Positions 1 to 45,861 of a stretch of DNA of 45,861 bases are shown here, in pieces (positions within the stretch are counted from its first letter, which is position 1; the number at the start of each line of letters is the position of its first letter). The position numbers were made by a program, and so were the translations under genes. Origin of the DNA: a virus. The stretch spans positions 1 through 45,861 of the IMG/VR virus record IMGVR_UViG_3300017605_000233. One strand, 5' to 3'. Under the pieces are notes generated by a model. The model ran no database searches. It was not told where the DNA came from and saw only the letters and a list, made by a program, of their open reading frames with translations.

Positions 1-2
1 AA

Positions 3-86
3 TCAAATAAGAGAATTATTCCTGAAATAGAAGTATTAATTAAGAATGGTAAAGTAGATTCAACATTCATTTATAAAAATAAATAA
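3..86 (+). CDS. C-terminal fragment of an upstream gene (partial)
   Basis: An open frame runs in from the left window edge and stops with TAA at 84-86, one base before the next ATG. Only 27 residues are visible, ending in STFIYKNK. The fragment is Lys/Ile rich and has no recognisable motif. It is called because it is open, on the same strand and fits the tight gene packing seen throughout. Confidence 0.55.
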   Translation, partial: SNKRIIPEIEVLIKNGKVDSTFIYKNK

Positions 87-87
87 T

Positions 88-672
88 ATGAGTTTTCATA
101 AAGAACATGAAGAAGCTTTATTTGAAGAAGCAGTGAATCTTGTACCACAATTTCAAAAAATGCATAATGAAATTGGTTCATTAGGAATGATACAGGTTAT
201 TCATGAACATATTGATAAAGCTTTAGAGAAATCAGGTATATGGGAAAAGGCTACATGTAAAGGTGCATGTAGCTTTTGTTGTCATGATACTATACTAATG
301 CCACCATTAGAAGCTGAATATATACAGCATATTCTATTGGATAATGAAATTACTGGTAATACTCATAGAAAAGAACTACAATCTTCAGGAAAAGAAATAA
401 CATTTATGGATAAGGCTTGTCCATATTTAGCAGATGAAAATGAAGAAGGTAATAGGTTGTGTTCTATCTATGAAATAAGACCTATTGTGTGTCGTACACA
501 TAATTCTACTGAACCAATTAAATTCTGTAATAAAGAAGAATATCCTAATAGATTTATCAATGAAGGTAGAATCATATCTGTTGAAGCTGTTACATTAGCT
601 CTAATGATGATGAAACATGATGTAGATGAAAATGGTATTCCTACAATGATACCAATACACACATTAGTATGA
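88..672 (+). CDS. YkgJ-type cysteine-cluster protein
   Basis: This 194-aa protein carries CKGACSFCC near residues 57-65, followed by CPYL, LCSIYEIRP and IVCR near residues 112-136. This Cys spacing is that of the YkgJ family of putative metal (Zn or Fe-S) binding proteins, whose biochemical role is unknown. Start is the ATG after an A/T-rich leader (aaataat). The stop overlaps the next start (ATGA, 669-672), which suggests translational coupling. A hairpin lies inside the gene at 245-277. Family assignment rests on the Cys pattern. Confidence 0.75.
   Translation: MSFHKEHEEALFEEAVNLVPQFQKMHNEIGSLGMIQVIHEHIDKALEKSGIWEKATCKGACSFCCHDTILMPPLEAEYIQHILLDNEITGNTHRKELQSSGKEITFMDKACPYLADENEEGNRLCSIYEIRPIVCRTHNSTEPIKFCNKEEYPNRFINEGRIISVEAVTLALMMMKHDVDENGIPTMIPIHTLV
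245..277 (+). promoter_or_regulatory. intragenic RNA hairpin
   Basis: GCTACATG (250-257) pairs with CATGTAGC (266-273) around an 8-nt loop. The stem extends through AAAA/TTTT with one bulged G and ends in a short T run. It belongs to the gene-boundary hairpin class described in the findings, although at about +158 it lies farther from the start codon than most. Confidence 0.45.
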
Positions 673-956
673 AGAAGTTTATAGATTGGTTTAAATCAAT
701 TCAATGGAAGAAATGGTTTACTTGGAATTATATATGTTTGTTAATTTATTTAGCAAGTATAATTGTCAGTCTTATTAGAGAAGAATATAATGTAGCAGGA
801 GTATATTGTATTACTGTAATATTATGTGTTATTATACATCTAAAAGATAGATCATTAGAACAGGCTAAAGAGCTTATAAAGAGTCAAGGAAAACTAATTG
901 ATAATATGTTGAGTCTTTTAAATGAAATAGATAATCATAAAGCCAAAAAGAATTAA
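669..956 (+). CDS. small two-helix membrane protein
   Basis: The product is 95 aa. A basic/aromatic N-terminus (residues 1-18) is followed by two hydrophobic segments near residues 20-37 and 43-57, then a charged C-terminal helix. It resembles small phage inner-membrane proteins, but I recognise no family. Its ATG overlaps the stop of the preceding cysteine-cluster gene by 4 nt, so the two are probably co-translated. Confidence 0.65.
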   Translation: MKKFIDWFKSIQWKKWFTWNYICLLIYLASIIVSLIREEYNVAGVYCITVILCVIIHLKDRSLEQAKELIKSQGKLIDNMLSLLNEIDNHKAKKN

Positions 957-1122
957 TAATAATACAACAAGAAAGGAGGCAGATAACATGTAGAATAATA
1001 AAATACTCATAATAGCTATATTTATAGCTGAAAATTATTAAATTTAAGAATTATTTTGATAGTCAATTAACGAGGACAAGACTTATAAAAAAGGTACTCA
1101 TAACTTATTTATTTTATATTAT
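957..1122 (+). promoter_or_regulatory. non-coding leader of lipoprotein gene
   Basis: This 166-nt gap is one of the longest non-coding stretches in the window. It holds a strong Shine-Dalgarno-like AAAGGAGG (972-979) followed at 988 by ATG and immediately by TAG. It also has a small hairpin (AGCTAT/ATAGCT, 1014-1029) and a 9-nt direct repeat TACTCATAA (about 1004 and 1094). It probably contains the promoter or leader of the lipoprotein gene, but I find no convincing Bacteroidota TAnnTTTG box. Confidence 0.4.
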
Positions 1123-2025
1123 ATGAAAAATTTAGCTAAGAATGCAGGTTTATTGTTTATCGCTCTAGGAGCATTATGTGTAACTTCTTGTTCTCCAAAA
1201 GATGATTTAATTGTTAAAGATGGTAAGGCTAAGGCATCTGAGTTTGCTAGTGCTAGTATTCAGTTACAAGCTGAAAAAACTAATAGTACTACTGGTAAAA
1301 CTGTAGAGCGTGGTACTCTGCATGCCTGGATTAAGGATGTTAACATTACTGTTACAAGTTTGGATTGGAATTATGCTGCATTTATGACTCCTTTTGAATT
1401 AGTAGCCAATACAGGTAATAACACTAACAATATTAACTATGTTATTGACAATGTTGCACTAGGTAATAACCATTTTGATGTTGTAACTACTACTAGTACA
1501 ACTCCTGAGTTATCTTTTATTACTGCTCCTGGTACAACTTCTGCTATAATGGCTGCTTCTAAAGCTAAAAATCCATATGCTATTTATGGTGTGTCTTTTA
1601 ATGCTTCTGTTGCTTCTAGTGGTCAATTGACTCCTAATTATGCACAAACTTTAACAACTGATCATGGTAGAGCTATTGCTGTATTTACATTAGGTTCAGA
1701 TTTATCTACATTAGGGGGTACAGCTACAGTTTCTGTTGCAGGTATGCCATCTGTTACAGTTACTCCATCTGCTAATGGATTATACTATTGGTCAAATAAT
1801 GACTCAACTAATGGTGATGTAATTACATTTACAGTTCAAATGTTGAATGCCAATGGTGGTAACTTTGGAACTCCAATTACTCAAACAATGTCTGTTGTAA
1901 AATCTACTTCTGTTAATAATGTTTATACTATTAACAAAACAGGTATTACAGTAAATCATACAATGGAACAATTTGTTGCAGAGCCTTGGAATAACCAAGA
2001 TGGTACTGGTACTATTGGTAACTAA
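1123..2025 (+). CDS. secreted lipoprotein, Bacteroidota type
   Basis: The 300-aa product has an N-terminal lipoprotein signal: basic MKNLAK, a hydrophobic core, then the lipobox VTSC with Cys at about residue 23 and acidic DD a few residues later. The mature part is Thr/Ser/Asn rich with predicted beta structure, like Bacteroidota surface lipoproteins. It has its own leader and is followed by an intrinsic terminator, so it is probably a separate transcription unit. Its C-terminal EPWNNQD resembles EPWTNTD in the next small lipoprotein. It could act in host surface alteration; no family is recognised. Confidence 0.7.
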   Translation: MKNLAKNAGLLFIALGALCVTSCSPKDDLIVKDGKAKASEFASASIQLQAEKTNSTTGKTVERGTLHAWIKDVNITVTSLDWNYAAFMTPFELVANTGNNTNNINYVIDNVALGNNHFDVVTTTSTTPELSFITAPGTTSAIMAASKAKNPYAIYGVSFNASVASSGQLTPNYAQTLTTDHGRAIAVFTLGSDLSTLGGTATVSVAGMPSVTVTPSANGLYYWSNNDSTNGDVITFTVQMLNANGGNFGTPITQTMSVVKSTSVNNVYTINKTGITVNHTMEQFVAEPWNNQDGTGTIGN

Positions 2026-2045
2026 CTAAAAACTTATTATATATA

Positions 2046-2072
2046 AAACCCACTAGAAATAGTGGGTTTTTT
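2046..2072 (+). terminator. intrinsic terminator
   Basis: CCCACT (2049-2054) and AGTGGG (2061-2066) form a stem, extended by A/T pairs, with a 6-nt loop and followed by TTTTTT. It lies 20 nt after the lipoprotein stop codon. Confidence 0.85.
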
Positions 2073-2086
2073 AATAAAAACAAATT

Positions 2087-2257
2087 ATGAAAAAACTGTT
2101 ATTTATAGTATTGATTGGTATTATATCATCATGCGAATCTGAATCTGTTAGTAATGTTACTATTATTAATCATTATCCTAAACAAGCTGATGCTACATTA
2201 GAGATAATTGGGGAACCTTGGACAAATACTGATAGTATTATTCCTATTAAACATTAA
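2087..2257 (+). CDS. small lipoprotein
   Basis: This 56-aa ORF starts at ATG 2087 after an A/T-rich leader and ends in TAA at 2255. The sequence is a short lipoprotein signal (MKKLLFIVLIGIISSC) with the lipobox Cys at residue 16, then a 40-residue tail containing EIIGEPWTNTDS. The EPW-x-N-x-D motif also ends the preceding 300-aa lipoprotein, suggesting a shared partner or partial duplication. It is flanked by terminators on both sides (2046-2072 and 2301-2321). Confidence 0.7.
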   Translation: MKKLLFIVLIGIISSCESESVSNVTIINHYPKQADATLEIIGEPWTNTDSIIPIKH

Positions 2258-2300
2258 AAAAACTTTAACTCTTTTCAAGATGTTGAGAACACCGTTTTAT

Positions 2301-2321
2301 CCCCTCTATTGAGGGGTTTTT
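2301..2321 (+). terminator. intrinsic terminator
   Basis: CCCCTC pairs with GAGGGG around a TATT loop and is followed by TTTTT. Flanking ACACC/GGTGT can extend the stem. It closes the small lipoprotein unit. Confidence 0.8.
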
Positions 2322-2354
2322 GGTGTAAAACACAATTTAAACAAATAAATAAAC

Positions 2355-2999
2355 ATGGAAAATAACACTAGTATTAACACACAGTTAAACATTAGTAACA
2401 ATGATATTGTTACAATGCTTCTTGAAGAAAGAAAAGAGCTATTAAATAAAGAGATACATAGTCTTATAGCTCAACAAAAAGAAATTCTAGAACCTTATAT
2501 AGGTGTAATAGCCAATAAACTTACAGAGTTTTATACTTCTGATGAGTTCTTGTTCTTCAAGAGCAAATGTTATGAGTTTGCTAAACTTTACAATCCTAAA
2601 ATTGAGATTAAGATTGTTATTGGTAATGAAGAAACTCCAGAAGAACAAGTAAGAAAATTTCTTAGTTATTATCATTCATTTGATAGTAGAACTTTTTCTC
2701 CTGATTGTTTAGTTATACAAGCTGTAAATGATGATGATGAGGATAATATAGTTATGTACGATGAAGGAGATGGTCTTATTGCTTATCCTGCTCATTTAGA
2801 AAAAGAATTTAAACTTGAATTGTCAGAAGATGATAAATTAAGTATTAATACAATTAACAATAAGATTTCTCAATATGAAATAGAATTGAGAAATTCTAAT
2901 GGTATGAAAGACAAATTAGTAGCTAGAATGACTAAAGCAGCTATTATGAATAACCCTGATTTATTAGCAATTAGAGATAACGTATTAAAATTAGAATAA
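2355..2999 (+). CDS. hypothetical phage protein
   Basis: This 214-aa soluble protein has a helical N-terminal half (a Glu/Lys/Leu-rich coiled-coil-like stretch, residues 20-60), an acidic middle with a DDDED run, and a C-terminal helix. No family is recognised. It follows a terminator and starts a run of tiny tightly packed genes (3-4.5 kb). A hairpin (GTAACAAT/ATTGTTAC) lies at 2395-2413 inside the first 60 nt. Confidence 0.6.
   Translation: MENNTSINTQLNISNNDIVTMLLEERKELLNKEIHSLIAQQKEILEPYIGVIANKLTEFYTSDEFLFFKSKCYEFAKLYNPKIEIKIVIGNEETPEEQVRKFLSYYHSFDSRTFSPDCLVIQAVNDDDEDNIVMYDEGDGLIAYPAHLEKEFKLELSEDDKLSINTINNKISQYEIELRNSNGMKDKLVARMTKAAIMNNPDLLAIRDNVLKLE
2395..2413 (+). promoter_or_regulatory. 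start-proximal RNA hairpin
   Basis: GTAACAAT (2395-2402) pairs perfectly with ATTGTTAC (2406-2413) around a GAT loop, 41 nt into the coding sequence. Confidence 0.45.
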
Positions 3000-3001
3000 T
3001 C

Positions 3002-3220
3002 ATGAGTAAATCGAAGGAAGAATGGTTTAACACTCTAGAAGAGCCTTACAAAAGTAAGGCTCTTAAAAATTGTAAACCCCACTTGTTAAAGAGAGAAGAG
3101 AAAGATGTATTTGATGCTTTACAAGCAGGATTTACATGGTCAACCAGTCCTGAAGGACATAAATATTGGGAGACTTATTTTAAAACCCTAAAAAAGCAGA
3201 AGCATGAAAAACAGTTATAG
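3002..3220 (+). CDS. small hypothetical protein
   Basis: This 72-aa basic protein is rich in Lys, Trp and Glu (FTWSTSPEGHKYWETYF near the C-terminus). It begins 2 nt after the preceding stop. An exact 11-bp hairpin sits at 3039-3064. The protein is unrecognised but has the gene-like packing of its neighbours. Confidence 0.55.
   Translation: MSKSKEEWFNTLEEPYKSKALKNCKPHLLKREEKDVFDALQAGFTWSTSPEGHKYWETYFKTLKKQKHEKQL
3039..3064 (+). promoter_or_regulatory. strong start-proximal RNA hairpin
   Basis: AAGAGCCTTAC (3039-3049) and GTAAGGCTCTT (3054-3064) form an 11-bp perfect stem with an AAAA loop, 38 nt into the coding sequence. No T run follows (AAAAAT does), so this is not a classical terminator on the + strand. 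Confidence 0.7.
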
Positions 3221-3353
3221 AGAAACAATAGAGGCAGGTTATAAAAATCTGCCTAAATTAATCATAGCCTTTATTATTCTAATGGCTATTTTAGGGGCAG
3301 TAAATGCTATATTTAACTTCTTATATTCTTTAACACCATGCGTAAACAAGTAG
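3204..3353 (+). CDS. single-pass membrane microprotein
   Basis: This 49-aa ORF overlaps the end of the preceding gene by 17 nt. Residues 19-42 (from LIIAFIILMAIL onward) form one hydrophobic helix, giving a small membrane protein. A short stem AGGCAG/CTGCCT (about 3232-3254) lies near its start. Function unknown. Confidence 0.5.
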   Translation: MKNSYRETIEAGYKNLPKLIIAFIILMAILGAVNAIFNFLYSLTPCVNK

Positions 3354-3487
3354 CTGACCAAGAAAAGTGTAAGGAGTTTTGGTTACACAAAATTCACCCT
3401 GTAACAGGCTATGGAATAGCTGTTCAAAGAGATCCTAGAATAGGGATTAAAAAAAGAGATAAGTATAAAAAGGTTTCTAAAGATTAA
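3338..3487 (+). CDS. small basic hypothetical protein
   Basis: This 49-aa ORF overlaps the previous gene by 16 nt. It is strongly basic at the C-terminus (KKRDKYKKVSKD), with IHPVTGYGIAVQRDP in the middle. It is unrecognised and supported mainly by packing and continuity between neighbouring genes. Confidence 0.45.
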   Translation: MRKQVADQEKCKEFWLHKIHPVTGYGIAVQRDPRIGIKKRDKYKKVSKD

Positions 3488-3502
3488 CTTAAATAATTGA
3501 TT

Positions 3503-3661
3503 ATGGAAATTACTATAGGTCCTAGAACAAAGAAACATAGAGCTAAGGCAGCTATGTTAGATTTTCATGAATGGTTAGTTAAAATGAATAATATTCATCT
3601 TGCTGATATACAAAGAATGTCTATAGCATATCAAAAAGTTTATCAATCAAATATTAAATAA
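3503..3661 (+). CDS. small hypothetical protein
   Basis: This 52-aa ORF has an ATG after taattgattATG and ends 2 nt before the next start. It is basic at the N-terminus (GPRTKKHRAKAAM) and helical after that. Family unknown. Confidence 0.5.
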   Translation: MEITIGPRTKKHRAKAAMLDFHEWLVKMNNIHLADIQRMSIAYQKVYQSNIK

Positions 3662-3663
3662 TT

Positions 3664-4017
3664 ATGAGTACAGAACAACAATTATCAGAAAGATTAGGAA
3701 TCGACAATGATGTAATAGCAACTAAATGTTCTTCTGCTATAAGATTTCTCTTAGAGAGAAAGTTATTCGGAAACAAAACACAAGAGGAATTTATAGATCA
3801 TATGAGTGGTACATTTACTCCAAATGAATTATTATTCTTGGCTATTGATTATATCACTGATAAAACAGCTAAGATTATGAAAACTGATTCAGAGATAGAA
3901 AAAATTGTAGACAATGTTGCTGCTAAGCATGGTGTTGATCCTGTAATGTTAAATATATTAAAATCAACTATGGGAATCAAAAACTCAGGTTCACACCACG
4001 AAGAAGATAATGTCTAG
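3664..4017 (+). CDS. hypothetical phage protein
   Basis: This 117-aa mainly helical soluble protein has an acidic/His-rich tail (SGSHHEEDNV). No known domain is recognised. It overlaps the next small ORF by 8 nt, and a 7-bp hairpin TTTCTCT/AGAGAAA lies at 3745-3761. Confidence 0.55.
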   Translation: MSTEQQLSERLGIDNDVIATKCSSAIRFLLERKLFGNKTQEEFIDHMSGTFTPNELLFLAIDYITDKTAKIMKTDSEIEKIVDNVAAKHGVDPVMLNILKSTMGIKNSGSHHEEDNV

Positions 4018-4180
4018 AAAGGTTATTAATAAAAGAGAAGAAGCAATTGTTCTTCAGGAAATAGCAAGGCAGGAGAATATCATTTTATGGTATAATAAGG
4101 TTAACAAACCTATGACTGACCTTGCTGAAGAGAAACTAAAAGTATTAAAAGTAGAATTAGAAAAAATTAGAGAAACATGA
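4010..4180 (+). CDS. small helical hypothetical protein
   Basis: This 56-aa ORF (MSRKVINKRE...) is almost entirely charged helix with a coiled-coil-like C-terminus (EEKLKVLKVELEKI). The stop overlaps the next start as ATGA (4177-4180), indicating coupling with the following coiled-coil gene. Confidence 0.5.
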   Translation: MSRKVINKREEAIVLQEIARQENIILWYNKVNKPMTDLAEEKLKVLKVELEKIRET

Positions 4181-4518
4181 AAGCATTAGAAATTTTAGAG
4201 AGAAATCAGTCTAACAAGGAAAGGGCATCAGAATATCTTGTATCAATTAAGAGAAATCTTAAAAAGAACATCATTGATGAGCTTGTAGATCAAATTGATA
4301 AAATACAAGATAAGATTAATGACTTAAGAGATATGTCATTAACTACAGATGTAAATCAAGGTATTACAGCTGTAACCAGAGATCAGGCTGAAAAGAGATT
4401 TGCAGAGATTATTGATCTTGAATATGACCTCTTTTTATGTAAAAGAGAGCTTAAGATTAAGAAAGAATCTTATACAAATTACTTTGGTAAAGACAAATCT
4501 GATAAAGTAGAGGACTAA
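4177..4518 (+). CDS. hypothetical coiled-coil protein
   Basis: This 113-aa Lys/Asp/Glu-rich protein is predicted almost wholly alpha-helical, with heptad-like Ile/Leu spacing (residues 20-50 and 75-100). Family not recognised. Its stop shares one base with the start of the next gene (TAATG, 4518), so the two are translationally linked. Confidence 0.55.
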   Translation: MKALEILERNQSNKERASEYLVSIKRNLKKNIIDELVDQIDKIQDKINDLRDMSLTTDVNQGITAVTRDQAEKRFAEIIDLEYDLFLCKRELKIKKESYTNYFGKDKSDKVED

Positions 4519-5093
4519 TGAGCTTCCAGGTATATTGTTCCATCCCTAATCAAACACATAATAGGGATGGAATTTTAGGAGAAGTATTAGATATTATAGG
4601 TAATTTCTCTACTGAACATAATCATTTAGAACCTATAACTCTAGATTATCGTCAAGGTCATTTATCATTTGATCCAAATCATGTAAATAATGCACATGTT
4701 GTTTTGATTATGCATCAGAATACCAAATTTGAATTTGATATTGATAGTTTATCTAATGATTCAAAAAAAGATTATCAATTAGCTAAAGAATTAGGTAAGA
4801 AAGTCTTTTTATTATATAGAACAAAGGATGGTAGATTACATACTTATGGTATAAGTAATGGTAATCAATTAATATCAGGTATTGCAGGAACAACAGAATG
4901 GTTTAAAAACCATTTAACACATAATGTTCCTGATAAAAAGAAAGTTGTAGCTCAAATAGGTAAACAAAAAGAGTGGACTCCTGAACCCTCTATGTTTGAT
5001 AGAGTTGTTGAAGCAGAATTTGAAAAAACCACAAAATATATTAAAACCAGTGGTAGTGTTAAACCTATGTACGATAGGAGATTATTAATTTAA
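4518..5093 (+). CDS. possible nucleoside 2-deoxyribosyltransferase-like protein
   Basis: The 191-aa product contains NAHVVLIMHQNTKFEFDIDS (residues 56-75) followed by AKELGKKVFLLY. This resembles the Rossmann-like core of the nucleoside 2-deoxyribosyltransferase/TIR-like superfamily, where a hydrophobic strand, acidic helix and LGKPVFLL strand recur. Catalytic residues cannot be assigned with confidence. If correct, it could take part in nucleotide salvage or signalling. It directly precedes the VWA gene. An 11-bp hairpin lies at 4538-4572. Confidence 0.35.
   Translation: MSFQVYCSIPNQTHNRDGILGEVLDIIGNFSTEHNHLEPITLDYRQGHLSFDPNHVNNAHVVLIMHQNTKFEFDIDSLSNDSKKDYQLAKELGKKVFLLYRTKDGRLHTYGISNGNQLISGIAGTTEWFKNHLTHNVPDKKKVVAQIGKQKEWTPEPSMFDRVVEAEFEKTTKYIKTSGSVKPMYDRRLLI
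4538..4572 (+). promoter_or_regulatory. strong start-proximal RNA hairpin
   Basis: TTCCATCCCTA (4538-4548) pairs perfectly over 11 bp with TAGGGATGGAA (4562-4572); the loop is 13 nt and TTTT follows. It begins 20 nt after the gene start. Confidence 0.7.
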
Positions 5094-5111
5094 TTTTTAA
5101 TTTATATACAC

Positions 5112-5933
5112 ATGGGAATGAAAACAAATGCAGAAATGCTAAAGAGTTTTAAAAGCTACAATAAAGTAGCTAGAGAAGGTAAAGCTAAGAAAGAAGGGTT
5201 TATGAGTGCTGCTACTATGATATTTCATCTAGAGCATCAAATCTCTTCAGGAAGAGGAAATGACCCTTATATATCTCCTGAAGGAGATGTTCATCTTACT
5301 CCAACTAAAAAAGTTTCTAGTGATAGGACTACTATTCATGTTGTGGATATTCTAGATGCTAGTAGTTCTATGTCAGGAGCTAAATATGAGGCTGCTACAA
5401 AAGGTATTAATATGGGTGTAAAAGCTCTTAAGGAGGATACAGCTAATGTAGATTATACATATACTCTATGTGATTTCTCTAATGATATCATATTTAGACA
5501 TAAAATGTCAAAACTTAAAGAGGTTAATAACTTTAACGGAATAACTAGAGGAGCTACAGCATTATATGATGCTATAGGAGATTCAATTAATCTTATTAAA
5601 GAATCTATAGGTGTTACAGATAAAGTGTTAGTAAACATTTATACTGATGGTGAAGAGAATGCTTCTAGAAGTTTTACTGCTAAACATATTGCTCAAGCAA
5701 TTGAAGATTTATCTAAAGGAAATTGGACATTCACATTCATTGGTACTAAACCAGATGTAGAGCGTGCTCAACATTATTTGAAATTTGATATTTCAAATAC
5801 TCTAGTGCATGATAATACTGGAGCAGGAATGGAGAAATCATTTAGAGAGAACTCTGTAGCTAGATCTTCTTATTCTTCTAAAGTGGAAAAAGGGGAAGAT
5901 GTATCAAAAGGATTTTACAAAGACATTAATTAA
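5112..5933 (+). CDS. von Willebrand factor A (VWA) domain protein
   Basis: This 273-aa protein has a VWA fold from about residue 72 to 235. The metal-ion-dependent adhesion site is visible as DASSS (residues 82-86), with a later Thr in RGATALYDAI and Asp in YTDGEEN. No signal peptide or membrane helix is present, so it is cytoplasmic. VWA proteins often work with AAA+ ATPases as metal-dependent scaffolds, and a AAA+ gene lies at 15977. It heads the envelope/ATPase block that includes the ATP-grasp and Ppx-like genes. Confidence 0.85.
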   Translation: MGMKTNAEMLKSFKSYNKVAREGKAKKEGFMSAATMIFHLEHQISSGRGNDPYISPEGDVHLTPTKKVSSDRTTIHVVDILDASSSMSGAKYEAATKGINMGVKALKEDTANVDYTYTLCDFSNDIIFRHKMSKLKEVNNFNGITRGATALYDAIGDSINLIKESIGVTDKVLVNIYTDGEENASRSFTAKHIAQAIEDLSKGNWTFTFIGTKPDVERAQHYLKFDISNTLVHDNTGAGMEKSFRENSVARSSYSSKVEKGEDVSKGFYKDIN

Positions 5934-5951
5934 TTTCTAATAACAAATAAT

Positions 5952-6572
5952 ATGAGTACAGCAACAAAAAAATCAGTAGCATTCATTACTAGTAATGCAT
6001 TAAAAGTAGGTTCAATTCTTAGTGAAACTTCATTCTATGTAATAGAAGATTTCAGAAATGATAAAATCATTGTAAGAGATGATTTGGGTAATAAAATCAC
6101 TATGGGTGAGCCATATGTAAAACAAATCTGTACTTCAGCTGATTTGTATGATTCTGAAGAGAAGAAAACAATGTCTGAATTGGCTGATATCTTCATCAAC
6201 AGCCCTAGAATTGCTATGACTGTAGCTTTCTTCAAGAAAGATGCTGAAAAGACTAAAACAGCATACAATAAAGAAGTGAGTGATGCTATTCTTAGGGTAC
6301 AGAATGCTAAAGTGAGTGAAGTTGAGGGATTATTGAAGAGCTTAATTGAGAATCCTATCTCTAGAGTTATTCCAGGAGAGCTAAGAGTTATGAAAGGAAG
6401 ACATCATGGTCATATAGATGAACTTGGAAGAATCCATTTTATAGATATGGAGCTTCCTAAAGACACGAAGGCAGCTAAAGATGGTAGTATGTATGACACT
6501 AGAAAGAGAGAAGTGGACCCACGTACAATTCAGTGGTTAATTGTTAATAAAGTAAAATATGTTTTAAAGTAA
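5952..6572 (+). CDS. hypothetical conserved-type phage protein
   Basis: This 206-aa protein has an N-terminal beta-rich part resembling an SH3-like barrel (residues 10-60, with IIVRDDLGNKITMGEPYV), a helical middle and a basic C-terminus. No family is assigned. Position between the VWA and ATP-grasp genes suggests membership in that block. The segment CATTACTAGTAATG near 5984 is a perfect palindrome. Confidence 0.55.
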   Translation: MSTATKKSVAFITSNALKVGSILSETSFYVIEDFRNDKIIVRDDLGNKITMGEPYVKQICTSADLYDSEEKKTMSELADIFINSPRIAMTVAFFKKDAEKTKTAYNKEVSDAILRVQNAKVSEVEGLLKSLIENPISRVIPGELRVMKGRHHGHIDELGRIHFIDMELPKDTKAAKDGSMYDTRKREVDPRTIQWLIVNKVKYVLK

Positions 6573-6582
6573 AATTAGTAGT

Positions 6583-6840
6583 ATGTCTAAAGAAGAGAGA
6601 ATCTATGGTTTAAAAAACCCAAATCTTCCAGCATTTCCTACTGAAATATCTCATGGGGATGAGGATTTTACAGGTATGCCAATTGTTAACAAAAAATATT
6701 GTTATGGGTTAACAAAAAGAGAGTATTTAATAGGACAGGCTATTAATGGTTTTATGGCAAAACATGGAGCAGTTGATTTTACAGAAGATGATGTAAAAAG
6801 AATATTGTTAGCTGTTGATATGTTAATAGAAAGTATATAA
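6583..6840 (+). CDS. small hypothetical phage protein
   Basis: This 85-aa protein has a conserved-looking layout (NPNLPAFPT, then LTKREYLIGQAINGF, then a helical tail) like small hypothetical proteins common in phages. Function unknown. A hairpin TTGTTAAC/GTTAACAA (6683-6715) lies within it. Confidence 0.55.
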   Translation: MSKEERIYGLKNPNLPAFPTEISHGDEDFTGMPIVNKKYCYGLTKREYLIGQAINGFMAKHGAVDFTEDDVKRILLAVDMLIESI

Positions 6841-6871
6841 TTATAAATAAAGTAAAATATAGTCTAAAATT

Positions 6872-7177
6872 ATGAGAAAAAGTCAAGTTATTCAGTTAGT
6901 ATTAGTATCAGCAGCTTTAGTTGCTTGCCATAAAGACAGGGAAAAAGAAAGAGAAGATGAATATTATGGCAGAGGTTCAAATGTAAGAACAACTACAAAT
7001 GTTTATCATCATGGAGGATTTTGGTATGCAAGACCATACACTAGTAGTCATACATATCATGTAATACATACTAGTAGTCCTTCAAGATCTTCAAGTTATT
7101 CTTCTGGTTCTCATAGCTATTCATCTAGTAGTAGAGGGGGGTTTGGTTCTAGTGCTCACTTTTCATCAGGGTCATAA
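6872..7177 (+). CDS. Ser/Tyr/His-rich lipoprotein
   Basis: This 101-aa protein has a lipoprotein signal ending in the lipobox LVAC (Cys near residue 19), then charged KDREKEREDE, then a low-complexity Ser/His/Tyr/Gly-rich tail (SSYSSGSHSYSSSS). Its stop overlaps the start of the ATP-grasp gene by one base. Pairing of a short Ser-rich lipoprotein (DUF1190/YgiB-YjfM type) with a glutathionylspermidine-synthase-like enzyme (YgiC/YjfC type) is known in bacteria. I infer the same pairing here from position and composition, not from alignment. Confidence 0.6.
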   Translation: MRKSQVIQLVLVSAALVACHKDREKEREDEYYGRGSNVRTTTNVYHHGGFWYARPYTSSHTYHVIHTSSPSRSSSYSSGSHSYSSSSRGGFGSSAHFSSGS

Positions 7178-8301
7178 TGAAGAGAGTTATAACTACACCT
7201 AGAGTTGGTTGGCAACAAAAATTAGAAGAAAGTGGATTTGGATTTCATACTACAGATGTTAACTATTGGGATGAATCTAAACACTATTCTATTACTTCTC
7301 AAGAAGCAGATGCTATTTATTACGCTACAGAAGAATTGTGGGAGATATCTCTTACAGCTGTTCAACATGTTATTGATAAAAAACTATATCATAAGTTTCA
7401 TATTCCTGAGTTTATGTGGCAGCATATAGAGGATTCATGGAATAATGATGTTCCTTCTATTTATGGAAGATTTGATTTAGTTATCAAAGAAGATGGTAGT
7501 ATCAAAATGTTAGAGTTCAATGCTGATACTCCAACATCATTATTTGAAGCAGGAGTTATTCAATGGCAATGGCTACAGGATAAATTCAAGGATAAAGATC
7601 AGTTCAACTCTATTCATGAACAATTGATTGAATACTGGGTTTATCTTAAACCTTATTTAAATCCTGGTACATTGTATTTCTCTTGTATTAGAGATAGTCT
7701 TGAAGATTTTACAACTGTAGAATATATGAGAGATTGTGCTATTCAAGCAGGTATAGATACTGAACTCATCTTTATAGATGAGATTGGTTGGAATGGTCAA
7801 TCATTCACTGATTTGAGTGAGAGAAGTATCAATAATCTATTTAAACTTTATCCTTGGGAATGGCTTGTGAATGAAGAATTTGGTACAAATGTGCCTAAAA
7901 CAGAAACTTTATTCATTGAGCCATCTTGGAAGATGATTTTATCTAACAAAGCCATTTTACCTATTCTGTATGAACTATTCCCTAATAATAAATATCTCTT
8001 AAAAGCATACTTTGAAAAAGGAAGATTAAGTAGCTATGCTAAAAAACCTTTATTATCTAGAGAAGGAGCTAACATTAAGATTTATGAAAATGGAGTTCTT
8101 ACAGAAGAAACAGAAGGAGAATATGGAGAAGAAGGGTTCATCTATCAGGAACTATGTAAATTACCTGAATTTGGTAATGACAAAACATTAGTGGGATCTT
8201 GGATAGTGGGTCAAAAACCTGTAGGAATAGGATTTAGAGAATCTTCTACATTTATATCTGATGATAAAAGTAGGTTCGTACCACACTTAATAGAAGATTA
8301 A
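7177..8301 (+). CDS. glutathionylspermidine synthase-like ATP-grasp ligase
   Basis: This 374-aa protein matches the C-terminal synthetase region of glutathionylspermidine synthase and the stand-alone YgiC/YjfC enzymes. Visible elements are YGRFDLVI then EFNADTPT (113-120, nucleotide/Mg-binding region), FIEPSWKMILSNKAILPILY, the YLLKAYF segment, and a Gly/Glu-rich loop (EGEYGEEGFIYQELC) before a final GSWIVG strand. The family forms amide bonds to a carboxylate using ATP; the substrate here is unknown and the Cys amidase domain is absent. It is coupled to the upstream lipoprotein. YjfC-type genes in bacteria sit beside PspA-like and lipoprotein genes, similar to this block. Confidence 0.8.
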   Translation: MKRVITTPRVGWQQKLEESGFGFHTTDVNYWDESKHYSITSQEADAIYYATEELWEISLTAVQHVIDKKLYHKFHIPEFMWQHIEDSWNNDVPSIYGRFDLVIKEDGSIKMLEFNADTPTSLFEAGVIQWQWLQDKFKDKDQFNSIHEQLIEYWVYLKPYLNPGTLYFSCIRDSLEDFTTVEYMRDCAIQAGIDTELIFIDEIGWNGQSFTDLSERSINNLFKLYPWEWLVNEEFGTNVPKTETLFIEPSWKMILSNKAILPILYELFPNNKYLLKAYFEKGRLSSYAKKPLLSREGANIKIYENGVLTEETEGEYGEEGFIYQELCKLPEFGNDKTLVGSWIVGQKPVGIGFRESSTFISDDKSRFVPHLIED

Positions 8302-8306
8302 TTTTA

Positions 8307-8338
8307 TTAATTCACTGATAAGTGCTTTCACATGAAAG
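8307..8338 (+). promoter_or_regulatory. conserved leader with hairpin before tRNA-like element 1
   Basis: A segment TTAATTCACTGATA-AGTGC is followed by the hairpin CTTTCA/TGAAAG (8325-8338). The same arrangement occurs at 10299-10333 with a different stem (CCCCTCA/TGAGGGG) but the same CACATG apex, so the stem varies by compensation. Confidence 0.55.
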
Positions 8339-8339
8339 A

Positions 8340-8408
8340 GGGGGAGTTCGTCTAATGGTAGTGTGCGCTCTTAATTGAGAAATATAGGTTCGAATCCTAT
8401 ACTCCCCC
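8340..8408 (+). tRNA. tRNA-like element 1, degenerate, isotype unclear
   Basis: A GGGGGAGT/ACTCCCCC acceptor stem (8340-8347 with 8401-8408) and a perfect T arm (ATAGG, loop TTCGAAT, CCTAT; 8384-8400) are intact. A D-loop-like TAATGGTA lies at 8353-8360. The D stem does not pair well, and the anticodon region offers only CTC/GAG around TTAATT. The total is about 69 nt and no CCA is encoded. A Lys-like CTCTTAA loop is present but its stem fails. It is either a decayed tRNA or a tRNA mimic used for RNA processing. Confidence 0.45.
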
Positions 8409-8446
8409 ACTGATTATTAATAAATTTTAAACAAAAATCAAACATT

Positions 8447-9418
8447 ATGAAAAATCCAAAAGTTTTAGGTATTATTATTTTATTGTGTGTAATTGGTCTA
8501 GGAGGCTATAAATATTACACTATCAAACATCCAGAAGCAATTCAAGCTGTTGTTCAAAATCAATCTTTGGCTGATGGTGGAAGTATTGTTTCTGATATCA
8601 TTAAGCCTTCTTCAAGTTTTACTGTAGATGTAGAGAACCCTGTTGATTTTACTAAAATGGGTGTTATTGAAGTGGGTGCTTCAGGATTCAATTGCTTTGT
8701 AGTTAAAGTGGACAAAGAAGACAGATGGGCTTTAGACTATAAAGAATTTGGTGAGTCTTTAGCTTATGAAGGATTTATGTCAGTAGATGATGTAAAGCTA
8801 GGATTGAAGAAATACATTGGAGCTATTGCTGAACATGGTGTTAATGGAAGAAATATCCATTTTGTTATGTCTTCAGGAGCTCTTAAGAATCCTAAAACTA
8901 AATTGATTGTAGAATCAATTAAGAAGATGGGATATGTTGTTAATGAAGTTACTGCTACTCAAGAAGGACAATATGCTTTTATGGCTCTACTTTCTAAGAG
9001 TTATAGAGATAATTCATTTACTGTAGATATAGGTTCAGGAAACACTAAAGTTACTTGGTATGAAAACGGTAGAATTAAATCTCTAGAAGGACCAGGAGCT
9101 AAGTATAGTCAAAATAACTTATCAAATGAGGAAGCTTATAAACAGATAACTGATCTTGTTAATAAAGTACCTATGGAAAGAAGACAACAATGTTTTATTA
9201 TTGGAGGTGCTCCATTTAAAATGGCTAAAGAATCTAGAAATGGTGAAGAAAGATTCACTCTTTTGAAATCTCCTGAAGATTATAATGCTAATGGTAATGA
9301 TAAGATGATTGCAGGTATTAATATCTATAAAGCAATTTTTGATGCTTCTAAGACAGACAAATTCATCTTTGACTGGGATTCTAATTTTACAATTGGATTC
9401 TTACTAACTCTTAACTAA
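8447..9418 (+). CDS. membrane-anchored Ppx/GppA-like (ASKHA) ATPase
   Basis: This 323-aa protein has an N-terminal transmembrane anchor (residues 5-22) and a linker rich in Ser/Val. An actin/Hsp70/Ppx-type nucleotide-binding fold follows: phosphate-1 strand VIEVGASGFNCFVV (73-86), phosphate-2 motif VDIGSGNTK (193-201) and adenosine-type FIIGGAP. The ATEEG-like TQEGQYAF is typical of exopolyphosphatase/GppA proteins. It may bind or hydrolyse a phosphate polymer or nucleotide at the membrane. It is paired with the next coiled-coil gene (1-nt gap), and the pair is flanked by two tRNA-like elements. Confidence 0.7.
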   Translation: MKNPKVLGIIILLCVIGLGGYKYYTIKHPEAIQAVVQNQSLADGGSIVSDIIKPSSSFTVDVENPVDFTKMGVIEVGASGFNCFVVKVDKEDRWALDYKEFGESLAYEGFMSVDDVKLGLKKYIGAIAEHGVNGRNIHFVMSSGALKNPKTKLIVESIKKMGYVVNEVTATQEGQYAFMALLSKSYRDNSFTVDIGSGNTKVTWYENGRIKSLEGPGAKYSQNNLSNEEAYKQITDLVNKVPMERRQQCFIIGGAPFKMAKESRNGEERFTLLKSPEDYNANGNDKMIAGINIYKAIFDASKTDKFIFDWDSNFTIGFLLTLN

Positions 9419-9419
9419 T

Positions 9420-10289
9420 ATGACACCAAAAATTGATTTAACAAATCCAACACAAAAGTTTATTGCTGCTGGATTTATAGGGGTGGTTTTACTTATTCTC
9501 TATTATCTATTACCACCATTAGTTGTTATTCTAAGTAATCTTTATTTAGTTGTAGGATTATTAATTCCTGTTGCATTTGTATGTCTATATCCATCATTTG
9601 TATGGGATACATTCAAGGAGCTAAGTTGGAATCTAACTAAAAGTATGATATCTAAGAACAAGCTTGGATATATGTATCGTTATCATGATTACTTATTGAT
9701 GAGAATAGGAAAATTAGAGAATAATGTTACTAATGTTACTGCTGCTAAGATAGGATTACAGAAGATGATTAATGATACAGGTAAACGTGTAGCTAAAGGT
9801 AAAGCTGATTATGTTTCTTATGAAAAACAAGGAGCTAGTAAATTAGCTCTATCTTCTTTAGCTAATAAAGTAACTGTGGATGAAAATCAACTTAAAGTAT
9901 TTCTACCTCAATTTACTAGTGTAGAGAGTAATGAGAAGTATTTATTAGAATTACTTGATTTCATGAGAGTAGATGCTGAACAATTGAAGTATACAATTGA
10001 TGCAAAAGCTAGTGAATTTAAGATTCTAGAACAAGTTGCTGAAGCTACTGGTAATGCTAAAGAATTCTTAAAAGGAGCTACTCCTGAGTTTAAAATATTC
10101 CAAGAATCTTTAACACAACTTGAAGCATCAGCAAATCTTTACACAGCTAAGATTTCTAATTTTGAAAGAGAGGCTAAGCCTCTAATGGAAAGAATGGCTT
10201 TAGATAAGACTATTTCAGAAGATGAAGGATTAAGACTTATTGAAGAGTTCAAGAACAGTACTAAAGGTATTGACTTTAAAATAGAATAG
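9420..10289 (+). CDS. membrane-anchored coiled-coil protein
   Basis: This 289-aa protein has two closely spaced transmembrane helices (about residues 15-33 and 38-58), then a long mostly helical region with coiled-coil character (about 85-285; many Leu/Lys/Glu). The shape is reminiscent of PspA-like envelope-stress proteins attached to a membrane hairpin, but no sequence hallmark of PspA is certain. It is co-transcribed with the upstream ATPase and probably its partner at the inner membrane. Confidence 0.6.
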   Translation: MTPKIDLTNPTQKFIAAGFIGVVLLILYYLLPPLVVILSNLYLVVGLLIPVAFVCLYPSFVWDTFKELSWNLTKSMISKNKLGYMYRYHDYLLMRIGKLENNVTNVTAAKIGLQKMINDTGKRVAKGKADYVSYEKQGASKLALSSLANKVTVDENQLKVFLPQFTSVESNEKYLLELLDFMRVDAEQLKYTIDAKASEFKILEQVAEATGNAKEFLKGATPEFKIFQESLTQLEASANLYTAKISNFEREAKPLMERMALDKTISEDEGLRLIEEFKNSTKGIDFKIE

Positions 10290-10298
10290 TTTGGTTAA

Positions 10299-10333
10299 TT
10301 AATTCAATGACACAGTGCCCCTCACATGAGGGG
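10299..10333 (+). promoter_or_regulatory. conserved leader with hairpin before tRNA-like element 2
   Basis: TTAATTCAATGACAC-AGTGC is followed by CCCCTCA/TGAGGGG (10318-10333). It matches the 8307-8338 element, with stem bases exchanged on both sides while the apex CACATG is kept. This supports a selected RNA structure. Confidence 0.55.
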
Positions 10334-10337
10334 GTTT

Positions 10338-10400
10338 GGCAGTACATAGGTAATGATGGTAAAATAATATCCATTAGAAGTTCGATTCTTCTTACTGCCA
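10338..10400 (+). tRNA. tRNA-like element 2, truncated, isotype unclear
   Basis: The acceptor is GGCAGTA (10338-10344) with TACTGCC (10393-10399) and discriminator A. The T arm is AGAAG, loop TTCGATT, CTTCT (10376-10392). Between them are only 31 nt: no D stem, and a single possible stem GATGG/CCATT around an 11-nt loop. It is too short for a canonical tRNA. Like element 1, it keeps the half recognised by RNase P/Z and EF-Tu but not the decoding half. Confidence 0.4.
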
Positions 10401-10422
10401 CTAAACTTAAAATAAATAAATT

Positions 10423-10809
10423 ATGTCACACACAATTAATGAATCAGCAAAGTATATCCATGATGCTTATGGAGTGAGTATGTCTCATTTAGATGAGATT
10501 ACAGAAAAAATGGCACACATATGTGGTTTAGCTACATATGGTAAAGAACCTTCAGGATTTTTAGCTAAAAAGGTTCAAGAAACCTTCAGTAAAGAAGATC
10601 TTGAAATGATTGCTACAATGTTTTTAATTAAAACTATAAATACAGCAAATGATGAAGAACCAGATGAAGATTGTCAATGTCCTTCTTGTAAAACTAAAAG
10701 AGGAGAAGAAGGAGGAATATCTTCTATTATAGCAAAACTTGAAAAGGACTTTCCTGGAGCTAAAGTAATGGCTTTTAAAGTTCCTAAAGATGGTAAAACA
10801 AACTGTTAA
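10423..10809 (+). CDS. hypothetical protein with Cys cluster
   Basis: The 128-aa protein has a helical N-terminal domain (residues 1-70), then an acidic stretch followed by CQCPSCK (about 87-93), which could bind a metal with the C-terminal Cys. Family unknown. It begins the gene run after the second tRNA-like element. Confidence 0.55.
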   Translation: MSHTINESAKYIHDAYGVSMSHLDEITEKMAHICGLATYGKEPSGFLAKKVQETFSKEDLEMIATMFLIKTINTANDEEPDEDCQCPSCKTKRGEEGGISSIIAKLEKDFPGAKVMAFKVPKDGKTNC

Positions 10810-10812
10810 CCT

Positions 10813-11112
10813 ATGTCAGACAGAACAAAAAAGAAAACTACAAGAGTAGAGTGCTACTTTGATAGTATTACAGAAGAAGATAATGTAAGATACTATGGGA
10901 AATCTGCCAGAAGAAGAGCTGTTCTAACTGCATCTACAGATGACGGACAGAAAATGTTCTTTCAGGTAAGAGAGATTATGATTGATAGAATCAAAGAACT
11001 TAATGTAGAGGTAGATGATGCCATTACTGTAGATTTTGTCTTTGATGGTAAAGAATTCAATGGAAGATGGTTTAACAACTTATTTATTAACGATATAAAT
11101 TTTTCAGAGTAA
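10813..11112 (+). CDS. DUF3127-like OB-fold protein
   Basis: This 99-aa protein has the pattern of the Bacteroidota DUF3127 family: a first beta strand with basic start, MFFQV in the middle, VDDAITVDFVFDGKEFNGRW and the closing FNNLFINDI. In that family the fold is an OB barrel thought to bind single-stranded nucleic acid. The match is by pattern only. Its stop overlaps the next ATG by one base. Confidence 0.5.
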   Translation: MSDRTKKKTTRVECYFDSITEEDNVRYYGKSARRRAVLTASTDDGQKMFFQVREIMIDRIKELNVEVDDAITVDFVFDGKEFNGRWFNNLFINDINFSE

Positions 11113-11495
11113 TGAGTCCACAAGAATTTGAAGCAAAGAATATAGGAAATTTTGATTCCTATCATGAGCTAATGGAAGCTTACACAAAGCTTAAACTAAG
11201 AGAACAAGCTGAATCTATGTATACCTCAGAAGAGGTAAAGGAAATCTTAATTAGATTTAAATCTGATGTGATTACCAATCACCAAGCTCAGATAACTAAT
11301 CTTAATCCTTATCAATGGTTTAAGCAGTTTGAGAAAGAAGGTGTATTATATGTAAGATTAGGGTTATTTACAGAAGATCAAATGTATTTGTTTGCAGGTT
11401 ATTGTATGGGCAAAAGAATGCAAGATCCTACTAGAGATGTTACTGAAATAATGGAAGAATGGAAAGAAGATTTTAAAATCAGTCAAAATGTCTGA
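11112..11495 (+). CDS. hypothetical phage protein
   Basis: This 127-aa helical protein has the aromatic motif LNPYQWFKQF near residue 66 and an acidic C-terminus. Family not recognised. It overlaps the next small ORF by 8 nt. Two hairpins (ATAGGAA/TTCCTAT, 11142-11162; AAGCTT/AAGCTT, about 11177-11193) lie in its first 85 nt. Confidence 0.55.
   Translation: MSPQEFEAKNIGNFDSYHELMEAYTKLKLREQAESMYTSEEVKEILIRFKSDVITNHQAQITNLNPYQWFKQFEKEGVLYVRLGLFTEDQMYLFAGYCMGKRMQDPTRDVTEIMEEWKEDFKISQNV
11142..11162 (+). promoter_or_regulatory. start-proximal RNA hairpin
   Basis: ATAGGAA (11142-11148) pairs with TTCCTAT (11156-11162) around a 7-nt loop, 31 nt into the gene. Confidence 0.45.
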
Positions 11496-11628
11496 TAAAA
11501 AACAAACATTAGCAGATGCCCTCATGTCATGGGGGCTTAATGGTTTAATTAGTGTATCAGATGATAACCTAATAGAATTATCAATTATTGTAAACAGAGA
11601 ACTAAAGAAAAGAGATTTAATATTATGA
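11488..11628 (+). CDS. small hypothetical protein
   Basis: This 46-aa ORF overlaps the genes on both sides (ATGA at 11625-11628). It has MSWGLNGLISVSDDNLIELS and a charged tail. A G/C-rich hairpin (GCCC ... GGGC) covers about 11518-11537. No function is assigned; it is supported by packing and coupling. Confidence 0.45.
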   Translation: MSDKKQTLADALMSWGLNGLISVSDDNLIELSIIVNRELKKRDLIL

Positions 11629-12044
11629 AAAACGTACAAGAATTTAAAGACTTCCTAAAAATTGAATTTATGGAAGAGCATCAAGCCTATGGTCATTTTC
11701 CATTTCATATAGTATCTGAGGATCAACAAAATAAAATAACCTTAGGTGCTATGGTTTTAAGCAGTATTGGTAAGTGCTATAAAATGTTTCATGATACTAT
11801 GAAAGGTGGGGCTAAAAGATGTTATATGTCTGTAGATTTTCCAGCAATGAAAGATATAGAGCATGATTTTATAGCTGTATTCTCTTATGAGAGTAGCACT
11901 CATGAAATGAATCTTGTTGCTATTCCTTATAATGGGGAAACAGGAGAAAGATATCCTGAAATAAGTTATAAAGATTCTGAAATCCTAAATGAAATCTTTA
12001 AGGAATTTGCTATGACAGTAGTAAGAGAAGCAGGAATAGTATGA
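11625..12044 (+). CDS. hypothetical phage protein
   Basis: This 139-aa mixed alpha/beta protein has KRCYMSVDFPAMKDIEHDFI in the centre and a helical C-terminus (residues 118-139). No family is recognised. Its stop overlaps the next ATG (ATGA, 12041-12044). Confidence 0.55.
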   Translation: MKNVQEFKDFLKIEFMEEHQAYGHFPFHIVSEDQQNKITLGAMVLSSIGKCYKMFHDTMKGGAKRCYMSVDFPAMKDIEHDFIAVFSYESSTHEMNLVAIPYNGETGERYPEISYKDSEILNEIFKEFAMTVVREAGIV

Positions 12045-12235
12045 AGAAAGTTATAGTATTAGATTTTCAAACAGCAGAGGTACATATATTCAGTGTACCT
12101 AATGATGTAGAAACTGAAGAGTTCTTATGGGAACAGTGTTCACAAGATGGATTAACATTCAAACCAGACAGTTGTGAATGGATGGAATTAGATTTGTCTG
12201 AAACAGAAGGAAGAGTACCAATTTATATTCATTAA
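12041..12235 (+). CDS. small acidic hypothetical protein
   Basis: This 64-aa acidic protein starts MKKVIVLDFQTAEVHIFSVP, a beta hairpin-like start seen in small phage proteins. Function unknown. A 7-bp hairpin AGGTACA/TGTACCT lies at 12078-12100. Confidence 0.5.
   Translation: MKKVIVLDFQTAEVHIFSVPNDVETEEFLWEQCSQDGLTFKPDSCEWMELDLSETEGRVPIYIH
12078..12100 (+). promoter_or_regulatory. start-proximal RNA hairpin
   Basis: AGGTACA (12078-12084) pairs with TGTACCT (12094-12100) around a 9-nt loop, 38 nt into the gene. Confidence 0.45.
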
Positions 12236-12255
12236 TAAACTAAAGAAAATAAAAC

Positions 12256-14391
12256 ATGAAATTTGTAGAATTTAATCAAAAGATTCAAGAGCAGTTTGCT
12301 GTAATGTGTAAAACTGGAAAGCTATTCAGAAGCTCTATTAGTGGGCAAGAATTGTGGGATTTATATTTAGGAAGCTTTAAAACAGGGGATAACCCTGTTT
12401 TTAGAGACCCTGATAGCTCTCAACATAATGGTAATAATGATAATTCCTTTATGAGAAGATATGGGAATATTGTTGCTATTAATGAAAACAATGAAATTGT
12501 TTCAATGTTTGATCTTGTTCTTGAGGAAGACTCTAAGTATTGGTCTCCTGCATTAGTATTATCTGATAAATTGAAATTTGCTCCAATCAAAGATGTATTC
12601 TTTGAAACATTTGATGAACTGAAAAGTTTACCTTATGAATCTTGTAGTAAGAATCAAAATACATTTAGACTAGGAATAGCTTCTAATCACAAAATCTATA
12701 CAGAAGAAGAAGCTGCTATGTATGGTGTAGTGAAGGCAGGAGAGCTTTATACATTCAACCATTTCCATTTAGATTTACCTAAAGGGTTTGTAAATATGTC
12801 TGGAGCATCTGTGGAGTCTATTATGTCTAGCTATAGAGCTTCTAAGGAAGTATTTAAGAGAGGACTTGATGAAATCTCATTAGATACTTTGAATCTTGTT
12901 GTAGACCTTATTAATCAGGGTTCTTTATTAGACGGAGAAACCCATGTTAAGAAAGTAAAAGCTATGGCTATTCTTAAAGAAGAGTATGATAGACTACCAG
13001 CAAGTGTTAGAGATAATTGGTCTTGGGTTTCTAGTTATGATTTTCCTTTAGCTAGATTCAGAAATGAATTGATTGGTGTTCTTTGTGTAGAATTATCTCA
13101 AGGAGAAGAATTGAACAAAGCTTGTCAGAATTGGAACAAAAGAGTAGATCCTGCCAATTATATGAAAGCTGTTGCTCCTTTTACAGAGAGTCAAAAGAAA
13201 GCAGCTCTAAAAGTGGTTGAAGAAGGTGGCTACATGGATTCTTTCAATAGAAGACTTGCTACTATTGATGATATTAAGATTAGCGAGATTCTTCATAGTA
13301 ATGTGGGTGATGGTATCATTAAATCTACTACAATCTTTGATGGTCTTAAGTCTACCGCTTCTACAAGACATAAAAGAAGTGAATTTGATGGTGTAGAGGA
13401 AGTAACTATTGAGAAATTCATGAAAGACATTCTTCCAGGATGTTCATCTATTGAGGTGTTGGTAAATAACTCTCATGAAGGTAATATGGTTACTATGACT
13501 ACTGCTGAAGATCCAAATAGTAAACCTATGTTCAAATGGGATAATAACTATTCTTGGACATTTAATGGTAATCTAGCAGGTAAATCTCAAATCAAAGAAG
13601 AGGTTAAATCTAAAGGAGGTAAAGTAGATGGTGTTCTTAGATTCTCTATGATGTGGGCTGATGGTAATGGAGATAATTCTGACCTTGATTTACATTGTAT
13701 AGAACCTAATGGTTTTGAAATCTCTTATTTGGGTAGAGTAAGTAGTATGACAAAAGGCAATCTTGATGTTGATATTACAACTCCAGAAGGAGAACTAGCT
13801 GTTGAAAACATCACCTATCCTGAATTAGCTAGAATGGCTAATGGAACTTACAAATTGTTTATTAGACAGTTTATTGCTAGAAGTTCTAAAGGATTTAAAG
13901 CAGAAGTAGAGTTTAATGGAGAATTGTATTCTTATGAATACAACAAACCTGTAAGAGGAGATATTCAAATAGCTGAAGTAACCTTGAAAAATGGGGTATT
14001 TACTATTGTTCATAAACTTCCATGTACAGATGGTGTTGGTGTAAGTAAAGAAATCTATGGACTTGAAACTAATAAGTTCCATAAAGTGAATCTTGTTTGT
14101 TTATCTCCTAACCATTGGGGAGATAATGCTGTAGGTAATAAGCACTATTTCTTTATGATTGATGGTTGTAAAACTGAATCAGACATTAGAAGCTACCACA
14201 TAGAGAATCTAAATGCTGAACTAGCTGCTAATAGAAAGGTATTAGAGCCTCTAGCAGCTACAATCATGCTTAAGCCTGAGGATAAACAATTATCAGGGTT
14301 AGGGTTTAACCATACTGTTCTTGACACCGTTGTTTTAAGGTTATCTGGCTCTCATAAGAGAGTCATCAAAGTTAATTTTGGTCGTGTGTAA
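12256..14391 (+). CDS. large protein with C-terminal YfaP/DUF2135-like domain
   Basis: The 711-aa product has no signal peptide. The first 430 residues are mixed alpha/beta with no recognised motif. From about residue 460, SMMWADGNGDNSDLDLHCIE is followed by EPNGFEISYLGR, LDVDITTP and AVENITYP. This DLDLHV-x-EPNG and LDVD-x-TP arrangement is that of the YfaP (DUF2135) beta-sandwich found near VWA and stress-response genes. It may bind or sense a ligand with the VWA/ATP-grasp block. The last 14 nt overlap an HNH endonuclease gene, and a terminator-like hairpin lies at 12379-12401. Confidence 0.6.
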   Translation: MKFVEFNQKIQEQFAVMCKTGKLFRSSISGQELWDLYLGSFKTGDNPVFRDPDSSQHNGNNDNSFMRRYGNIVAINENNEIVSMFDLVLEEDSKYWSPALVLSDKLKFAPIKDVFFETFDELKSLPYESCSKNQNTFRLGIASNHKIYTEEEAAMYGVVKAGELYTFNHFHLDLPKGFVNMSGASVESIMSSYRASKEVFKRGLDEISLDTLNLVVDLINQGSLLDGETHVKKVKAMAILKEEYDRLPASVRDNWSWVSSYDFPLARFRNELIGVLCVELSQGEELNKACQNWNKRVDPANYMKAVAPFTESQKKAALKVVEEGGYMDSFNRRLATIDDIKISEILHSNVGDGIIKSTTIFDGLKSTASTRHKRSEFDGVEEVTIEKFMKDILPGCSSIEVLVNNSHEGNMVTMTTAEDPNSKPMFKWDNNYSWTFNGNLAGKSQIKEEVKSKGGKVDGVLRFSMMWADGNGDNSDLDLHCIEPNGFEISYLGRVSSMTKGNLDVDITTPEGELAVENITYPELARMANGTYKLFIRQFIARSSKGFKAEVEFNGELYSYEYNKPVRGDIQIAEVTLKNGVFTIVHKLPCTDGVGVSKEIYGLETNKFHKVNLVCLSPNHWGDNAVGNKHYFFMIDGCKTESDIRSYHIENLNAELAANRKVLEPLAATIMLKPEDKQLSGLGFNHTVLDTVVLRLSGSHKRVIKVNFGRV
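12379..12401 (+). promoter_or_regulatory. terminator-like hairpin inside the 5' part of a gene
   Basis: AAAACAGGG (12379-12387) pairs over 9 bp with CCCTGTTTT (12393-12401) around GATAA, with the T run inside the stem. It sits 124 nt into the 711-aa gene and looks like a bidirectional or attenuating terminator. Confidence 0.6.
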
Positions 14392-14944
14392 AGCAATAGA
14401 AATAGTAACAGGAACTAAGTATGGGAGATTAACTGTAGTAAGAGAAGGTCCTATACATAAAAATCCACAGGGAAAACCATGTAGAAAAGTTATTTGCACT
14501 TGTGAATGTGGTAAAGAAGTTACTGTTTTTTGGGGTACTTTAAGAAATGGTAGAACCAAATCTTGTGGGTGTTATATGAGAGAAGTAAATGGAGAAAGAA
14601 TAGGAAAACAATCTAGAACTCATGGTAACACTCCAGTAGGAGATAATGAATTTAAGTCTTTATACTTTGTATGGAATTCTATTAAGCAGAGATGTTATAA
14701 TAAAAAATCGGAAAAATATCATGTTTATGGTGGAAAAGGAATTAAAGTATGTGAAGAATGGATTCATGATTTTTCCAAATTTAGAGATTGGGCAATATCT
14801 AATGGTTACTATAAACAATCTAAAACCACTCCTTTTAAAGAAAAGCTTTCTATTGACAGAAAAGACCCTGATCAGGATTATACTCCTGAAAATTGTAGAT
14901 GGATCACTATAAGTGAGAATTCATCTAGAAGGCATAATAAATAA
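14378..14944 (+). CDS. free-standing HNH homing endonuclease (AP2/HNH type)
   Basis: This 188-aa ORF has the layout of phage HNH selfish genes: a GRLTVV beta start, a Cys-rich zinc region (CTCECGKEV ... SCGC), YGGKGIKVCEEW, and the nuclease end LSIDRKDPDQDYTPENCRW. Such enzymes cut a recipient locus so that their gene is copied in. The frame opens at TTG 14378 inside the preceding gene; GTG 14384 is an alternative, and the first ATG falls only at residue 71. The start is therefore uncertain and the gene appears to have been inserted against the 3' end of its neighbour. Confidence 0.8.
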   Translation: MVVCKAIEIVTGTKYGRLTVVREGPIHKNPQGKPCRKVICTCECGKEVTVFWGTLRNGRTKSCGCYMREVNGERIGKQSRTHGNTPVGDNEFKSLYFVWNSIKQRCYNKKSEKYHVYGGKGIKVCEEWIHDFSKFRDWAISNGYYKQSKTTPFKEKLSIDRKDPDQDYTPENCRWITISENSSRRHNK

Positions 14945-14966
14945 TAAAAATTAAATTTTAAATAAT

Positions 14967-15359
14967 ATGAAAAACGTAGTATTAGAAGGATTAAAAATTG
15001 GAATTAGATTCCAAACTTCAAAAGGTTCATTAACTACTGAACAATTGTTTCAATTATCTATGACTGAATTGAGCAGTTGTATCAAGGAATCTAGAAAGAT
15101 TATCAAGAGTTCAGAATCTGAAGATGAAGAACTAGATTTTCTATCTGAAACTTCAGTTAGTAAAGTAGATAAAGTGTCTCAATTAAGATTTGATATCTTA
15201 AAAGAAGTCTATACTACTAGAAGAGAAGACCTTGATGCAGCTAAAACTTCTAGAGATAATAGAGAACACAACACTAAAATTCTTGCATTAATTGCTGAGA
15301 AGAAAGATGGTGAGTTAGCTGGTAAATCTATTGAGGAACTTGAAAAAATGCTAAAATAA
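14967..15359 (+). CDS. hypothetical helical protein
   Basis: This 130-aa Lys/Glu/Ser-rich, predominantly helical protein has heptad-like repeats (residues 40-110). It is not recognised. A 7-bp perfect hairpin TTGGAAT/ATTCCAA lies at 14998-15014. Confidence 0.55.
   Translation: MKNVVLEGLKIGIRFQTSKGSLTTEQLFQLSMTELSSCIKESRKIIKSSESEDEELDFLSETSVSKVDKVSQLRFDILKEVYTTRREDLDAAKTSRDNREHNTKILALIAEKKDGELAGKSIEELEKMLK
14998..15014 (+). promoter_or_regulatory. start-proximal RNA hairpin
   Basis: TTGGAAT (14998-15004) pairs with ATTCCAA (15008-15014) around TAG, 32 nt into the gene. Confidence 0.5.
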
Positions 15360-15362
15360 ATT

Positions 15363-15719
15363 ATGAAAATAATAATTAAAGAAAACACTTGGTTACTACC
15401 AAAAACCCTAACTGATATTCCTGGATTTAAAATGGAATTTGGTTGGGGGAATGGGTATGCTCTTATACCTAGAGGACATAAGTATTATGGTAATCATTAT
15501 GATACTATTCCTGTAAATGCTCATGGAGGATTAACATTTGGAAGATTTCTTAATGGAAAAGCCTTGAAATTTTATGGACTTTCTAAAAGACATTTAGGTA
15601 AATGGATGGTAGGGTTTGATACCTGTCATTATATGGATACTCCTCAAAGTTGTCCTAGAGAGTATGTAATACAACAAGCTAGATTTCTAGCTGAACAACT
15701 GAAAAATCTAAATAAATAA
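15363..15719 (+). CDS. hypothetical phage protein
   Basis: This 118-aa Gly/Tyr/Trp-rich protein contains GNGYALIPRGHKYYG, GLTFGRF and KWMVGFDTCHYMD, then a helix ending ARFLAEQLKN. This layout recurs in large phages, where it has no assigned role. Mixed alpha/beta, soluble. Confidence 0.6.
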   Translation: MKIIIKENTWLLPKTLTDIPGFKMEFGWGNGYALIPRGHKYYGNHYDTIPVNAHGGLTFGRFLNGKALKFYGLSKRHLGKWMVGFDTCHYMDTPQSCPREYVIQQARFLAEQLKNLNK

Positions 15720-15743
15720 ATATGAACTTTAAAAGAATAGTAG

Positions 15744-16004
15744 ATGATACTTGACCATTGTAGCAAAGGATTACCTATTGAATTAGATGAATCCACAGGA
15801 GAAATTAAATACAAGGAGACGAAAGTCTCCTTTAGTATTATTAAAAACGCTATTGAGAGTGGGGTAGATAGGGTTCAATTAACTCACAATTTAGATCTAA
15901 CAATTAACAATGGATGGGTGACATTCGGTTGCCTGACATTAACAGAAACAAAAGTAAAACAATTAATTAAATTAACATGGAAGCAATTAAATCAGTACAA
16001 TTAG
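15744..16004 (+). CDS. small hypothetical protein
   Basis: This 86-aa ORF overlaps the next gene's start by 28 nt. It is a mixed alpha/beta soluble protein (GVDRVQLTHNLDLTINNGWV). No family is seen. An 8-bp hairpin with a GAAA tetraloop (15813-15832) lies inside it. The alternative start at 15722 gives only a 10-codon peptide ending TGA. Confidence 0.45.
   Translation: MILDHCSKGLPIELDESTGEIKYKETKVSFSIIKNAIESGVDRVQLTHNLDLTINNGWVTFGCLTLTETKVKQLIKLTWKQLNQYN
15813..15832 (+). promoter_or_regulatory. GNRA-capped RNA hairpin
   Basis: AAGGAGAC (15813-15820) pairs perfectly with GTCTCCTT (15825-15832), closed by a GAAA tetraloop of the stable GNRA class. It holds one of the rare CpGs of the region. 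It could hide or present an AGGAG sequence. Confidence 0.55.
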
Positions 16005-17386
16005 GATGGGAAATGGAGAAAAAAGCAGAATTAGTAAAACTTGGTCAAGGAACTAAGAGTTACACAGATATTCTGGCTCATCTAGAAAGTGAAATTGAAA
16101 ATGCAGGAAGAATGTCAAATTTTGACTATAAAATTCCTTGCTTTAAAAATGATGGTATCTATCAATTGAATAGAGCTATTGAAGAGATTGTTGGGGTATC
16201 TCATGTCCAAGCTGGACAAAAACCTTCAGGAGGAGGAGATATGCCTATTAATACTATTGATATTACTCTAGCAGATGGAACTAGAAAGAAAGTTCCTTAT
16301 GGTGATATCTCTTTACCAGATATGGGAGAAGATGCTATTATCCAAATTGGATATTCAAGTGGCTCTAAAGTTCTTCATGTAAGAGGAAAATGTCAGTTCA
16401 AATTTAATAGCCTAATTGACAGGATTATTGATAGAACTAAAGAGTTGTTGAACACAGACTCTATCTACAAAAATCAAACTTTTGAAATCAATGCCAATGT
16501 TAATGAAGGTCAACCAACCATCATTCCTTTACATAACATTGATAATGAGTTGATGATTTTGTCTGAAGAGACTGAAGGAGCTTTAAGCCCTTTGTATGCA
16601 AGGATTTTACATGCAGAAAAATGTAAAGCTTCAGGTATTCCAATTAAATTTGGAGCTATCCTTGAAGGACCTTATGGTACAGGTAAGACCTTATTAGCTT
16701 TTAAATTGTCTAAGAAAGCAAATGAAAACAACTTTGCTGCTATTTACTTGAAGTCTCCAGAATTGTTGGCTGATACTTTGAGAATGGCTAAAACTCTTGA
16801 CAGAAATGGTCATGGTATCATTGTATTTTGTGAGGATATTGACCAGGTAACTAGAGGAGAGAGAACAACAGCTCTTCAGGATATCTTGAACACTTTAGAT
16901 GGTGGAGATACTAAAGACATGAATGTAATTGCTTTGTTTACTACAAACCACTTGGAGTTAATTGAGCCTACATTCTTAAGAGGTAAGAGAATTGGTACTA
17001 TTATTTCTATGGGCTTCTTAGATGCTGATACAGCAGAGAAGTATGTTACTTCATTCTGTCAAGGTATTACTCTTGAAGGTGATTTTGCTCCAGTTTACAA
17101 ATTAATTGGTGAATCTAGTATTGCTCCTGCATTTATGGCAGAAATCATTGAGAATGTAAAATCTACAATGGTTATTAGAGGTAATAATACTGTAACTGCT
17201 ACTGAATTCTTGGGGTGTGTTAAATCTTACTTGAGACAAGTTTCTTTAAGTAAAACTAAAGATACTTCTGTAACTAAGGAAGCTGCGTTAGCATTAGCAC
17301 TAAAAGATGTGTTGCATGACAACAGATACTACACTGAAGTTAGAGAGGTAGTTGATGCTGCAATTGAATATGATAGAAATAACTAA
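15977..17386 (+). CDS. AAA+ ATPase, FtsH/CDC48-like
   Basis: The 469-aa product has an N-terminal region (1-200) of helices and beta strands, then a AAA+ module: Walker A EGPYGTGKT (230-238), Walker B IIVFCEDID (281-289), sensor-1 region IALFTTN and an FLRGKRIG segment near the arginine finger. The order and the short second region resemble FtsH/CDC48-type remodelling ATPases, without a protease motif. A VWA protein at 5112 suggests a MoxR/VWA-style partnership, though they are 10 kb apart. Cytoplasmic, presumably oligomeric. Confidence 0.8.
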   Translation: MEAIKSVQLGWEMEKKAELVKLGQGTKSYTDILAHLESEIENAGRMSNFDYKIPCFKNDGIYQLNRAIEEIVGVSHVQAGQKPSGGGDMPINTIDITLADGTRKKVPYGDISLPDMGEDAIIQIGYSSGSKVLHVRGKCQFKFNSLIDRIIDRTKELLNTDSIYKNQTFEINANVNEGQPTIIPLHNIDNELMILSEETEGALSPLYARILHAEKCKASGIPIKFGAILEGPYGTGKTLLAFKLSKKANENNFAAIYLKSPELLADTLRMAKTLDRNGHGIIVFCEDIDQVTRGERTTALQDILNTLDGGDTKDMNVIALFTTNHLELIEPTFLRGKRIGTIISMGFLDADTAEKYVTSFCQGITLEGDFAPVYKLIGESSIAPAFMAEIIENVKSTMVIRGNNTVTATEFLGCVKSYLRQVSLSKTKDTSVTKEAALALALKDVLHDNRYYTEVREVVDAAIEYDRNN

Positions 17387-17404
17387 TATTTAAAATTTAA
17401 TTTT

Positions 17405-17755
17405 ATGAAAAATATCACATTTGGACAAGCTTTAGAAGCTGTAAAAGAGGGCAAATTAATTGCTAGAGAAGGTTGGAATGGTAAAGGAATGTTTGTATTC
17501 CAAAGACCAGAAGATCATTTATCTCATGATATGATTATCAACACTGTTAAATCACTTCCTGCAAGTGTAAAGAGTTTCTTTGCTCAAACTCCTGATAGTG
17601 CAGTTAATGAAGAAACTAGAAATCATTTATTAGCTACTAAAGTGAAGTTTACTTCTTACTTATGTATGTATGCTGCAGATGGTTCTATTGTTAATGGTTG
17701 GTTAGCATCTCAAACAGATATGTTAGCTAGTGATTGGCAAATTTTATCAAACTAA
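17405..17755 (+). CDS. tad2: DUF2829 / Tad2-like anti-Thoeris protein
   Basis: This 116-aa protein starts with the DUF2829 signature [20 protein letters not shown], then WNGKGMFVF, and ends with [18 protein letters not shown]. Tad2 proteins of this family bind the cyclic ADP-ribose isomer made by Thoeris TIR enzymes and so block abortive defence. A roughly 50-residue insert (about 35-85) separates the two conserved parts, which makes it longer than compact Tad2 proteins. It has its own terminator-like hairpin downstream. Function is inferred from the family; ligand specificity is not visible. Confidence 0.8.
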
Positions 17756-17764
17756 TATTAACCA

Positions 17765-17789
17765 AGCCCCTCATGTAATTTGAGGGGCT
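17765..17789 (+). terminator. terminator-like hairpin
   Basis: AGCCCCTCA (17765-17773) pairs with TGAGGGGCT (17781-17789) around a 7-nt loop. The following ATTATTT is only moderately T rich. It lies 10 nt after the Tad2-like stop. Confidence 0.65.
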
Positions 17790-17803
17790 ATTATTTACAT
17801 TTT

Positions 17804-18331
17804 ATGTCACATAAAAATCCAAATCCAACAGAAATACTTAAATGTACTACAGGTAAAATAGGACACCATTTAGGTAAAAGCTATCTAAACCTTGCTAAAG
17901 GACATTTCTTCAGATTACATGAAAGAAAAGCTACTTTAGATGATGCTCAAGAGCTAAGAGATTTGTTTGAGAATCAATGGTTGGAGTATTATACTCAGGA
18001 AGAAACAGAACCAGGAGTTGCTGAAATTAGACCTAGACCTACACACAGAGTTAGAGATCTAAAGGGTAAAAAAGGTAGAATTGTATTCCAGAAGAATAAA
18101 CTTACCTCAGGGAAGATTAGAAGAGAGTTAGCCATGCTAGTGGAAACTAAGAAGTCTAATGGTATTAATCCAGAAAAAGCTCTTACTGAAGCCAGACAAG
18201 AGATGAATAAGAAGTATGGCAGGGATTGGAGAACTAAATATGAAACTAATAAACAATCATATGATGATTGGTGGCAGGAGTGTAATATGGATGGCTCATT
18301 CGCATATAATGGTATAACAGAAGATTTTTAA
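17804..18331 (+). CDS. basic hypothetical phage protein
   Basis: This 175-aa basic protein has a C-terminal motif of Trp/Asp residues (SYDDWWQECNMDGSF). The ATG at 17804 after an A/T-rich leader is preferred; an upstream TTG at 17780 in the same frame lies inside the terminator stem. Unknown function, perhaps nucleic-acid binding because of its charge. Confidence 0.5.
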   Translation: MSHKNPNPTEILKCTTGKIGHHLGKSYLNLAKGHFFRLHERKATLDDAQELRDLFENQWLEYYTQEETEPGVAEIRPRPTHRVRDLKGKKGRIVFQKNKLTSGKIRRELAMLVETKKSNGINPEKALTEARQEMNKKYGRDWRTKYETNKQSYDDWWQECNMDGSFAYNGITEDF

Positions 18332-18349
18332 TTATTAAATAAATAAAAT

Positions 18350-18676
18350 ATGGAATTCTCATTTGAAGGAAGAGTGGTATTGACATTAAATCATGAGGAA
18401 GGTGCAGCTCACTCTACTCATGTATCTACAGATTTTAATCTTGATGTTCTAGGAGATCTAGATAGAACTAAATATTTAGATGAAGAGGATTTACCTAATA
18501 AGGAAGGTTCTAAAGTCCTTACAAATGTTCTTGTACAAGGATTAATAGGTAATATTCATATGGCTCATGAAAATGGTTGGAGAGATAGTGCTGAACATCT
18601 AAGATGGATTATTTCTGAACTAGAATCAGGCTTTGTAGCCCTAACTACTATTGAAAAATCTTATTTTAAAGAGTAA
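18350..18676 (+). CDS. hypothetical phage protein
   Basis: This 108-aa acidic, mixed alpha/beta protein contains HEEGAAHSTHVSTDFNLDVL and a helical C-terminal half. Unrecognised. Its stop overlaps the next start by one base (TAATG). Confidence 0.55.
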   Translation: MEFSFEGRVVLTLNHEEGAAHSTHVSTDFNLDVLGDLDRTKYLDEEDLPNKEGSKVLTNVLVQGLIGNIHMAHENGWRDSAEHLRWIISELESGFVALTTIEKSYFKE

Positions 18677-18963
18677 TGGATATTATAGTTAAAAAAGAAC
18701 AGGACAATACACCACATTGTCCTGTTTGTGATCATCATTTAGATTGTCACACAGGAGCAGGGCATAATAAACTACCTAGAGATGGTGATGTAAGTGTTTG
18801 TATTAATTGTGTAAGTGTTCTTGTTTATATAATTGATGAAAATGGTATAAATTTAAGATTTCCTACAGAAGAAGAAAATGCTCAATTCTTTGATAACCCT
18901 GATATTATGAAAGCAAGAGAAATTGTAAAACTAATTAAAGCTAAAGTAGATGGATCTAACTAA
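18676..18963 (+). CDS. small zinc-ribbon-like protein
   Basis: The 95-aa product has CPVCDHHLDCH near residues 15-25 and CINC at about 42-45, giving a CxxC...CxxC zinc-ribbon. The rest is acidic and helical. Similar small CxxC proteins are common in phages without known role. An 11-bp hairpin occupies 18698-18726. Confidence 0.6.
   Translation: MDIIVKKEQDNTPHCPVCDHHLDCHTGAGHNKLPRDGDVSVCINCVSVLVYIIDENGINLRFPTEEENAQFFDNPDIMKAREIVKLIKAKVDGSN
18698..18726 (+). promoter_or_regulatory. strong start-proximal RNA hairpin
   Basis: AACAGGACAAT (18698-18708) pairs perfectly over 11 bp with ATTGTCCTGTT (18716-18726); the loop is 7 nt. It begins 22 nt after the start codon. Confidence 0.7.
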
Positions 18964-18977
18964 ATTTGAATGAAGAT

Positions 18978-19310
18978 ATGGAAAATAAGATTTGCAAGAA
19001 ATGCTTTGAATCCAAACCTATAGATAGTTTTTATAAAACAAATTCAGGTAACCCAGGAGGTACATGCTCTTCTTGTATAGCCTTATATCAAAAGGAATAC
19101 AGAAAGCAAAACATTAAAAGAATTAGAGAGCTTAACAAAGCCTATAAATCTAGACTTAAAGGGGAGGAGGTAGAAAAACCTAAGAGATACAGAAGTAGTA
19201 AGTATTGTAATATTATAGGCTGTTTAGAACACAAAGGTAATTTCTATGGATTCCAAGACTATTGCAAGAGTCATGCTTTTGATGTACTAAATAAAGTTGT
19301 AGATGTATAA
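18978..19310 (+). CDS. Zn-ribbon / HNH-like N-terminal protein
   Basis: This 110-aa basic protein has CKKC (residues 5-8) and CSSC (about 29-32) separated by DSFYKTNSGNPGG, then KEYRKQNIKR, and later C/H residues (CNIIGC, YCKSH). The N-terminal pattern equals that of the tandem proteins at 32444 and 32679 and of DNA-binding Zn ribbons attached to HNH enzymes, but no HNH residues are visible. The ATG at 18978 is chosen over an in-frame TTG at 18966. Confidence 0.6.
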   Translation: MENKICKKCFESKPIDSFYKTNSGNPGGTCSSCIALYQKEYRKQNIKRIRELNKAYKSRLKGEEVEKPKRYRSSKYCNIIGCLEHKGNFYGFQDYCKSHAFDVLNKVVDV

Positions 19311-19731
19311 TTATCAAGCTAAACTAGCACTAAGACACTACATTCCTACTAAATTAGAAGTAGGAATGTTGTTTCTTATACAGGTAGATGGTAGTCCTCA
19401 ACTAATTACTTTAATTAATGTATGGACAGATTATGATATCTATATTAAGCAATTTGGCTATCCTGTAGAAATGTATATTGTTGAAGAGAATGATGAATCT
19501 GATATTATATGTAATCCTGAAGATATAGGTTGGTTTGATGAATGTGAAGAATGTGATTCTCTTATAGAATTTTCATTAAAACAAGCAAACTACATTCTAT
19601 CTGAATATGATGGATTATTAGAAATTCAGATAGATGAAGACTCTTTTGATGAAGATGAACAGATTATTCCTATTTACGTTGAAGAAAAAGTAATAATTAA
19701 ATATTTAGACGAAAATGAGGAATCCCTTTAG
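19303..19731 (+). CDS. very acidic hypothetical protein
   Basis: This 142-aa protein is very rich in Asp/Glu (ENDESD, DECEECD, DEDSFDEDEQ). Charge suggests a nucleic-acid mimic or DNA-binding-protein inhibitor, but there is no homology-level evidence. It overlaps the previous gene by 8 nt and the next by 17 nt. An 11-bp hairpin (19340-19369) lies at its start. Confidence 0.5.
   Translation: MYNYQAKLALRHYIPTKLEVGMLFLIQVDGSPQLITLINVWTDYDIYIKQFGYPVEMYIVEENDESDIICNPEDIGWFDECEECDSLIEFSLKQANYILSEYDGLLEIQIDEDSFDEDEQIIPIYVEEKVIIKYLDENEESL
19340..19369 (+). promoter_or_regulatory. strong start-proximal RNA hairpin
   Basis: ACATTCCTACT (19340-19350) pairs perfectly over 11 bp with AGTAGGAATGT (19359-19369) around an 8-nt loop, 38 nt into the gene; TGTTTCTT follows. 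Confidence 0.7.
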
Positions 19732-19936
19732 AAAAAGAAAGAAAGTGGCTATAGTAAAGAAATCTAGGTTAACAAGATATGGGTGGGAAACCTGGTATCA
19801 TGTGGAAATAGAAGGTGTATATGTTCCTAATAGTACATCTAGTAATTTAGAACTTACTGAAAAATTCTATAATAGAGTCATTAATCTGGAAGGAGAAACA
19901 GAAATTATAGAGATTATTAAAACTAAGAAAATATGA
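19715..19936 (+). CDS. small basic hypothetical protein
   Basis: This 73-aa product has a basic N-terminus (RNPFRKRKKVAIVKKSR) followed by beta strands with a WETWYHVEI motif. It overlaps both neighbours (17 nt and 4 nt). Unrecognised. Confidence 0.5.
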   Translation: MRNPFRKRKKVAIVKKSRLTRYGWETWYHVEIEGVYVPNSTSSNLELTEKFYNRVINLEGETEIIEIIKTKKI

Positions 19937-20709
19937 TAAAGAAAGTAAAGTTTGTGTTGATTAAAGAGTATCCAGGAAGTCCTAGTTTAGGAACAGAACG
20001 AGAGATTGAGGTTTATGATGGACATATTAGAACTAATAAATCTTGGGAATTAATTCATTTGTATCCTGAATTTTGGGAAAAAATAGAAGAGAAGGATTTT
20101 GAAATCCTAAGCTACTATATGCCAGGTTTTTATAAAGATAGTACACATCATGTTAAAAAAGCAGGTTTTTTTAGGAATACACAATTTGGAGGAAATTCAG
20201 AGTGGCATATCTATTCTGTTAAGAGGGTCTCTGATGGAGAAATCTTTACTATTGGGGATTCTATTAAATACTATCATACTAATGATAAATACCCTAAAAA
20301 AATCATTAGTATTTCTTTTGGTAAGGATCTAAAATTATATTTCAGATCCCAAGATTCATTAGGTAACTCAGAAACAACAATAAATAATCTAGAACATATT
20401 AAAAAACCTAAGCTATTCACTACAATAGATGGTAAAGACATCTATGAGGGAGATAAGTGGTGGTTTATTCATCTTTATGAAAATCCAGGATTAGGTAATG
20501 GTAAAACATGGATTTCTCAAGAAAGTACAGGAATAAAACTTAACCTTTGTAATGTTGCTATAAAGAGATTCTCTACTAAAGAGAAAGCTGAAGAGTATGT
20601 TTTAATGAATAAGCCTTGTTTAAGTATAAATGATGTTATGGGTGCTGGTTATGGTATTTGTAATTCAAGATCTTTAGAAGATATAGTTAAATCTAAATTA
20701 AATGGCTAA
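19933..20709 (+). CDS. hypothetical phage protein
   Basis: This 258-aa protein has an N-terminal beta-rich domain (residues 1-70), a middle part with EIFTIGDSI, and a C-terminal motif FSTKEKAEEYVLMNKPCLSI. This kind of ending recurs in Bacteroidota phage proteins of unknown role. Soluble. It overlaps the polymerase start by 8 nt, so the two are probably expressed together. Confidence 0.55.
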   Translation: MIKKVKFVLIKEYPGSPSLGTEREIEVYDGHIRTNKSWELIHLYPEFWEKIEEKDFEILSYYMPGFYKDSTHHVKKAGFFRNTQFGGNSEWHIYSVKRVSDGEIFTIGDSIKYYHTNDKYPKKIISISFGKDLKLYFRSQDSLGNSETTINNLEHIKKPKLFTTIDGKDIYEGDKWWFIHLYENPGLGNGKTWISQESTGIKLNLCNVAIKRFSTKEKAEEYVLMNKPCLSINDVMGAGYGICNSRSLEDIVKSKLNG

Positions 20710-22750
20710 TTATATCATCACTAAGAATAAAGAATACTACTCTAAAATAGGGCAGTATTCTTTTTGTTCTTTAGAAGATATGATATTGCCCGATATGATT
20801 GCTGTAGATAGTGAAACAACAGGCTTGGAATCTAGAAAATGTGATATGTTCTGCTTACAGATAGGTACTGGTAAAGACAATTACATTATAGATTTCTACA
20901 CTTCTGAAGATCATTACACTTTTGAGGAAGTAGTGCCTTATATAGAGGATAAGATACTTGTAGGTCATAATATTCTATTTGACCTACAGTTCTTCTATAA
21001 ACATAACTTTTATCCTAAAAGGGTTAGAGATACTATGCTTGCTAGTAAGATACTATACAATGGGCAATTTAAGCAATATGACACTAAAAAGGGAAAAGCT
21101 TATCTACCTGTAAAGCATGATTTTGGTTCTGTTATGAGTGTAGAACTAGGAGTTAAGTATGATAAGACAGATCAAAAGAATATTCATATTGTAAAGTTGA
21201 GTCAACCAAGCACTATTGAATATTCTTTTAATGATGTTGATAGACTCCTAGAACTACATACAGCTCTAAAGAAGAAGATTGATAATGGAGGTTTTATAGA
21301 AACTTACAAATTGCACTGTCAGTATATAAGAGCTTTAGCTTATATGGAGTATTGTGGGCTTCCTATTAGCTCTGAAGCATGGGAACATAAGATGATTCAG
21401 GATAAACTTAATTCTTCTATACATAAAGCTAAAATAGAAGAATACATCTTTGATAATCTACCACAGTATGCAGATAGGCAATTTGATTTATTTGATGGTA
21501 AAAAGAGGATTAAGGTTAGTCTTACCTCTCCTATTCAAATGATCAAAGTATTTAATGCCTTTGGTATTCCTACAAAAGATAAAGATGGTAAAGACTCTAT
21601 TGGAGAGGATATCATTAGTAAATCTAAGCATGAATTTGTAAAAATGTGGTTAGACTTTCAAGAGGCTAATCATAGAGTTACCACCTTTGGTAAGAAGATT
21701 TATGATCAGATTGAAAATGAAAGACTCTATACCAACTTTAATCCTATGGTAGATACTGCCAGATTGTCATCTAGAAAAGGTTCTATTAACTTCTTGAACT
21801 TTCCTGCTGATAAGATTACTAGAGATTGTTTTAAGGCTAATAAAGGCAATGTGATAGTTGTGTGTGACTGGAGTGGTCAGGAAACTGTAATAGCTGCAGA
21901 TCTCTCAGGAGACAAAGCTATGACAGAATCTGTTCTTGAAGGTTCTTGTCTGCATAGCGCATTTGCTAGGATTCTATTTCCAGAATTAGCTGAGCTAAGT
22001 GATGAAGTTATTCAGAAAGAACATAAGGATAAGAGACAAGCTGCTAAATCACCAAGGTTTGCTTTTCAATATGGTGGTTCTGCTTATACTATTCACCTAA
22101 ATGAAGGAATTCCTTTAGATGAAGCTTATGAAATAGAAGCAGCATTTAAGAAATTACATGAAGGTTTATATGTTTGGGGAGATATAGTATTCAAAGAGTC
22201 TATTAAGAAAGGCTATATAGAATCTGCTGATGGTTGGAAACTAAAACTTCCTAAGTTTGATAATTTCTTGAAAGCTAAAGAGAGAATAGAAGCTATTACT
22301 AAAGAAGAGTGGGCACTATACAAGATTGGTAAAATTGAAGGTAAAGCTCAGCGTGAAGCATGGGATAAAAAGGAACAATACACAGTTATTAATGAAGAAG
22401 CTCTAAAACTATACAGAAGTAAGTTTAAAGATGTGTCAAGTTATTTTAAACTTCAGGGAGAGTATAAGAGGTTGTGTTTGAATAATCCTGTACAATCTAG
22501 AGGTAGCCACCAATTAAAGAGAGCTTCTGTAATGTTGTTTAATTGGATATTGGAAAACAATCTTCAAGGAATAGTGTTGATGTGTAACTCTGTTCATGAT
22601 GAGATGGTTTTAGAATGTCCAGAAGAATATGGACAAATAGCTTGTAATAAACTATCTGAATGTATGATAGAAGGAGGAAATTATTATTTAAAGGATTTAC
22701 AAATCAAGGCTGATGCTCATTATGGAGCAAGCTGGTATGAAGCAAAATAA
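20702..22750 (+). CDS. family A DNA polymerase with 3'-5' exonuclease
   Basis: The 682-aa product carries an N-terminal DnaQ-like exonuclease: DSETTGL (36-42), GHNILFDLQFF (89-99) and YSFNDVDRL. The polymerase domain shows TARLSSRKGSINF, motif A VCDWSGQE (Asp near 388), motif B KSPRFAFQYGG (about 448) and motif C VHDEMV (about 632). It is the replicative polymerase of the phage. Catalytic Asp/Glu residues appear complete, and length fits phage PolA without the 5'-nuclease domain. A 10-bp hairpin (20729-20763) lies at the beginning. Confidence 0.95.
   Translation: MANYIITKNKEYYSKIGQYSFCSLEDMILPDMIAVDSETTGLESRKCDMFCLQIGTGKDNYIIDFYTSEDHYTFEEVVPYIEDKILVGHNILFDLQFFYKHNFYPKRVRDTMLASKILYNGQFKQYDTKKGKAYLPVKHDFGSVMSVELGVKYDKTDQKNIHIVKLSQPSTIEYSFNDVDRLLELHTALKKKIDNGGFIETYKLHCQYIRALAYMEYCGLPISSEAWEHKMIQDKLNSSIHKAKIEEYIFDNLPQYADRQFDLFDGKKRIKVSLTSPIQMIKVFNAFGIPTKDKDGKDSIGEDIISKSKHEFVKMWLDFQEANHRVTTFGKKIYDQIENERLYTNFNPMVDTARLSSRKGSINFLNFPADKITRDCFKANKGNVIVVCDWSGQETVIAADLSGDKAMTESVLEGSCLHSAFARILFPELAELSDEVIQKEHKDKRQAAKSPRFAFQYGGSAYTIHLNEGIPLDEAYEIEAAFKKLHEGLYVWGDIVFKESIKKGYIESADGWKLKLPKFDNFLKAKERIEAITKEEWALYKIGKIEGKAQREAWDKKEQYTVINEEALKLYRSKFKDVSSYFKLQGEYKRLCLNNPVQSRGSHQLKRASVMLFNWILENNLQGIVLMCNSVHDEMVLECPEEYGQIACNKLSECMIEGGNYYLKDLQIKADAHYGASWYEAK
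20729..20763 (+). promoter_or_regulatory. start-proximal RNA hairpin in polymerase gene
   Basis: AAAGAATACT (20729-20738) pairs perfectly over 10 bp with AGTATTCTTT (20754-20763) around 15 nt. TT follows, making a terminator-like structure 28 nt into the polymerase gene. Confidence 0.65.
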
Positions 22751-22752
22751 CT

Positions 22753-23142
22753 ATGTTAATAACACTAGAAACGGCATTATTAGCCAAAGAGAAAGGGTTT
22801 AAAATGAATTCTTGTACATTCTATCAACACAATCCAGTAGGAGAGAAAAGATATGAATTAGTTGGAGAGGATTCTGAAGATGAAGGATTTGTATCTGAAG
22901 ATCCTAAAAACAGAACAGCTGTATGCTGTCAATTTGTTCTTCAGAAATGGTTAAGAGAATCTCATGGTATCAATATTTTGATTAGTCCTTCTCAATCAAA
23001 TGGAGAACCTATAACTTATCAGTATTGTTTACACTATAAGTATGGTGCTCAAAGTAAAATGACTCCTTGGAGCACTAATAGATATCCAACTTATGAAGAA
23101 GCATTAGAGTTTGGTCTTCAAGAATCATTAAAATTAATTTAA
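22753..23142 (+). CDS. hypothetical phage protein
   Basis: This 129-aa protein has QFVLQKWLRESHGINILI in the middle and ends TYEEALEFGLQESLKLI. This ending is a common layout in small phage proteins of unknown function (often near replication genes). Mixed alpha/beta, soluble. Confidence 0.6.
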   Translation: MLITLETALLAKEKGFKMNSCTFYQHNPVGEKRYELVGEDSEDEGFVSEDPKNRTAVCCQFVLQKWLRESHGINILISPSQSNGEPITYQYCLHYKYGAQSKMTPWSTNRYPTYEEALEFGLQESLKLI

Positions 23143-23144
23143 TT

Positions 23145-23732
23145 ATGGTAGACTGTTTAGAAGAAATAAGAGAATTTCTTGTATTTGATAGTAAGGATGA
23201 TTTTTACTATTTACAAATTCTTCAAAGGAAGAAAGAGAATCCTCAATTAGGGAGTAATAGTAGAGTTATCAAAAACTATTATATAAGATCTATAGAGCAC
23301 TTAGAGAGTAGATATGAAGAAATAAAAACTCTTTGTAATGTATTTAATGCTAGAGCTTCTTTAAGACTTAATAAAAGAAGTTTTGAGAAGGTAGGATTTA
23401 AAGCTCTAGAGAATTTTGCAAATACAATGCAAAATAGAGAGTATTCATTCTTAATGAAATCTTATGATAGGGGTTGTGGTTTGTTAAACAATGAAAAGGA
23501 GAAAAAATGGATTGTAGATGTAGATAAAGCAGAATTAGTTTGGCTTCCTCAAATAATTGAAGCTATAGAATCTTGTGATCCTGAAGGAACTAAAATTCTT
23601 AAACAATTACCAACAAAAAGTGGAATACATCTTATTACAAAACCATTTAATGTTATGCAATTTAAAGAAAGGTTCTCTTTAGCAATTATTGAAATTCACA
23701 AAGACAATCCTATTAACCTTTATATACCTTAA
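23145..23732 (+). CDS. possible compact AEP-like (primase/polymerase fold) protein
   Basis: This 195-aa protein has a helical N-terminal half, then KKWIVDVDK (121-129), TKSGIHLITKPFN (157-169) and EIHKDNP (183-189). A hydrophobic-D-x-D strand, an S-x-H motif and a later acidic strand is the motif order of archaeo-eukaryotic primase-like enzymes. It lies between the DNA polymerase and helicase genes. The assignment rests on three short motifs and could be coincidence. A hairpin AAGAAAT/ATTTCTT is at 23161-23180. Confidence 0.35.
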   Translation: MVDCLEEIREFLVFDSKDDFYYLQILQRKKENPQLGSNSRVIKNYYIRSIEHLESRYEEIKTLCNVFNARASLRLNKRSFEKVGFKALENFANTMQNREYSFLMKSYDRGCGLLNNEKEKKWIVDVDKAELVWLPQIIEAIESCDPEGTKILKQLPTKSGIHLITKPFNVMQFKERFSLAIIEIHKDNPINLYIP

Positions 23733-23735
23733 ATT

Positions 23736-23987
23736 ATGAGTGTAAATCGTGAAAACATTGGAAAACATTTACTGGAATACCAGCTAGGAATGATTGGGAA
23801 GGATTTGATGGTTATAGTTGATGATGATCATTGGAGATTTAACAATACACTCACTTTTAAACAATATTTGGAATTCTTGGTTTATGCTAGGAAAACAATT
23901 CAGAAAGTTTTTAAGTGTAATGCTCAAAAAAGAGAGGTAATATTTGGGCAGTTTATAGAGATGTTTGGTTTAAGAATTAAAAACTAA
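23736..23987 (+). CDS. small hypothetical protein
   Basis: This 83-aa protein has a beta hairpin (LMVIVDDDHWRF) and helical C-terminus. It looks like small phage proteins of replication regions; no role can be given. Packed 3 nt after the previous stop. Confidence 0.55.
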   Translation: MSVNRENIGKHLLEYQLGMIGKDLMVIVDDDHWRFNNTLTFKQYLEFLVYARKTIQKVFKCNAQKREVIFGQFIEMFGLRIKN

Positions 23988-23991
23988 AGTT

Positions 23992-24303
23992 ATGGAAGAA
24001 TATGAATTAGTAGGAGGAGCTACTATGGTACATAAAAACACTACTCAATATAGTAGAGTGGTATTGTATTTTACTGGTAAAGCTAGAGATATATTTAAGA
24101 ATATAAATATAACTTTCAGCCCTATAACTCTTAAGATAGGATTTCCTACTCTAGATTGTAGGGTAAGTTATACAGTTAAGAGTGCTCAGTTTAATTTCTC
24201 ATATAATGATACTAACAAGGTATCTAATGAGGAATATGAAGGAAAATACAATCTATATAAAATCAGTGAGGATGAATATCAACTTGAAAAAATAGAGTCA
24301 TGA
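23992..24303 (+). CDS. hypothetical beta-rich protein
   Basis: This 103-aa protein is predicted mainly beta strand (VVLYFTGKAR, ITLKIGFPTL, VSYTVKSAQF). Unknown function. Its stop overlaps the next ATG (ATGA). Confidence 0.5.
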   Translation: MEEYELVGGATMVHKNTTQYSRVVLYFTGKARDIFKNINITFSPITLKIGFPTLDCRVSYTVKSAQFNFSYNDTNKVSNEEYEGKYNLYKISEDEYQLEKIES

Positions 24304-24548
24304 GTCATAGTATAAATTTTGAGGATTTATTTGATTGGGAAGTTGAATCAGATAGGCATTACTATAAAATGGTAGCCAATCATCAAGAGTGGGAAGAGTT
24401 TGAAAAAGAAGTTAAACCAACTAAAATTGAAGTAAACCATGAAAACATTGATGCAACCAGAAAAGTTCGTAGAGTTATTAAAAAGGGGATTAAGTCTAGA
24501 CTTGGTTTACCTATTGAAGCTCTACGAACAAAAAGCAGAACTAAGTGA
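24300..24548 (+). CDS. small hypothetical protein overlapping next gene
   Basis: This 82-aa protein has an acidic/aromatic N-terminus and a very basic C-terminus (RKVRRVIKKGIKSRLG). It overlaps the next gene by 110 nt in another frame, unusually long for this window, so either its C-terminus or the next gene's N-terminus could be shorter than drawn. Confidence 0.45.
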   Translation: MSHSINFEDLFDWEVESDRHYYKMVANHQEWEEFEKEVKPTKIEVNHENIDATRKVRRVIKKGIKSRLGLPIEALRTKSRTK

Positions 24549-25056
24549 TGTAGTAAAAAATAGTTCTAAGTTTGATCTTCTTTGTATAACCTTAGTTAGA
24601 AAAGGATTAACTACAGCAGAAGGAGAAATAACTCTTTCAGGAAAGGAACTATTAGAGTTTATTGATTCTAATGATAAAATCAAGCTAGTTAGAAAGAAAG
24701 CTTCTGAAGATTTGTTTGAAGAATGGTGGAAAACCTATCCAGGAACAAACAAGTTTACTCATAAAGGGAAAAACTTTGAAGGTACTAGAGCTATGAGAAT
24801 CAAGAAGGATGAATGTAAGTTGAAATACTATGCTATTCTTAATGAAGGAGAATATACAGCTGTACAGTTATTAGAGGCTCTGAAGATTGAAGTATTGATG
24901 AAGAAGGATGAATCTGTTAAAGCTAGAGATAATAAACTAACTTATATGCAGAATAGTCTCACCTATTTGAATCAAAGAACTTTTGACCCTTTTGTAGAGC
25001 TTATAGAAGGTGCTGAAGGTAGTAATTCTGTAGCTTCTCAATCCTTTGATGTATAA
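24439..25056 (+). CDS. putative replication accessory protein (helicase-loader-like position)
   Basis: This 205-aa basic, helical protein has DLFEEWWKTYPG (about 92-103) and a C-terminal YMQNSLTYLNQRTFD segment. Its stop overlaps the start of the DnaB-like helicase, and the W-x-x-YP...Y layout is like replisome organisers/loaders that sit just before helicase genes. Assignment is from position and composition only. A 10-bp long-range stem (24465/24520) lies at its 5' end. Confidence 0.4.
   Translation: MKTLMQPEKFVELLKRGLSLDLVYLLKLYEQKAELSDVVKNSSKFDLLCITLVRKGLTTAEGEITLSGKELLEFIDSNDKIKLVRKKASEDLFEEWWKTYPGTNKFTHKGKNFEGTRAMRIKKDECKLKYYAILNEGEYTAVQLLEALKIEVLMKKDESVKARDNKLTYMQNSLTYLNQRTFDPFVELIEGAEGSNSVASQSFDV
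24465..24529 (+). promoter_or_regulatory. long-range RNA stem at gene start
   Basis: GTTCGTAGAG (24465-24474) pairs perfectly over 10 bp with CTCTACGAAC (24520-24529), enclosing 45 nt that contain AAGTCTAGACTT. CpG is rare here, so matching CpGs in both arms are notable. It starts 27 nt inside gene 24439 but before the stop of the preceding gene. Confidence 0.6.
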
Positions 25057-26120
25057 TGAGTTTCGATGATCTCAAGGGGGAGATAGATAAAGGCAGAAGT
25101 GGAGGTAATAGTGGTATTCCTATGGGATTTGATAGATTGAATCATTATATAGGAATTAGAAAGAGTTTGTATTTTCTTATAGGAGGAAATACAGGTTCTG
25201 GTAAGACTAGTTTCATTGATGATTGTTTCGTGTTAAATCCCTTAGATTGGTATTTATCTCCTGAAGGTCAAGCTTCTGGTATCAAATTAAAGATTTGGTA
25301 TAGAAGTATGGAAAGAAGTAGAACCTATAAACTAGCTAAATGGATTTCCAGAAGAATATTTTTAGATCATGGACTTATTATTCCTGTAAATAAATTACTA
25401 AGCTGGAATGATAAGTTAAGTGATGCTGAGTATGCAATATTTCTAGAGTATAAGGACTATATGGAACAAATGGAAGAAGTTGTTACAATTATTGATGGTC
25501 CAGAAAGTGCTGTAGGAATAGCAAAAGATCTTCAGAAATTTGCTATGGAAAGGGGTAAAGTAATTCAGGTAGATGAATACAACAAGAAGTATGTTCCTAA
25601 TGACCCTAATGAGATTGTTATTGTTGTTATAGACCATATTGGTCTATTAAAAACTAATAAATCTCAACCTACTAAGAAAGAATCTATTGATAAGATGTCA
25701 GATGAATTGAGGTATGCCAGAGATTTCTATGGTTATACTCCTGTAGTGGTAAGTCAGTTCAATAGAAGTATTTCTAATCCAATGAGGATTAAGGCAGGGG
25801 ATGTTGAACCACAACTTGAAGATTTTAGTGATTCATCATCTACTCAGAATGATGCTGATGTTGTATTAGCTCTATTTGATCCTGTAAGGTATAATGTAGA
25901 AGATCCTTCTGGATATGATCTTAATAAGCTTAGAGATGCTTTTGGGGCTAAATATTATAGATCCCTAAGACTAATCAAAAATAGCTATGGAGAAGATGAT
26001 ATTAGGATAGGATTAGCTTTTCTTGGCTGTGTTGGTATGTTTAAAGAACTTCCTAGAAAGAAAGATATTACAGACGAAGATTATGAAAAAGTAACAGATA
26101 AAACCTATTTTAAAATATGA
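25056..26120 (+). CDS. DnaB-like replicative helicase (RecA-fold)
   Basis: The 354-aa product shows IPMGFDRLNHYIG then Walker A GGNTGSGKTS (43-52), an IKIWYRSME-like strand, Walker B IVVIDHIGLL and the following VVVSQFNRS segment (H3 motif of DnaB). The N-terminal domain of full-length DnaB is missing, as in several phages. It should unwind DNA ahead of the family A polymerase. It overlaps its neighbours by 1 and 4 nt. Confidence 0.88.
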   Translation: MSFDDLKGEIDKGRSGGNSGIPMGFDRLNHYIGIRKSLYFLIGGNTGSGKTSFIDDCFVLNPLDWYLSPEGQASGIKLKIWYRSMERSRTYKLAKWISRRIFLDHGLIIPVNKLLSWNDKLSDAEYAIFLEYKDYMEQMEEVVTIIDGPESAVGIAKDLQKFAMERGKVIQVDEYNKKYVPNDPNEIVIVVIDHIGLLKTNKSQPTKKESIDKMSDELRYARDFYGYTPVVVSQFNRSISNPMRIKAGDVEPQLEDFSDSSSTQNDADVVLALFDPVRYNVEDPSGYDLNKLRDAFGAKYYRSLRLIKNSYGEDDIRIGLAFLGCVGMFKELPRKKDITDEDYEKVTDKTYFKI

Positions 26121-26314
26121 GTAACACAAGAAGACACAAAATTGAAGCTAAGTGCAGAAAGAAAATTCTAGAGTGGGATAAAGCCCCTATGAACTTACAA
26201 AATAAGTGGGATAGGTCTAACAATGACTGGGGGGAATTTAGAGCTCTAAAGAAAGAATTAAGAGAGAAAATTATTAACAAAGAAACAAGAGATGGGATAT
26301 TACACAGAATTTAG
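26117..26314 (+). CDS. small basic hypothetical protein
   Basis: This 65-aa product has about one third Lys/Arg (RRHKIEAKCRKKILEWDKA) and is helical. It overlaps the helicase stop by 4 nt and the next gene by 23 nt. Unknown function; charge suggests nucleic-acid contact. Confidence 0.5.
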   Translation: MSNTRRHKIEAKCRKKILEWDKAPMNLQNKWDRSNNDWGEFRALKKELREKIINKETRDGILHRI

Positions 26315-26735
26315 ATGTAGGGTAACTCTTACAGAAGAAACTCCAGAACATATTATTGATATACTAGACAGTGTTATTAATGATTATGAAGGGTTTTATG
26401 CAGATTTGACAGGAAAACCTATGGAAATGATGAGAAATGTTTCTGATACTCCTAGATTACCAATAGATAATAAATTTGGGGATTGTCAGAGATGGGATAT
26501 GTTATTTCATTCTAACAACTTTGAACCTGAAAAGTTCTTTGGATCTAGATTTAATAAAGAAACTAGAGAATTAGATATTTATACAGAGTTTAAAGATTAT
26601 GATGATGAAATTAGGCTCTTCTGTAAATGGATTAGAGATTGGATTGATGAAGATAAGGATGTAGAAATATGGTCTAGAGGAGAAGATTATTGTCATGATG
26701 AGAGAGATAATTTTAAATATGGTGAGTGGTCATGA
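26292..26735 (+). CDS. acidic hypothetical phage protein
   Basis: This 147-aa protein starts MGYYTEFRCRVTL and has many Trp/Asp residues (CKWIRDWIDEDKDVEIWSRG). Proteins beginning with this GYYTEF motif recur in phages without assigned role. Cytoplasmic. Confidence 0.55.
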   Translation: MGYYTEFRCRVTLTEETPEHIIDILDSVINDYEGFYADLTGKPMEMMRNVSDTPRLPIDNKFGDCQRWDMLFHSNNFEPEKFFGSRFNKETRELDIYTEFKDYDDEIRLFCKWIRDWIDEDKDVEIWSRGEDYCHDERDNFKYGEWS

Positions 26736-27028
26736 GAGTAATGTGTATCAATTCTAAACCTATTGAAGGTCATGGTAATTATAATCTAAATTTGCTAAAA
26801 GAAGGAGAAATCTATAATGTTACACATGTTCATCCTGACACAGGAGGTTATTATATAGGTGTTGGGCACTATCAAGGAAATCCTATTTATTGGGGATTTG
26901 AAAGATTTATAGAATGTTCTGAAGAACCTGAAGAAGACTATAATATTAATATTAAAAGATTAACAGATGGAAACAAAAGACCTAGTTCAGAGGAAGATAA
27001 AGGATCAGATTCTAACAAACCGATTTAG
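26732..27028 (+). CDS. small hypothetical protein, SH3-like
   Basis: This 98-aa protein has an SH3-like barrel pattern (LLKEGEIYNVTHVHPDTGGY, then YWGFERFIEC) and an acidic disordered tail. The ATG at 26732 is chosen over an in-frame GTG at 26726. It overlaps the helicase gene by 62 nt through the tail. Family unknown. Confidence 0.5.
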   Translation: MRVMCINSKPIEGHGNYNLNLLKEGEIYNVTHVHPDTGGYYIGVGHYQGNPIYWGFERFIECSEEPEEDYNINIKRLTDGNKRPSSEEDKGSDSNKPI

Positions 27029-28052
27029 AGGAATTGTTCTTTCTAGTGTTAGAAGTGGGAAGACTAGAATCCTATTAGAAGCTATTAAGGAACATAGCAG
27101 TAAAAGGGGTAACAATATTCCTAGAGTTTTAGTTTTATATCCTAATATAGATATTAGAGTGTCATGGGTTAAAGAATGTGAACTTATCAACTATTATCCT
27201 GATATATCTTATTGCACATTTGCTTCTATACACAAAATGAAGGATACTACATGGGATTACATTATCTGTGATGAAGCTCAATTACTAGGAGAAGAAAACC
27301 AATTACCAATTGCTTGTGAATTATCAAAAAAGAATGACCATTTTATCTTTGCCTCAGGTACATACAATAAAGAAACTCTTGATGAACTACAAATATGTAG
27401 TGGTCTTGACCTTATTGTTGATTATAACACTGATAGTGCTATTAAGGATGGTATTGTCAGTGATTTCACTATTTATATTCATAAGTATTCTTTAAACAAT
27501 GAAGGACAAAGACAGTTTGGTAAAACTAAGAAATGGTGGTCTACAGAGTACATGGAATGTAGAAGATTAAACAAGCTTGTTGAGAACTCTGAAGGAAAAT
27601 CAAAGCTTTTTAATGGTTTAATGAGAATGAGATTTATTAATTCTAGTCATTCTTTGATAAACAAAGTTAGAAAGTGGATTTTTGATAATCCTGATAAGAG
27701 GTATCTGCTATTTGCTCCTGATGAGAAAACAGGGTTGATGTATAATCTTCCTATGTTTAATAGTAAGAGTAAAGATAAACAAACTCTATTAGACTTTCAG
27801 GAAGGTAGAATTGATAAGCTTTGTTTACTTAAGAAAGCTTCAGCTGGGGTAACATTCCCTAACCTTAATGTAATTCTCATTACAGCTCTTAATAGTAATG
27901 GTGAGCAACTTGAACAGCAAATTGGAAGAAGTTTACTAAAAGATACTGATAAATCAGAAATACACATCTTTGTTAGTAATCAAGAATTTCAACTAAAATG
28001 GCTTGAAAAAGCTCTAACAAACGTAGATAAATCTCATATTAAATGGGTATAA
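26967..28052 (+). CDS. superfamily 2 DNA helicase
   Basis: The 361-aa product has motif I SVRSGKTR (27-34), motif II DEAQ (102-105), motif III FASGTYN and motif VI QQIGRSLLK. This order is of SF2 helicases (DEAD-like/UvsW class). It lies between DnaB and the Sak4-like ATPase, fitting a recombination or fork-remodelling role. It is shorter than SNF2 proteins, with no extra nuclease domain. Confidence 0.85.
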   Translation: METKDLVQRKIKDQILTNRFRGIVLSSVRSGKTRILLEAIKEHSSKRGNNIPRVLVLYPNIDIRVSWVKECELINYYPDISYCTFASIHKMKDTTWDYIICDEAQLLGEENQLPIACELSKKNDHFIFASGTYNKETLDELQICSGLDLIVDYNTDSAIKDGIVSDFTIYIHKYSLNNEGQRQFGKTKKWWSTEYMECRRLNKLVENSEGKSKLFNGLMRMRFINSSHSLINKVRKWIFDNPDKRYLLFAPDEKTGLMYNLPMFNSKSKDKQTLLDFQEGRIDKLCLLKKASAGVTFPNLNVILITALNSNGEQLEQQIGRSLLKDTDKSEIHIFVSNQEFQLKWLEKALTNVDKSHIKWV

Positions 28053-28085
28053 TTTCGTATATTTATAATCAAAATAATTAAAAAC

Positions 28086-28754
28086 ATGGCAAAAGTAATT
28101 GCAATTGTAGGGGAATCAGGTACAGGTAAATCAACTAGTATCAAGGACTTAGATCCAAAATCAACTTATATAATTAATACTGCTGAAAAGGAACTTCCTT
28201 TTAGAGGTAGTCAGAAATTATATAATGCAGAGAACAAGAATTATTATGTTCCAGAATCAACTTTAGATGTTTTAAAGAAGCTTAAAACTATCTCAGAGAA
28301 AGCACCACATATTAAAGATATAGTGATTGAGGATTCTAATTATCTAATGTCATTTAATTTAGTAAGTAAAGCTTTAGAAGTTGGATTTACTAAGTTTAGT
28401 ATCCTGGCTAAGGATACTGTTCAAATGATTAGAGAGGCTAAAGGATTAAGAGATGATTTGAACATCTATTATTTTACTCACTCAGAAACTATAACTGATG
28501 GAGAAGATATCATTGGGTATAAAATCAAAACTTCAGGAAAGGCTATTGATACTCAGATTGTAATGGAAGGATTGTTCACTATTGTTCTTTATACTTACAT
28601 AGATTGTAAGTCTGATAAATGTGATTACTTCTTTGTTACTAACAAGATGGGTAAAATACCAGCTAAAAGCCCAATGGGTATGTTTAAAGACATTAAAATA
28701 GAAAATAACCTTCAGATAGTGTCAGATACTATCAGAGAATTTTATGCAGGATAA
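28086..28754 (+). CDS. Sak4-like AAA/RecA-fold ATPase
   Basis: The 222-aa product begins MAKVIAIVGESGTGKSTS (Walker A 9-17) followed by STYIINTAEKELPFRGS and a Walker B-like strand IKDIVIEDSNYLM. This is the pattern of phage nucleotide-binding proteins of the Sak4/AAA_24 group, single-strand annealing partners that work with SSB. The SSB-like gene follows two genes downstream, consistent with this. Confidence 0.75.
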   Translation: MAKVIAIVGESGTGKSTSIKDLDPKSTYIINTAEKELPFRGSQKLYNAENKNYYVPESTLDVLKKLKTISEKAPHIKDIVIEDSNYLMSFNLVSKALEVGFTKFSILAKDTVQMIREAKGLRDDLNIYYFTHSETITDGEDIIGYKIKTSGKAIDTQIVMEGLFTIVLYTYIDCKSDKCDYFFVTNKMGKIPAKSPMGMFKDIKIENNLQIVSDTIREFYAG

Positions 28755-28756
28755 CT

Positions 28757-29044
28757 ATGGAACTAAACGATAAGTATAGAATAGTATATGATTCTGAGAA
28801 TGTGATTCTACAGTTTCATGAAATGAGGGAAAAACAGGTTTTAGTAAAAACCCCTGGAGAAAAAGTTGGGAAATATCAAGGTACTGGGGAATTTAAGGAA
28901 CATACAGATGATTATTATTTTCCTAGTCTTGAAACAGCTCTAAGGGGATTTCTAGTAAAAGCTACTTGGGGATTAGAAAAAGCAGAAGATATTCTAAAAA
29001 GATTAGAAGAAGTACAAGAAACAATTAAATCTATTAATAAATAA
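28757..29044 (+). CDS. hypothetical phage protein
   Basis: This 95-aa protein has a beta-rich N-terminal half (YRIVYDSENVILQFHEMRE) and a helical C-terminus (GLEKAEDILKRLEEVQETI). It sits between the Sak4-like and SSB-like genes. Family unknown. A hairpin GGTTTT/AAAACC lies at 28837-28852. Confidence 0.55.
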   Translation: MELNDKYRIVYDSENVILQFHEMREKQVLVKTPGEKVGKYQGTGEFKEHTDDYYFPSLETALRGFLVKATWGLEKAEDILKRLEEVQETIKSINK

Positions 29045-29056
29045 AAATTAGAAAAC

Positions 29057-29944
29057 ATGGCAATTGGAGGAAAAAAGAATGAGAATCAAGGAGAAGGAAC
29101 ATTTTCAAAATCTGTAGGAATGTTCATTGGTAAAGTAGTAGCTGTTAATCCTACTGTAGAGCAGTATAAGGAGAAACTAGGTATGGAGCTTAAAGAAGAC
29201 TCTAAAGCTACAGAGTATCTTGGAACTTCTAAAGAAGGAAATACTACTTTAAGAGTAGATTTCTGGATTGAACAAGAAGGTACAGGGGATAAAAGAAAAA
29301 TCTCTTATTTCTTGGAGGACAAGGAAAGAGAGAACAAAGATGGTAGCAAGCAACAGTATATCAACAATGTTGGTATGTGTTCTTGGGGAGTAACAGAAGA
29401 TGCTTTACCTGAATGGTTCACTAAAAGAGAATTTAGACAAGCCCATACAGGAGAAGAAGATTTCTATAGCTTCTTAAGAGTGTGGCTAGGAGGAATTGAT
29501 TTTAGAGCAGCAGAATCTACTTTAGAATTGGAGTGGAAGAAACTAATGAAAGGGAATGTAAAAGATTTAAAAGATCTTATTGACTCTGAATATGCTGTTA
29601 GTATAGGAGCTATGGCTACTATTGTTTCCAGAGAAGTTACAAATGCTGAATCTGGAGAAACAGAAACTAAAGAATACCAAAATGTGTATAACAAAATGGT
29701 ATTGCCAGAGTATGCAATGAAGTCTTTTAAATTAGTGAATTATGAAGATCCTAAAGTACAATCTGTCCTTAAAGGGAAAGCTAGTAAAGATCTAAAAGCT
29801 CAAGAAAGATTTGTCCTTAATGTAATTGGAGAGTATGGTTGTAAAGACTTCTATAGCTTCAAGGAAATCCATGATTATGTAGCTACAGAAAATCCTGTAG
29901 CCTCTGATGGAGCAATTGTTAATGATGAAGATGAAGATTATTAG
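29057..29944 (+). CDS. single-stranded DNA-binding-like protein
   Basis: This 295-aa protein has beta-strand runs (SVGMFIGKVVAVN, TTLRVDFWIEQ, KISYFLEDKE), a Tyr/Trp-rich middle (YSFLRVWLGGIDF) and an extremely acidic C-terminus (NDEDEDY), the hallmark tail of SSBs that recruits partners. It neighbours Sak4 and primase genes. OB-fold assignment is inference from strands, tail and location. Confidence 0.55.
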   Translation: MAIGGKKNENQGEGTFSKSVGMFIGKVVAVNPTVEQYKEKLGMELKEDSKATEYLGTSKEGNTTLRVDFWIEQEGTGDKRKISYFLEDKERENKDGSKQQYINNVGMCSWGVTEDALPEWFTKREFRQAHTGEEDFYSFLRVWLGGIDFRAAESTLELEWKKLMKGNVKDLKDLIDSEYAVSIGAMATIVSREVTNAESGETETKEYQNVYNKMVLPEYAMKSFKLVNYEDPKVQSVLKGKASKDLKAQERFVLNVIGEYGCKDFYSFKEIHDYVATENPVASDGAIVNDEDEDY

Positions 29945-29968
29945 TATATAGTTATTAATTAACTTGAG

Positions 29969-29995
29969 CCCTCTACAAAATGTAGAGGGTTTTTT
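29969..29995 (+). terminator. intrinsic terminator
   Basis: CCCTCTACA (29969-29977) pairs over 9 bp with TGTAGAGGG (29981-29989) around AAA, followed by six T. It marks the end of the helicase-Sak4-SSB group. Confidence 0.9.
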
Positions 29996-30007
29996 AATTT
30001 AATAATT

Positions 30008-30994
30008 ATGATACAGGGTGTTAAGAAAAAAGAGTTAACAGCTAATATGGTATTAGAGCATATTACTGTAGAGGACATCTATTACAAATACTATGGAAAG
30101 TTTACTGTAAATAAGATTTGTAAGAATTGGATGAGAAAAGAAGATGACCCTTCTTTTGTAATTGGAAATAAAACAGGTATTCTACGCCATTATGATTTTA
30201 GTGATTTTAAATGGAGAGGTAACTGTTTCAACTTTGTAATGCAATTGTATAATTGCAATTTTCATGAAGCACTAAAAATCATTAATGATGATTTTGGATT
30301 GAATTTACTAGGTACTAGTGATGGTATTAAAAGAGAAATAGTAAAATATACTCCTGAAGTCATAGTTAAACAGTATTCTACTATACAGATGAAAGTAAGG
30401 AAGTTCACAGAAGAGGAACTAAAATACTGGAGATCTTATGGTATTTCAGAATCAGAGTTAAAAGAAGAAAAAATCTATTCTATTAAAGAGTTGTATTTAA
30501 ACAAACAGAGATTTCCTCTTCCTGAAGATGAATTAAGGTTTGGGTATTTATATGGAGATAGAATAAAAACCTATAGACCTAGAAGCTTAGCTAAAGTTAA
30601 GTGGTTGCCTAATAATTGCCCTCTAAATTATATAGAAGGAAAGGAAAATATTGTAAATTGTGATACTTTATGGATCACAAAATCCAAGAAAGATAAAATG
30701 GTATTACTAAAGTTATACCCTTTTGTTATAGCTGTTCAAAATGAATCTGTAGGTTGTTTTACAACAGATAATATTAAATGGATTAAAGAGAATTCTAAAA
30801 GACAAATTTTACTTTTTGATAATGATAAAGCAGGTAAAAAAGCAAGTGCTATGATAGCAGAGCAATTTGGGTTTGAACAGTTTTGTGTACCAGACTCATA
30901 TATTTCTGATGGAATATCTGATTTTGCAGATTTAGTAAGATATTATGGAATAGACAAATTAGAAATGTTATTAATTAAAAAAGGATTATTATGA
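30008..30994 (+). CDS. DnaG-like primase (CHC2-like plus Toprim)
   Basis: The 328-aa product has an N-terminal region like the zinc-binding primase domain: NWMRKEDDPSFVI, then YDFSDFKWRGNCFNFVM and a helical HEALKIINDDFGL. Most canonical zinc ligands of CHC2 are missing (CKNW and NCFN remain), as in some phage primases. The Toprim strand ILLFDNDKAGKKA (about 268-280) gives the DxD catalytic site. It should prime replication together with DnaB. Confidence 0.8.
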   Translation: MIQGVKKKELTANMVLEHITVEDIYYKYYGKFTVNKICKNWMRKEDDPSFVIGNKTGILRHYDFSDFKWRGNCFNFVMQLYNCNFHEALKIINDDFGLNLLGTSDGIKREIVKYTPEVIVKQYSTIQMKVRKFTEEELKYWRSYGISESELKEEKIYSIKELYLNKQRFPLPEDELRFGYLYGDRIKTYRPRSLAKVKWLPNNCPLNYIEGKENIVNCDTLWITKSKKDKMVLLKLYPFVIAVQNESVGCFTTDNIKWIKENSKRQILLFDNDKAGKKASAMIAEQFGFEQFCVPDSYISDGISDFADLVRYYGIDKLEMLLIKKGLL

Positions 30995-31242
30995 GTGTAC
31001 CAACAGCAGGAGAATTTTATAAAAGTTTTCCATGTAAACAAGGAAAAACCCTTGAACTTATGATTGAATTTGCAAAACTTCATTGTGAAGCTCAAGCTAA
31101 AATGATTTCAGAGCAAGCAACCCATAATTGTCATATTGATTGGGTTGATCCTTATGACTACTCAGCAGGTTTAAATGGAATGAAGGGAGATATTGATAGA
31201 GAAGAAATACTAGAAATATATCCATTATCTAATATTAAATAA
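30991..31242 (+). CDS. small hypothetical protein
   Basis: This 83-aa protein has TAGEFYKSFPCKQGKTLELM, then an amphipathic helix and acidic end. Unrecognised. Its start overlaps the primase stop as ATGA (30991-30994). Confidence 0.5.
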   Translation: MSVPTAGEFYKSFPCKQGKTLELMIEFAKLHCEAQAKMISEQATHNCHIDWVDPYDYSAGLNGMKGDIDREEILEIYPLSNIK

Positions 31243-31249
31243 ATAAATA

Positions 31250-31714
31250 ATGAAAAATCTATTATTAGGAGCTTTATTAAGCTCTACAGCAATGTTTGCT
31301 GGTTTTGGACATGGAATTAGCCATAGTTCACATGTGAGTCATAGTTCTCATGTAAGCCACAGTAGCCATGTTTCTAGTCATGGTACTAGTCATTCAAGTG
31401 GAAGTCATATGAGTAGTTCACATCCTACCATACATAGTTCTCCTTCAAACCATGTTACTGAATCACATCCCTACACTTCATCTAAAATTAGAGCTAGTAG
31501 TGTAGAATATAATTCTATGCACAGATACTATTACTATCCATTAATGAATCATAGCACTAATAGATATGATACTATTAAAGGAGAATCTAAAGAAGATGTA
31601 CAAATCAAAGTAAACAAGTTAACTGGAGAAGATGATACTAACTGGGTTGGTGTTATTTGTTTATGTACTATAGTAGGAGTTGTAGGGTATGTAATCTATA
31701 AATATGGTAGATAA
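31250..31714 (+). CDS. Ser/His-rich exported membrane protein
   Basis: This 154-aa protein has an N-terminal Sec signal (residues 1-18, MKNLLLGALLSSTAMFAG). A low-complexity region with tandem SSHVSH units follows (about residues 25-50, encoded by 18-nt repeats near 31314-31370), then a Tyr-rich part and a C-terminal transmembrane helix (about 130-150). The His/Ser repeats could bind metal or be glycosylated. It resembles the Ser-rich lipoprotein at 6872 in style. Family unknown. Confidence 0.6.
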   Translation: MKNLLLGALLSSTAMFAGFGHGISHSSHVSHSSHVSHSSHVSSHGTSHSSGSHMSSSHPTIHSSPSNHVTESHPYTSSKIRASSVEYNSMHRYYYYPLMNHSTNRYDTIKGESKEDVQIKVNKLTGEDDTNWVGVICLCTIVGVVGYVIYKYGR

Positions 31715-32433
31715 TGGAATGGTCTACACTAGGTCCAAGATTAGGTTCTTGGGCATCTAAGATTAAACCATTTCATGATAGAGGAGGATTTAAACCAATA
31801 TATGAATTTTTAAAAACACAATCTAAAATGGGGGCTAAAATAGCCCCTATTTCTTTATGTACCTATAGAGTGTTCAAAGAAGTAAAATTTGAGGACTTAA
31901 GGGCTGTAATAGTTTGTCAAGATCCATATTTCAAATTTATTGGAGATGTTCCTGTAGCAACTGGTGTAGCCTTAGATTGTAGTTCTACTGAAAAGATAGC
32001 ACCTTCATTGCAACAATTCTATAATGGTATTGAGAGGGAGATATATCAAGGTTTGAATTTAGAGTATGTTCCAAGTTATGATATGTCTTATCTAACTGAA
32101 CAAGGAGTACTACTACTAAATGCTTCTCTAACTGTAGAAAAGGATAAACCAGGTAGCCATAGTAAGGTATGGGAAGATTTCACAATCTTTTTATTGAAAG
32201 AAGTTATAGCACCTACAGGAGTTCCTGTATTATTTCTTGGTAGAGAAGCAGCTAGTTTTGAACCTGCTGTAAGTACTACTAATCCAACAAAGATTATTAA
32301 ACATCCTGCATCAGCAAGCTATAATAAAACTATATGGGATAGTGAAGGTGCATTTACTTGGTTAAGTTTAAATATATGGGATAGAAGTCAAGATGTAATT
32401 ATTTGGCTTCCAGGTCTAGAGCCCCCTTTCTAA
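31714..32433 (+). CDS. uracil-DNA glycosylase (UDG family 1-like)
   Basis: The 239-aa product shows motif A VIVCQDPYF (66-73) with catalytic Asp 70, LLLNASLTV (132-140) followed by GSHSKVWEDFT, LFLGREA, and motif B IIKHPASAS with the catalytic His near 199. These match Ung enzymes; the usual GQDPYH and HPSPLS motifs are altered to CQDPYF and HPASAS. It should remove uracil from DNA or keep it out. A strong hairpin lies at 31826-31852. Confidence 0.85.
   Translation: MEWSTLGPRLGSWASKIKPFHDRGGFKPIYEFLKTQSKMGAKIAPISLCTYRVFKEVKFEDLRAVIVCQDPYFKFIGDVPVATGVALDCSSTEKIAPSLQQFYNGIEREIYQGLNLEYVPSYDMSYLTEQGVLLLNASLTVEKDKPGSHSKVWEDFTIFLLKEVIAPTGVPVLFLGREAASFEPAVSTTNPTKIIKHPASASYNKTIWDSEGAFTWLSLNIWDRSQDVIIWLPGLEPPF
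31826..31852 (+). promoter_or_regulatory. strong hairpin inside uracil-DNA glycosylase gene
   Basis: A 12-bp stem: AAATGGGGGCTA (31826-31837) with TAGCCCCTATTT (31841-31852), one G-T wobble, AAA loop. It lies 113-139 nt into the gene and ends in T-rich TATTTCTTT. Confidence 0.65.
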
Positions 32434-32443
32434 AATTTTAATT

Positions 32444-32692
32444 ATGAAAACATGTACAATTTGTAAAATTGAAAAATCTTCAAAAGAATTTTATAAAGAT
32501 TCAAGAAACAAAGATGGATATAATTCTAATTGTAAAGAATGTACAAAAAAAGCCACTTATGAAAGATACAGTAAAACTAAAGAAGATCCTGTAGCTTATA
32601 AATTTCACTTAGAAAGAATAGCCTTTTATAAAAGGAATAAAATCATGAAAGACAATACAAAGAATAATAAGGATAATTATGAAAACATGTAA
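32444..32692 (+). CDS. small zinc-ribbon protein, paralogue A
   Basis: This 82-aa basic protein has CTICKIEKSSKEFYK (4-18), DGYNSNCKECTKKA (24-37). The CxxC...CxxC spacing with EFYK between is the Zn-ribbon seen at the N-terminus of phage HNH/endonuclease VII-like proteins, without a nuclease part. The next gene is a close tandem copy. A small hairpin CAATTT/AAATTG lies at 32457-32471. Confidence 0.65.
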   Translation: MKTCTICKIEKSSKEFYKDSRNKDGYNSNCKECTKKATYERYSKTKEDPVAYKFHLERIAFYKRNKIMKDNTKNNKDNYENM

Positions 32693-32900
32693 AATATGTA
32701 AAGAAGAGAAAGAATTAGAGGAGTTCTATAAGAATGGAAAAGCTAAAGATGGTAGAAACTCTTATTGTAAAGAATGTGATAAGAAAGCAGCTAAGAAAAG
32801 ATATGAAACTATTAAAGCTGATCCTGAATTGTGGGCTAAAGAGATTAAAAGAGTTGCTGGTTATATGAGAGCTATGAGGCAAAAAAGAAAGGGGAAATGA
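32679..32900 (+). CDS. small zinc-ribbon protein, paralogue B
   Basis: The 73-aa product has CKICKEEKELEEFYK (4-18) and DGRNSYCKECDKKA (24-37), directly parallel to the previous gene (identical spacing), so the pair arose by tandem duplication. It overlaps paralogue A by 14 nt. Very basic C-terminus (RAMRQKRKGK) suggests nucleic-acid binding. Confidence 0.65.
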   Translation: MKTCKICKEEKELEEFYKNGKAKDGRNSYCKECDKKAAKKRYETIKADPELWAKEIKRVAGYMRAMRQKRKGK

Positions 32901-33088
32901 AGTTCTATATAACAGAAGTAACTAAACTAAAACTAGAAGCAAAGATTCTAGAATTAGAATCTAGAGAACCATTTATTCAATATGTAGCTTGGAAGCATAC
33001 CTATGGAGAATGGAAAGCTTATAAGAGCGTGTTAGAAAATTGTGTAATAATTAAAGAAGAAGATTATGAGTGTAAGGATAGAGATTGA
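32897..33088 (+). CDS. small hypothetical protein
   Basis: This 63-aa helical protein (KLKLEAKILELESREPF) has overlapping ATGA with the previous gene (32897-32900) and a 23-nt overlap with the next. Not recognised. A perfect 8-bp hairpin lies at 32943-32962. Confidence 0.5.
   Translation: MKFYITEVTKLKLEAKILELESREPFIQYVAWKHTYGEWKAYKSVLENCVIIKEEDYECKDRD
32943..32962 (+). promoter_or_regulatory. start-proximal RNA hairpin
   Basis: AGATTCTA (32943-32950) pairs perfectly with TAGAATCT (32955-32962) around GAAT, 47 nt into the gene. Confidence 0.5.
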
Positions 33089-33314
33089 ACTAAAGGAAAT
33101 ACCAACAGCATGTAGTAAATGTCCATTTTATAGTAATAGAAACTATACATGCCACAATGAAAGAGGTACAGAAGCTCATTGTTCTTTAGGATATATGCGT
33201 GGAGATATGAGAGATATAAACTTTCATTCTGATAGGTACAAAGAAGAAAAATATAGTGGGTGTATGTTAGAGTTTAATGTAATAAATGATGAGCCAAATG
33301 AGAGTATCCATTGA
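33066..33314 (+). CDS. small cysteine-rich protein
   Basis: The 82-aa product has CSKCPFYS (16-23), YTCHNERG, HCSLGYM and a final C. This pattern CxxCPFY...C.NERG..A.CxLGYM recurs among small phage proteins and probably binds Zn or Fe. Role unknown. A stem GCATGTA/TACATGC joins 33108 and 33152. Confidence 0.55.
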   Translation: MSVRIEIELKEIPTACSKCPFYSNRNYTCHNERGTEAHCSLGYMRGDMRDINFHSDRYKEEKYSGCMLEFNVINDEPNESIH

Positions 33315-33606
33315 GCAATTAGAAGTAGGGGATGAAATCATTATCTCCAGTTATAGTGATTTAAAGTATATGAGGATTCTACAAAAGCCTGGAAGAAGTA
33401 AAACTAAAAAACACTGGAAGACAGGAGACCCTGTGTGGAAAGATGTTAAGTGTGCTATTCATAAAAAGAAGTTTACATGTGAGCATACAGGAAGAATTTG
33501 GGAAGGATTTGATTGTAACCCTGAAGATTTAAATACTACAATCTATAAAGATTTAACAGGAAGAGATATATGGTTAGTTAAAAAAGGAAACTATGATAAT
33601 AAATAA
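33298..33606 (+). CDS. small basic hypothetical protein
   Basis: This 102-aa (MRVSIEQLEVGDEIII start) beta-rich N-terminus is followed by Lys-rich KTKKHWKTGDPVWKDV and a Cys pair. Three in-frame ATG codons (33286, 33289, 33298) are possible; 33298 minimises overlap. Its stop overlaps the start of rIIA by 14 nt. Unknown role. Confidence 0.5.
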   Translation: MRVSIEQLEVGDEIIISSYSDLKYMRILQKPGRSKTKKHWKTGDPVWKDVKCAIHKKKFTCEHTGRIWEGFDCNPEDLNTTIYKDLTGRDIWLVKKGNYDNK

Positions 33607-33956
33607 CACATCAGATGTAAAAGTACTTTCAGATGGGCAATCCAATGAATCTATTGGAATGCAATTAGATATGGATTCAGCTCATATTCTTATGACTATG
33701 TTAAGCAAGAATCTATATTCAGATTCTATAGGAAGTACAATTAGAGAAACAGCAAGTAATGCTTTAGATTCTCACAGAAGAATAGGTTCTGATAAGCCTA
33801 TTATTGTAAAATTTGGTACTAACTCTCAAAACAACTATGAGTTTAGTGTAGAAGATTTTGGTGTAGGATTGGATGATAATGATATAGAGAATATTATTAG
33901 TAAATATGGAAAATCTACTAAAAGAGATTCTAATATAGAACTTGGAGCTTTTGGGT
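33593..33956 (+). CDS. rIIA: rIIA-like GHKL ATPase, exon 1
   Basis: These are the first 121 codons of an rIIA-like protein. The GHKL ATPase fold is visible: N box RETASNALDSH (Asn/Asp near 56-59), G1 box DFGVGLDD (about 89-96) and the beginning of the G2 lid LGAFGL (117-122). Without splicing the frame ends at TAG 33962. Joining to 35144 restores GAFGLGFKSPLAYT and gives 767 residues (364 + 1,940 nt). T4 RIIA protects against RexAB-type exclusion. The product is probably cytoplasmic and paired with rIIB downstream. Confidence 0.85.
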
Positions 33957-35143
33957 TAAACTAGGAGTTAATTGATTAGGGTATTAATATCTTTTTATTT
34001 ATATTTATGTTCAATTTTAAATAAAAGTAAAATGGACTATAATAATGAATTTAGAGAGATTGATACAGAACAAAAAGCATATTTCTTGGGTTTTATGTAT
34101 GCAGATGGTTGTATTAGTATGATAAAAAGTAAAAAATCTAACTATATAAAACCTCAAGTACAAATTAGTCTTGCAGATGAACAAGTGATAAATGATATTC
34201 ATAAGTTTTTTCCCTTTTTTAATTTACAAATTTTTGATTTTAGTAAGTATAATAAGAAACATAGTAAACAATTTGCTTTAAGAAAAGCAAATAAGTTATT
34301 ATTTGAGGATCTACAAAATCATGGTTTATTAGAAAGAAAAAGTGGAGAAAATAGTTCATTTTTAAGAATACCTATATTAAACCTCAATCTAGTATCTCAT
34401 TTTATAAGAGGATATTTTGATGGGGATGGTAGTATTAATATAGCAGCTAAAAGACCTAATTTAAGAAGAGTAGAAATATGTTCAAGTTCAAAAGAATTTT
34501 TATTACAAATAAAAAATACACTAGAATATTTTAATATTAGTTGTCCAATTTTTAGAGAAAAATTCAATAATAAAAGTCCTTTATATGTTTTGGAGTGGGT
34601 TAACTCTAAAGATATATTAAGTTTAAAAGAATTTCTCTATAAAGATTCCACTATTTGCCTTATGAGGAAAAAAGAAAAATTTGATTCTTTTAAAATAATA
34701 GACAAAAAGTATTCAAATCCTCATTGTCCTAAATGCTTAGAAAGAAAAACAAGAAAATCAGGAAAAAGACAAATGAAACATGGATTAATGTTAAGATTTA
34801 GCTGTACAAATTGTAATAATAAATTTTCAATTCCAGCCCAAATAAAACAGGATGAATTGTCTGGGAAGCCCTATGAGGGTAATCAGCAGCCAAGCTTAGA
34901 TAGTAATATCTTTGAAGGTTCAACGACTAATAGCCAAATCCCACCAAGTGATGTTGAGGATGGTAATGCTAACACGAGCGTCCTGCCTATTGTTATAGAA
35001 ACAGATAAAAATGGAAATCCATTAGTATCTATTTCTTTAAAGATAATTGATATTAATAACAATAGTGATGATATAGTCTGAACTATGCGTATATATGAAG
35101 GCATAGAATCTAAGGATAAAGAGCCTTAGAGATAACAAAATCG
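33957..35143 (+). other. group I self-splicing intron in rIIA
   Basis: This 1,187-nt insert interrupts the G2 codons of rIIA. The 5' site follows T at 33956 and the intron ends in G at 35143, as group I introns require; frame is restored. Core elements: AATCAGCAGCCAAGC (34881-34895), GGTTCAACGACTA (34917-34929) with P7 GACTA pairing TAGTC (35074-35078) in GATATAGTC. Candidate P1: exon TTGGGT (33951-33956) with GTTCAA (34009-34014). The core contains several CpGs, rare elsewhere. Boundaries are predicted to within 2-3 nt; exact sites need RNA. Confidence 0.85.
34032..35081 (+). CDS. LAGLIDADG homing endonuclease (intron-encoded)
   Basis: The 349-aa product has two LAGLIDADG motifs: YFLGFMYADG (17-26) and HFIRGYFDGDG (123-133), the monomeric two-repeat form. 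A C-terminal CxxC...CxxC zinc knuckle (HCPKCLERK and SCTNCNNK, about 231-265) follows. The frame then continues through the intron's catalytic core to TGA at 35079, so the last 70 residues are probably ribozyme sequence read as protein. An in-frame TTG at 33972 exists; ATG 34032 fits the leader better. The enzyme should cut intronless rIIA at the GAFGLG codons. Confidence 0.85.
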   Translation: MDYNNEFREIDTEQKAYFLGFMYADGCISMIKSKKSNYIKPQVQISLADEQVINDIHKFFPFFNLQIFDFSKYNKKHSKQFALRKANKLLFEDLQNHGLLERKSGENSSFLRIPILNLNLVSHFIRGYFDGDGSINIAAKRPNLRRVEICSSSKEFLLQIKNTLEYFNISCPIFREKFNNKSPLYVLEWVNSKDILSLKEFLYKDSTICLMRKKEKFDSFKIIDKKYSNPHCPKCLERKTRKSGKRQMKHGLMLRFSCTNCNNKFSIPAQIKQDELSGKPYEGNQQPSLDSNIFEGSTTNSQIPPSDVEDGNANTSVLPIVIETDKNGNPLVSISLKIIDINNNSDDIV

Positions 35144-37083
35144 TGGGATTTAAATCACCTCTAGCTTATACCAGTAGTTTCTATTTTATCTGTAGAAAAG
35201 ATAATATAGAGAGAAAGTATATGATGTGTGAGGGGGAGAATGGTAATACTATTGATTTACTATTTGAATGTGTAACTCCTGAAGAGAATGGGGTTAAGAT
35301 TGTTGTTCCTGTAGAATATAAGGATAGACATACCTTTAGTAGTAAGATAAGAGAACAACTTTCTTATTTTGAGAATGTTTATTTTGAAGTAGATGGAATA
35401 GATAATGAGTTTAGTATTCTAAGGGAAGAGGATTTTCAGATATCAGATCTGATTACAAGTGGTAATATGCATATCTGTTTAGATAATGTCTACTATCCTA
35501 TAGATTTTGATAAACTAGGTATTAAGAGTATTCCTATTGGTATAGGGCTTAGATTTAGTTTATCAGATGGGCTATTTCCTACTCCTTCAAGAGAGAATCT
35601 AATCTATTCAGGAAACACTAAACAGATTATTCTAAATAAGATTAAGAAAGTTAGTGAGTTCTTAGTTAATAGATATAATGAGAATATGACGGAATGTGAA
35701 GACATTAAAGAAATCTTTGAATACTATAAAGAATTCTCTAAGTCAATAACTATTAACAATTATAAGTTCTCTTTAGATGGTATTTTACCATATACAGATG
35801 TTAAGATAAATAAGCCTAAACTGAAGAATGTAGAAAAGCTTGATTTGAAGCATTTGTATAACTATAGAGAAAATCTAATTTCAGAATATAAGGTTACTCA
35901 TAGAATCTATAATTACAGTATAAGTGGTATTAAGCATCATGGATATAGTAATTATTTGAAAGAACAAAACTTTCCAATGAAAAACATTTATGTTTATTCT
36001 GAAGAAATACCTTTCCTGAAAAAAGAGTATTTAAAGACTATAACTAAAGGTGAGTGCTTTCTTGTAAAGAAAATCTTTAGTTATAAATTGTTTAAAAGAG
36101 CTCTAGGGTTTGAATCTTTAGTTGAATTATTAGATTTAAGAAGACATCCTAGAAAAGACTGGAGAAAGGTTATTCAGGAATTTCAATACATTCAGAATGT
36201 TTATACTAGTCAATTCCATAATGTAGATCTTATAGAACCTACTACAGAATGGTTGGAAAGTAGAAAGAAACAAAGAGTTTATAATTATACAGGAAGAAAA
36301 CCTAAAGTAACAGGAGAAGTAAATTGTAAGTTTGCTAAGCCTTTACAAAGATCTAATGGAGATAGAAACTGTAAGTTTGAAGCAGGTATTTTAAAACTAG
36401 AAGGATTACATAAACAACCTAAATTATTTGTGTATTCAAAGCATGATGATTTTCTTAACCTAGATAAGTTATTTAATACTGATGCTGCAAGTTGGGATTA
36501 TACTAAAGCTAAGAATAAAGAAATATTACGTTTATTAACTGTATCTCCACAGGAGCACAAGAAACTAGAACAATTGAATATTCACAATCTAATCTCATAT
36601 GAAAAGTTTATGGAAGGGGATAACAAAGTTTATAGAAGAATAGTTACAGCTCAATTAGTAAGAAAGTTAATGAGTGCTAATTCTAAATTGTTTGAAAACT
36701 TAGATGTAATCAAACCTCTTAGTTTGTCTTTGTATGATAAACTAATTAAGTTACAAGAGTACAAGAAAGAAAACTATTATCATATGGATTCTACTGTATT
36801 TGGAGCTATGTTACAAGTTGCAGAAGACAAAAATCTATTTGACCATGAAATCTATTCTGAATATAAAGAAATAGAAGCCTTACTAGGTAAATTCAAATTC
36901 TTGGATATTCTAATAGGAAAATTCAATAAACATGGTTCTGATAAACTAGATCTTAATATTATTCTAATTGATTTGTTTAAATATCATAAGTTTAAACTCG
37001 ATTTACAACATTATAGTCAGCCTACTTCTGTAGTAGATAATGTAGTAACAGATGAGGAGATTGATGAGATTTTAAATGCTTAA
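35144..37083 (+). CDS. rIIA: rIIA-like GHKL ATPase, exon 2
   Basis: Continues rIIA from the second half of its G2 glycine motif: GFKSPLAYTSSFYFI, then a transducer-like region with IGIGLRFSLSDGLFPTPSREN (a typical GHKL middle domain element) and a long helical C-terminal part. Total spliced length is 767 aa, near T4 RIIA (725). A terminator follows at 37088-37109 and rIIB follows that. Without splicing this half has only GTG 35143 as start and would lack the ATPase N-box. Confidence 0.85.
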
Positions 37084-37087
37084 TAAT

Positions 37088-37109
37088 GAGGGAGAAATCC
37101 CTCTTTTTT
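37088..37109 (+). terminator. intrinsic terminator
   Basis: GAGGGA (37088-37093), GAAA tetraloop, TCCCTC (37098-37103) followed by six T. It sits between rIIA and rIIB, so partial read-through is likely. Confidence 0.85.
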
Positions 37110-37139
37110 ATTATTTTTAATAACTAAATAAATAAAATT

Positions 37140-38516
37140 ATGAAAAACAAATTTCTAAGTTTACAATGGTTTAAAGAGAAGTTGCACATTAAAAGTAAGA
37201 AGGAAAAAGAAGTAGAGGTATTTAATGAATTTAGAGAAAAAATTATAGAAGAAAACAAAAAGAGATTATTTAAAAATATTAAATTAATTAATTCTTCTTT
37301 AACAATTGTACTAGATGATGGATCTATTCTAACTAAACCTGAAGCTACAGAAGAAGACTATAATAAATGTATGACAGCTCTTTCTTTACATGAAATTAAA
37401 TCTATTATTTCTGATGAAGTACATAAGCCTTTACCTAAGAAAGAAGAAGAACCAACAATAACCATTGAAGAAGTAAAATCTATTCAATCAGGGTTTGACA
37501 CTCTTAAAGGACTGTCAGATTTTGAAATCTATGATGATATAATTTATTGGGGAGGAATTAAAAGAAGTGTTCCACAGCAATTAGTGGAAGCTATCTGTAA
37601 GCTTGTAGATAATAGTGGTAATCCTTTAGAACAAGTAGACCTAGATGTACATGAAGGTTATTTATCTCTGAAGAAATTCTGGTTGAAATGCTGTCTTAAT
37701 CCTAATGCTCAATCAGCAGAAGATCTGTATACATTCTTATATCATCACAAATTCAAAATTGATAGACATGGAAACTTCTATGCTTATAGAAGAGTGAAAA
37801 GTGTACACAAAGATCCTGTTGATAAGGAATTGATGGAGTTTGTCAGTAATAGCTATACAAAAGTGAAAGCTGTATGGAAATACAATCCAAAGAGTTTCTT
37901 TGTAGTGAAAAAAGAGGATGAATCTTTAGGTATTATCAAGGAGAAGGATCTTACTAAGACTAAGCATACAATATTGGGTAATCTAGCTACAATGTATCTA
38001 GACATAACTAATACACCAGGTCTTCAATATACTTCAGCTCATACAGGTAGAGAAGACTATAGAATTGGAGAAGTTATCAGTATGCCTAGAAATCTAGGAG
38101 ATGATAATAACAATGTTAGTTGTTCTACAGGATTCCATGCTGCAAGTAAGAAATATGACTATTCAGGATTTGGTGATGTTCCTATTCTTATGATTATTAA
38201 TCCTACTGATGTATTAAGCGTACCAAGAGGAGAAGTTGGCAAATTAAGAACTTGTAGATGGTATTTTGCTTGTGTACTTGATGAAAAAGAAAAATTTATA
38301 CTAGATGAAGAACATTTTGATGTTACAGACTTAGGAGATAACTTTGAAGAGAAGATTCAGGAAAATCTAGAAGAGCATGTTGCTCAAGGTATTGCTGAAG
38401 AGATTGAAAGACATAGTTTTTATGTTCCTAAAATCTCTGAAGGTGAAATTAAGAAAATTGTCACCTCTCTAGAGAAAATGAAATCTACTATTAATTCTAG
38501 AGTAAAGAAAATCTAA
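37140..38516 (+). CDS. rIIB: rIIB-like protein
   Basis: This 458-aa protein has an early VLDDGSILTKPEATEEDY, a middle FLYHHKFKIDRHGNFYAYR (about 204-222) and the key region CSTGFHAASKKYDYSGFGD (about 334-352) followed by ILMIINPTDVLSVPRGEVGKLR and CRWYFACVLDE. This is the order of T4 rIIB-like proteins. The long N-terminal extension makes it larger than T4 RIIB (312). Adjacent rIIA supports it. Confidence 0.85.
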   Translation: MKNKFLSLQWFKEKLHIKSKKEKEVEVFNEFREKIIEENKKRLFKNIKLINSSLTIVLDDGSILTKPEATEEDYNKCMTALSLHEIKSIISDEVHKPLPKKEEEPTITIEEVKSIQSGFDTLKGLSDFEIYDDIIYWGGIKRSVPQQLVEAICKLVDNSGNPLEQVDLDVHEGYLSLKKFWLKCCLNPNAQSAEDLYTFLYHHKFKIDRHGNFYAYRRVKSVHKDPVDKELMEFVSNSYTKVKAVWKYNPKSFFVVKKEDESLGIIKEKDLTKTKHTILGNLATMYLDITNTPGLQYTSAHTGREDYRIGEVISMPRNLGDDNNNVSCSTGFHAASKKYDYSGFGDVPILMIINPTDVLSVPRGEVGKLRTCRWYFACVLDEKEKFILDEEHFDVTDLGDNFEEKIQENLEEHVAQGIAEEIERHSFYVPKISEGEIKKIVTSLEKMKSTINSRVKKI

Positions 38517-38905
38517 TGGCTAAAAGGATAATAGCCCCCAAACCTAGGAATGGGGGCACTTTAACAGAAAGTGCTTACTTCTCTAAAATTAGGTCTTTAT
38601 TAAGGAAAGGATTCATGTATTGGAAGCCTATGCAAATGGCTTTAGAGAAAGCCTCTAGACCTTATGTAGGAAGTAATAAGAGAATCAAGAAAGAGTACCA
38701 ATGTGCTAAGTGTAAGAAATGGTATATAAGAACCAATGTACATATAGACCATATAGAAGAATGTGGCTCTTTAACTTGCTATGAGGATATAGTACCCTTT
38801 ATAAAAAGGTTAACTAAGGAAGATGTAAATGCTTATGAAATTCTTTGTAAGCCTTGCCATCAGAAAAAGACAAATGAAACTAGAACCAGTAAAAAGAAGA
38901 AATAA
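38516..38905 (+). CDS. HNH-like nuclease-fold protein
   Basis: This 129-aa basic protein has CAKCKKWY (62-69), VHIDHIEECGSL (about 75-86) and LCKPCHQKKT (about 110-119), the HNH zinc-finger pattern (paired Cys, DH, CxxCH). Residues needed for cutting (DH) are present. It overlaps rIIB by one base. It could be a small HNH endonuclease or a packaging/recombination helper. Nested hairpins occur at its start (38534-38574). Confidence 0.75.
   Translation: MAKRIIAPKPRNGGTLTESAYFSKIRSLLRKGFMYWKPMQMALEKASRPYVGSNKRIKKEYQCAKCKKWYIRTNVHIDHIEECGSLTCYEDIVPFIKRLTKEDVNAYEILCKPCHQKKTNETRTSKKKK
38534..38574 (+). promoter_or_regulatory. two overlapping RNA hairpins at gene start
   Basis: GCCCCCA (38534-38540) pairs with TGGGGGC (38551-38557). 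GCACTTT (38556-38562) pairs with AAAGTGC (38568-38574). The stems share bases 38556-38557, so full forms compete. The first lies 19 nt into the HNH gene. Confidence 0.55.
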
Positions 38906-39033
38906 TGGAAGCATCTAGAACCCTATTTCAGTATTGTGACTATTGCAAAGATGAAAAAATATTTAACTTTGATACTGTAACATGTAAAACATGTGGTAAT
39001 AAATGTGCAAATTATAAACCTAAAATATTATGA
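38905..39033 (+). CDS. small zinc-ribbon microprotein
   Basis: The 42-aa ORF contains CDYC (11-14), CKTC (27-30) and a further Cys at 34 (GNKC), so a compact zinc ribbon. It starts at 38905 (the base shared with the previous stop TAATG) and overlaps the next ATG as ATGA (39030-39033). Role unknown. Confidence 0.6.
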   Translation: MEASRTLFQYCDYCKDEKIFNFDTVTCKTCGNKCANYKPKIL

Positions 39034-39326
39034 AAGATGAAAATGGTGTAAAAGATTCTGATGGTAAATTAGATTATGAATTAGATTGGGATTTTTTAAC
39101 TCAGATGGCTGAAAGAATGGCTACTAATAAACATAAGTATACTCCTTATAATTGGAAAAATCCTATGGATATTGAAAAGCTTAAACAAGCATTATTTAGA
39201 CATGTTCTAGAGGTAATGAGAGGTAATTTAGAAGATGAAGGAAGAGAATTAGGTCATTTAGAAGCAATAGCTAATAATGCAATGATGATTAACTATCAAC
39301 TAAAGAATAATAACCATAATATATAA
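39030..39326 (+). CDS. DUF5664-like dATP/dGTP pyrophosphohydrolase-type protein
   Basis: The 98-aa product has KYTPYNWKNPMDI, then ALFRHVLEVMRGNLEDEG and LGHLEAIANNAMMINYQ. This helix layout (Trp-Lys, Arg-His, then HLEAIANNAMM) is of the DUF5664 family of all-alpha NTP-pyrophosphohydrolase-like phage proteins. It may alter dNTP pools during phage replication. Pattern-level assignment. Confidence 0.65.
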   Translation: MKDENGVKDSDGKLDYELDWDFLTQMAERMATNKHKYTPYNWKNPMDIEKLKQALFRHVLEVMRGNLEDEGRELGHLEAIANNAMMINYQLKNNNHNI

Positions 39327-39330
39327 AATT

Positions 39331-39720
39331 ATGCGAGTAGAATTTAGAGATTTTCATGGATTAGAATCATATTTACTTCTAAAGGGTTATAAGAAATATG
39401 AGACTCAGAAATATAGGAATGAAGACTTTGCTTTTTGGAAATCATTTGATATCACTTATGAAGAAGAAGATAGTAAACAAATTGGGTATCAGGTTGGACT
39501 TTTATTTTATGATACTTCTAAGTATGATATTCCTGATAATACTCACTACGGTATTCAATTTGAGTTTGTATCAGGAGATAAAATAGAATTTGATAGAGCT
39601 GATTTTACTATAAGTGATGATATAACTATTTTTAGATTTGAAGAAATATGTGAAAAACTGTATAGGTTTCTAAAGACTATTCCTAAAGATCCAGATATAA
39701 AACTATTAGAGAATAAATGA
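39331..39720 (+). CDS. hypothetical acidic protein
   Basis: This 129-aa mixed alpha/beta protein has acidic runs (YEEEDSK) and an ITIFRFEEICEKLYRFL helix. Family not recognised. Its stop overlaps the next ATG by 4 nt (ATGA). Confidence 0.55.
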   Translation: MRVEFRDFHGLESYLLLKGYKKYETQKYRNEDFAFWKSFDITYEEEDSKQIGYQVGLLFYDTSKYDIPDNTHYGIQFEFVSGDKIEFDRADFTISDDITIFRFEEICEKLYRFLKTIPKDPDIKLLENK

Positions 39721-40052
39721 TAATAACAGCAGAAGCACTTAAGAAAACAGGTCTTACTACACATAAGTTTAGAAGACTTGTAAAAGAACTGAACCTCTCC
39801 CCTATTAAAAAAAGAGGAGAGATTTCTTTTAGATGGACACCTGAGCAAGTAGAGTTATTAACAGAAATGGGTAAAACCTTTTTCAATGAACCTAAAGAAA
39901 TAAAGGAGCTTGATATCATAGAATATTATGTAAATAATAGATCTAATGTACACAGAACAGCCAATAAGTTCAAGTTAAACTACTATACAGTATACAGAAT
40001 GGTTAAGAAGTATGAAAGGATAAAATTTGTAGAAGTAAAATCTAAATTATGA
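39717..40052 (+). CDS. helix-turn-helix DNA-binding protein (paralogue A)
   Basis: This 111-aa protein has a MerR-like N-terminal HTH (ITAEALKKTGLTTHKFRRLV, residues 3-22), a wing (RGEISFRW) and a C-terminal HTH with VHRTANKFKLNYYTVYRMV (about 77-95). It ends FVEVKSKL. The protein at 44324 has the same two-part architecture and a similar end (IEVDSKL), so they are probably paralogous regulators. Two hairpins lie near the start (39748-39780 and about 39795-39821). Confidence 0.65.
   Translation: MIITAEALKKTGLTTHKFRRLVKELNLSPIKKRGEISFRWTPEQVELLTEMGKTFFNEPKEIKELDIIEYYVNNRSNVHRTANKFKLNYYTVYRMVKKYERIKFVEVKSKL
39748..39780 (+). promoter_or_regulatory. start-proximal RNA hairpin
   Basis: CAGGTCTT (39748-39755) pairs over 8 bp (one G-T) with AAGACTTG (39773-39780) around 17 nt. 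A second stem CTCTCC/GGAGAG follows at about 39795-39821 before ATTTCTTTT. Confidence 0.5.
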
Positions 40053-40387
40053 CAGATGATGATAATATATTAATACAGCTTAGGAGAACCTATGCTAAGG
40101 ATGAAATGGTTTCTTATGTAATCAGAAGAATTAAAGAGCTTAAAGTAGAATTAGGACAAGCTAATTCTGAGATAGACCACCTTAATGATAAAATCACTAA
40201 GATGGAAAGAAATAGAGTGTTTAATGATGAAATGTCTAGGGAAGCCAGAAAAGAAGCTAAGAAAGAAGAAATCTATAAACAGAATAGAGATGAAATCTTA
40301 AGCCTAAGAGCTAAAGTCAGAAGGCTAAGTAAGGATAATAGTGAATTAATAACTAAATTATGTAATAATGGAAGCAAAGGAGTATGA
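40049..40387 (+). CDS. coiled-coil protein
   Basis: This 112-aa almost wholly helical protein is rich in Arg/Lys/Glu, with heptads over residues 25-100 (VELGQANSEIDHLNDKI and LSLRAKVRRLSKDN). It overlaps the HTH gene by 4 nt and contains the start of a DUF3310-like fragment in another frame. Function unknown. Confidence 0.6.
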   Translation: MTDDDNILIQLRRTYAKDEMVSYVIRRIKELKVELGQANSEIDHLNDKITKMERNRVFNDEMSREARKEAKKEEIYKQNRDEILSLRAKVRRLSKDNSELITKLCNNGSKGV

Positions 40388-40448
40388 TCATATAAACCCT
40401 GATCACTATAAACAAGGAAGTAAAGAAGTTATAGATATAAAGAATTAA
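40368..40448 (+). pseudogene. truncated DUF3310-like (SaV) N-terminal fragment
   Basis: This 26-codon ORF starts at ATG 40368 and ends TAA 40446. It reads EYDHINPDHYKQGSKEVIDIKN. The P-DHYK-G-x-EVIDI motif is the N-terminal signature of DUF3310 proteins, but the following F-GN-KY and RA-K-EDL regions are missing. It is a remnant of a longer gene or a very short functional relic. Confidence 0.5.
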
Positions 40449-40452
40449 GAGC

Positions 40453-40683
40453 ATGATGATAGTAGATGTAATGTTTAGGGGAATTGATATTCATGTACAT
40501 GGAGTACATATTCCTGAAGAAAAAGAAGTAAGATATGATTCTGATATGGGAGGTTCTCCAGGATATCCAGAACATTTTGAGATTGAAGATATCTTTATTG
40601 AAAAAACAGATGTATTTAGTCTACTAGAAGAACATCTAGATGAAATTGAAAAATTAGTGTTAGAGCAAATTAATGAACAATAA
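40453..40683 (+). CDS. small acidic hypothetical protein
   Basis: This 76-aa protein has an N-terminal beta strand with HVHGVHIPEEKEV, a PGYPEHFEIEDIFI segment and helical acid end. It looks like small phage proteins of unknown function. An extended palindromic structure (ATGTAC/GTACAT inside GGAAT/ATTCC) covers about 40479-40513. Confidence 0.5.
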   Translation: MMIVDVMFRGIDIHVHGVHIPEEKEVRYDSDMGGSPGYPEHFEIEDIFIEKTDVFSLLEEHLDEIEKLVLEQINEQ

Positions 40684-40695
40684 ATCTTAATAAAC

Positions 40696-41253
40696 ATGGG
40701 AGGAAATAGATTTTATACTAGACAAAAAGGAATGTCTATTAGTGAAGCTTATAGAGATGCTGTAAGATTAGCTGAACAAGAATATGGACATCAACAAGGT
40801 TACAGTGGAGAAATTAATTCTACAGGAGGTGTAATAGATCTTACAAAGAGTTGGAAAACAAGTAAGCTTTCTATTAATAAGTTTATTGCTAAAACAGAAA
40901 AAGAGAATACCCTTACTAAAGGAAATGCTTATGGTATTTGTACTTTAGATCCTAAGAAAAGCCCTAATAAGATTAAATCTCATGTAGAACATAATGTTGA
41001 GAAGGGAACTAAAAAATGGGTGTTGAGATATGTTATATCTACTAGTGAAGATGATTACATAACATCTTGTGTTACTAAGGGGGAAGCAGTAAAAGCAGCT
41101 AGAAAATATACAGAAAGTACAGCAAAGACTACCTTTGTAAATATGGAGAAAGTCTTAGAGACAGGTTCTTCTAGAGTAGCAAGAATAAATTATAAATCAG
41201 CCAAGAATGATGCTATGGGGGAGTATCTGTTCTTTGGTATAGCACCTTGTTAG
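40696..41253 (+). CDS. hypothetical basic phage protein
   Basis: This 185-aa basic protein has a helical N-terminal segment (SISEAYRDAVRLAEQEYGHQ) and a beta-rich C-terminal half (KWVLRYVISTSEDDYITSC). Not recognised; possible nucleic-acid contact by charge. Hairpin TAGACA/TGTCTA lies at 40719-40738. Confidence 0.5.
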   Translation: MGGNRFYTRQKGMSISEAYRDAVRLAEQEYGHQQGYSGEINSTGGVIDLTKSWKTSKLSINKFIAKTEKENTLTKGNAYGICTLDPKKSPNKIKSHVEHNVEKGTKKWVLRYVISTSEDDYITSCVTKGEAVKAARKYTESTAKTTFVNMEKVLETGSSRVARINYKSAKNDAMGEYLFFGIAPC

Positions 41254-41254
41254 T

Positions 41255-41647
41255 ATGAGAATGACTTATGAAGAATGGCTGGAGAAATACCAGCCATTAA
41301 AAAATCCTCTTAATGAGAATGCTTCTTATGATGGTTATATGTTTGATACACATGGTAAAGATGTAGACTACATTAGAAATGGATTCATAGCTAATTGCTT
41401 TTTATGGACTATAGTAGATTGTGAGAATGAAGAACAATATATCATCCCAGGATGGCATATAGTGAATAGGGCAGGTTATTTTGTTACTTATGAACCTTGG
41501 ATAGATGAAGAGATTGAAGTCAATCTTAATGAGATGATTACTGTAGGAGAGGCAAAGTATGCTTGTATAGAGTTCTTAGAATCTCTAGGAATTCCTGAAG
41601 AGCAATATGAAGATTTAATACATGATTTCTTTAATCAAAAATTCTAA
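41255..41647 (+). CDS. hypothetical phage protein
   Basis: This 130-aa acidic alpha/beta protein is rich in aromatic residues (EEWLEKYQPLKNPL; EQYIIPGWHIVNRAGYF). It may be a DUF-type phage protein; I recognise no motif. A perfect 9-bp hairpin lies at its start (41274-41298). Confidence 0.55.
   Translation: MRMTYEEWLEKYQPLKNPLNENASYDGYMFDTHGKDVDYIRNGFIANCFLWTIVDCENEEQYIIPGWHIVNRAGYFVTYEPWIDEEIEVNLNEMITVGEAKYACIEFLESLGIPEEQYEDLIHDFFNQKF
41274..41298 (+). promoter_or_regulatory. strong start-proximal RNA hairpin
   Basis: AATGGCTGG (41274-41282) pairs perfectly over 9 bp with CCAGCCATT (41290-41298) around a 7-nt loop, 20 nt into the gene; A-rich sequence follows, not T. Confidence 0.65.
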
Positions 41648-41650
41648 TGT

Positions 41651-41950
41651 ATGAATACGGAGCAATTAAGTAGACAGTTCTTTAATCTCAAAGAAGACTG
41701 TAAAGAATACTATGATAATCTTACTTCTCAACAAGAAGAAGATATCATAAAGAGTTATGATGATCATACTTTTGTGGATTATATAGACCCTAAAGAAGGT
41801 ATTTATTTAAAAGGGGAGATTTTAAAGTTAAAAAAGAATTCTATAATGATTTTTGACTTTAAGTTTAAAAGAGCTATTCATATAAAATTTGAATATCTAA
41901 CTCTCCAAGACCAACTAACTGTATTAGAATTGTACGAACAAAACCAATAA
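41651..41950 (+). CDS. small hypothetical protein
   Basis: This 99-aa alpha/beta protein has EEDIIKSYDDHTFVDYIDP and basic beta strands. Unrecognised. It lies just upstream of the nuclease gene. A hairpin (41674-41701) covers its first codons. Confidence 0.55.
   Translation: MNTEQLSRQFFNLKEDCKEYYDNLTSQQEEDIIKSYDDHTFVDYIDPKEGIYLKGEILKLKKNSIMIFDFKFKRAIHIKFEYLTLQDQLTVLELYEQNQ
41674..41701 (+). promoter_or_regulatory. bulged start-proximal RNA hairpin
   Basis: ACAGTTCTTT (41674-41683) pairs with AAAGA (41690-41694) and ACTGT (41697-41701), leaving AG bulged; 10 bp in total, 24 nt into the gene. Confidence 0.5.
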
Positions 41951-41954
41951 AACC

Positions 41955-42977
41955 ATGAAAACAGAAACTGTAAATTATTATGATGTTAAACTAGATTCAG
42001 CTAGTTCTTTAAAAACTTTTGCTGATGATAGGAATAAGTATAGAAAGAGGTTTATAGAAGGTATTCAGGTTGATGAAAAGTATAATCAAGCTGCTCTTAT
42101 AGGAAACCTAGTAGATTGCTTCTTATTTGAGCCTGATTTATTTGATGATAGATTCTATATGTCTACATGTTCTAAAGTACCTACAGATTTAATGATGAAA
42201 TTTGTTGAATCTCTATATACTAATACAGTAGAGATGCCTAATTCCTCTTTTGAGGAAAGAAGTAAGCTAGCTCATGAGTCTTCAGGATTCAAAATAGGGT
42301 ATGATGCAGTTATTAAGAAGTTTGCAGGAACAGAAGCTGAAGACTATTTCAATGAAATTCTGGCTGTTAGATCTAAAGGTTTAACAGTTGTAACCACACA
42401 AGATATGGTTAATGCTGAGAGAGTTATTAGTGAGTTACAGAGTAATTTTGTAACTTCACATATAATTAATCTTGAGAGTGATAGCAGATTTACAGTGCTA
42501 AATCAGTTTGAAATATATGACTATGAAGTAGATGGTCACAAGTTTAAATCTAAGATGGATAAAGTCATTATTGATAATAAAGATAAGACTGTTCAAATAT
42601 ATGATTTAAAGGTTTCATGGTCTGTAGAGAATTTCTATACTGAATATTATCTCTATAGAAAATCTTATATTCAAGCTTATCTTTATTATAGTGCTTGGAT
42701 TTCTATAACTGTAGATGAATCTAGTGAATACTATGGTTATAAAGTTCTTTATCCTAAGTTTATTGTAGCTGATTCTATTAGTTATATGAATCCTCTAATT
42801 TATGAACTAGCAATAGAAGACCTTAGAGATGCTTACATAGGGTTTGATTATAAAGGGAGATGGTATTCAGGAGTTAGAGATATTATCATTGATTTAAAAT
42901 TTGCTATTAGTTCTAATATCTGGAATATATCCAGAAAAAATTATAATTCTTTAGGAGTAGTATCTTTAAAAAGTTAA
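41955..42977 (+). CDS. PD-(D/E)XK nuclease, RecE/DUF3799-like
   Basis: This 340-aa protein starts with YYDVKLDSASSLKTFA, then AALIGNLVDCFLFEPDLFD (His-to-Asn change at the usual GxxxHxxx position). Its core is FKSKMDKVIIDN followed by VQIYDLKVSW (D-x13-DxK, about 197-220) and a Tyr-rich YRKSYIQAYLYY helix (QxxxY motif). This is the order of RecE/Cas4-type 5'-3' exonucleases. With the Sak4-like ATPase, SSB and RecA it makes a recombination set. A hairpin AACTAG/CTAGTT lies at 41989-42006. Confidence 0.75.
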   Translation: MKTETVNYYDVKLDSASSLKTFADDRNKYRKRFIEGIQVDEKYNQAALIGNLVDCFLFEPDLFDDRFYMSTCSKVPTDLMMKFVESLYTNTVEMPNSSFEERSKLAHESSGFKIGYDAVIKKFAGTEAEDYFNEILAVRSKGLTVVTTQDMVNAERVISELQSNFVTSHIINLESDSRFTVLNQFEIYDYEVDGHKFKSKMDKVIIDNKDKTVQIYDLKVSWSVENFYTEYYLYRKSYIQAYLYYSAWISITVDESSEYYGYKVLYPKFIVADSISYMNPLIYELAIEDLRDAYIGFDYKGRWYSGVRDIIIDLKFAISSNIWNISRKNYNSLGVVSLKS

Positions 42978-42981
42978 TCAA

Positions 42982-43530
42982 ATGAGTGTAAAGAAAACAA
43001 TAACCACTATTTTCTTAGTACCTACTCTTGGAGTTCCTAAGGGAGCTTTAGCAGAAAATGGGTTTATTAATGCTTTCTCTAAAGACAGTAATAGTACTTT
43101 GTATGACTCTGGAGTTATCTATCTTCTCTTTAAACCTGAGAATATAGATAAGTTCAGAGAGTTTCTTCAGGAAGAGTATGAGAGGACTGATAATATTGTA
43201 GATGAGTATGATTATAATCATGGTTATGTAGTTTTAGTTTATAGACTAGACACTAAAATATCCAGTGATATAACCCTTATAAAAGAAGGAAAATATTCTA
43301 AAACCTCAAAGGAATTTCAGAATCTATTTCCTCCTACAATAGCTGTAAAAAGAGGTAGTGTTAATAAAATAGAACCTTCCCTACAAGTAAGGATTTTTAA
43401 GAAATCCAGAGAATTGAGAGAGTATTGGGAAAATAAAATAGGTGAAGATTTAGGAGAAGAACAAGAAGTTTGGGAAACCTATGATGAATCAAAAGAAATT
43501 TTAAATTTAAAAGGAGATGAGTATGTTTAA
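42982..43530 (+). CDS. hypothetical phage protein
   Basis: This 182-aa protein has FLVPTLGVPKGALAENGFIN at the N-terminus, then YLLFKPENIDKFREFLQEE. This opening recurs in proteins of large phages with no known function. Mixed alpha/beta, acidic end. It overlaps the next gene by 14 nt. Confidence 0.6.
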   Translation: MSVKKTITTIFLVPTLGVPKGALAENGFINAFSKDSNSTLYDSGVIYLLFKPENIDKFREFLQEEYERTDNIVDEYDYNHGYVVLVYRLDTKISSDITLIKEGKYSKTSKEFQNLFPPTIAVKRGSVNKIEPSLQVRIFKKSRELREYWENKIGEDLGEEQEVWETYDESKEILNLKGDEYV

Positions 43531-43717
43531 TGAGGATTTATATAATAAGCTTCTATCTGATTTTGGAGTGGATGCTGTAAAAAAATATTGTAGAATGACT
43601 AGTGCAATGTATAATCATATGCATGAAGAACTGTCTACAGAAGTCCTAAGTGAATATTCATATGAGCGAGATTGGTGGGAATCTAAGTATCAGGAATTAA
43701 ATAATGTAAACAATTAA
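43517..43717 (+). CDS. small hypothetical protein
   Basis: This 66-aa acidic, helical and aromatic-rich protein (YERDWWESKYQELN) may be an adaptor-like small protein; unrecognised. Confidence 0.5.
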   Translation: MSMFNEDLYNKLLSDFGVDAVKKYCRMTSAMYNHMHEELSTEVLSEYSYERDWWESKYQELNNVNN

Positions 43718-43720
43718 TAT

Positions 43721-44095
43721 ATGAAAGACGTAGAAAATGGGATTCTAGACTTACTAGAATCTCACCCTAAGACATGTACTGTAATAACAGACTATTTTAC
43801 TAAAGTGATGATTGATTCTTTTGAAGATCAATCTGTTCCAGAAGAGTTTAAAGAGGCTATGAGATCTTTAGGCATTGAGAAAGATAGGCTTGCTACTATT
43901 ATTAGTGGACAGCCAAGATGCTTATTTGATGTTTTTGATGAGAATGAAATTTATATAGAAATATATAGAACTAATGGTGATTCTTTTACTTTCAATATAG
44001 AGAAGTTTATGGAACATCCTGGTCATTTTAAATCTAGAAAAGATTGTGAAATTCAGGCTATTAAAGAAGCTTTTAAACTTTTTGAATCTATGTAA
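43721..44095 (+). CDS. hypothetical acidic protein
   Basis: This 124-aa mixed alpha/beta protein starts MKDVENGILDLLESHPKT and ends with a helix (EAFKLFESM). A strong hairpin (GATTCTAG/CTAGAATC, extended to 11 bp) lies at 43738-43764. No family is recognised. Confidence 0.55.
   Translation: MKDVENGILDLLESHPKTCTVITDYFTKVMIDSFEDQSVPEEFKEAMRSLGIEKDRLATIISGQPRCLFDVFDENEIYIEIYRTNGDSFTFNIEKFMEHPGHFKSRKDCEIQAIKEAFKLFESM
43738..43764 (+). promoter_or_regulatory. strong start-proximal RNA hairpin
   Basis: GATTCTAG (43741-43748) pairs with CTAGAATC (43754-43761) around ACTTA. Outer TGG/TCA pairs extend it to 11 bp with one wobble. It starts 18 nt into the gene. Confidence 0.65.
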
Positions 44096-44097
44096 TC

Positions 44098-44352
44098 ATG
44101 GAAGAGCTATTTGAAATTTATAAAGATCTAAAAGTATCTTATCCTAGATATTCTGGATATGTTTGTGGGTATAATCCTTATCATTTTATTTTAGCAGTAG
44201 AAAGTGAAGATGAATATTTCTTTGATAGTATAACAAAAACTATACACATAGAAGAGAAATACAAAGATCCAAAATATAGATACATATGTGTTGATGAGTC
44301 AGATATTCTAACACAGAATAAAGATGCTTTTTACTACAAACGAACTGTGTAA
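44098..44352 (+). CDS. small Tyr-rich hypothetical protein
   Basis: This 84-aa acidic protein has many Tyr residues (SYPRYSGYVCGYNPYHFIL). It overlaps the HTH gene by 29 nt. Unrecognised. Confidence 0.5.
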   Translation: MEELFEIYKDLKVSYPRYSGYVCGYNPYHFILAVESEDEYFFDSITKTIHIEEKYKDPKYRYICVDESDILTQNKDAFYYKRTV

Positions 44353-44683
44353 AAAGTTCAATGTATCTAAATCTAAGCTAACTAAGATTATTTCCTCTAG
44401 GAGAATTAATGGATTTTGGTTAGGTAGAGTTAAGAAATTTGATGAGAATGAGATTGAATTAAACTTGAGGGATTATAATGAAAAAGTTAATCCCTTTTGT
44501 TTTGATTATAATTCTAGGAAGATTAAAATAATAGAATTTTATATAAAACATGGCTCTATTAGAAAAGTCTCTACCATACTTGGTATAGGTAGACAGAGTG
44601 TTACTAGAACTATAAATGAGTATATAAGTACTGGATGTATAGAGGTAGATAGTAAACTAAAAAATTTAAAAAACGATGGCTAA
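44324..44683 (+). CDS. helix-turn-helix DNA-binding protein (paralogue B)
   Basis: This 119-aa protein has an N-terminal HTH (TTNELCKKFNVSKSKLTKII, 4-23), a wing GFWLGRVKKF and a C-terminal HTH (SIRKVSTILGIGRQSVTRTI, about 78-97), ending CIEVDSKL. Same plan as the protein at 39717. It overlaps the RecA-like gene by 8 nt, so it may autoregulate this last group or regulate phage timing. Confidence 0.65.
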   Translation: MLFTTNELCKKFNVSKSKLTKIISSRRINGFWLGRVKKFDENEIELNLRDYNEKVNPFCFDYNSRKIKIIEFYIKHGSIRKVSTILGIGRQSVTRTINEYISTGCIEVDSKLKNLKNDG

Positions 44684-45752
44684 GAAAAAGGAAGAGAAAC
44701 AAGGTGTAGATTTAATTCTAGCTGATTTAGAGAAGAAATATGGTTTAGCTAAGGCAGAACTAGAGGATCTTGTTATTATAAGCACAGGAAGCCTGCAATT
44801 AGATCAGGCTATGGGTACAGGTGGTACAGCTCTAGGTAAGATTTATGAACTATTTGGTCCAGAATCTTCAGGAAAGAGTACTCTTACACTACATCAGATG
44901 GCAGAATATCAAAAAGCCTTTCCTAATAGGAGAGTTGCTCTATTTGATTATGAACATGCATTTGATAAGAAGTATGCTACAGCATTAGGAGTAGATGTTA
45001 ATAAGTTGTTGATATATCAGCCAGAAAACATGGAAGATGGATATGATATGATTTTAGCTCTAATAGAGAAGGAGATTGTATCTTGTATTGTTATAGATTC
45101 ACAAACTGCTGCAATGCCTAAAGCTGTTCTTCAAGGAGAGATGGGAGATAGTACTATATCTTTACAAGCTAGATTCAATAGTAAATTCTGTATGAAAGTG
45201 AAAGGTCTATTAGCCAATCACGGTGCTACATTATTTATCATTAGTCAGCTTAGGGATAAAATAGGTAGCATGGGAGAACCCACCACAACCACAGGAGGAA
45301 ATGCTATTAAATTCTATGCTGATGCAAGATGGAAAGTGTGGAAGATAAATGATAAAGCAAATGATCTAAATAAGACTACTGTAGATGTAATCAAGAATAA
45401 ATTATCTGCTCCTTTTGGACAAGCAAAATTTAATATTGAGTGGGGTTGGGGGATTGATAGAATGGGAGAGATTATAGAGTATGCTATAGAGTTTGACCTT
45501 ATTAAAAAAGGGGGAGCTTGGCTTACCTATGGAGAAGTTAAAGTTCAGGGAATGGAGAAACTAAAAGAGTGGCTTGAAGAAAATCCTGAAGATCTATTAC
45601 TATTAGAGAAATGTGTAATAAACAGACTTAATGGTGTAGAAGAAAAAAGAAATACAATTAGTGATGTAGCTGTAAATTTGATGCTTAAGGAGTATCCTTT
45701 ACACCCATCAGAAGCATTTAAACCAGAAGAAACAACTAAAAAAGAAGAATAA
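44676..45752 (+). CDS. RecA/UvsX-like recombinase
   Basis: The 358-aa product has STGSLQLDQAMGTGG, Walker A GPESSGKST (61-69), ALFDYEHAFDKKYATALGVD, Walker B IVSCIVIDSQTAAMP, ISQLRDKIG and TTTGGNAIKFYADAR. This is RecA order, including the L2-like TTTGGNA. It should carry out strand exchange in phage recombination. The C-terminus is shorter than bacterial RecA. It may form a unit with the HTH gene upstream. Confidence 0.92.
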   Translation: MAKKKEEKQGVDLILADLEKKYGLAKAELEDLVIISTGSLQLDQAMGTGGTALGKIYELFGPESSGKSTLTLHQMAEYQKAFPNRRVALFDYEHAFDKKYATALGVDVNKLLIYQPENMEDGYDMILALIEKEIVSCIVIDSQTAAMPKAVLQGEMGDSTISLQARFNSKFCMKVKGLLANHGATLFIISQLRDKIGSMGEPTTTTGGNAIKFYADARWKVWKINDKANDLNKTTVDVIKNKLSAPFGQAKFNIEWGWGIDRMGEIIEYAIEFDLIKKGGAWLTYGEVKVQGMEKLKEWLEENPEDLLLLEKCVINRLNGVEEKRNTISDVAVNLMLKEYPLHPSEAFKPEETTKKEE

Positions 45753-45754
45753 TT

Positions 45755-45861
45755 ATGGAAATTAGAGAATATCAAGAGAAAGCAAAAAGAACATTAGTAA
45801 CGCTAACATCCTCTTTACTAGATGATATACATATGGTCTTTGGAATGAGTACAGAAGTTGG
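45755..45861 (+). CDS. MazG-like nucleotide pyrophosphohydrolase (partial)
   Basis: Thirty-five complete codons are visible before the window ends: IREYQEKAKRTL, then SSLLDDIHMVFGMSTEVG. This is the start of the phage MazG/NTP-PPase family (YQ..A..T ... GL.TE.GE), which hydrolyses nucleoside triphosphates. The usual His and E-x-G-E motif is only partly included. The frame is open to the edge. Confidence 0.6.
   Translation, partial: MEIREYQEKAKRTLVTLTSSLLDDIHMVFGMSTEV

Follow-up and report, generated by a model that had tools for sequence, protein, structure and literature searches.

Two tRNA-like elements behind a repeated leader hairpin in a phage genome: possible processing elements retaining the acceptor/T half of a tRNA

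Introduction

Mitochondrial transcripts are divided by tRNA punctuation, in which RNase P and RNase Z excise the tRNAs and thereby release the mRNAs. The acceptor/T half of a tRNA is the part bound by these two enzymes, by the CCA-adding enzyme and by EF-Tu, and also by some synthetases. The open literature yielded no account of such punctuation in phages. The HDV-like theta ribozymes, which lie beside tRNAs in phages of Bacteroidota and Bacillota, have been proposed to take part in tRNA processing at the 3' trailer (PMC10879173).

We describe here two intergenic units, each made up of a leader with a hairpin and a tRNA-like element, from a virus record of 45,861 bases that was analysed over its whole length (the window). 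No near DNA relative was present in the phage collection, and no close relative was found when one was sought by DNA and by the two genes lying between the elements. One window protein is closest to proteins of the 462-kb phage LR756500 and of the Cellulophaga phages phi17:2 and phi4:1, and further window proteins match several large IMG/VR contigs.

Results

Placement of the two units

The same-strand intergenic gaps at 8302-8446 and 10290-10422 contain one leader and one tRNA-like element apiece, each unit starting 6-9 nt past the upstream stop codon and ending 22-37 nt short of the next start codon. The gene upstream of the first unit (7177..8301, +) belongs to the glutathionylspermidine synthase family (Pfam PF03738, E 6.8e-140; phrog_6215). 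Between the units lie two orphan genes on the same strand: 8447..9418, with a weak Ppx/GppA-like match below the cutoff and no detectable homologue in related phages, IMG/VR or bacterial genomes, and 9420..10289, directly upstream of element 2, for which profile and homologue searches likewise detected no homologue in related phages or IMG/VR. This gene pair, spanning 8447-10289 and flanked by the leader units, looks as if it had been recently acquired. The gene downstream of element 2 (10423..10809, +) had no family match. Both elements therefore show the position between two same-strand genes that characterizes tRNA punctuation. Use at most junctions of a transcript, a second mark of such a system, is not seen in the window, where the remaining same-strand gene junctions have neither leader nor tRNA-like element, so that only two of many carry one; other junctions carry clear intrinsic terminators.

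Structure of the tRNA-like elements

The initial annotation had assigned perfect acceptor and T arms to both elements, and this assignment holds, with Watson-Crick pairing throughout. In element 1 (8340..8409, +) the acceptor stem GGGGAGT/ACTCCCC occupies 8341-8347 and 8401-8407, with an optional additional pair G8340-C8408, and the T arm ATAGG-TTCGAAT-CCTAT lies at 8384-8400. The corresponding parts of element 2 (10337..10400, +) are the acceptor stem GGCAGTA/TACTGCC (10338-10344 and 10393-10399), extended by U-1:A73, and the T arm AGAAG-TTCGATT-CTTCT at 10376-10392. Each element has, as a canonical tRNA would, all seven acceptor pairs, all five T-arm pairs and a consensus T loop.

The absence of a proper D or anticodon arm was also borne out, with the qualification that element 1 keeps a canonical 7-nt anticodon loop. 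In the Rfam alignment the D stem of element 1 (GUCU/GUGU) consists of three G-U pairs and one mismatch in place of 3-4 sound base pairs, and its anticodon stem is broken by a 3-nt deletion, but the loop CUCUUAA (CTCTTAA at 8368-8374) is canonical, of lysine type with anticodon CUU, and in register; U8, G18G19 and A21 are retained as well. Element 1 is clearly descended from a real tRNA, because this lysine-type loop is still in register, and it is similar to the tRNA L022:11176 found in a related phage. Element 2 is further from a tRNA. Its middle of 31 nt forms one 5-6 bp hairpin with an 11-nt loop (5 bp in RNAfold), and RNAfold gives neither a D arm nor a 7-nt anticodon loop of the U33 type.

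That these are not ordinary tRNAs is supported by the broken D and anticodon stems (Rfam alignment, RNAfold) and by ARAGORN, which reported no tRNA in the window. The Rfam tRNA model (RF00005) divides the two: element 1, with 33.5 bits, exceeds the cutoff of 29, and element 2 is left unmatched at the gathering cutoff.

Over both elements all 24 minihelix pairs are Watson-Crick and none is G-U. The elements differ at 7 of the 12 minihelix pairs, every difference being a double change with pairing kept, which counts as covariation only if they are paralogues; paralogy itself is suggested by the common leader and the near-equal spacing from leader to T loop. If they are paralogues, the seven paired changes would imply selection on the minihelix. 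Chance is excluded as the source of such arms, because a filter requiring all seven acceptor pairs, all five T-arm pairs and a TTCRANY loop matched 97 times in 1.45 Mb of phage loci and not once in 1.39 Mb of DNA shuffled by a Markov procedure; the comparison set, being chosen by perfect arms, says nothing of how rare damaged arms are.

The leader and its hairpin

Each element was held by the initial annotation to be preceded by TTAATTCA-TGA-AGTG and a hairpin with CACATG at its apex, and this was confirmed. In copy 1 the motif, TTAATTCA-C-TGA-TA-AGTG (8307..8324, +), begins 6 nt past the upstream stop codon and is followed by the hairpin CTTT-CACATG-AAAG (8325..8338, +), which stops 1-2 nt short of the acceptor stem. 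In copy 2 the motif, TTAATTCA-A-TGA-CAC-AGTG (10299..10317, +), begins 9 nt past the stop codon, and the hairpin CCCCT-CACATG-AGGGG (10318..10333, +) stops 3-4 nt short of the acceptor stem. The pattern TTAATTCANTGAn0-4AGTG matched the window twice against 0 expected (100 shuffles), the leader blocks agree at 21 of 21 positions, and TTAATTCA is separated from the T loop by 82 nt in copy 1 and by 81 nt in copy 2. In both units the hairpin adjoins the predicted RNase P site, with a gap of 1-4 nt.

Outside the hexamer, the stem at the leader apex has 4 Watson-Crick pairs in copy 1 and 5 in copy 2, or one more in either copy when the closing C-G is included, as against 0-1 pairs at the nine other CACATG sites of the window. 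For any hexamer, stems of at least 4 pairs occur at 0.74% of positions (P=0.0074) and stems of at least 5 pairs at 0.28% (P=0.0028), giving a joint chance for both leader hairpins of approximately 2e-5. When the two stems are aligned at the apex they have four pairs in common, of which two are doubly changed (U-A to C-G) and two are the same; copy 2 has one extra. The compensatory exchange reported initially is therefore real, comprising two double changes with the copy 2 stem reading CCCCT/AGGGG; the conclusion drawn from it, selection on hairpin structure, is plausible in view of the joint chance and has two copies as its basis, because the leader accompanies no tRNA of any relative and no relative is close enough for the covariation to be followed.

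Relatives were searched for the leader by pattern and by block score. None of approximately 213 other phage tRNA-likes has it upstream (best block score 16/21; random windows reach 17), and of seven related records five lack the short motif AGTG-n-CACATG altogether, while the other two have one stray partial match each. IMG/VR yielded no tRNA-linked leader match, and among the matches listed for a broad leader pattern none had CACATG within 30 nt. Absence of the leader from relatives, which the initial annotation had named as evidence against itself, weakens its claim without refuting it, since no close relative was found at all. A comparable hairpin (at least 5 bp with at least 2 G-C pairs, ending no more than 5 nt from the acceptor) stands beside approximately 8 of approximately 185 other phage tRNA-likes.

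Several other identities for the leader were considered and rejected. It matched no Rfam ribozyme family at E values up to 5 and gave nothing convincing among other Rfam RNAs (RAGATH-22, 20.1 bits versus 120.3; SpF41, 30.5 versus 52). A terminator scan was empty there, and no strong U run follows either hairpin. Pairing of the loop CACAU with GUGUG, conceivable in element 1, is impossible in element 2.

Phage tRNA-likes with a constant minihelix and a hypervariable middle

The GSP-synthase relative G002 (L009), which shares genes with the window phage, has seven tRNA-likes whose acceptor/T arms are 87-100% identical and whose middles, of 39-117 nt, are 27-61% identical. The T-arm/acceptor 3' sequence of these elements matched at least 120 IMG/VR stretches, with up to six copies in 5 kb. 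We refer to the resulting set as the AGTCAGG family (L009:4822-7266 and L299-L418, e.g. L308, L314, L343 and L346); its arms are RGTCAGG/CCTGAC (acceptor) and ACAGG/CCTGT (T arm), and the D arm is often of Leu type. A canonical cloverleaf is missing in 146 of 156 distinct elements from IMG/VR, in which the middles measure 22-159 nt, although Rfam calls a number of the family tRNA. As judged by eye, several middles recur between phages. They are only mildly structured, since MFE z-scores average 0.01 for whole elements and -0.52 for the payload alone. Both window elements have other arm sequences. The rule that the family follows, a conserved minihelix with a free middle, nevertheless makes a non-decoding role of the window elements more credible, though their own sequences do not place them in the family. 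At L009:3989-4177, a few hundred bases upstream of the L009 tRNA-like array, lies a group I intron (Rfam RF00028, 61 bits).

Phage tRNAs with a displaced D loop and other unusual forms

In ten phage tRNAs from different contigs, the anticodon arm follows straight after U8A9, is enclosed by a 3-bp stem (CCC/GGG, CUC/GAG, ACC/GGU, CAG/CUG or CGG/CCG) and is succeeded by the D-loop-like sequence TAANTGG. In the enclosing stem 96.7% of cells pair and all three pairs are changed on both sides. The structure as a whole outscores all 500 shuffles and all slid controls, in a set picked partly by pairing, so that the choice of members itself accounts for helices 1, 3 and 4 and partly for helix 2. The covariation supports what appears to be a distinct class, with anticodons UAU, GAU, CAU, UCU and ACG. 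A model built from the ten (R1) scores members at 54-91 bits and other tRNAs at no more than 36; the Rfam tRNA model gives 28.8 bits for G001:24870 and 31.3 for G002:107783. Members lie at L009:10061-10137, L234:2084-2160 (-; G001:24870-24946), L283:18369-18445 (-; positions 118368-118444 of the public record LR756500.1), L288:6195-6270, L297:13264-13337, L269:469-546 (-), L278:2863-2938, L411:4519-4595 (-), L353:936-1016 and L362:4249-4325 (-), and R1 also found, outside the building set, L339:4462-4538 (-; 85 bits) and L309:11216-11295 (-; 54.8 bits). A permuted-tRNA reading of the window elements was rejected, as R1 gives element 1 24.2 bits compared with at least 54 for members and does not list element 2. 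The form does not figure in the portion consulted of a review of non-canonical tRNAs (PMC7609411), and no report of it or of the AGTCAGG family was found in the open literature, which is weak evidence that both groups are novel.

Other unusual tRNAs were noted. Four in LR756500.1, at L281:4552(-), L282:6381(-), L283:8507(-) and L283:8115(-), have D-region inserts of approximately 60 nt, all ending near TTACAG and several with ATAACTT...AAGTTAT-like arms able to pair; they are possibly a small type of intron, and two of them gave no Rfam intron match. At L291:5317 there is a D-armless phage tRNA-Arg with a 36-nt middle and the anticodon arm ATCTGT-CTACGAA-ACAGAT (anticodon ACG), and in a related phage ARAGORN gives three tRNAs with two-base anticodons (L012:11377, 12306 and 14715).

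Discussion

Our tentative preference is for reading the two units as tRNA-derived, non-decoding processing elements that are cut by RNase P and RNase Z, the leader hairpin capping the 3' end of the upstream mRNA. Each unit would then consist of the leader and a half-tRNA derived from a tRNA gene, placed within a run of same-strand genes; the acceptor/T half has been kept, and normal codon reading would be lost because the D and anticodon halves are gone. Cleavage by RNase P at the junction of hairpin and acceptor would leave the upstream mRNA with a 3'-terminal hairpin, which may shield it from exonucleases, and a cut after the discriminator by RNase Z or exonucleases would free the next mRNA 22-37 nt before its start codon. 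The units would in effect be tRNA punctuation in a phage. The sequence shows the anatomy of the units, their departure from the cloverleaf, the perfect minihelices, the repeated leader and the intergenic placement, and from these we infer transcription, cleavage, hairpin protection and any benefit. In favour of processing, both elements combine flawless acceptor and T arms with damaged D and anticodon stems, the leader hairpin adjoins the predicted RNase P site in both, and each unit sits close behind a stop codon and shortly ahead of the next start. Against it stand the canonical anticodon loop, U8, G18G19 and A21 of element 1, as in a recently decayed tRNA, the presence of the leader in no relative and in two copies, and the other same-strand junctions that have neither leader nor tRNA-like element. 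Moreover, the D and anticodon arms could have been lost in two or three events that spared the rest.

A second explanation is that two tRNA genes once shared a leader (a promoter, processing or mRNA 3'-end element), that both tRNAs have ceased to function, and that drift has so far left their acceptor and T arms unhit. We regard decay as nearly as likely as a processing role. The fit of element 1 to the Rfam tRNA model, its in-register CUCUUAA beside an anticodon stem that has lost 3 nt and a D stem of G-U pairs and a mismatch, and its similarity to L022:11176 are all congruent with decay, and related phages hold both intact tRNAs and many odd ones. The lack of a single G-U among 24 Watson-Crick minihelix pairs is not, and drift would not leave leader blocks alike at every position and hairpin pairing maintained through double changes. 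Among the three roles originally proposed, RNase P/Z processing marks thus stand slightly ahead of decayed tRNAs, and translation mimicry has no positive evidence.

It is improbable that the elements are atypical translating tRNAs, comparable to the D-armless tRNAs of mitochondria. Element 1 would read AAG (Lys) through its in-register loop, and L291:5317 provides a phage example of a D-armless tRNA whose anticodon arm is proper, but in element 1 the deletion breaks the anticodon stem, and element 2 is without a 7-nt U33 loop. Least probable of all is that the leader serves as a promoter or operator of the phage, its palindromic CACATG hairpin a putative DNA site for protein binding and the tRNA-likes passengers: the 21 conserved leader bases do exceed the tRNA bodies in conservation and TCACATGA is palindromic, but promoter-like sites near the units show no excess (33 found, 29.9 expected), the leader is found in the window only before tRNA-likes, and an operator needs a fixed sequence, not compensated arms.

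Returning to the processing reading, we consider rather doubtful, though worth stating, its broader form: that this phage uses non-decoding half-tRNAs behind hairpins abutting RNase P sites as dedicated mRNA punctuation, within a larger group of phage tRNA-likes, apparently not described before, that keep the acceptor/T half and have lost or replaced the anticodon half. Should RNase P and RNase Z indeed excise the units, phages would have arrived independently at the way in which animal mitochondria divide polycistronic transcripts, with an added hairpin to complete the 3' end of the upstream mRNA. Many annotated phage 'tRNAs' would then be non-decoders, with a bearing on codon usage and on evasion of tRNA-cutting defences. 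Even if the window elements are decaying, the AGTCAGG family and the displaced-D-loop class are directly testable.

Among described RNAs, the tRNAs of Rfam RF00005 share with the window elements the acceptor and T arms and, in element 1, U8 and the D-loop GG, whereas sound D and anticodon stems are absent here and element 2 falls below the gathering cutoff. The Streptococcus sRNA SpF41 (Rfam RF02435) likewise combines an acceptor and T arm with a short hairpin and lacks a D arm, but element 1 reaches 30.5 bits against its cutoff of 52 and there is no terminator hairpin at the window elements. The pseudo-tRNA tRNA-Other of B. cereus is also a tRNA-derived RNA with no role in translation; it differs in lying on a bacterial chromosomal island, and the portion consulted of its description mentions no leader hairpin (PMC3399842). 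Theta ribozymes resemble the leader as an extra RNA element adjoining phage tRNAs (PMC10879173), yet the window leader is 5' and matches no Rfam ribozyme. The AGTCAGG/CCTGACT tRNA-likes of phages retain acceptor/T halves around non-canonical middles, as the window elements do, but differ from them in the sequences of both arms, in a D arm that is usually of Leu type and in the lack of a common leader hairpin. With mitochondrial tRNA punctuation the window shares tRNA-like units between same-strand genes and acceptor/T halves fit for both enzymes; mitochondrial tRNAs also decode, whereas the phage units have lost the anticodon half and gained a repeated hairpin leader.

Follow-up and report, generated by a model that had tools for sequence, protein, structure and literature searches.

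The rIIA gene of an uncultured virus is very probably interrupted by a mobile, self-splicing group I intron of 1,187 nt, located at positions 33957-35143 of the stretch analysed here, a 45,861-base fragment from IMG/VR that is called the window below (the intron, its gene and all their features lie on the plus strand). The intron, its exact junctions, its structure, its empty alleles, the family of its endonuclease and the overlap of that enzyme's reading frame with the ribozyme are all read from the sequence. The host of the phage is likely a member of the Bacteroidota, because the PolA of the window is nearest, at ~30%, to various phages, crAss-like ones among them.

Removal of the 1,187 nt joins exon 1 (33593-33956, 364 nt) and exon 2 (35144-37083, 1,940 nt) as 768 codons with no internal stop, as an earlier note on this DNA had described, and in the unspliced frame a TAG stop is located three codons inside the intron (33962-33964). 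The spliced protein matches RIIA of PHROG 612 over residues 1-671 (1.3e-62), exon 1 being assigned by PHROG 612 and by its P1 pairing. The N-terminal GHKL HATPase domain of RIIA is present with its G1 and G2 boxes, and the Pfam match HATPase_c_3 (PF13589, 1.5e-6) straddles the exon junction. The intron is placed in the G2 box, in the codon after the second glycine (G-A-F-G-[T^TG]-G-F-K-S), where exon 1 ends GGA GCT TTT GGG T^ and exon 2 starts ^TG GGA TTT AAA TCA; G118, G121 and G123 are invariant in the rIIA alignment A1. The earlier note's further idea, that splicing would become essential for an anti-exclusion protein, gains no support from this analysis, and T4 can do without its rIIA on ordinary hosts.

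The splice sites are ambiguous by one nucleotide, positions 33957 and 35144 both being T, and 33957-35143 was chosen as the intron because this choice provides the U.G pairing and a terminal G (35143). The internal guide of 7+7 bp is positioned at 34829-34842, inside the endonuclease frame at the codons I-P-A-Q. Its P1 half GCCCAAA (34836-34842) forms 7 bp with UUUGGGU of the 5' exon, with the U.G pair at the splice site, and its P10 half AATTCCA (34829-34835; AAUUCCA as RNA) forms 7 bp with UGGGAUU of the 3' exon, so that all the marks of group I splice sites, namely U.G at the 5' site, terminal G, P1 and P10, are found. When the guide was confined to the stretch before P3, none of the 2,223 other junctions within rIIA matched this score, and the same null for the rIIA intron of phage cr116_1 gave 0 of 2,100 junctions as good. 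An unrestricted guide search over the whole intron is not significant alone, with 65 of 2,243 junctions reaching 14 bp. During splicing, this guide would align both exons for self-excision.

The covariance model RF00028 covers 34782-35094 with 54.8 bits (E 7.6e-13, gathering 50). A scan of the whole window at the Rfam gathering threshold missed the intron, evidently owing to speed filters, and a scan of short stretches recovered it. More generally, default-filter scans of whole contigs miss introns with an ORF in the P1 loop, and stretches of 1-1.5 kb recover the window intron (33900-35250) but not the rIIA introns of the IMG/VR contigs L009 and L015 described below. The P, Q, R and S elements and the helices P3-P9 of a group I core were identified, and of the two sequences that the earlier note had picked out as core sequences, GGTTCAACGACTA (34917) is the R element and GATATAGTC (35070) the S element.

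Alignment of 12 related cores (A3) showed that every helix is kept: P3 (5' strand 34848-34854, 3' strand 34979-34985), P4 (34858-34863/34883-34888), P5 (34868-34871/34876-34879), P6 (34889-34891/34917-34919), P6a (34895-34902/34907-34914), P7, P7.1 (34931-34934/34968-34971), P7.2 (34938-34941/34958-34961), P8 (34987-34991/35061-35065) and, together with the intron 3' end, P9 and P9.1 (35083-35143). Over the 55 pairs tested, 98.1% of the cells are paired and 29 pairs carry changes on both sides; this level of pairing is equalled in 0 of 500 shuffles and collapses when slid. Compensatory changes are found in 4/7 pairs of P3, 6/6 of P6a and 5/5 of P8, while the P7 strands GACUA (34925-34929, in R) and UAGUC (35074-35078, in S), also placed by the RF00028 alignment, are invariant in the 12 cores. 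The native structure was not obtained from a single-sequence fold of the core. Two hairpins between P7 and P3 (P7.1 and P7.2) are 100% paired over the 12 cores and suggest an IA-type or IA-like intron. Furthermore, the intron 3' end (35070-35141) is 85% identical to that of the polA intron of cr116_1 (L001 6001-6071), which points to an exchange of intron parts between genes. The P3-P8 core would catalyse the two transesterifications that lead to full-length RIIA.

Uninterrupted rIIA was found in 80 IMG/VR relatives by an alignment query; a single-protein query returned no matches. These intronless alleles are possible targets of the endonuclease, and together with the covariance match, the guide pairing and the compensatory changes they bear out the earlier note, which placed a group I intron at the glycine motif G2. 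An assembly error, an intein or a free-standing endonuclease insertion instead of an intron is extremely improbable, even if relatives such as L024 have free-standing LAGLIDADG genes: translation without splicing would soon meet a stop, neither exon is in frame with the ORF, the guide pairing is strong, the ribozyme covaries, and the arrangement is common to four independent records. A decayed insertion, that is, a non-splicing intron in an rIIA pseudogene, would suit a metagenomic record known from its sequence alone, but it is very unlikely, as no damage is seen in the core helices, the guide, the terminal G, either exon frame or either LAGLIDADG motif.

The intron encodes in its P1 loop a LAGLIDADG homing endonuclease of 349 aa (34032-35081, counted from ATG; an in-frame TTG is located at 33972), which matches Pfam LAGLIDADG_3 (8.9e-15), LAGLIDADG_1 (7.9e-8) and PHROG 4645 (7.8e-37). 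Both motifs carry their acidic residues (ADG and DGDG): in motif 1, YFLGFMYADG (34080-34109), L19, G20, D25 and G26 are invariant in 16 relatives, and motif 2, HFIRGYFDGDG (34398-34430), is nearly invariant in them. A C-terminal zinc ribbon CPKC...CTNC (34725-34814), evident in the sequence and formed by confident strands in the model, is shared with the endonucleases of L009, L015 and L010. In the AlphaFold model, residues 1-271 have a pLDDT of ~90 and residues 272-349 mostly <50, and the predicted folded part therefore stops where P3 starts. Foldseek matched LAGLIDADG enzymes, including the endonuclease/maturases I-AniI and bI3. The LAGLIDADG and zinc-ribbon enzyme would cut intronless rIIA at the G2 box, and repair of the cut allele would copy the intron in.

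The endonuclease frame does not end with the folded part. It remains open through the guide, P3, P4, P5, P6, P7, P3', and P8 with its enlarged loop, and reaches a TGA directly after P7, so that a tail predicted to be disordered (34845-35081, residues 272-349, ending DDIV-TGA, GAT ATA GTC TGA) is encoded by the core. Endonuclease and core share 234 nt from P3 to P7, and the guide additionally. The extension of such ORFs into core helices has been described as "core creep" (PMC3073962; also PMC3984707), and the largest of the overlaps tabulated is 81 nt (PMC3073962). The overlap in the window, the largest between an endonuclease and a ribozyme in the literature searched, would be an extreme case of this process, in which loss of stop codons would extend the endonuclease frame through guide and core to the stop after P7.

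Frames that run through the core recur in a small clade of phage introns. Read-through to the stop after P7 is also found in the dUTPase intron of p-crAssphage (HNH enzyme gp35) and in the IMG/VR contigs L157 and L295; the ORFs of cr50_1 and cr1_1 stop inside P8. A frame-neutral DNA pattern (R element plus P7.1) retrieved 24 IMG/VR stretches, most of them open in the tail frame and fused to an upstream LAGLIDADG or HNH enzyme, and a further copy of the core occurs in a Bacteroidales MAG (L317). Upstream of the open tail frame in L303, L308, L315 and L317, an intact in-frame endonuclease is absent. HNH and LAGLIDADG fusions often share the GTC-TGA endpoint and others stop earlier. Under core creep, endpoints should vary from invasion to invasion, yet several fusions end at DDIV-TGA, partly because the S element supplies the stop there. 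As enzymes of two families, HNH and LAGLIDADG, extend into one core in this clade, core creep and the cost of translating a ribozyme become testable together.

Whether the tail itself matters was judged from the way its sequence changes. That residues 272-349 are functional, through maturase-like binding of the ribozyme or extra DNA contacts, with the core frame kept open by selection, is rather improbable. Most cores of this class are indeed open in the endonuclease frame and fused to a LAGLIDADG or HNH enzyme, and the nearest folds include endonuclease/maturases. However, differences in the shared core fall on the three codon positions as 1958:2185:2112, with no third-position excess, and constraint at the protein level is consequently not apparent there. 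The openness from R to S is weak evidence by itself, because another frame is open in about as many cores; the exception is the long P8 inserts, which hold 0 stops in the endonuclease frame before the ORF end while the other two frames contain 21 and 36. Shuffles give each insert's openness a probability of 0.03-0.17, and Fisher's method, applied by hand to five less related inserts, gives ~0.004. The inserts of the window and L303 are also alike as proteins, with 6, 2 and 8 changes by codon position, the second position being the rarest. This openness, confined to the endonuclease frame, hints at more than drift. Against a function of the tail stand, besides the codon-position counts and the second open frame, its predicted disorder, the early stops in L211, L212, L301, L306 and L312, and the enzymes of the same lineage in cr116_1, L009 and L015, which do without it. 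Our reading is that the core frame appears to be open and used, with the encoded residues little constrained. The wider proposal of an intron clade of Bacteroidota phages with a dual-coding core, in which unrelated endonucleases share a tail that affects the cognate ribozyme, either directly or through being translated, is likewise of low probability; if true, splicing of the host gene would be coupled to production of the endonuclease.

With core creep, a single RNA could not be translated into the enzyme and fold as a ribozyme at the same time. In T4 td, early translation of I-TevI reduces splicing, and a late intron-internal promoter together with a hairpin resolves this conflict (PMC2988022). 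In the window, TATATTTA (34000-34007), upstream of the endonuclease start, is a possible intron-internal promoter, one mismatch from TAnnTTTG, the consensus of the Bacteroidota -7 box (PMC7366714). Ten of 15 related introns have an exact TAnnTTTG no more than 70 nt ahead of the endonuclease start, against 1.4 expected and 0 of 1000 shuffles, which suggests an intron-internal promoter ahead of the endonuclease, although the box of the window is inexact. Translation and folding are probably kept apart in this manner, as in td. The overlap might instead serve as a switch, in which translating ribosomes melt the ribozyme, delay rIIA splicing and so time RIIA; the effect of early translation in td and the far longer overlap here, 234 nt where td has 20 nt (PMC3073962), would be consistent with this. 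Nevertheless, it is unlikely, since an importance of RIIA timing in this phage is unsupported and a separate promoter that avoids the conflict is simpler.

The G2 box of rIIA has been entered more than once. Introns in it were also found in cr116_1, whose GenBank record annotates an intron-encoded endonuclease in rIIA, and in L009 and L015; the four introns, with that of the window, occupy three positions within a span of 7 nt. The cr116_1 intron (GGT GGG T^TT GGC; RF00028 80.8 bits) lies 6 nt upstream of the window site. Those of L009 (GGT^ATA; guide GACCTAT|GCCGAAT, 7+7 bp) and L015 (GGT^ATT; guide CCAAT|GCCGA, 5+5 bp) lie 1 nt upstream of it, with P7 strands GCATA/TATGC instead of the GACTA/TAGTC of the window. 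Related LAGLIDADG ORFs interrupt rIIB in three relatives of the window phage, L004 (2683-3830), L005 and L006, with P7-like GCATA/TATGC motifs; rIIB of the window (37140-38516) is intact. RF00028 gave no match to the introns of L009, L015 (rIIA) and L004 (rIIB), and their group I class is therefore less certain, the evidence for it being short core motifs and, in those introns that show it, pairing of a guide. Published reports of any rIIA intron were not found in the literature searched.

In an IQ-TREE phylogeny of 64 endonucleases, the four rIIA enzymes, the three rIIB enzymes and that of L010 form one clade (97/88), and the ribozyme cores differ among the introns of this clade. In 4/4 rIIA introns the guide falls within the final codons of the enzyme body (I-P-A-Q in the window, M-P-S-S in cr116_1, P-M-P in L009 and L015), and for this reason endonuclease and guide may move as one unit, the core behind them being the part that changes. 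One endonuclease lineage would thereby return to the G2 box with different ribozymes. The earlier note had argued that so conserved a box is a durable homing target. The recurrence of insertion by one endonuclease lineage supports this part, and the box is probably a recurrent homing site; the conservation has a limit at the DNA level, as ELG-x-[MF]-GLGFK is nearly fixed as protein in the 80 relatives and the site DNA follows the protein in its conservation, wobble positions being variable. As a repeated landing site of one endonuclease lineage with different ribozymes, the ATP-binding box of rIIA lets the assembly of mobile introns be seen directly.

Several other loci were observed. In L024, a relative of the window phage, an apparently free-standing LAGLIDADG gene (2815-3624) is flanked by two helicase genes, one of them DnaB-like. 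In the window, a 188-aa ORF with a TTG start (14378-14944) overlaps the preceding gene and resembles free-standing phage homing-endonuclease-like proteins (SIDRKDPDQDYTPENCRWI); Pfam and NCBIfam gave no match to it. Small Cys-rich CxxC...CxxC ORFs are present at 32444-32900 and 18966-19310, with a tandem pair just upstream of the rIIA region. An Rfam tRNA match at 8341-8408 (33.5 bits) has an irregular-looking anticodon arm, and ARAGORN gives no call there.

Among known systems, the closest is the rIIA intron of cr116_1 (NC_055882, Pamirivirus faecium, crAss-like), likewise of group I and inserted at the G2 box, with a LAGLIDADG ORF in L1 and the guide in the ORF's last codons; its endonuclease is the best match of the window enzyme among 50,697 phage records. 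It differs in its site 6 nt upstream, in its core and in an ORF that ends before P3. The dUTPase intron of p-crAssphage (Carjivirus communis) has a core ~77% identical to that of the window over ~150 nt and an ORF that also runs through the core to GTC-TGA, whereas its enzyme is the HNH protein gp35, its host gene encodes dUTPase and its P8 is short. Exon 1 of T4 td ends UUGGGU^U, as does exon 1 of rIIA in the window. In td, too, the endonuclease ORF overlaps core structure, but I-TevI is a GIY-YIG enzyme encoded in L6 and the overlap is the 20 nt given above (PMC3073962). The core-creep examples of the same study resemble the window in that their endonuclease ORFs reach core helices, over <=81 nt compared with the 234 nt from P3 to P7 plus the guide. 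Finally, I-AniI and bI3 are among the nearest solved folds to the window enzyme; they are fungal mitochondrial LAGLIDADG endonuclease/maturases with 16-18% identity to it, and unlike it their solved chains have no core-encoded tail.
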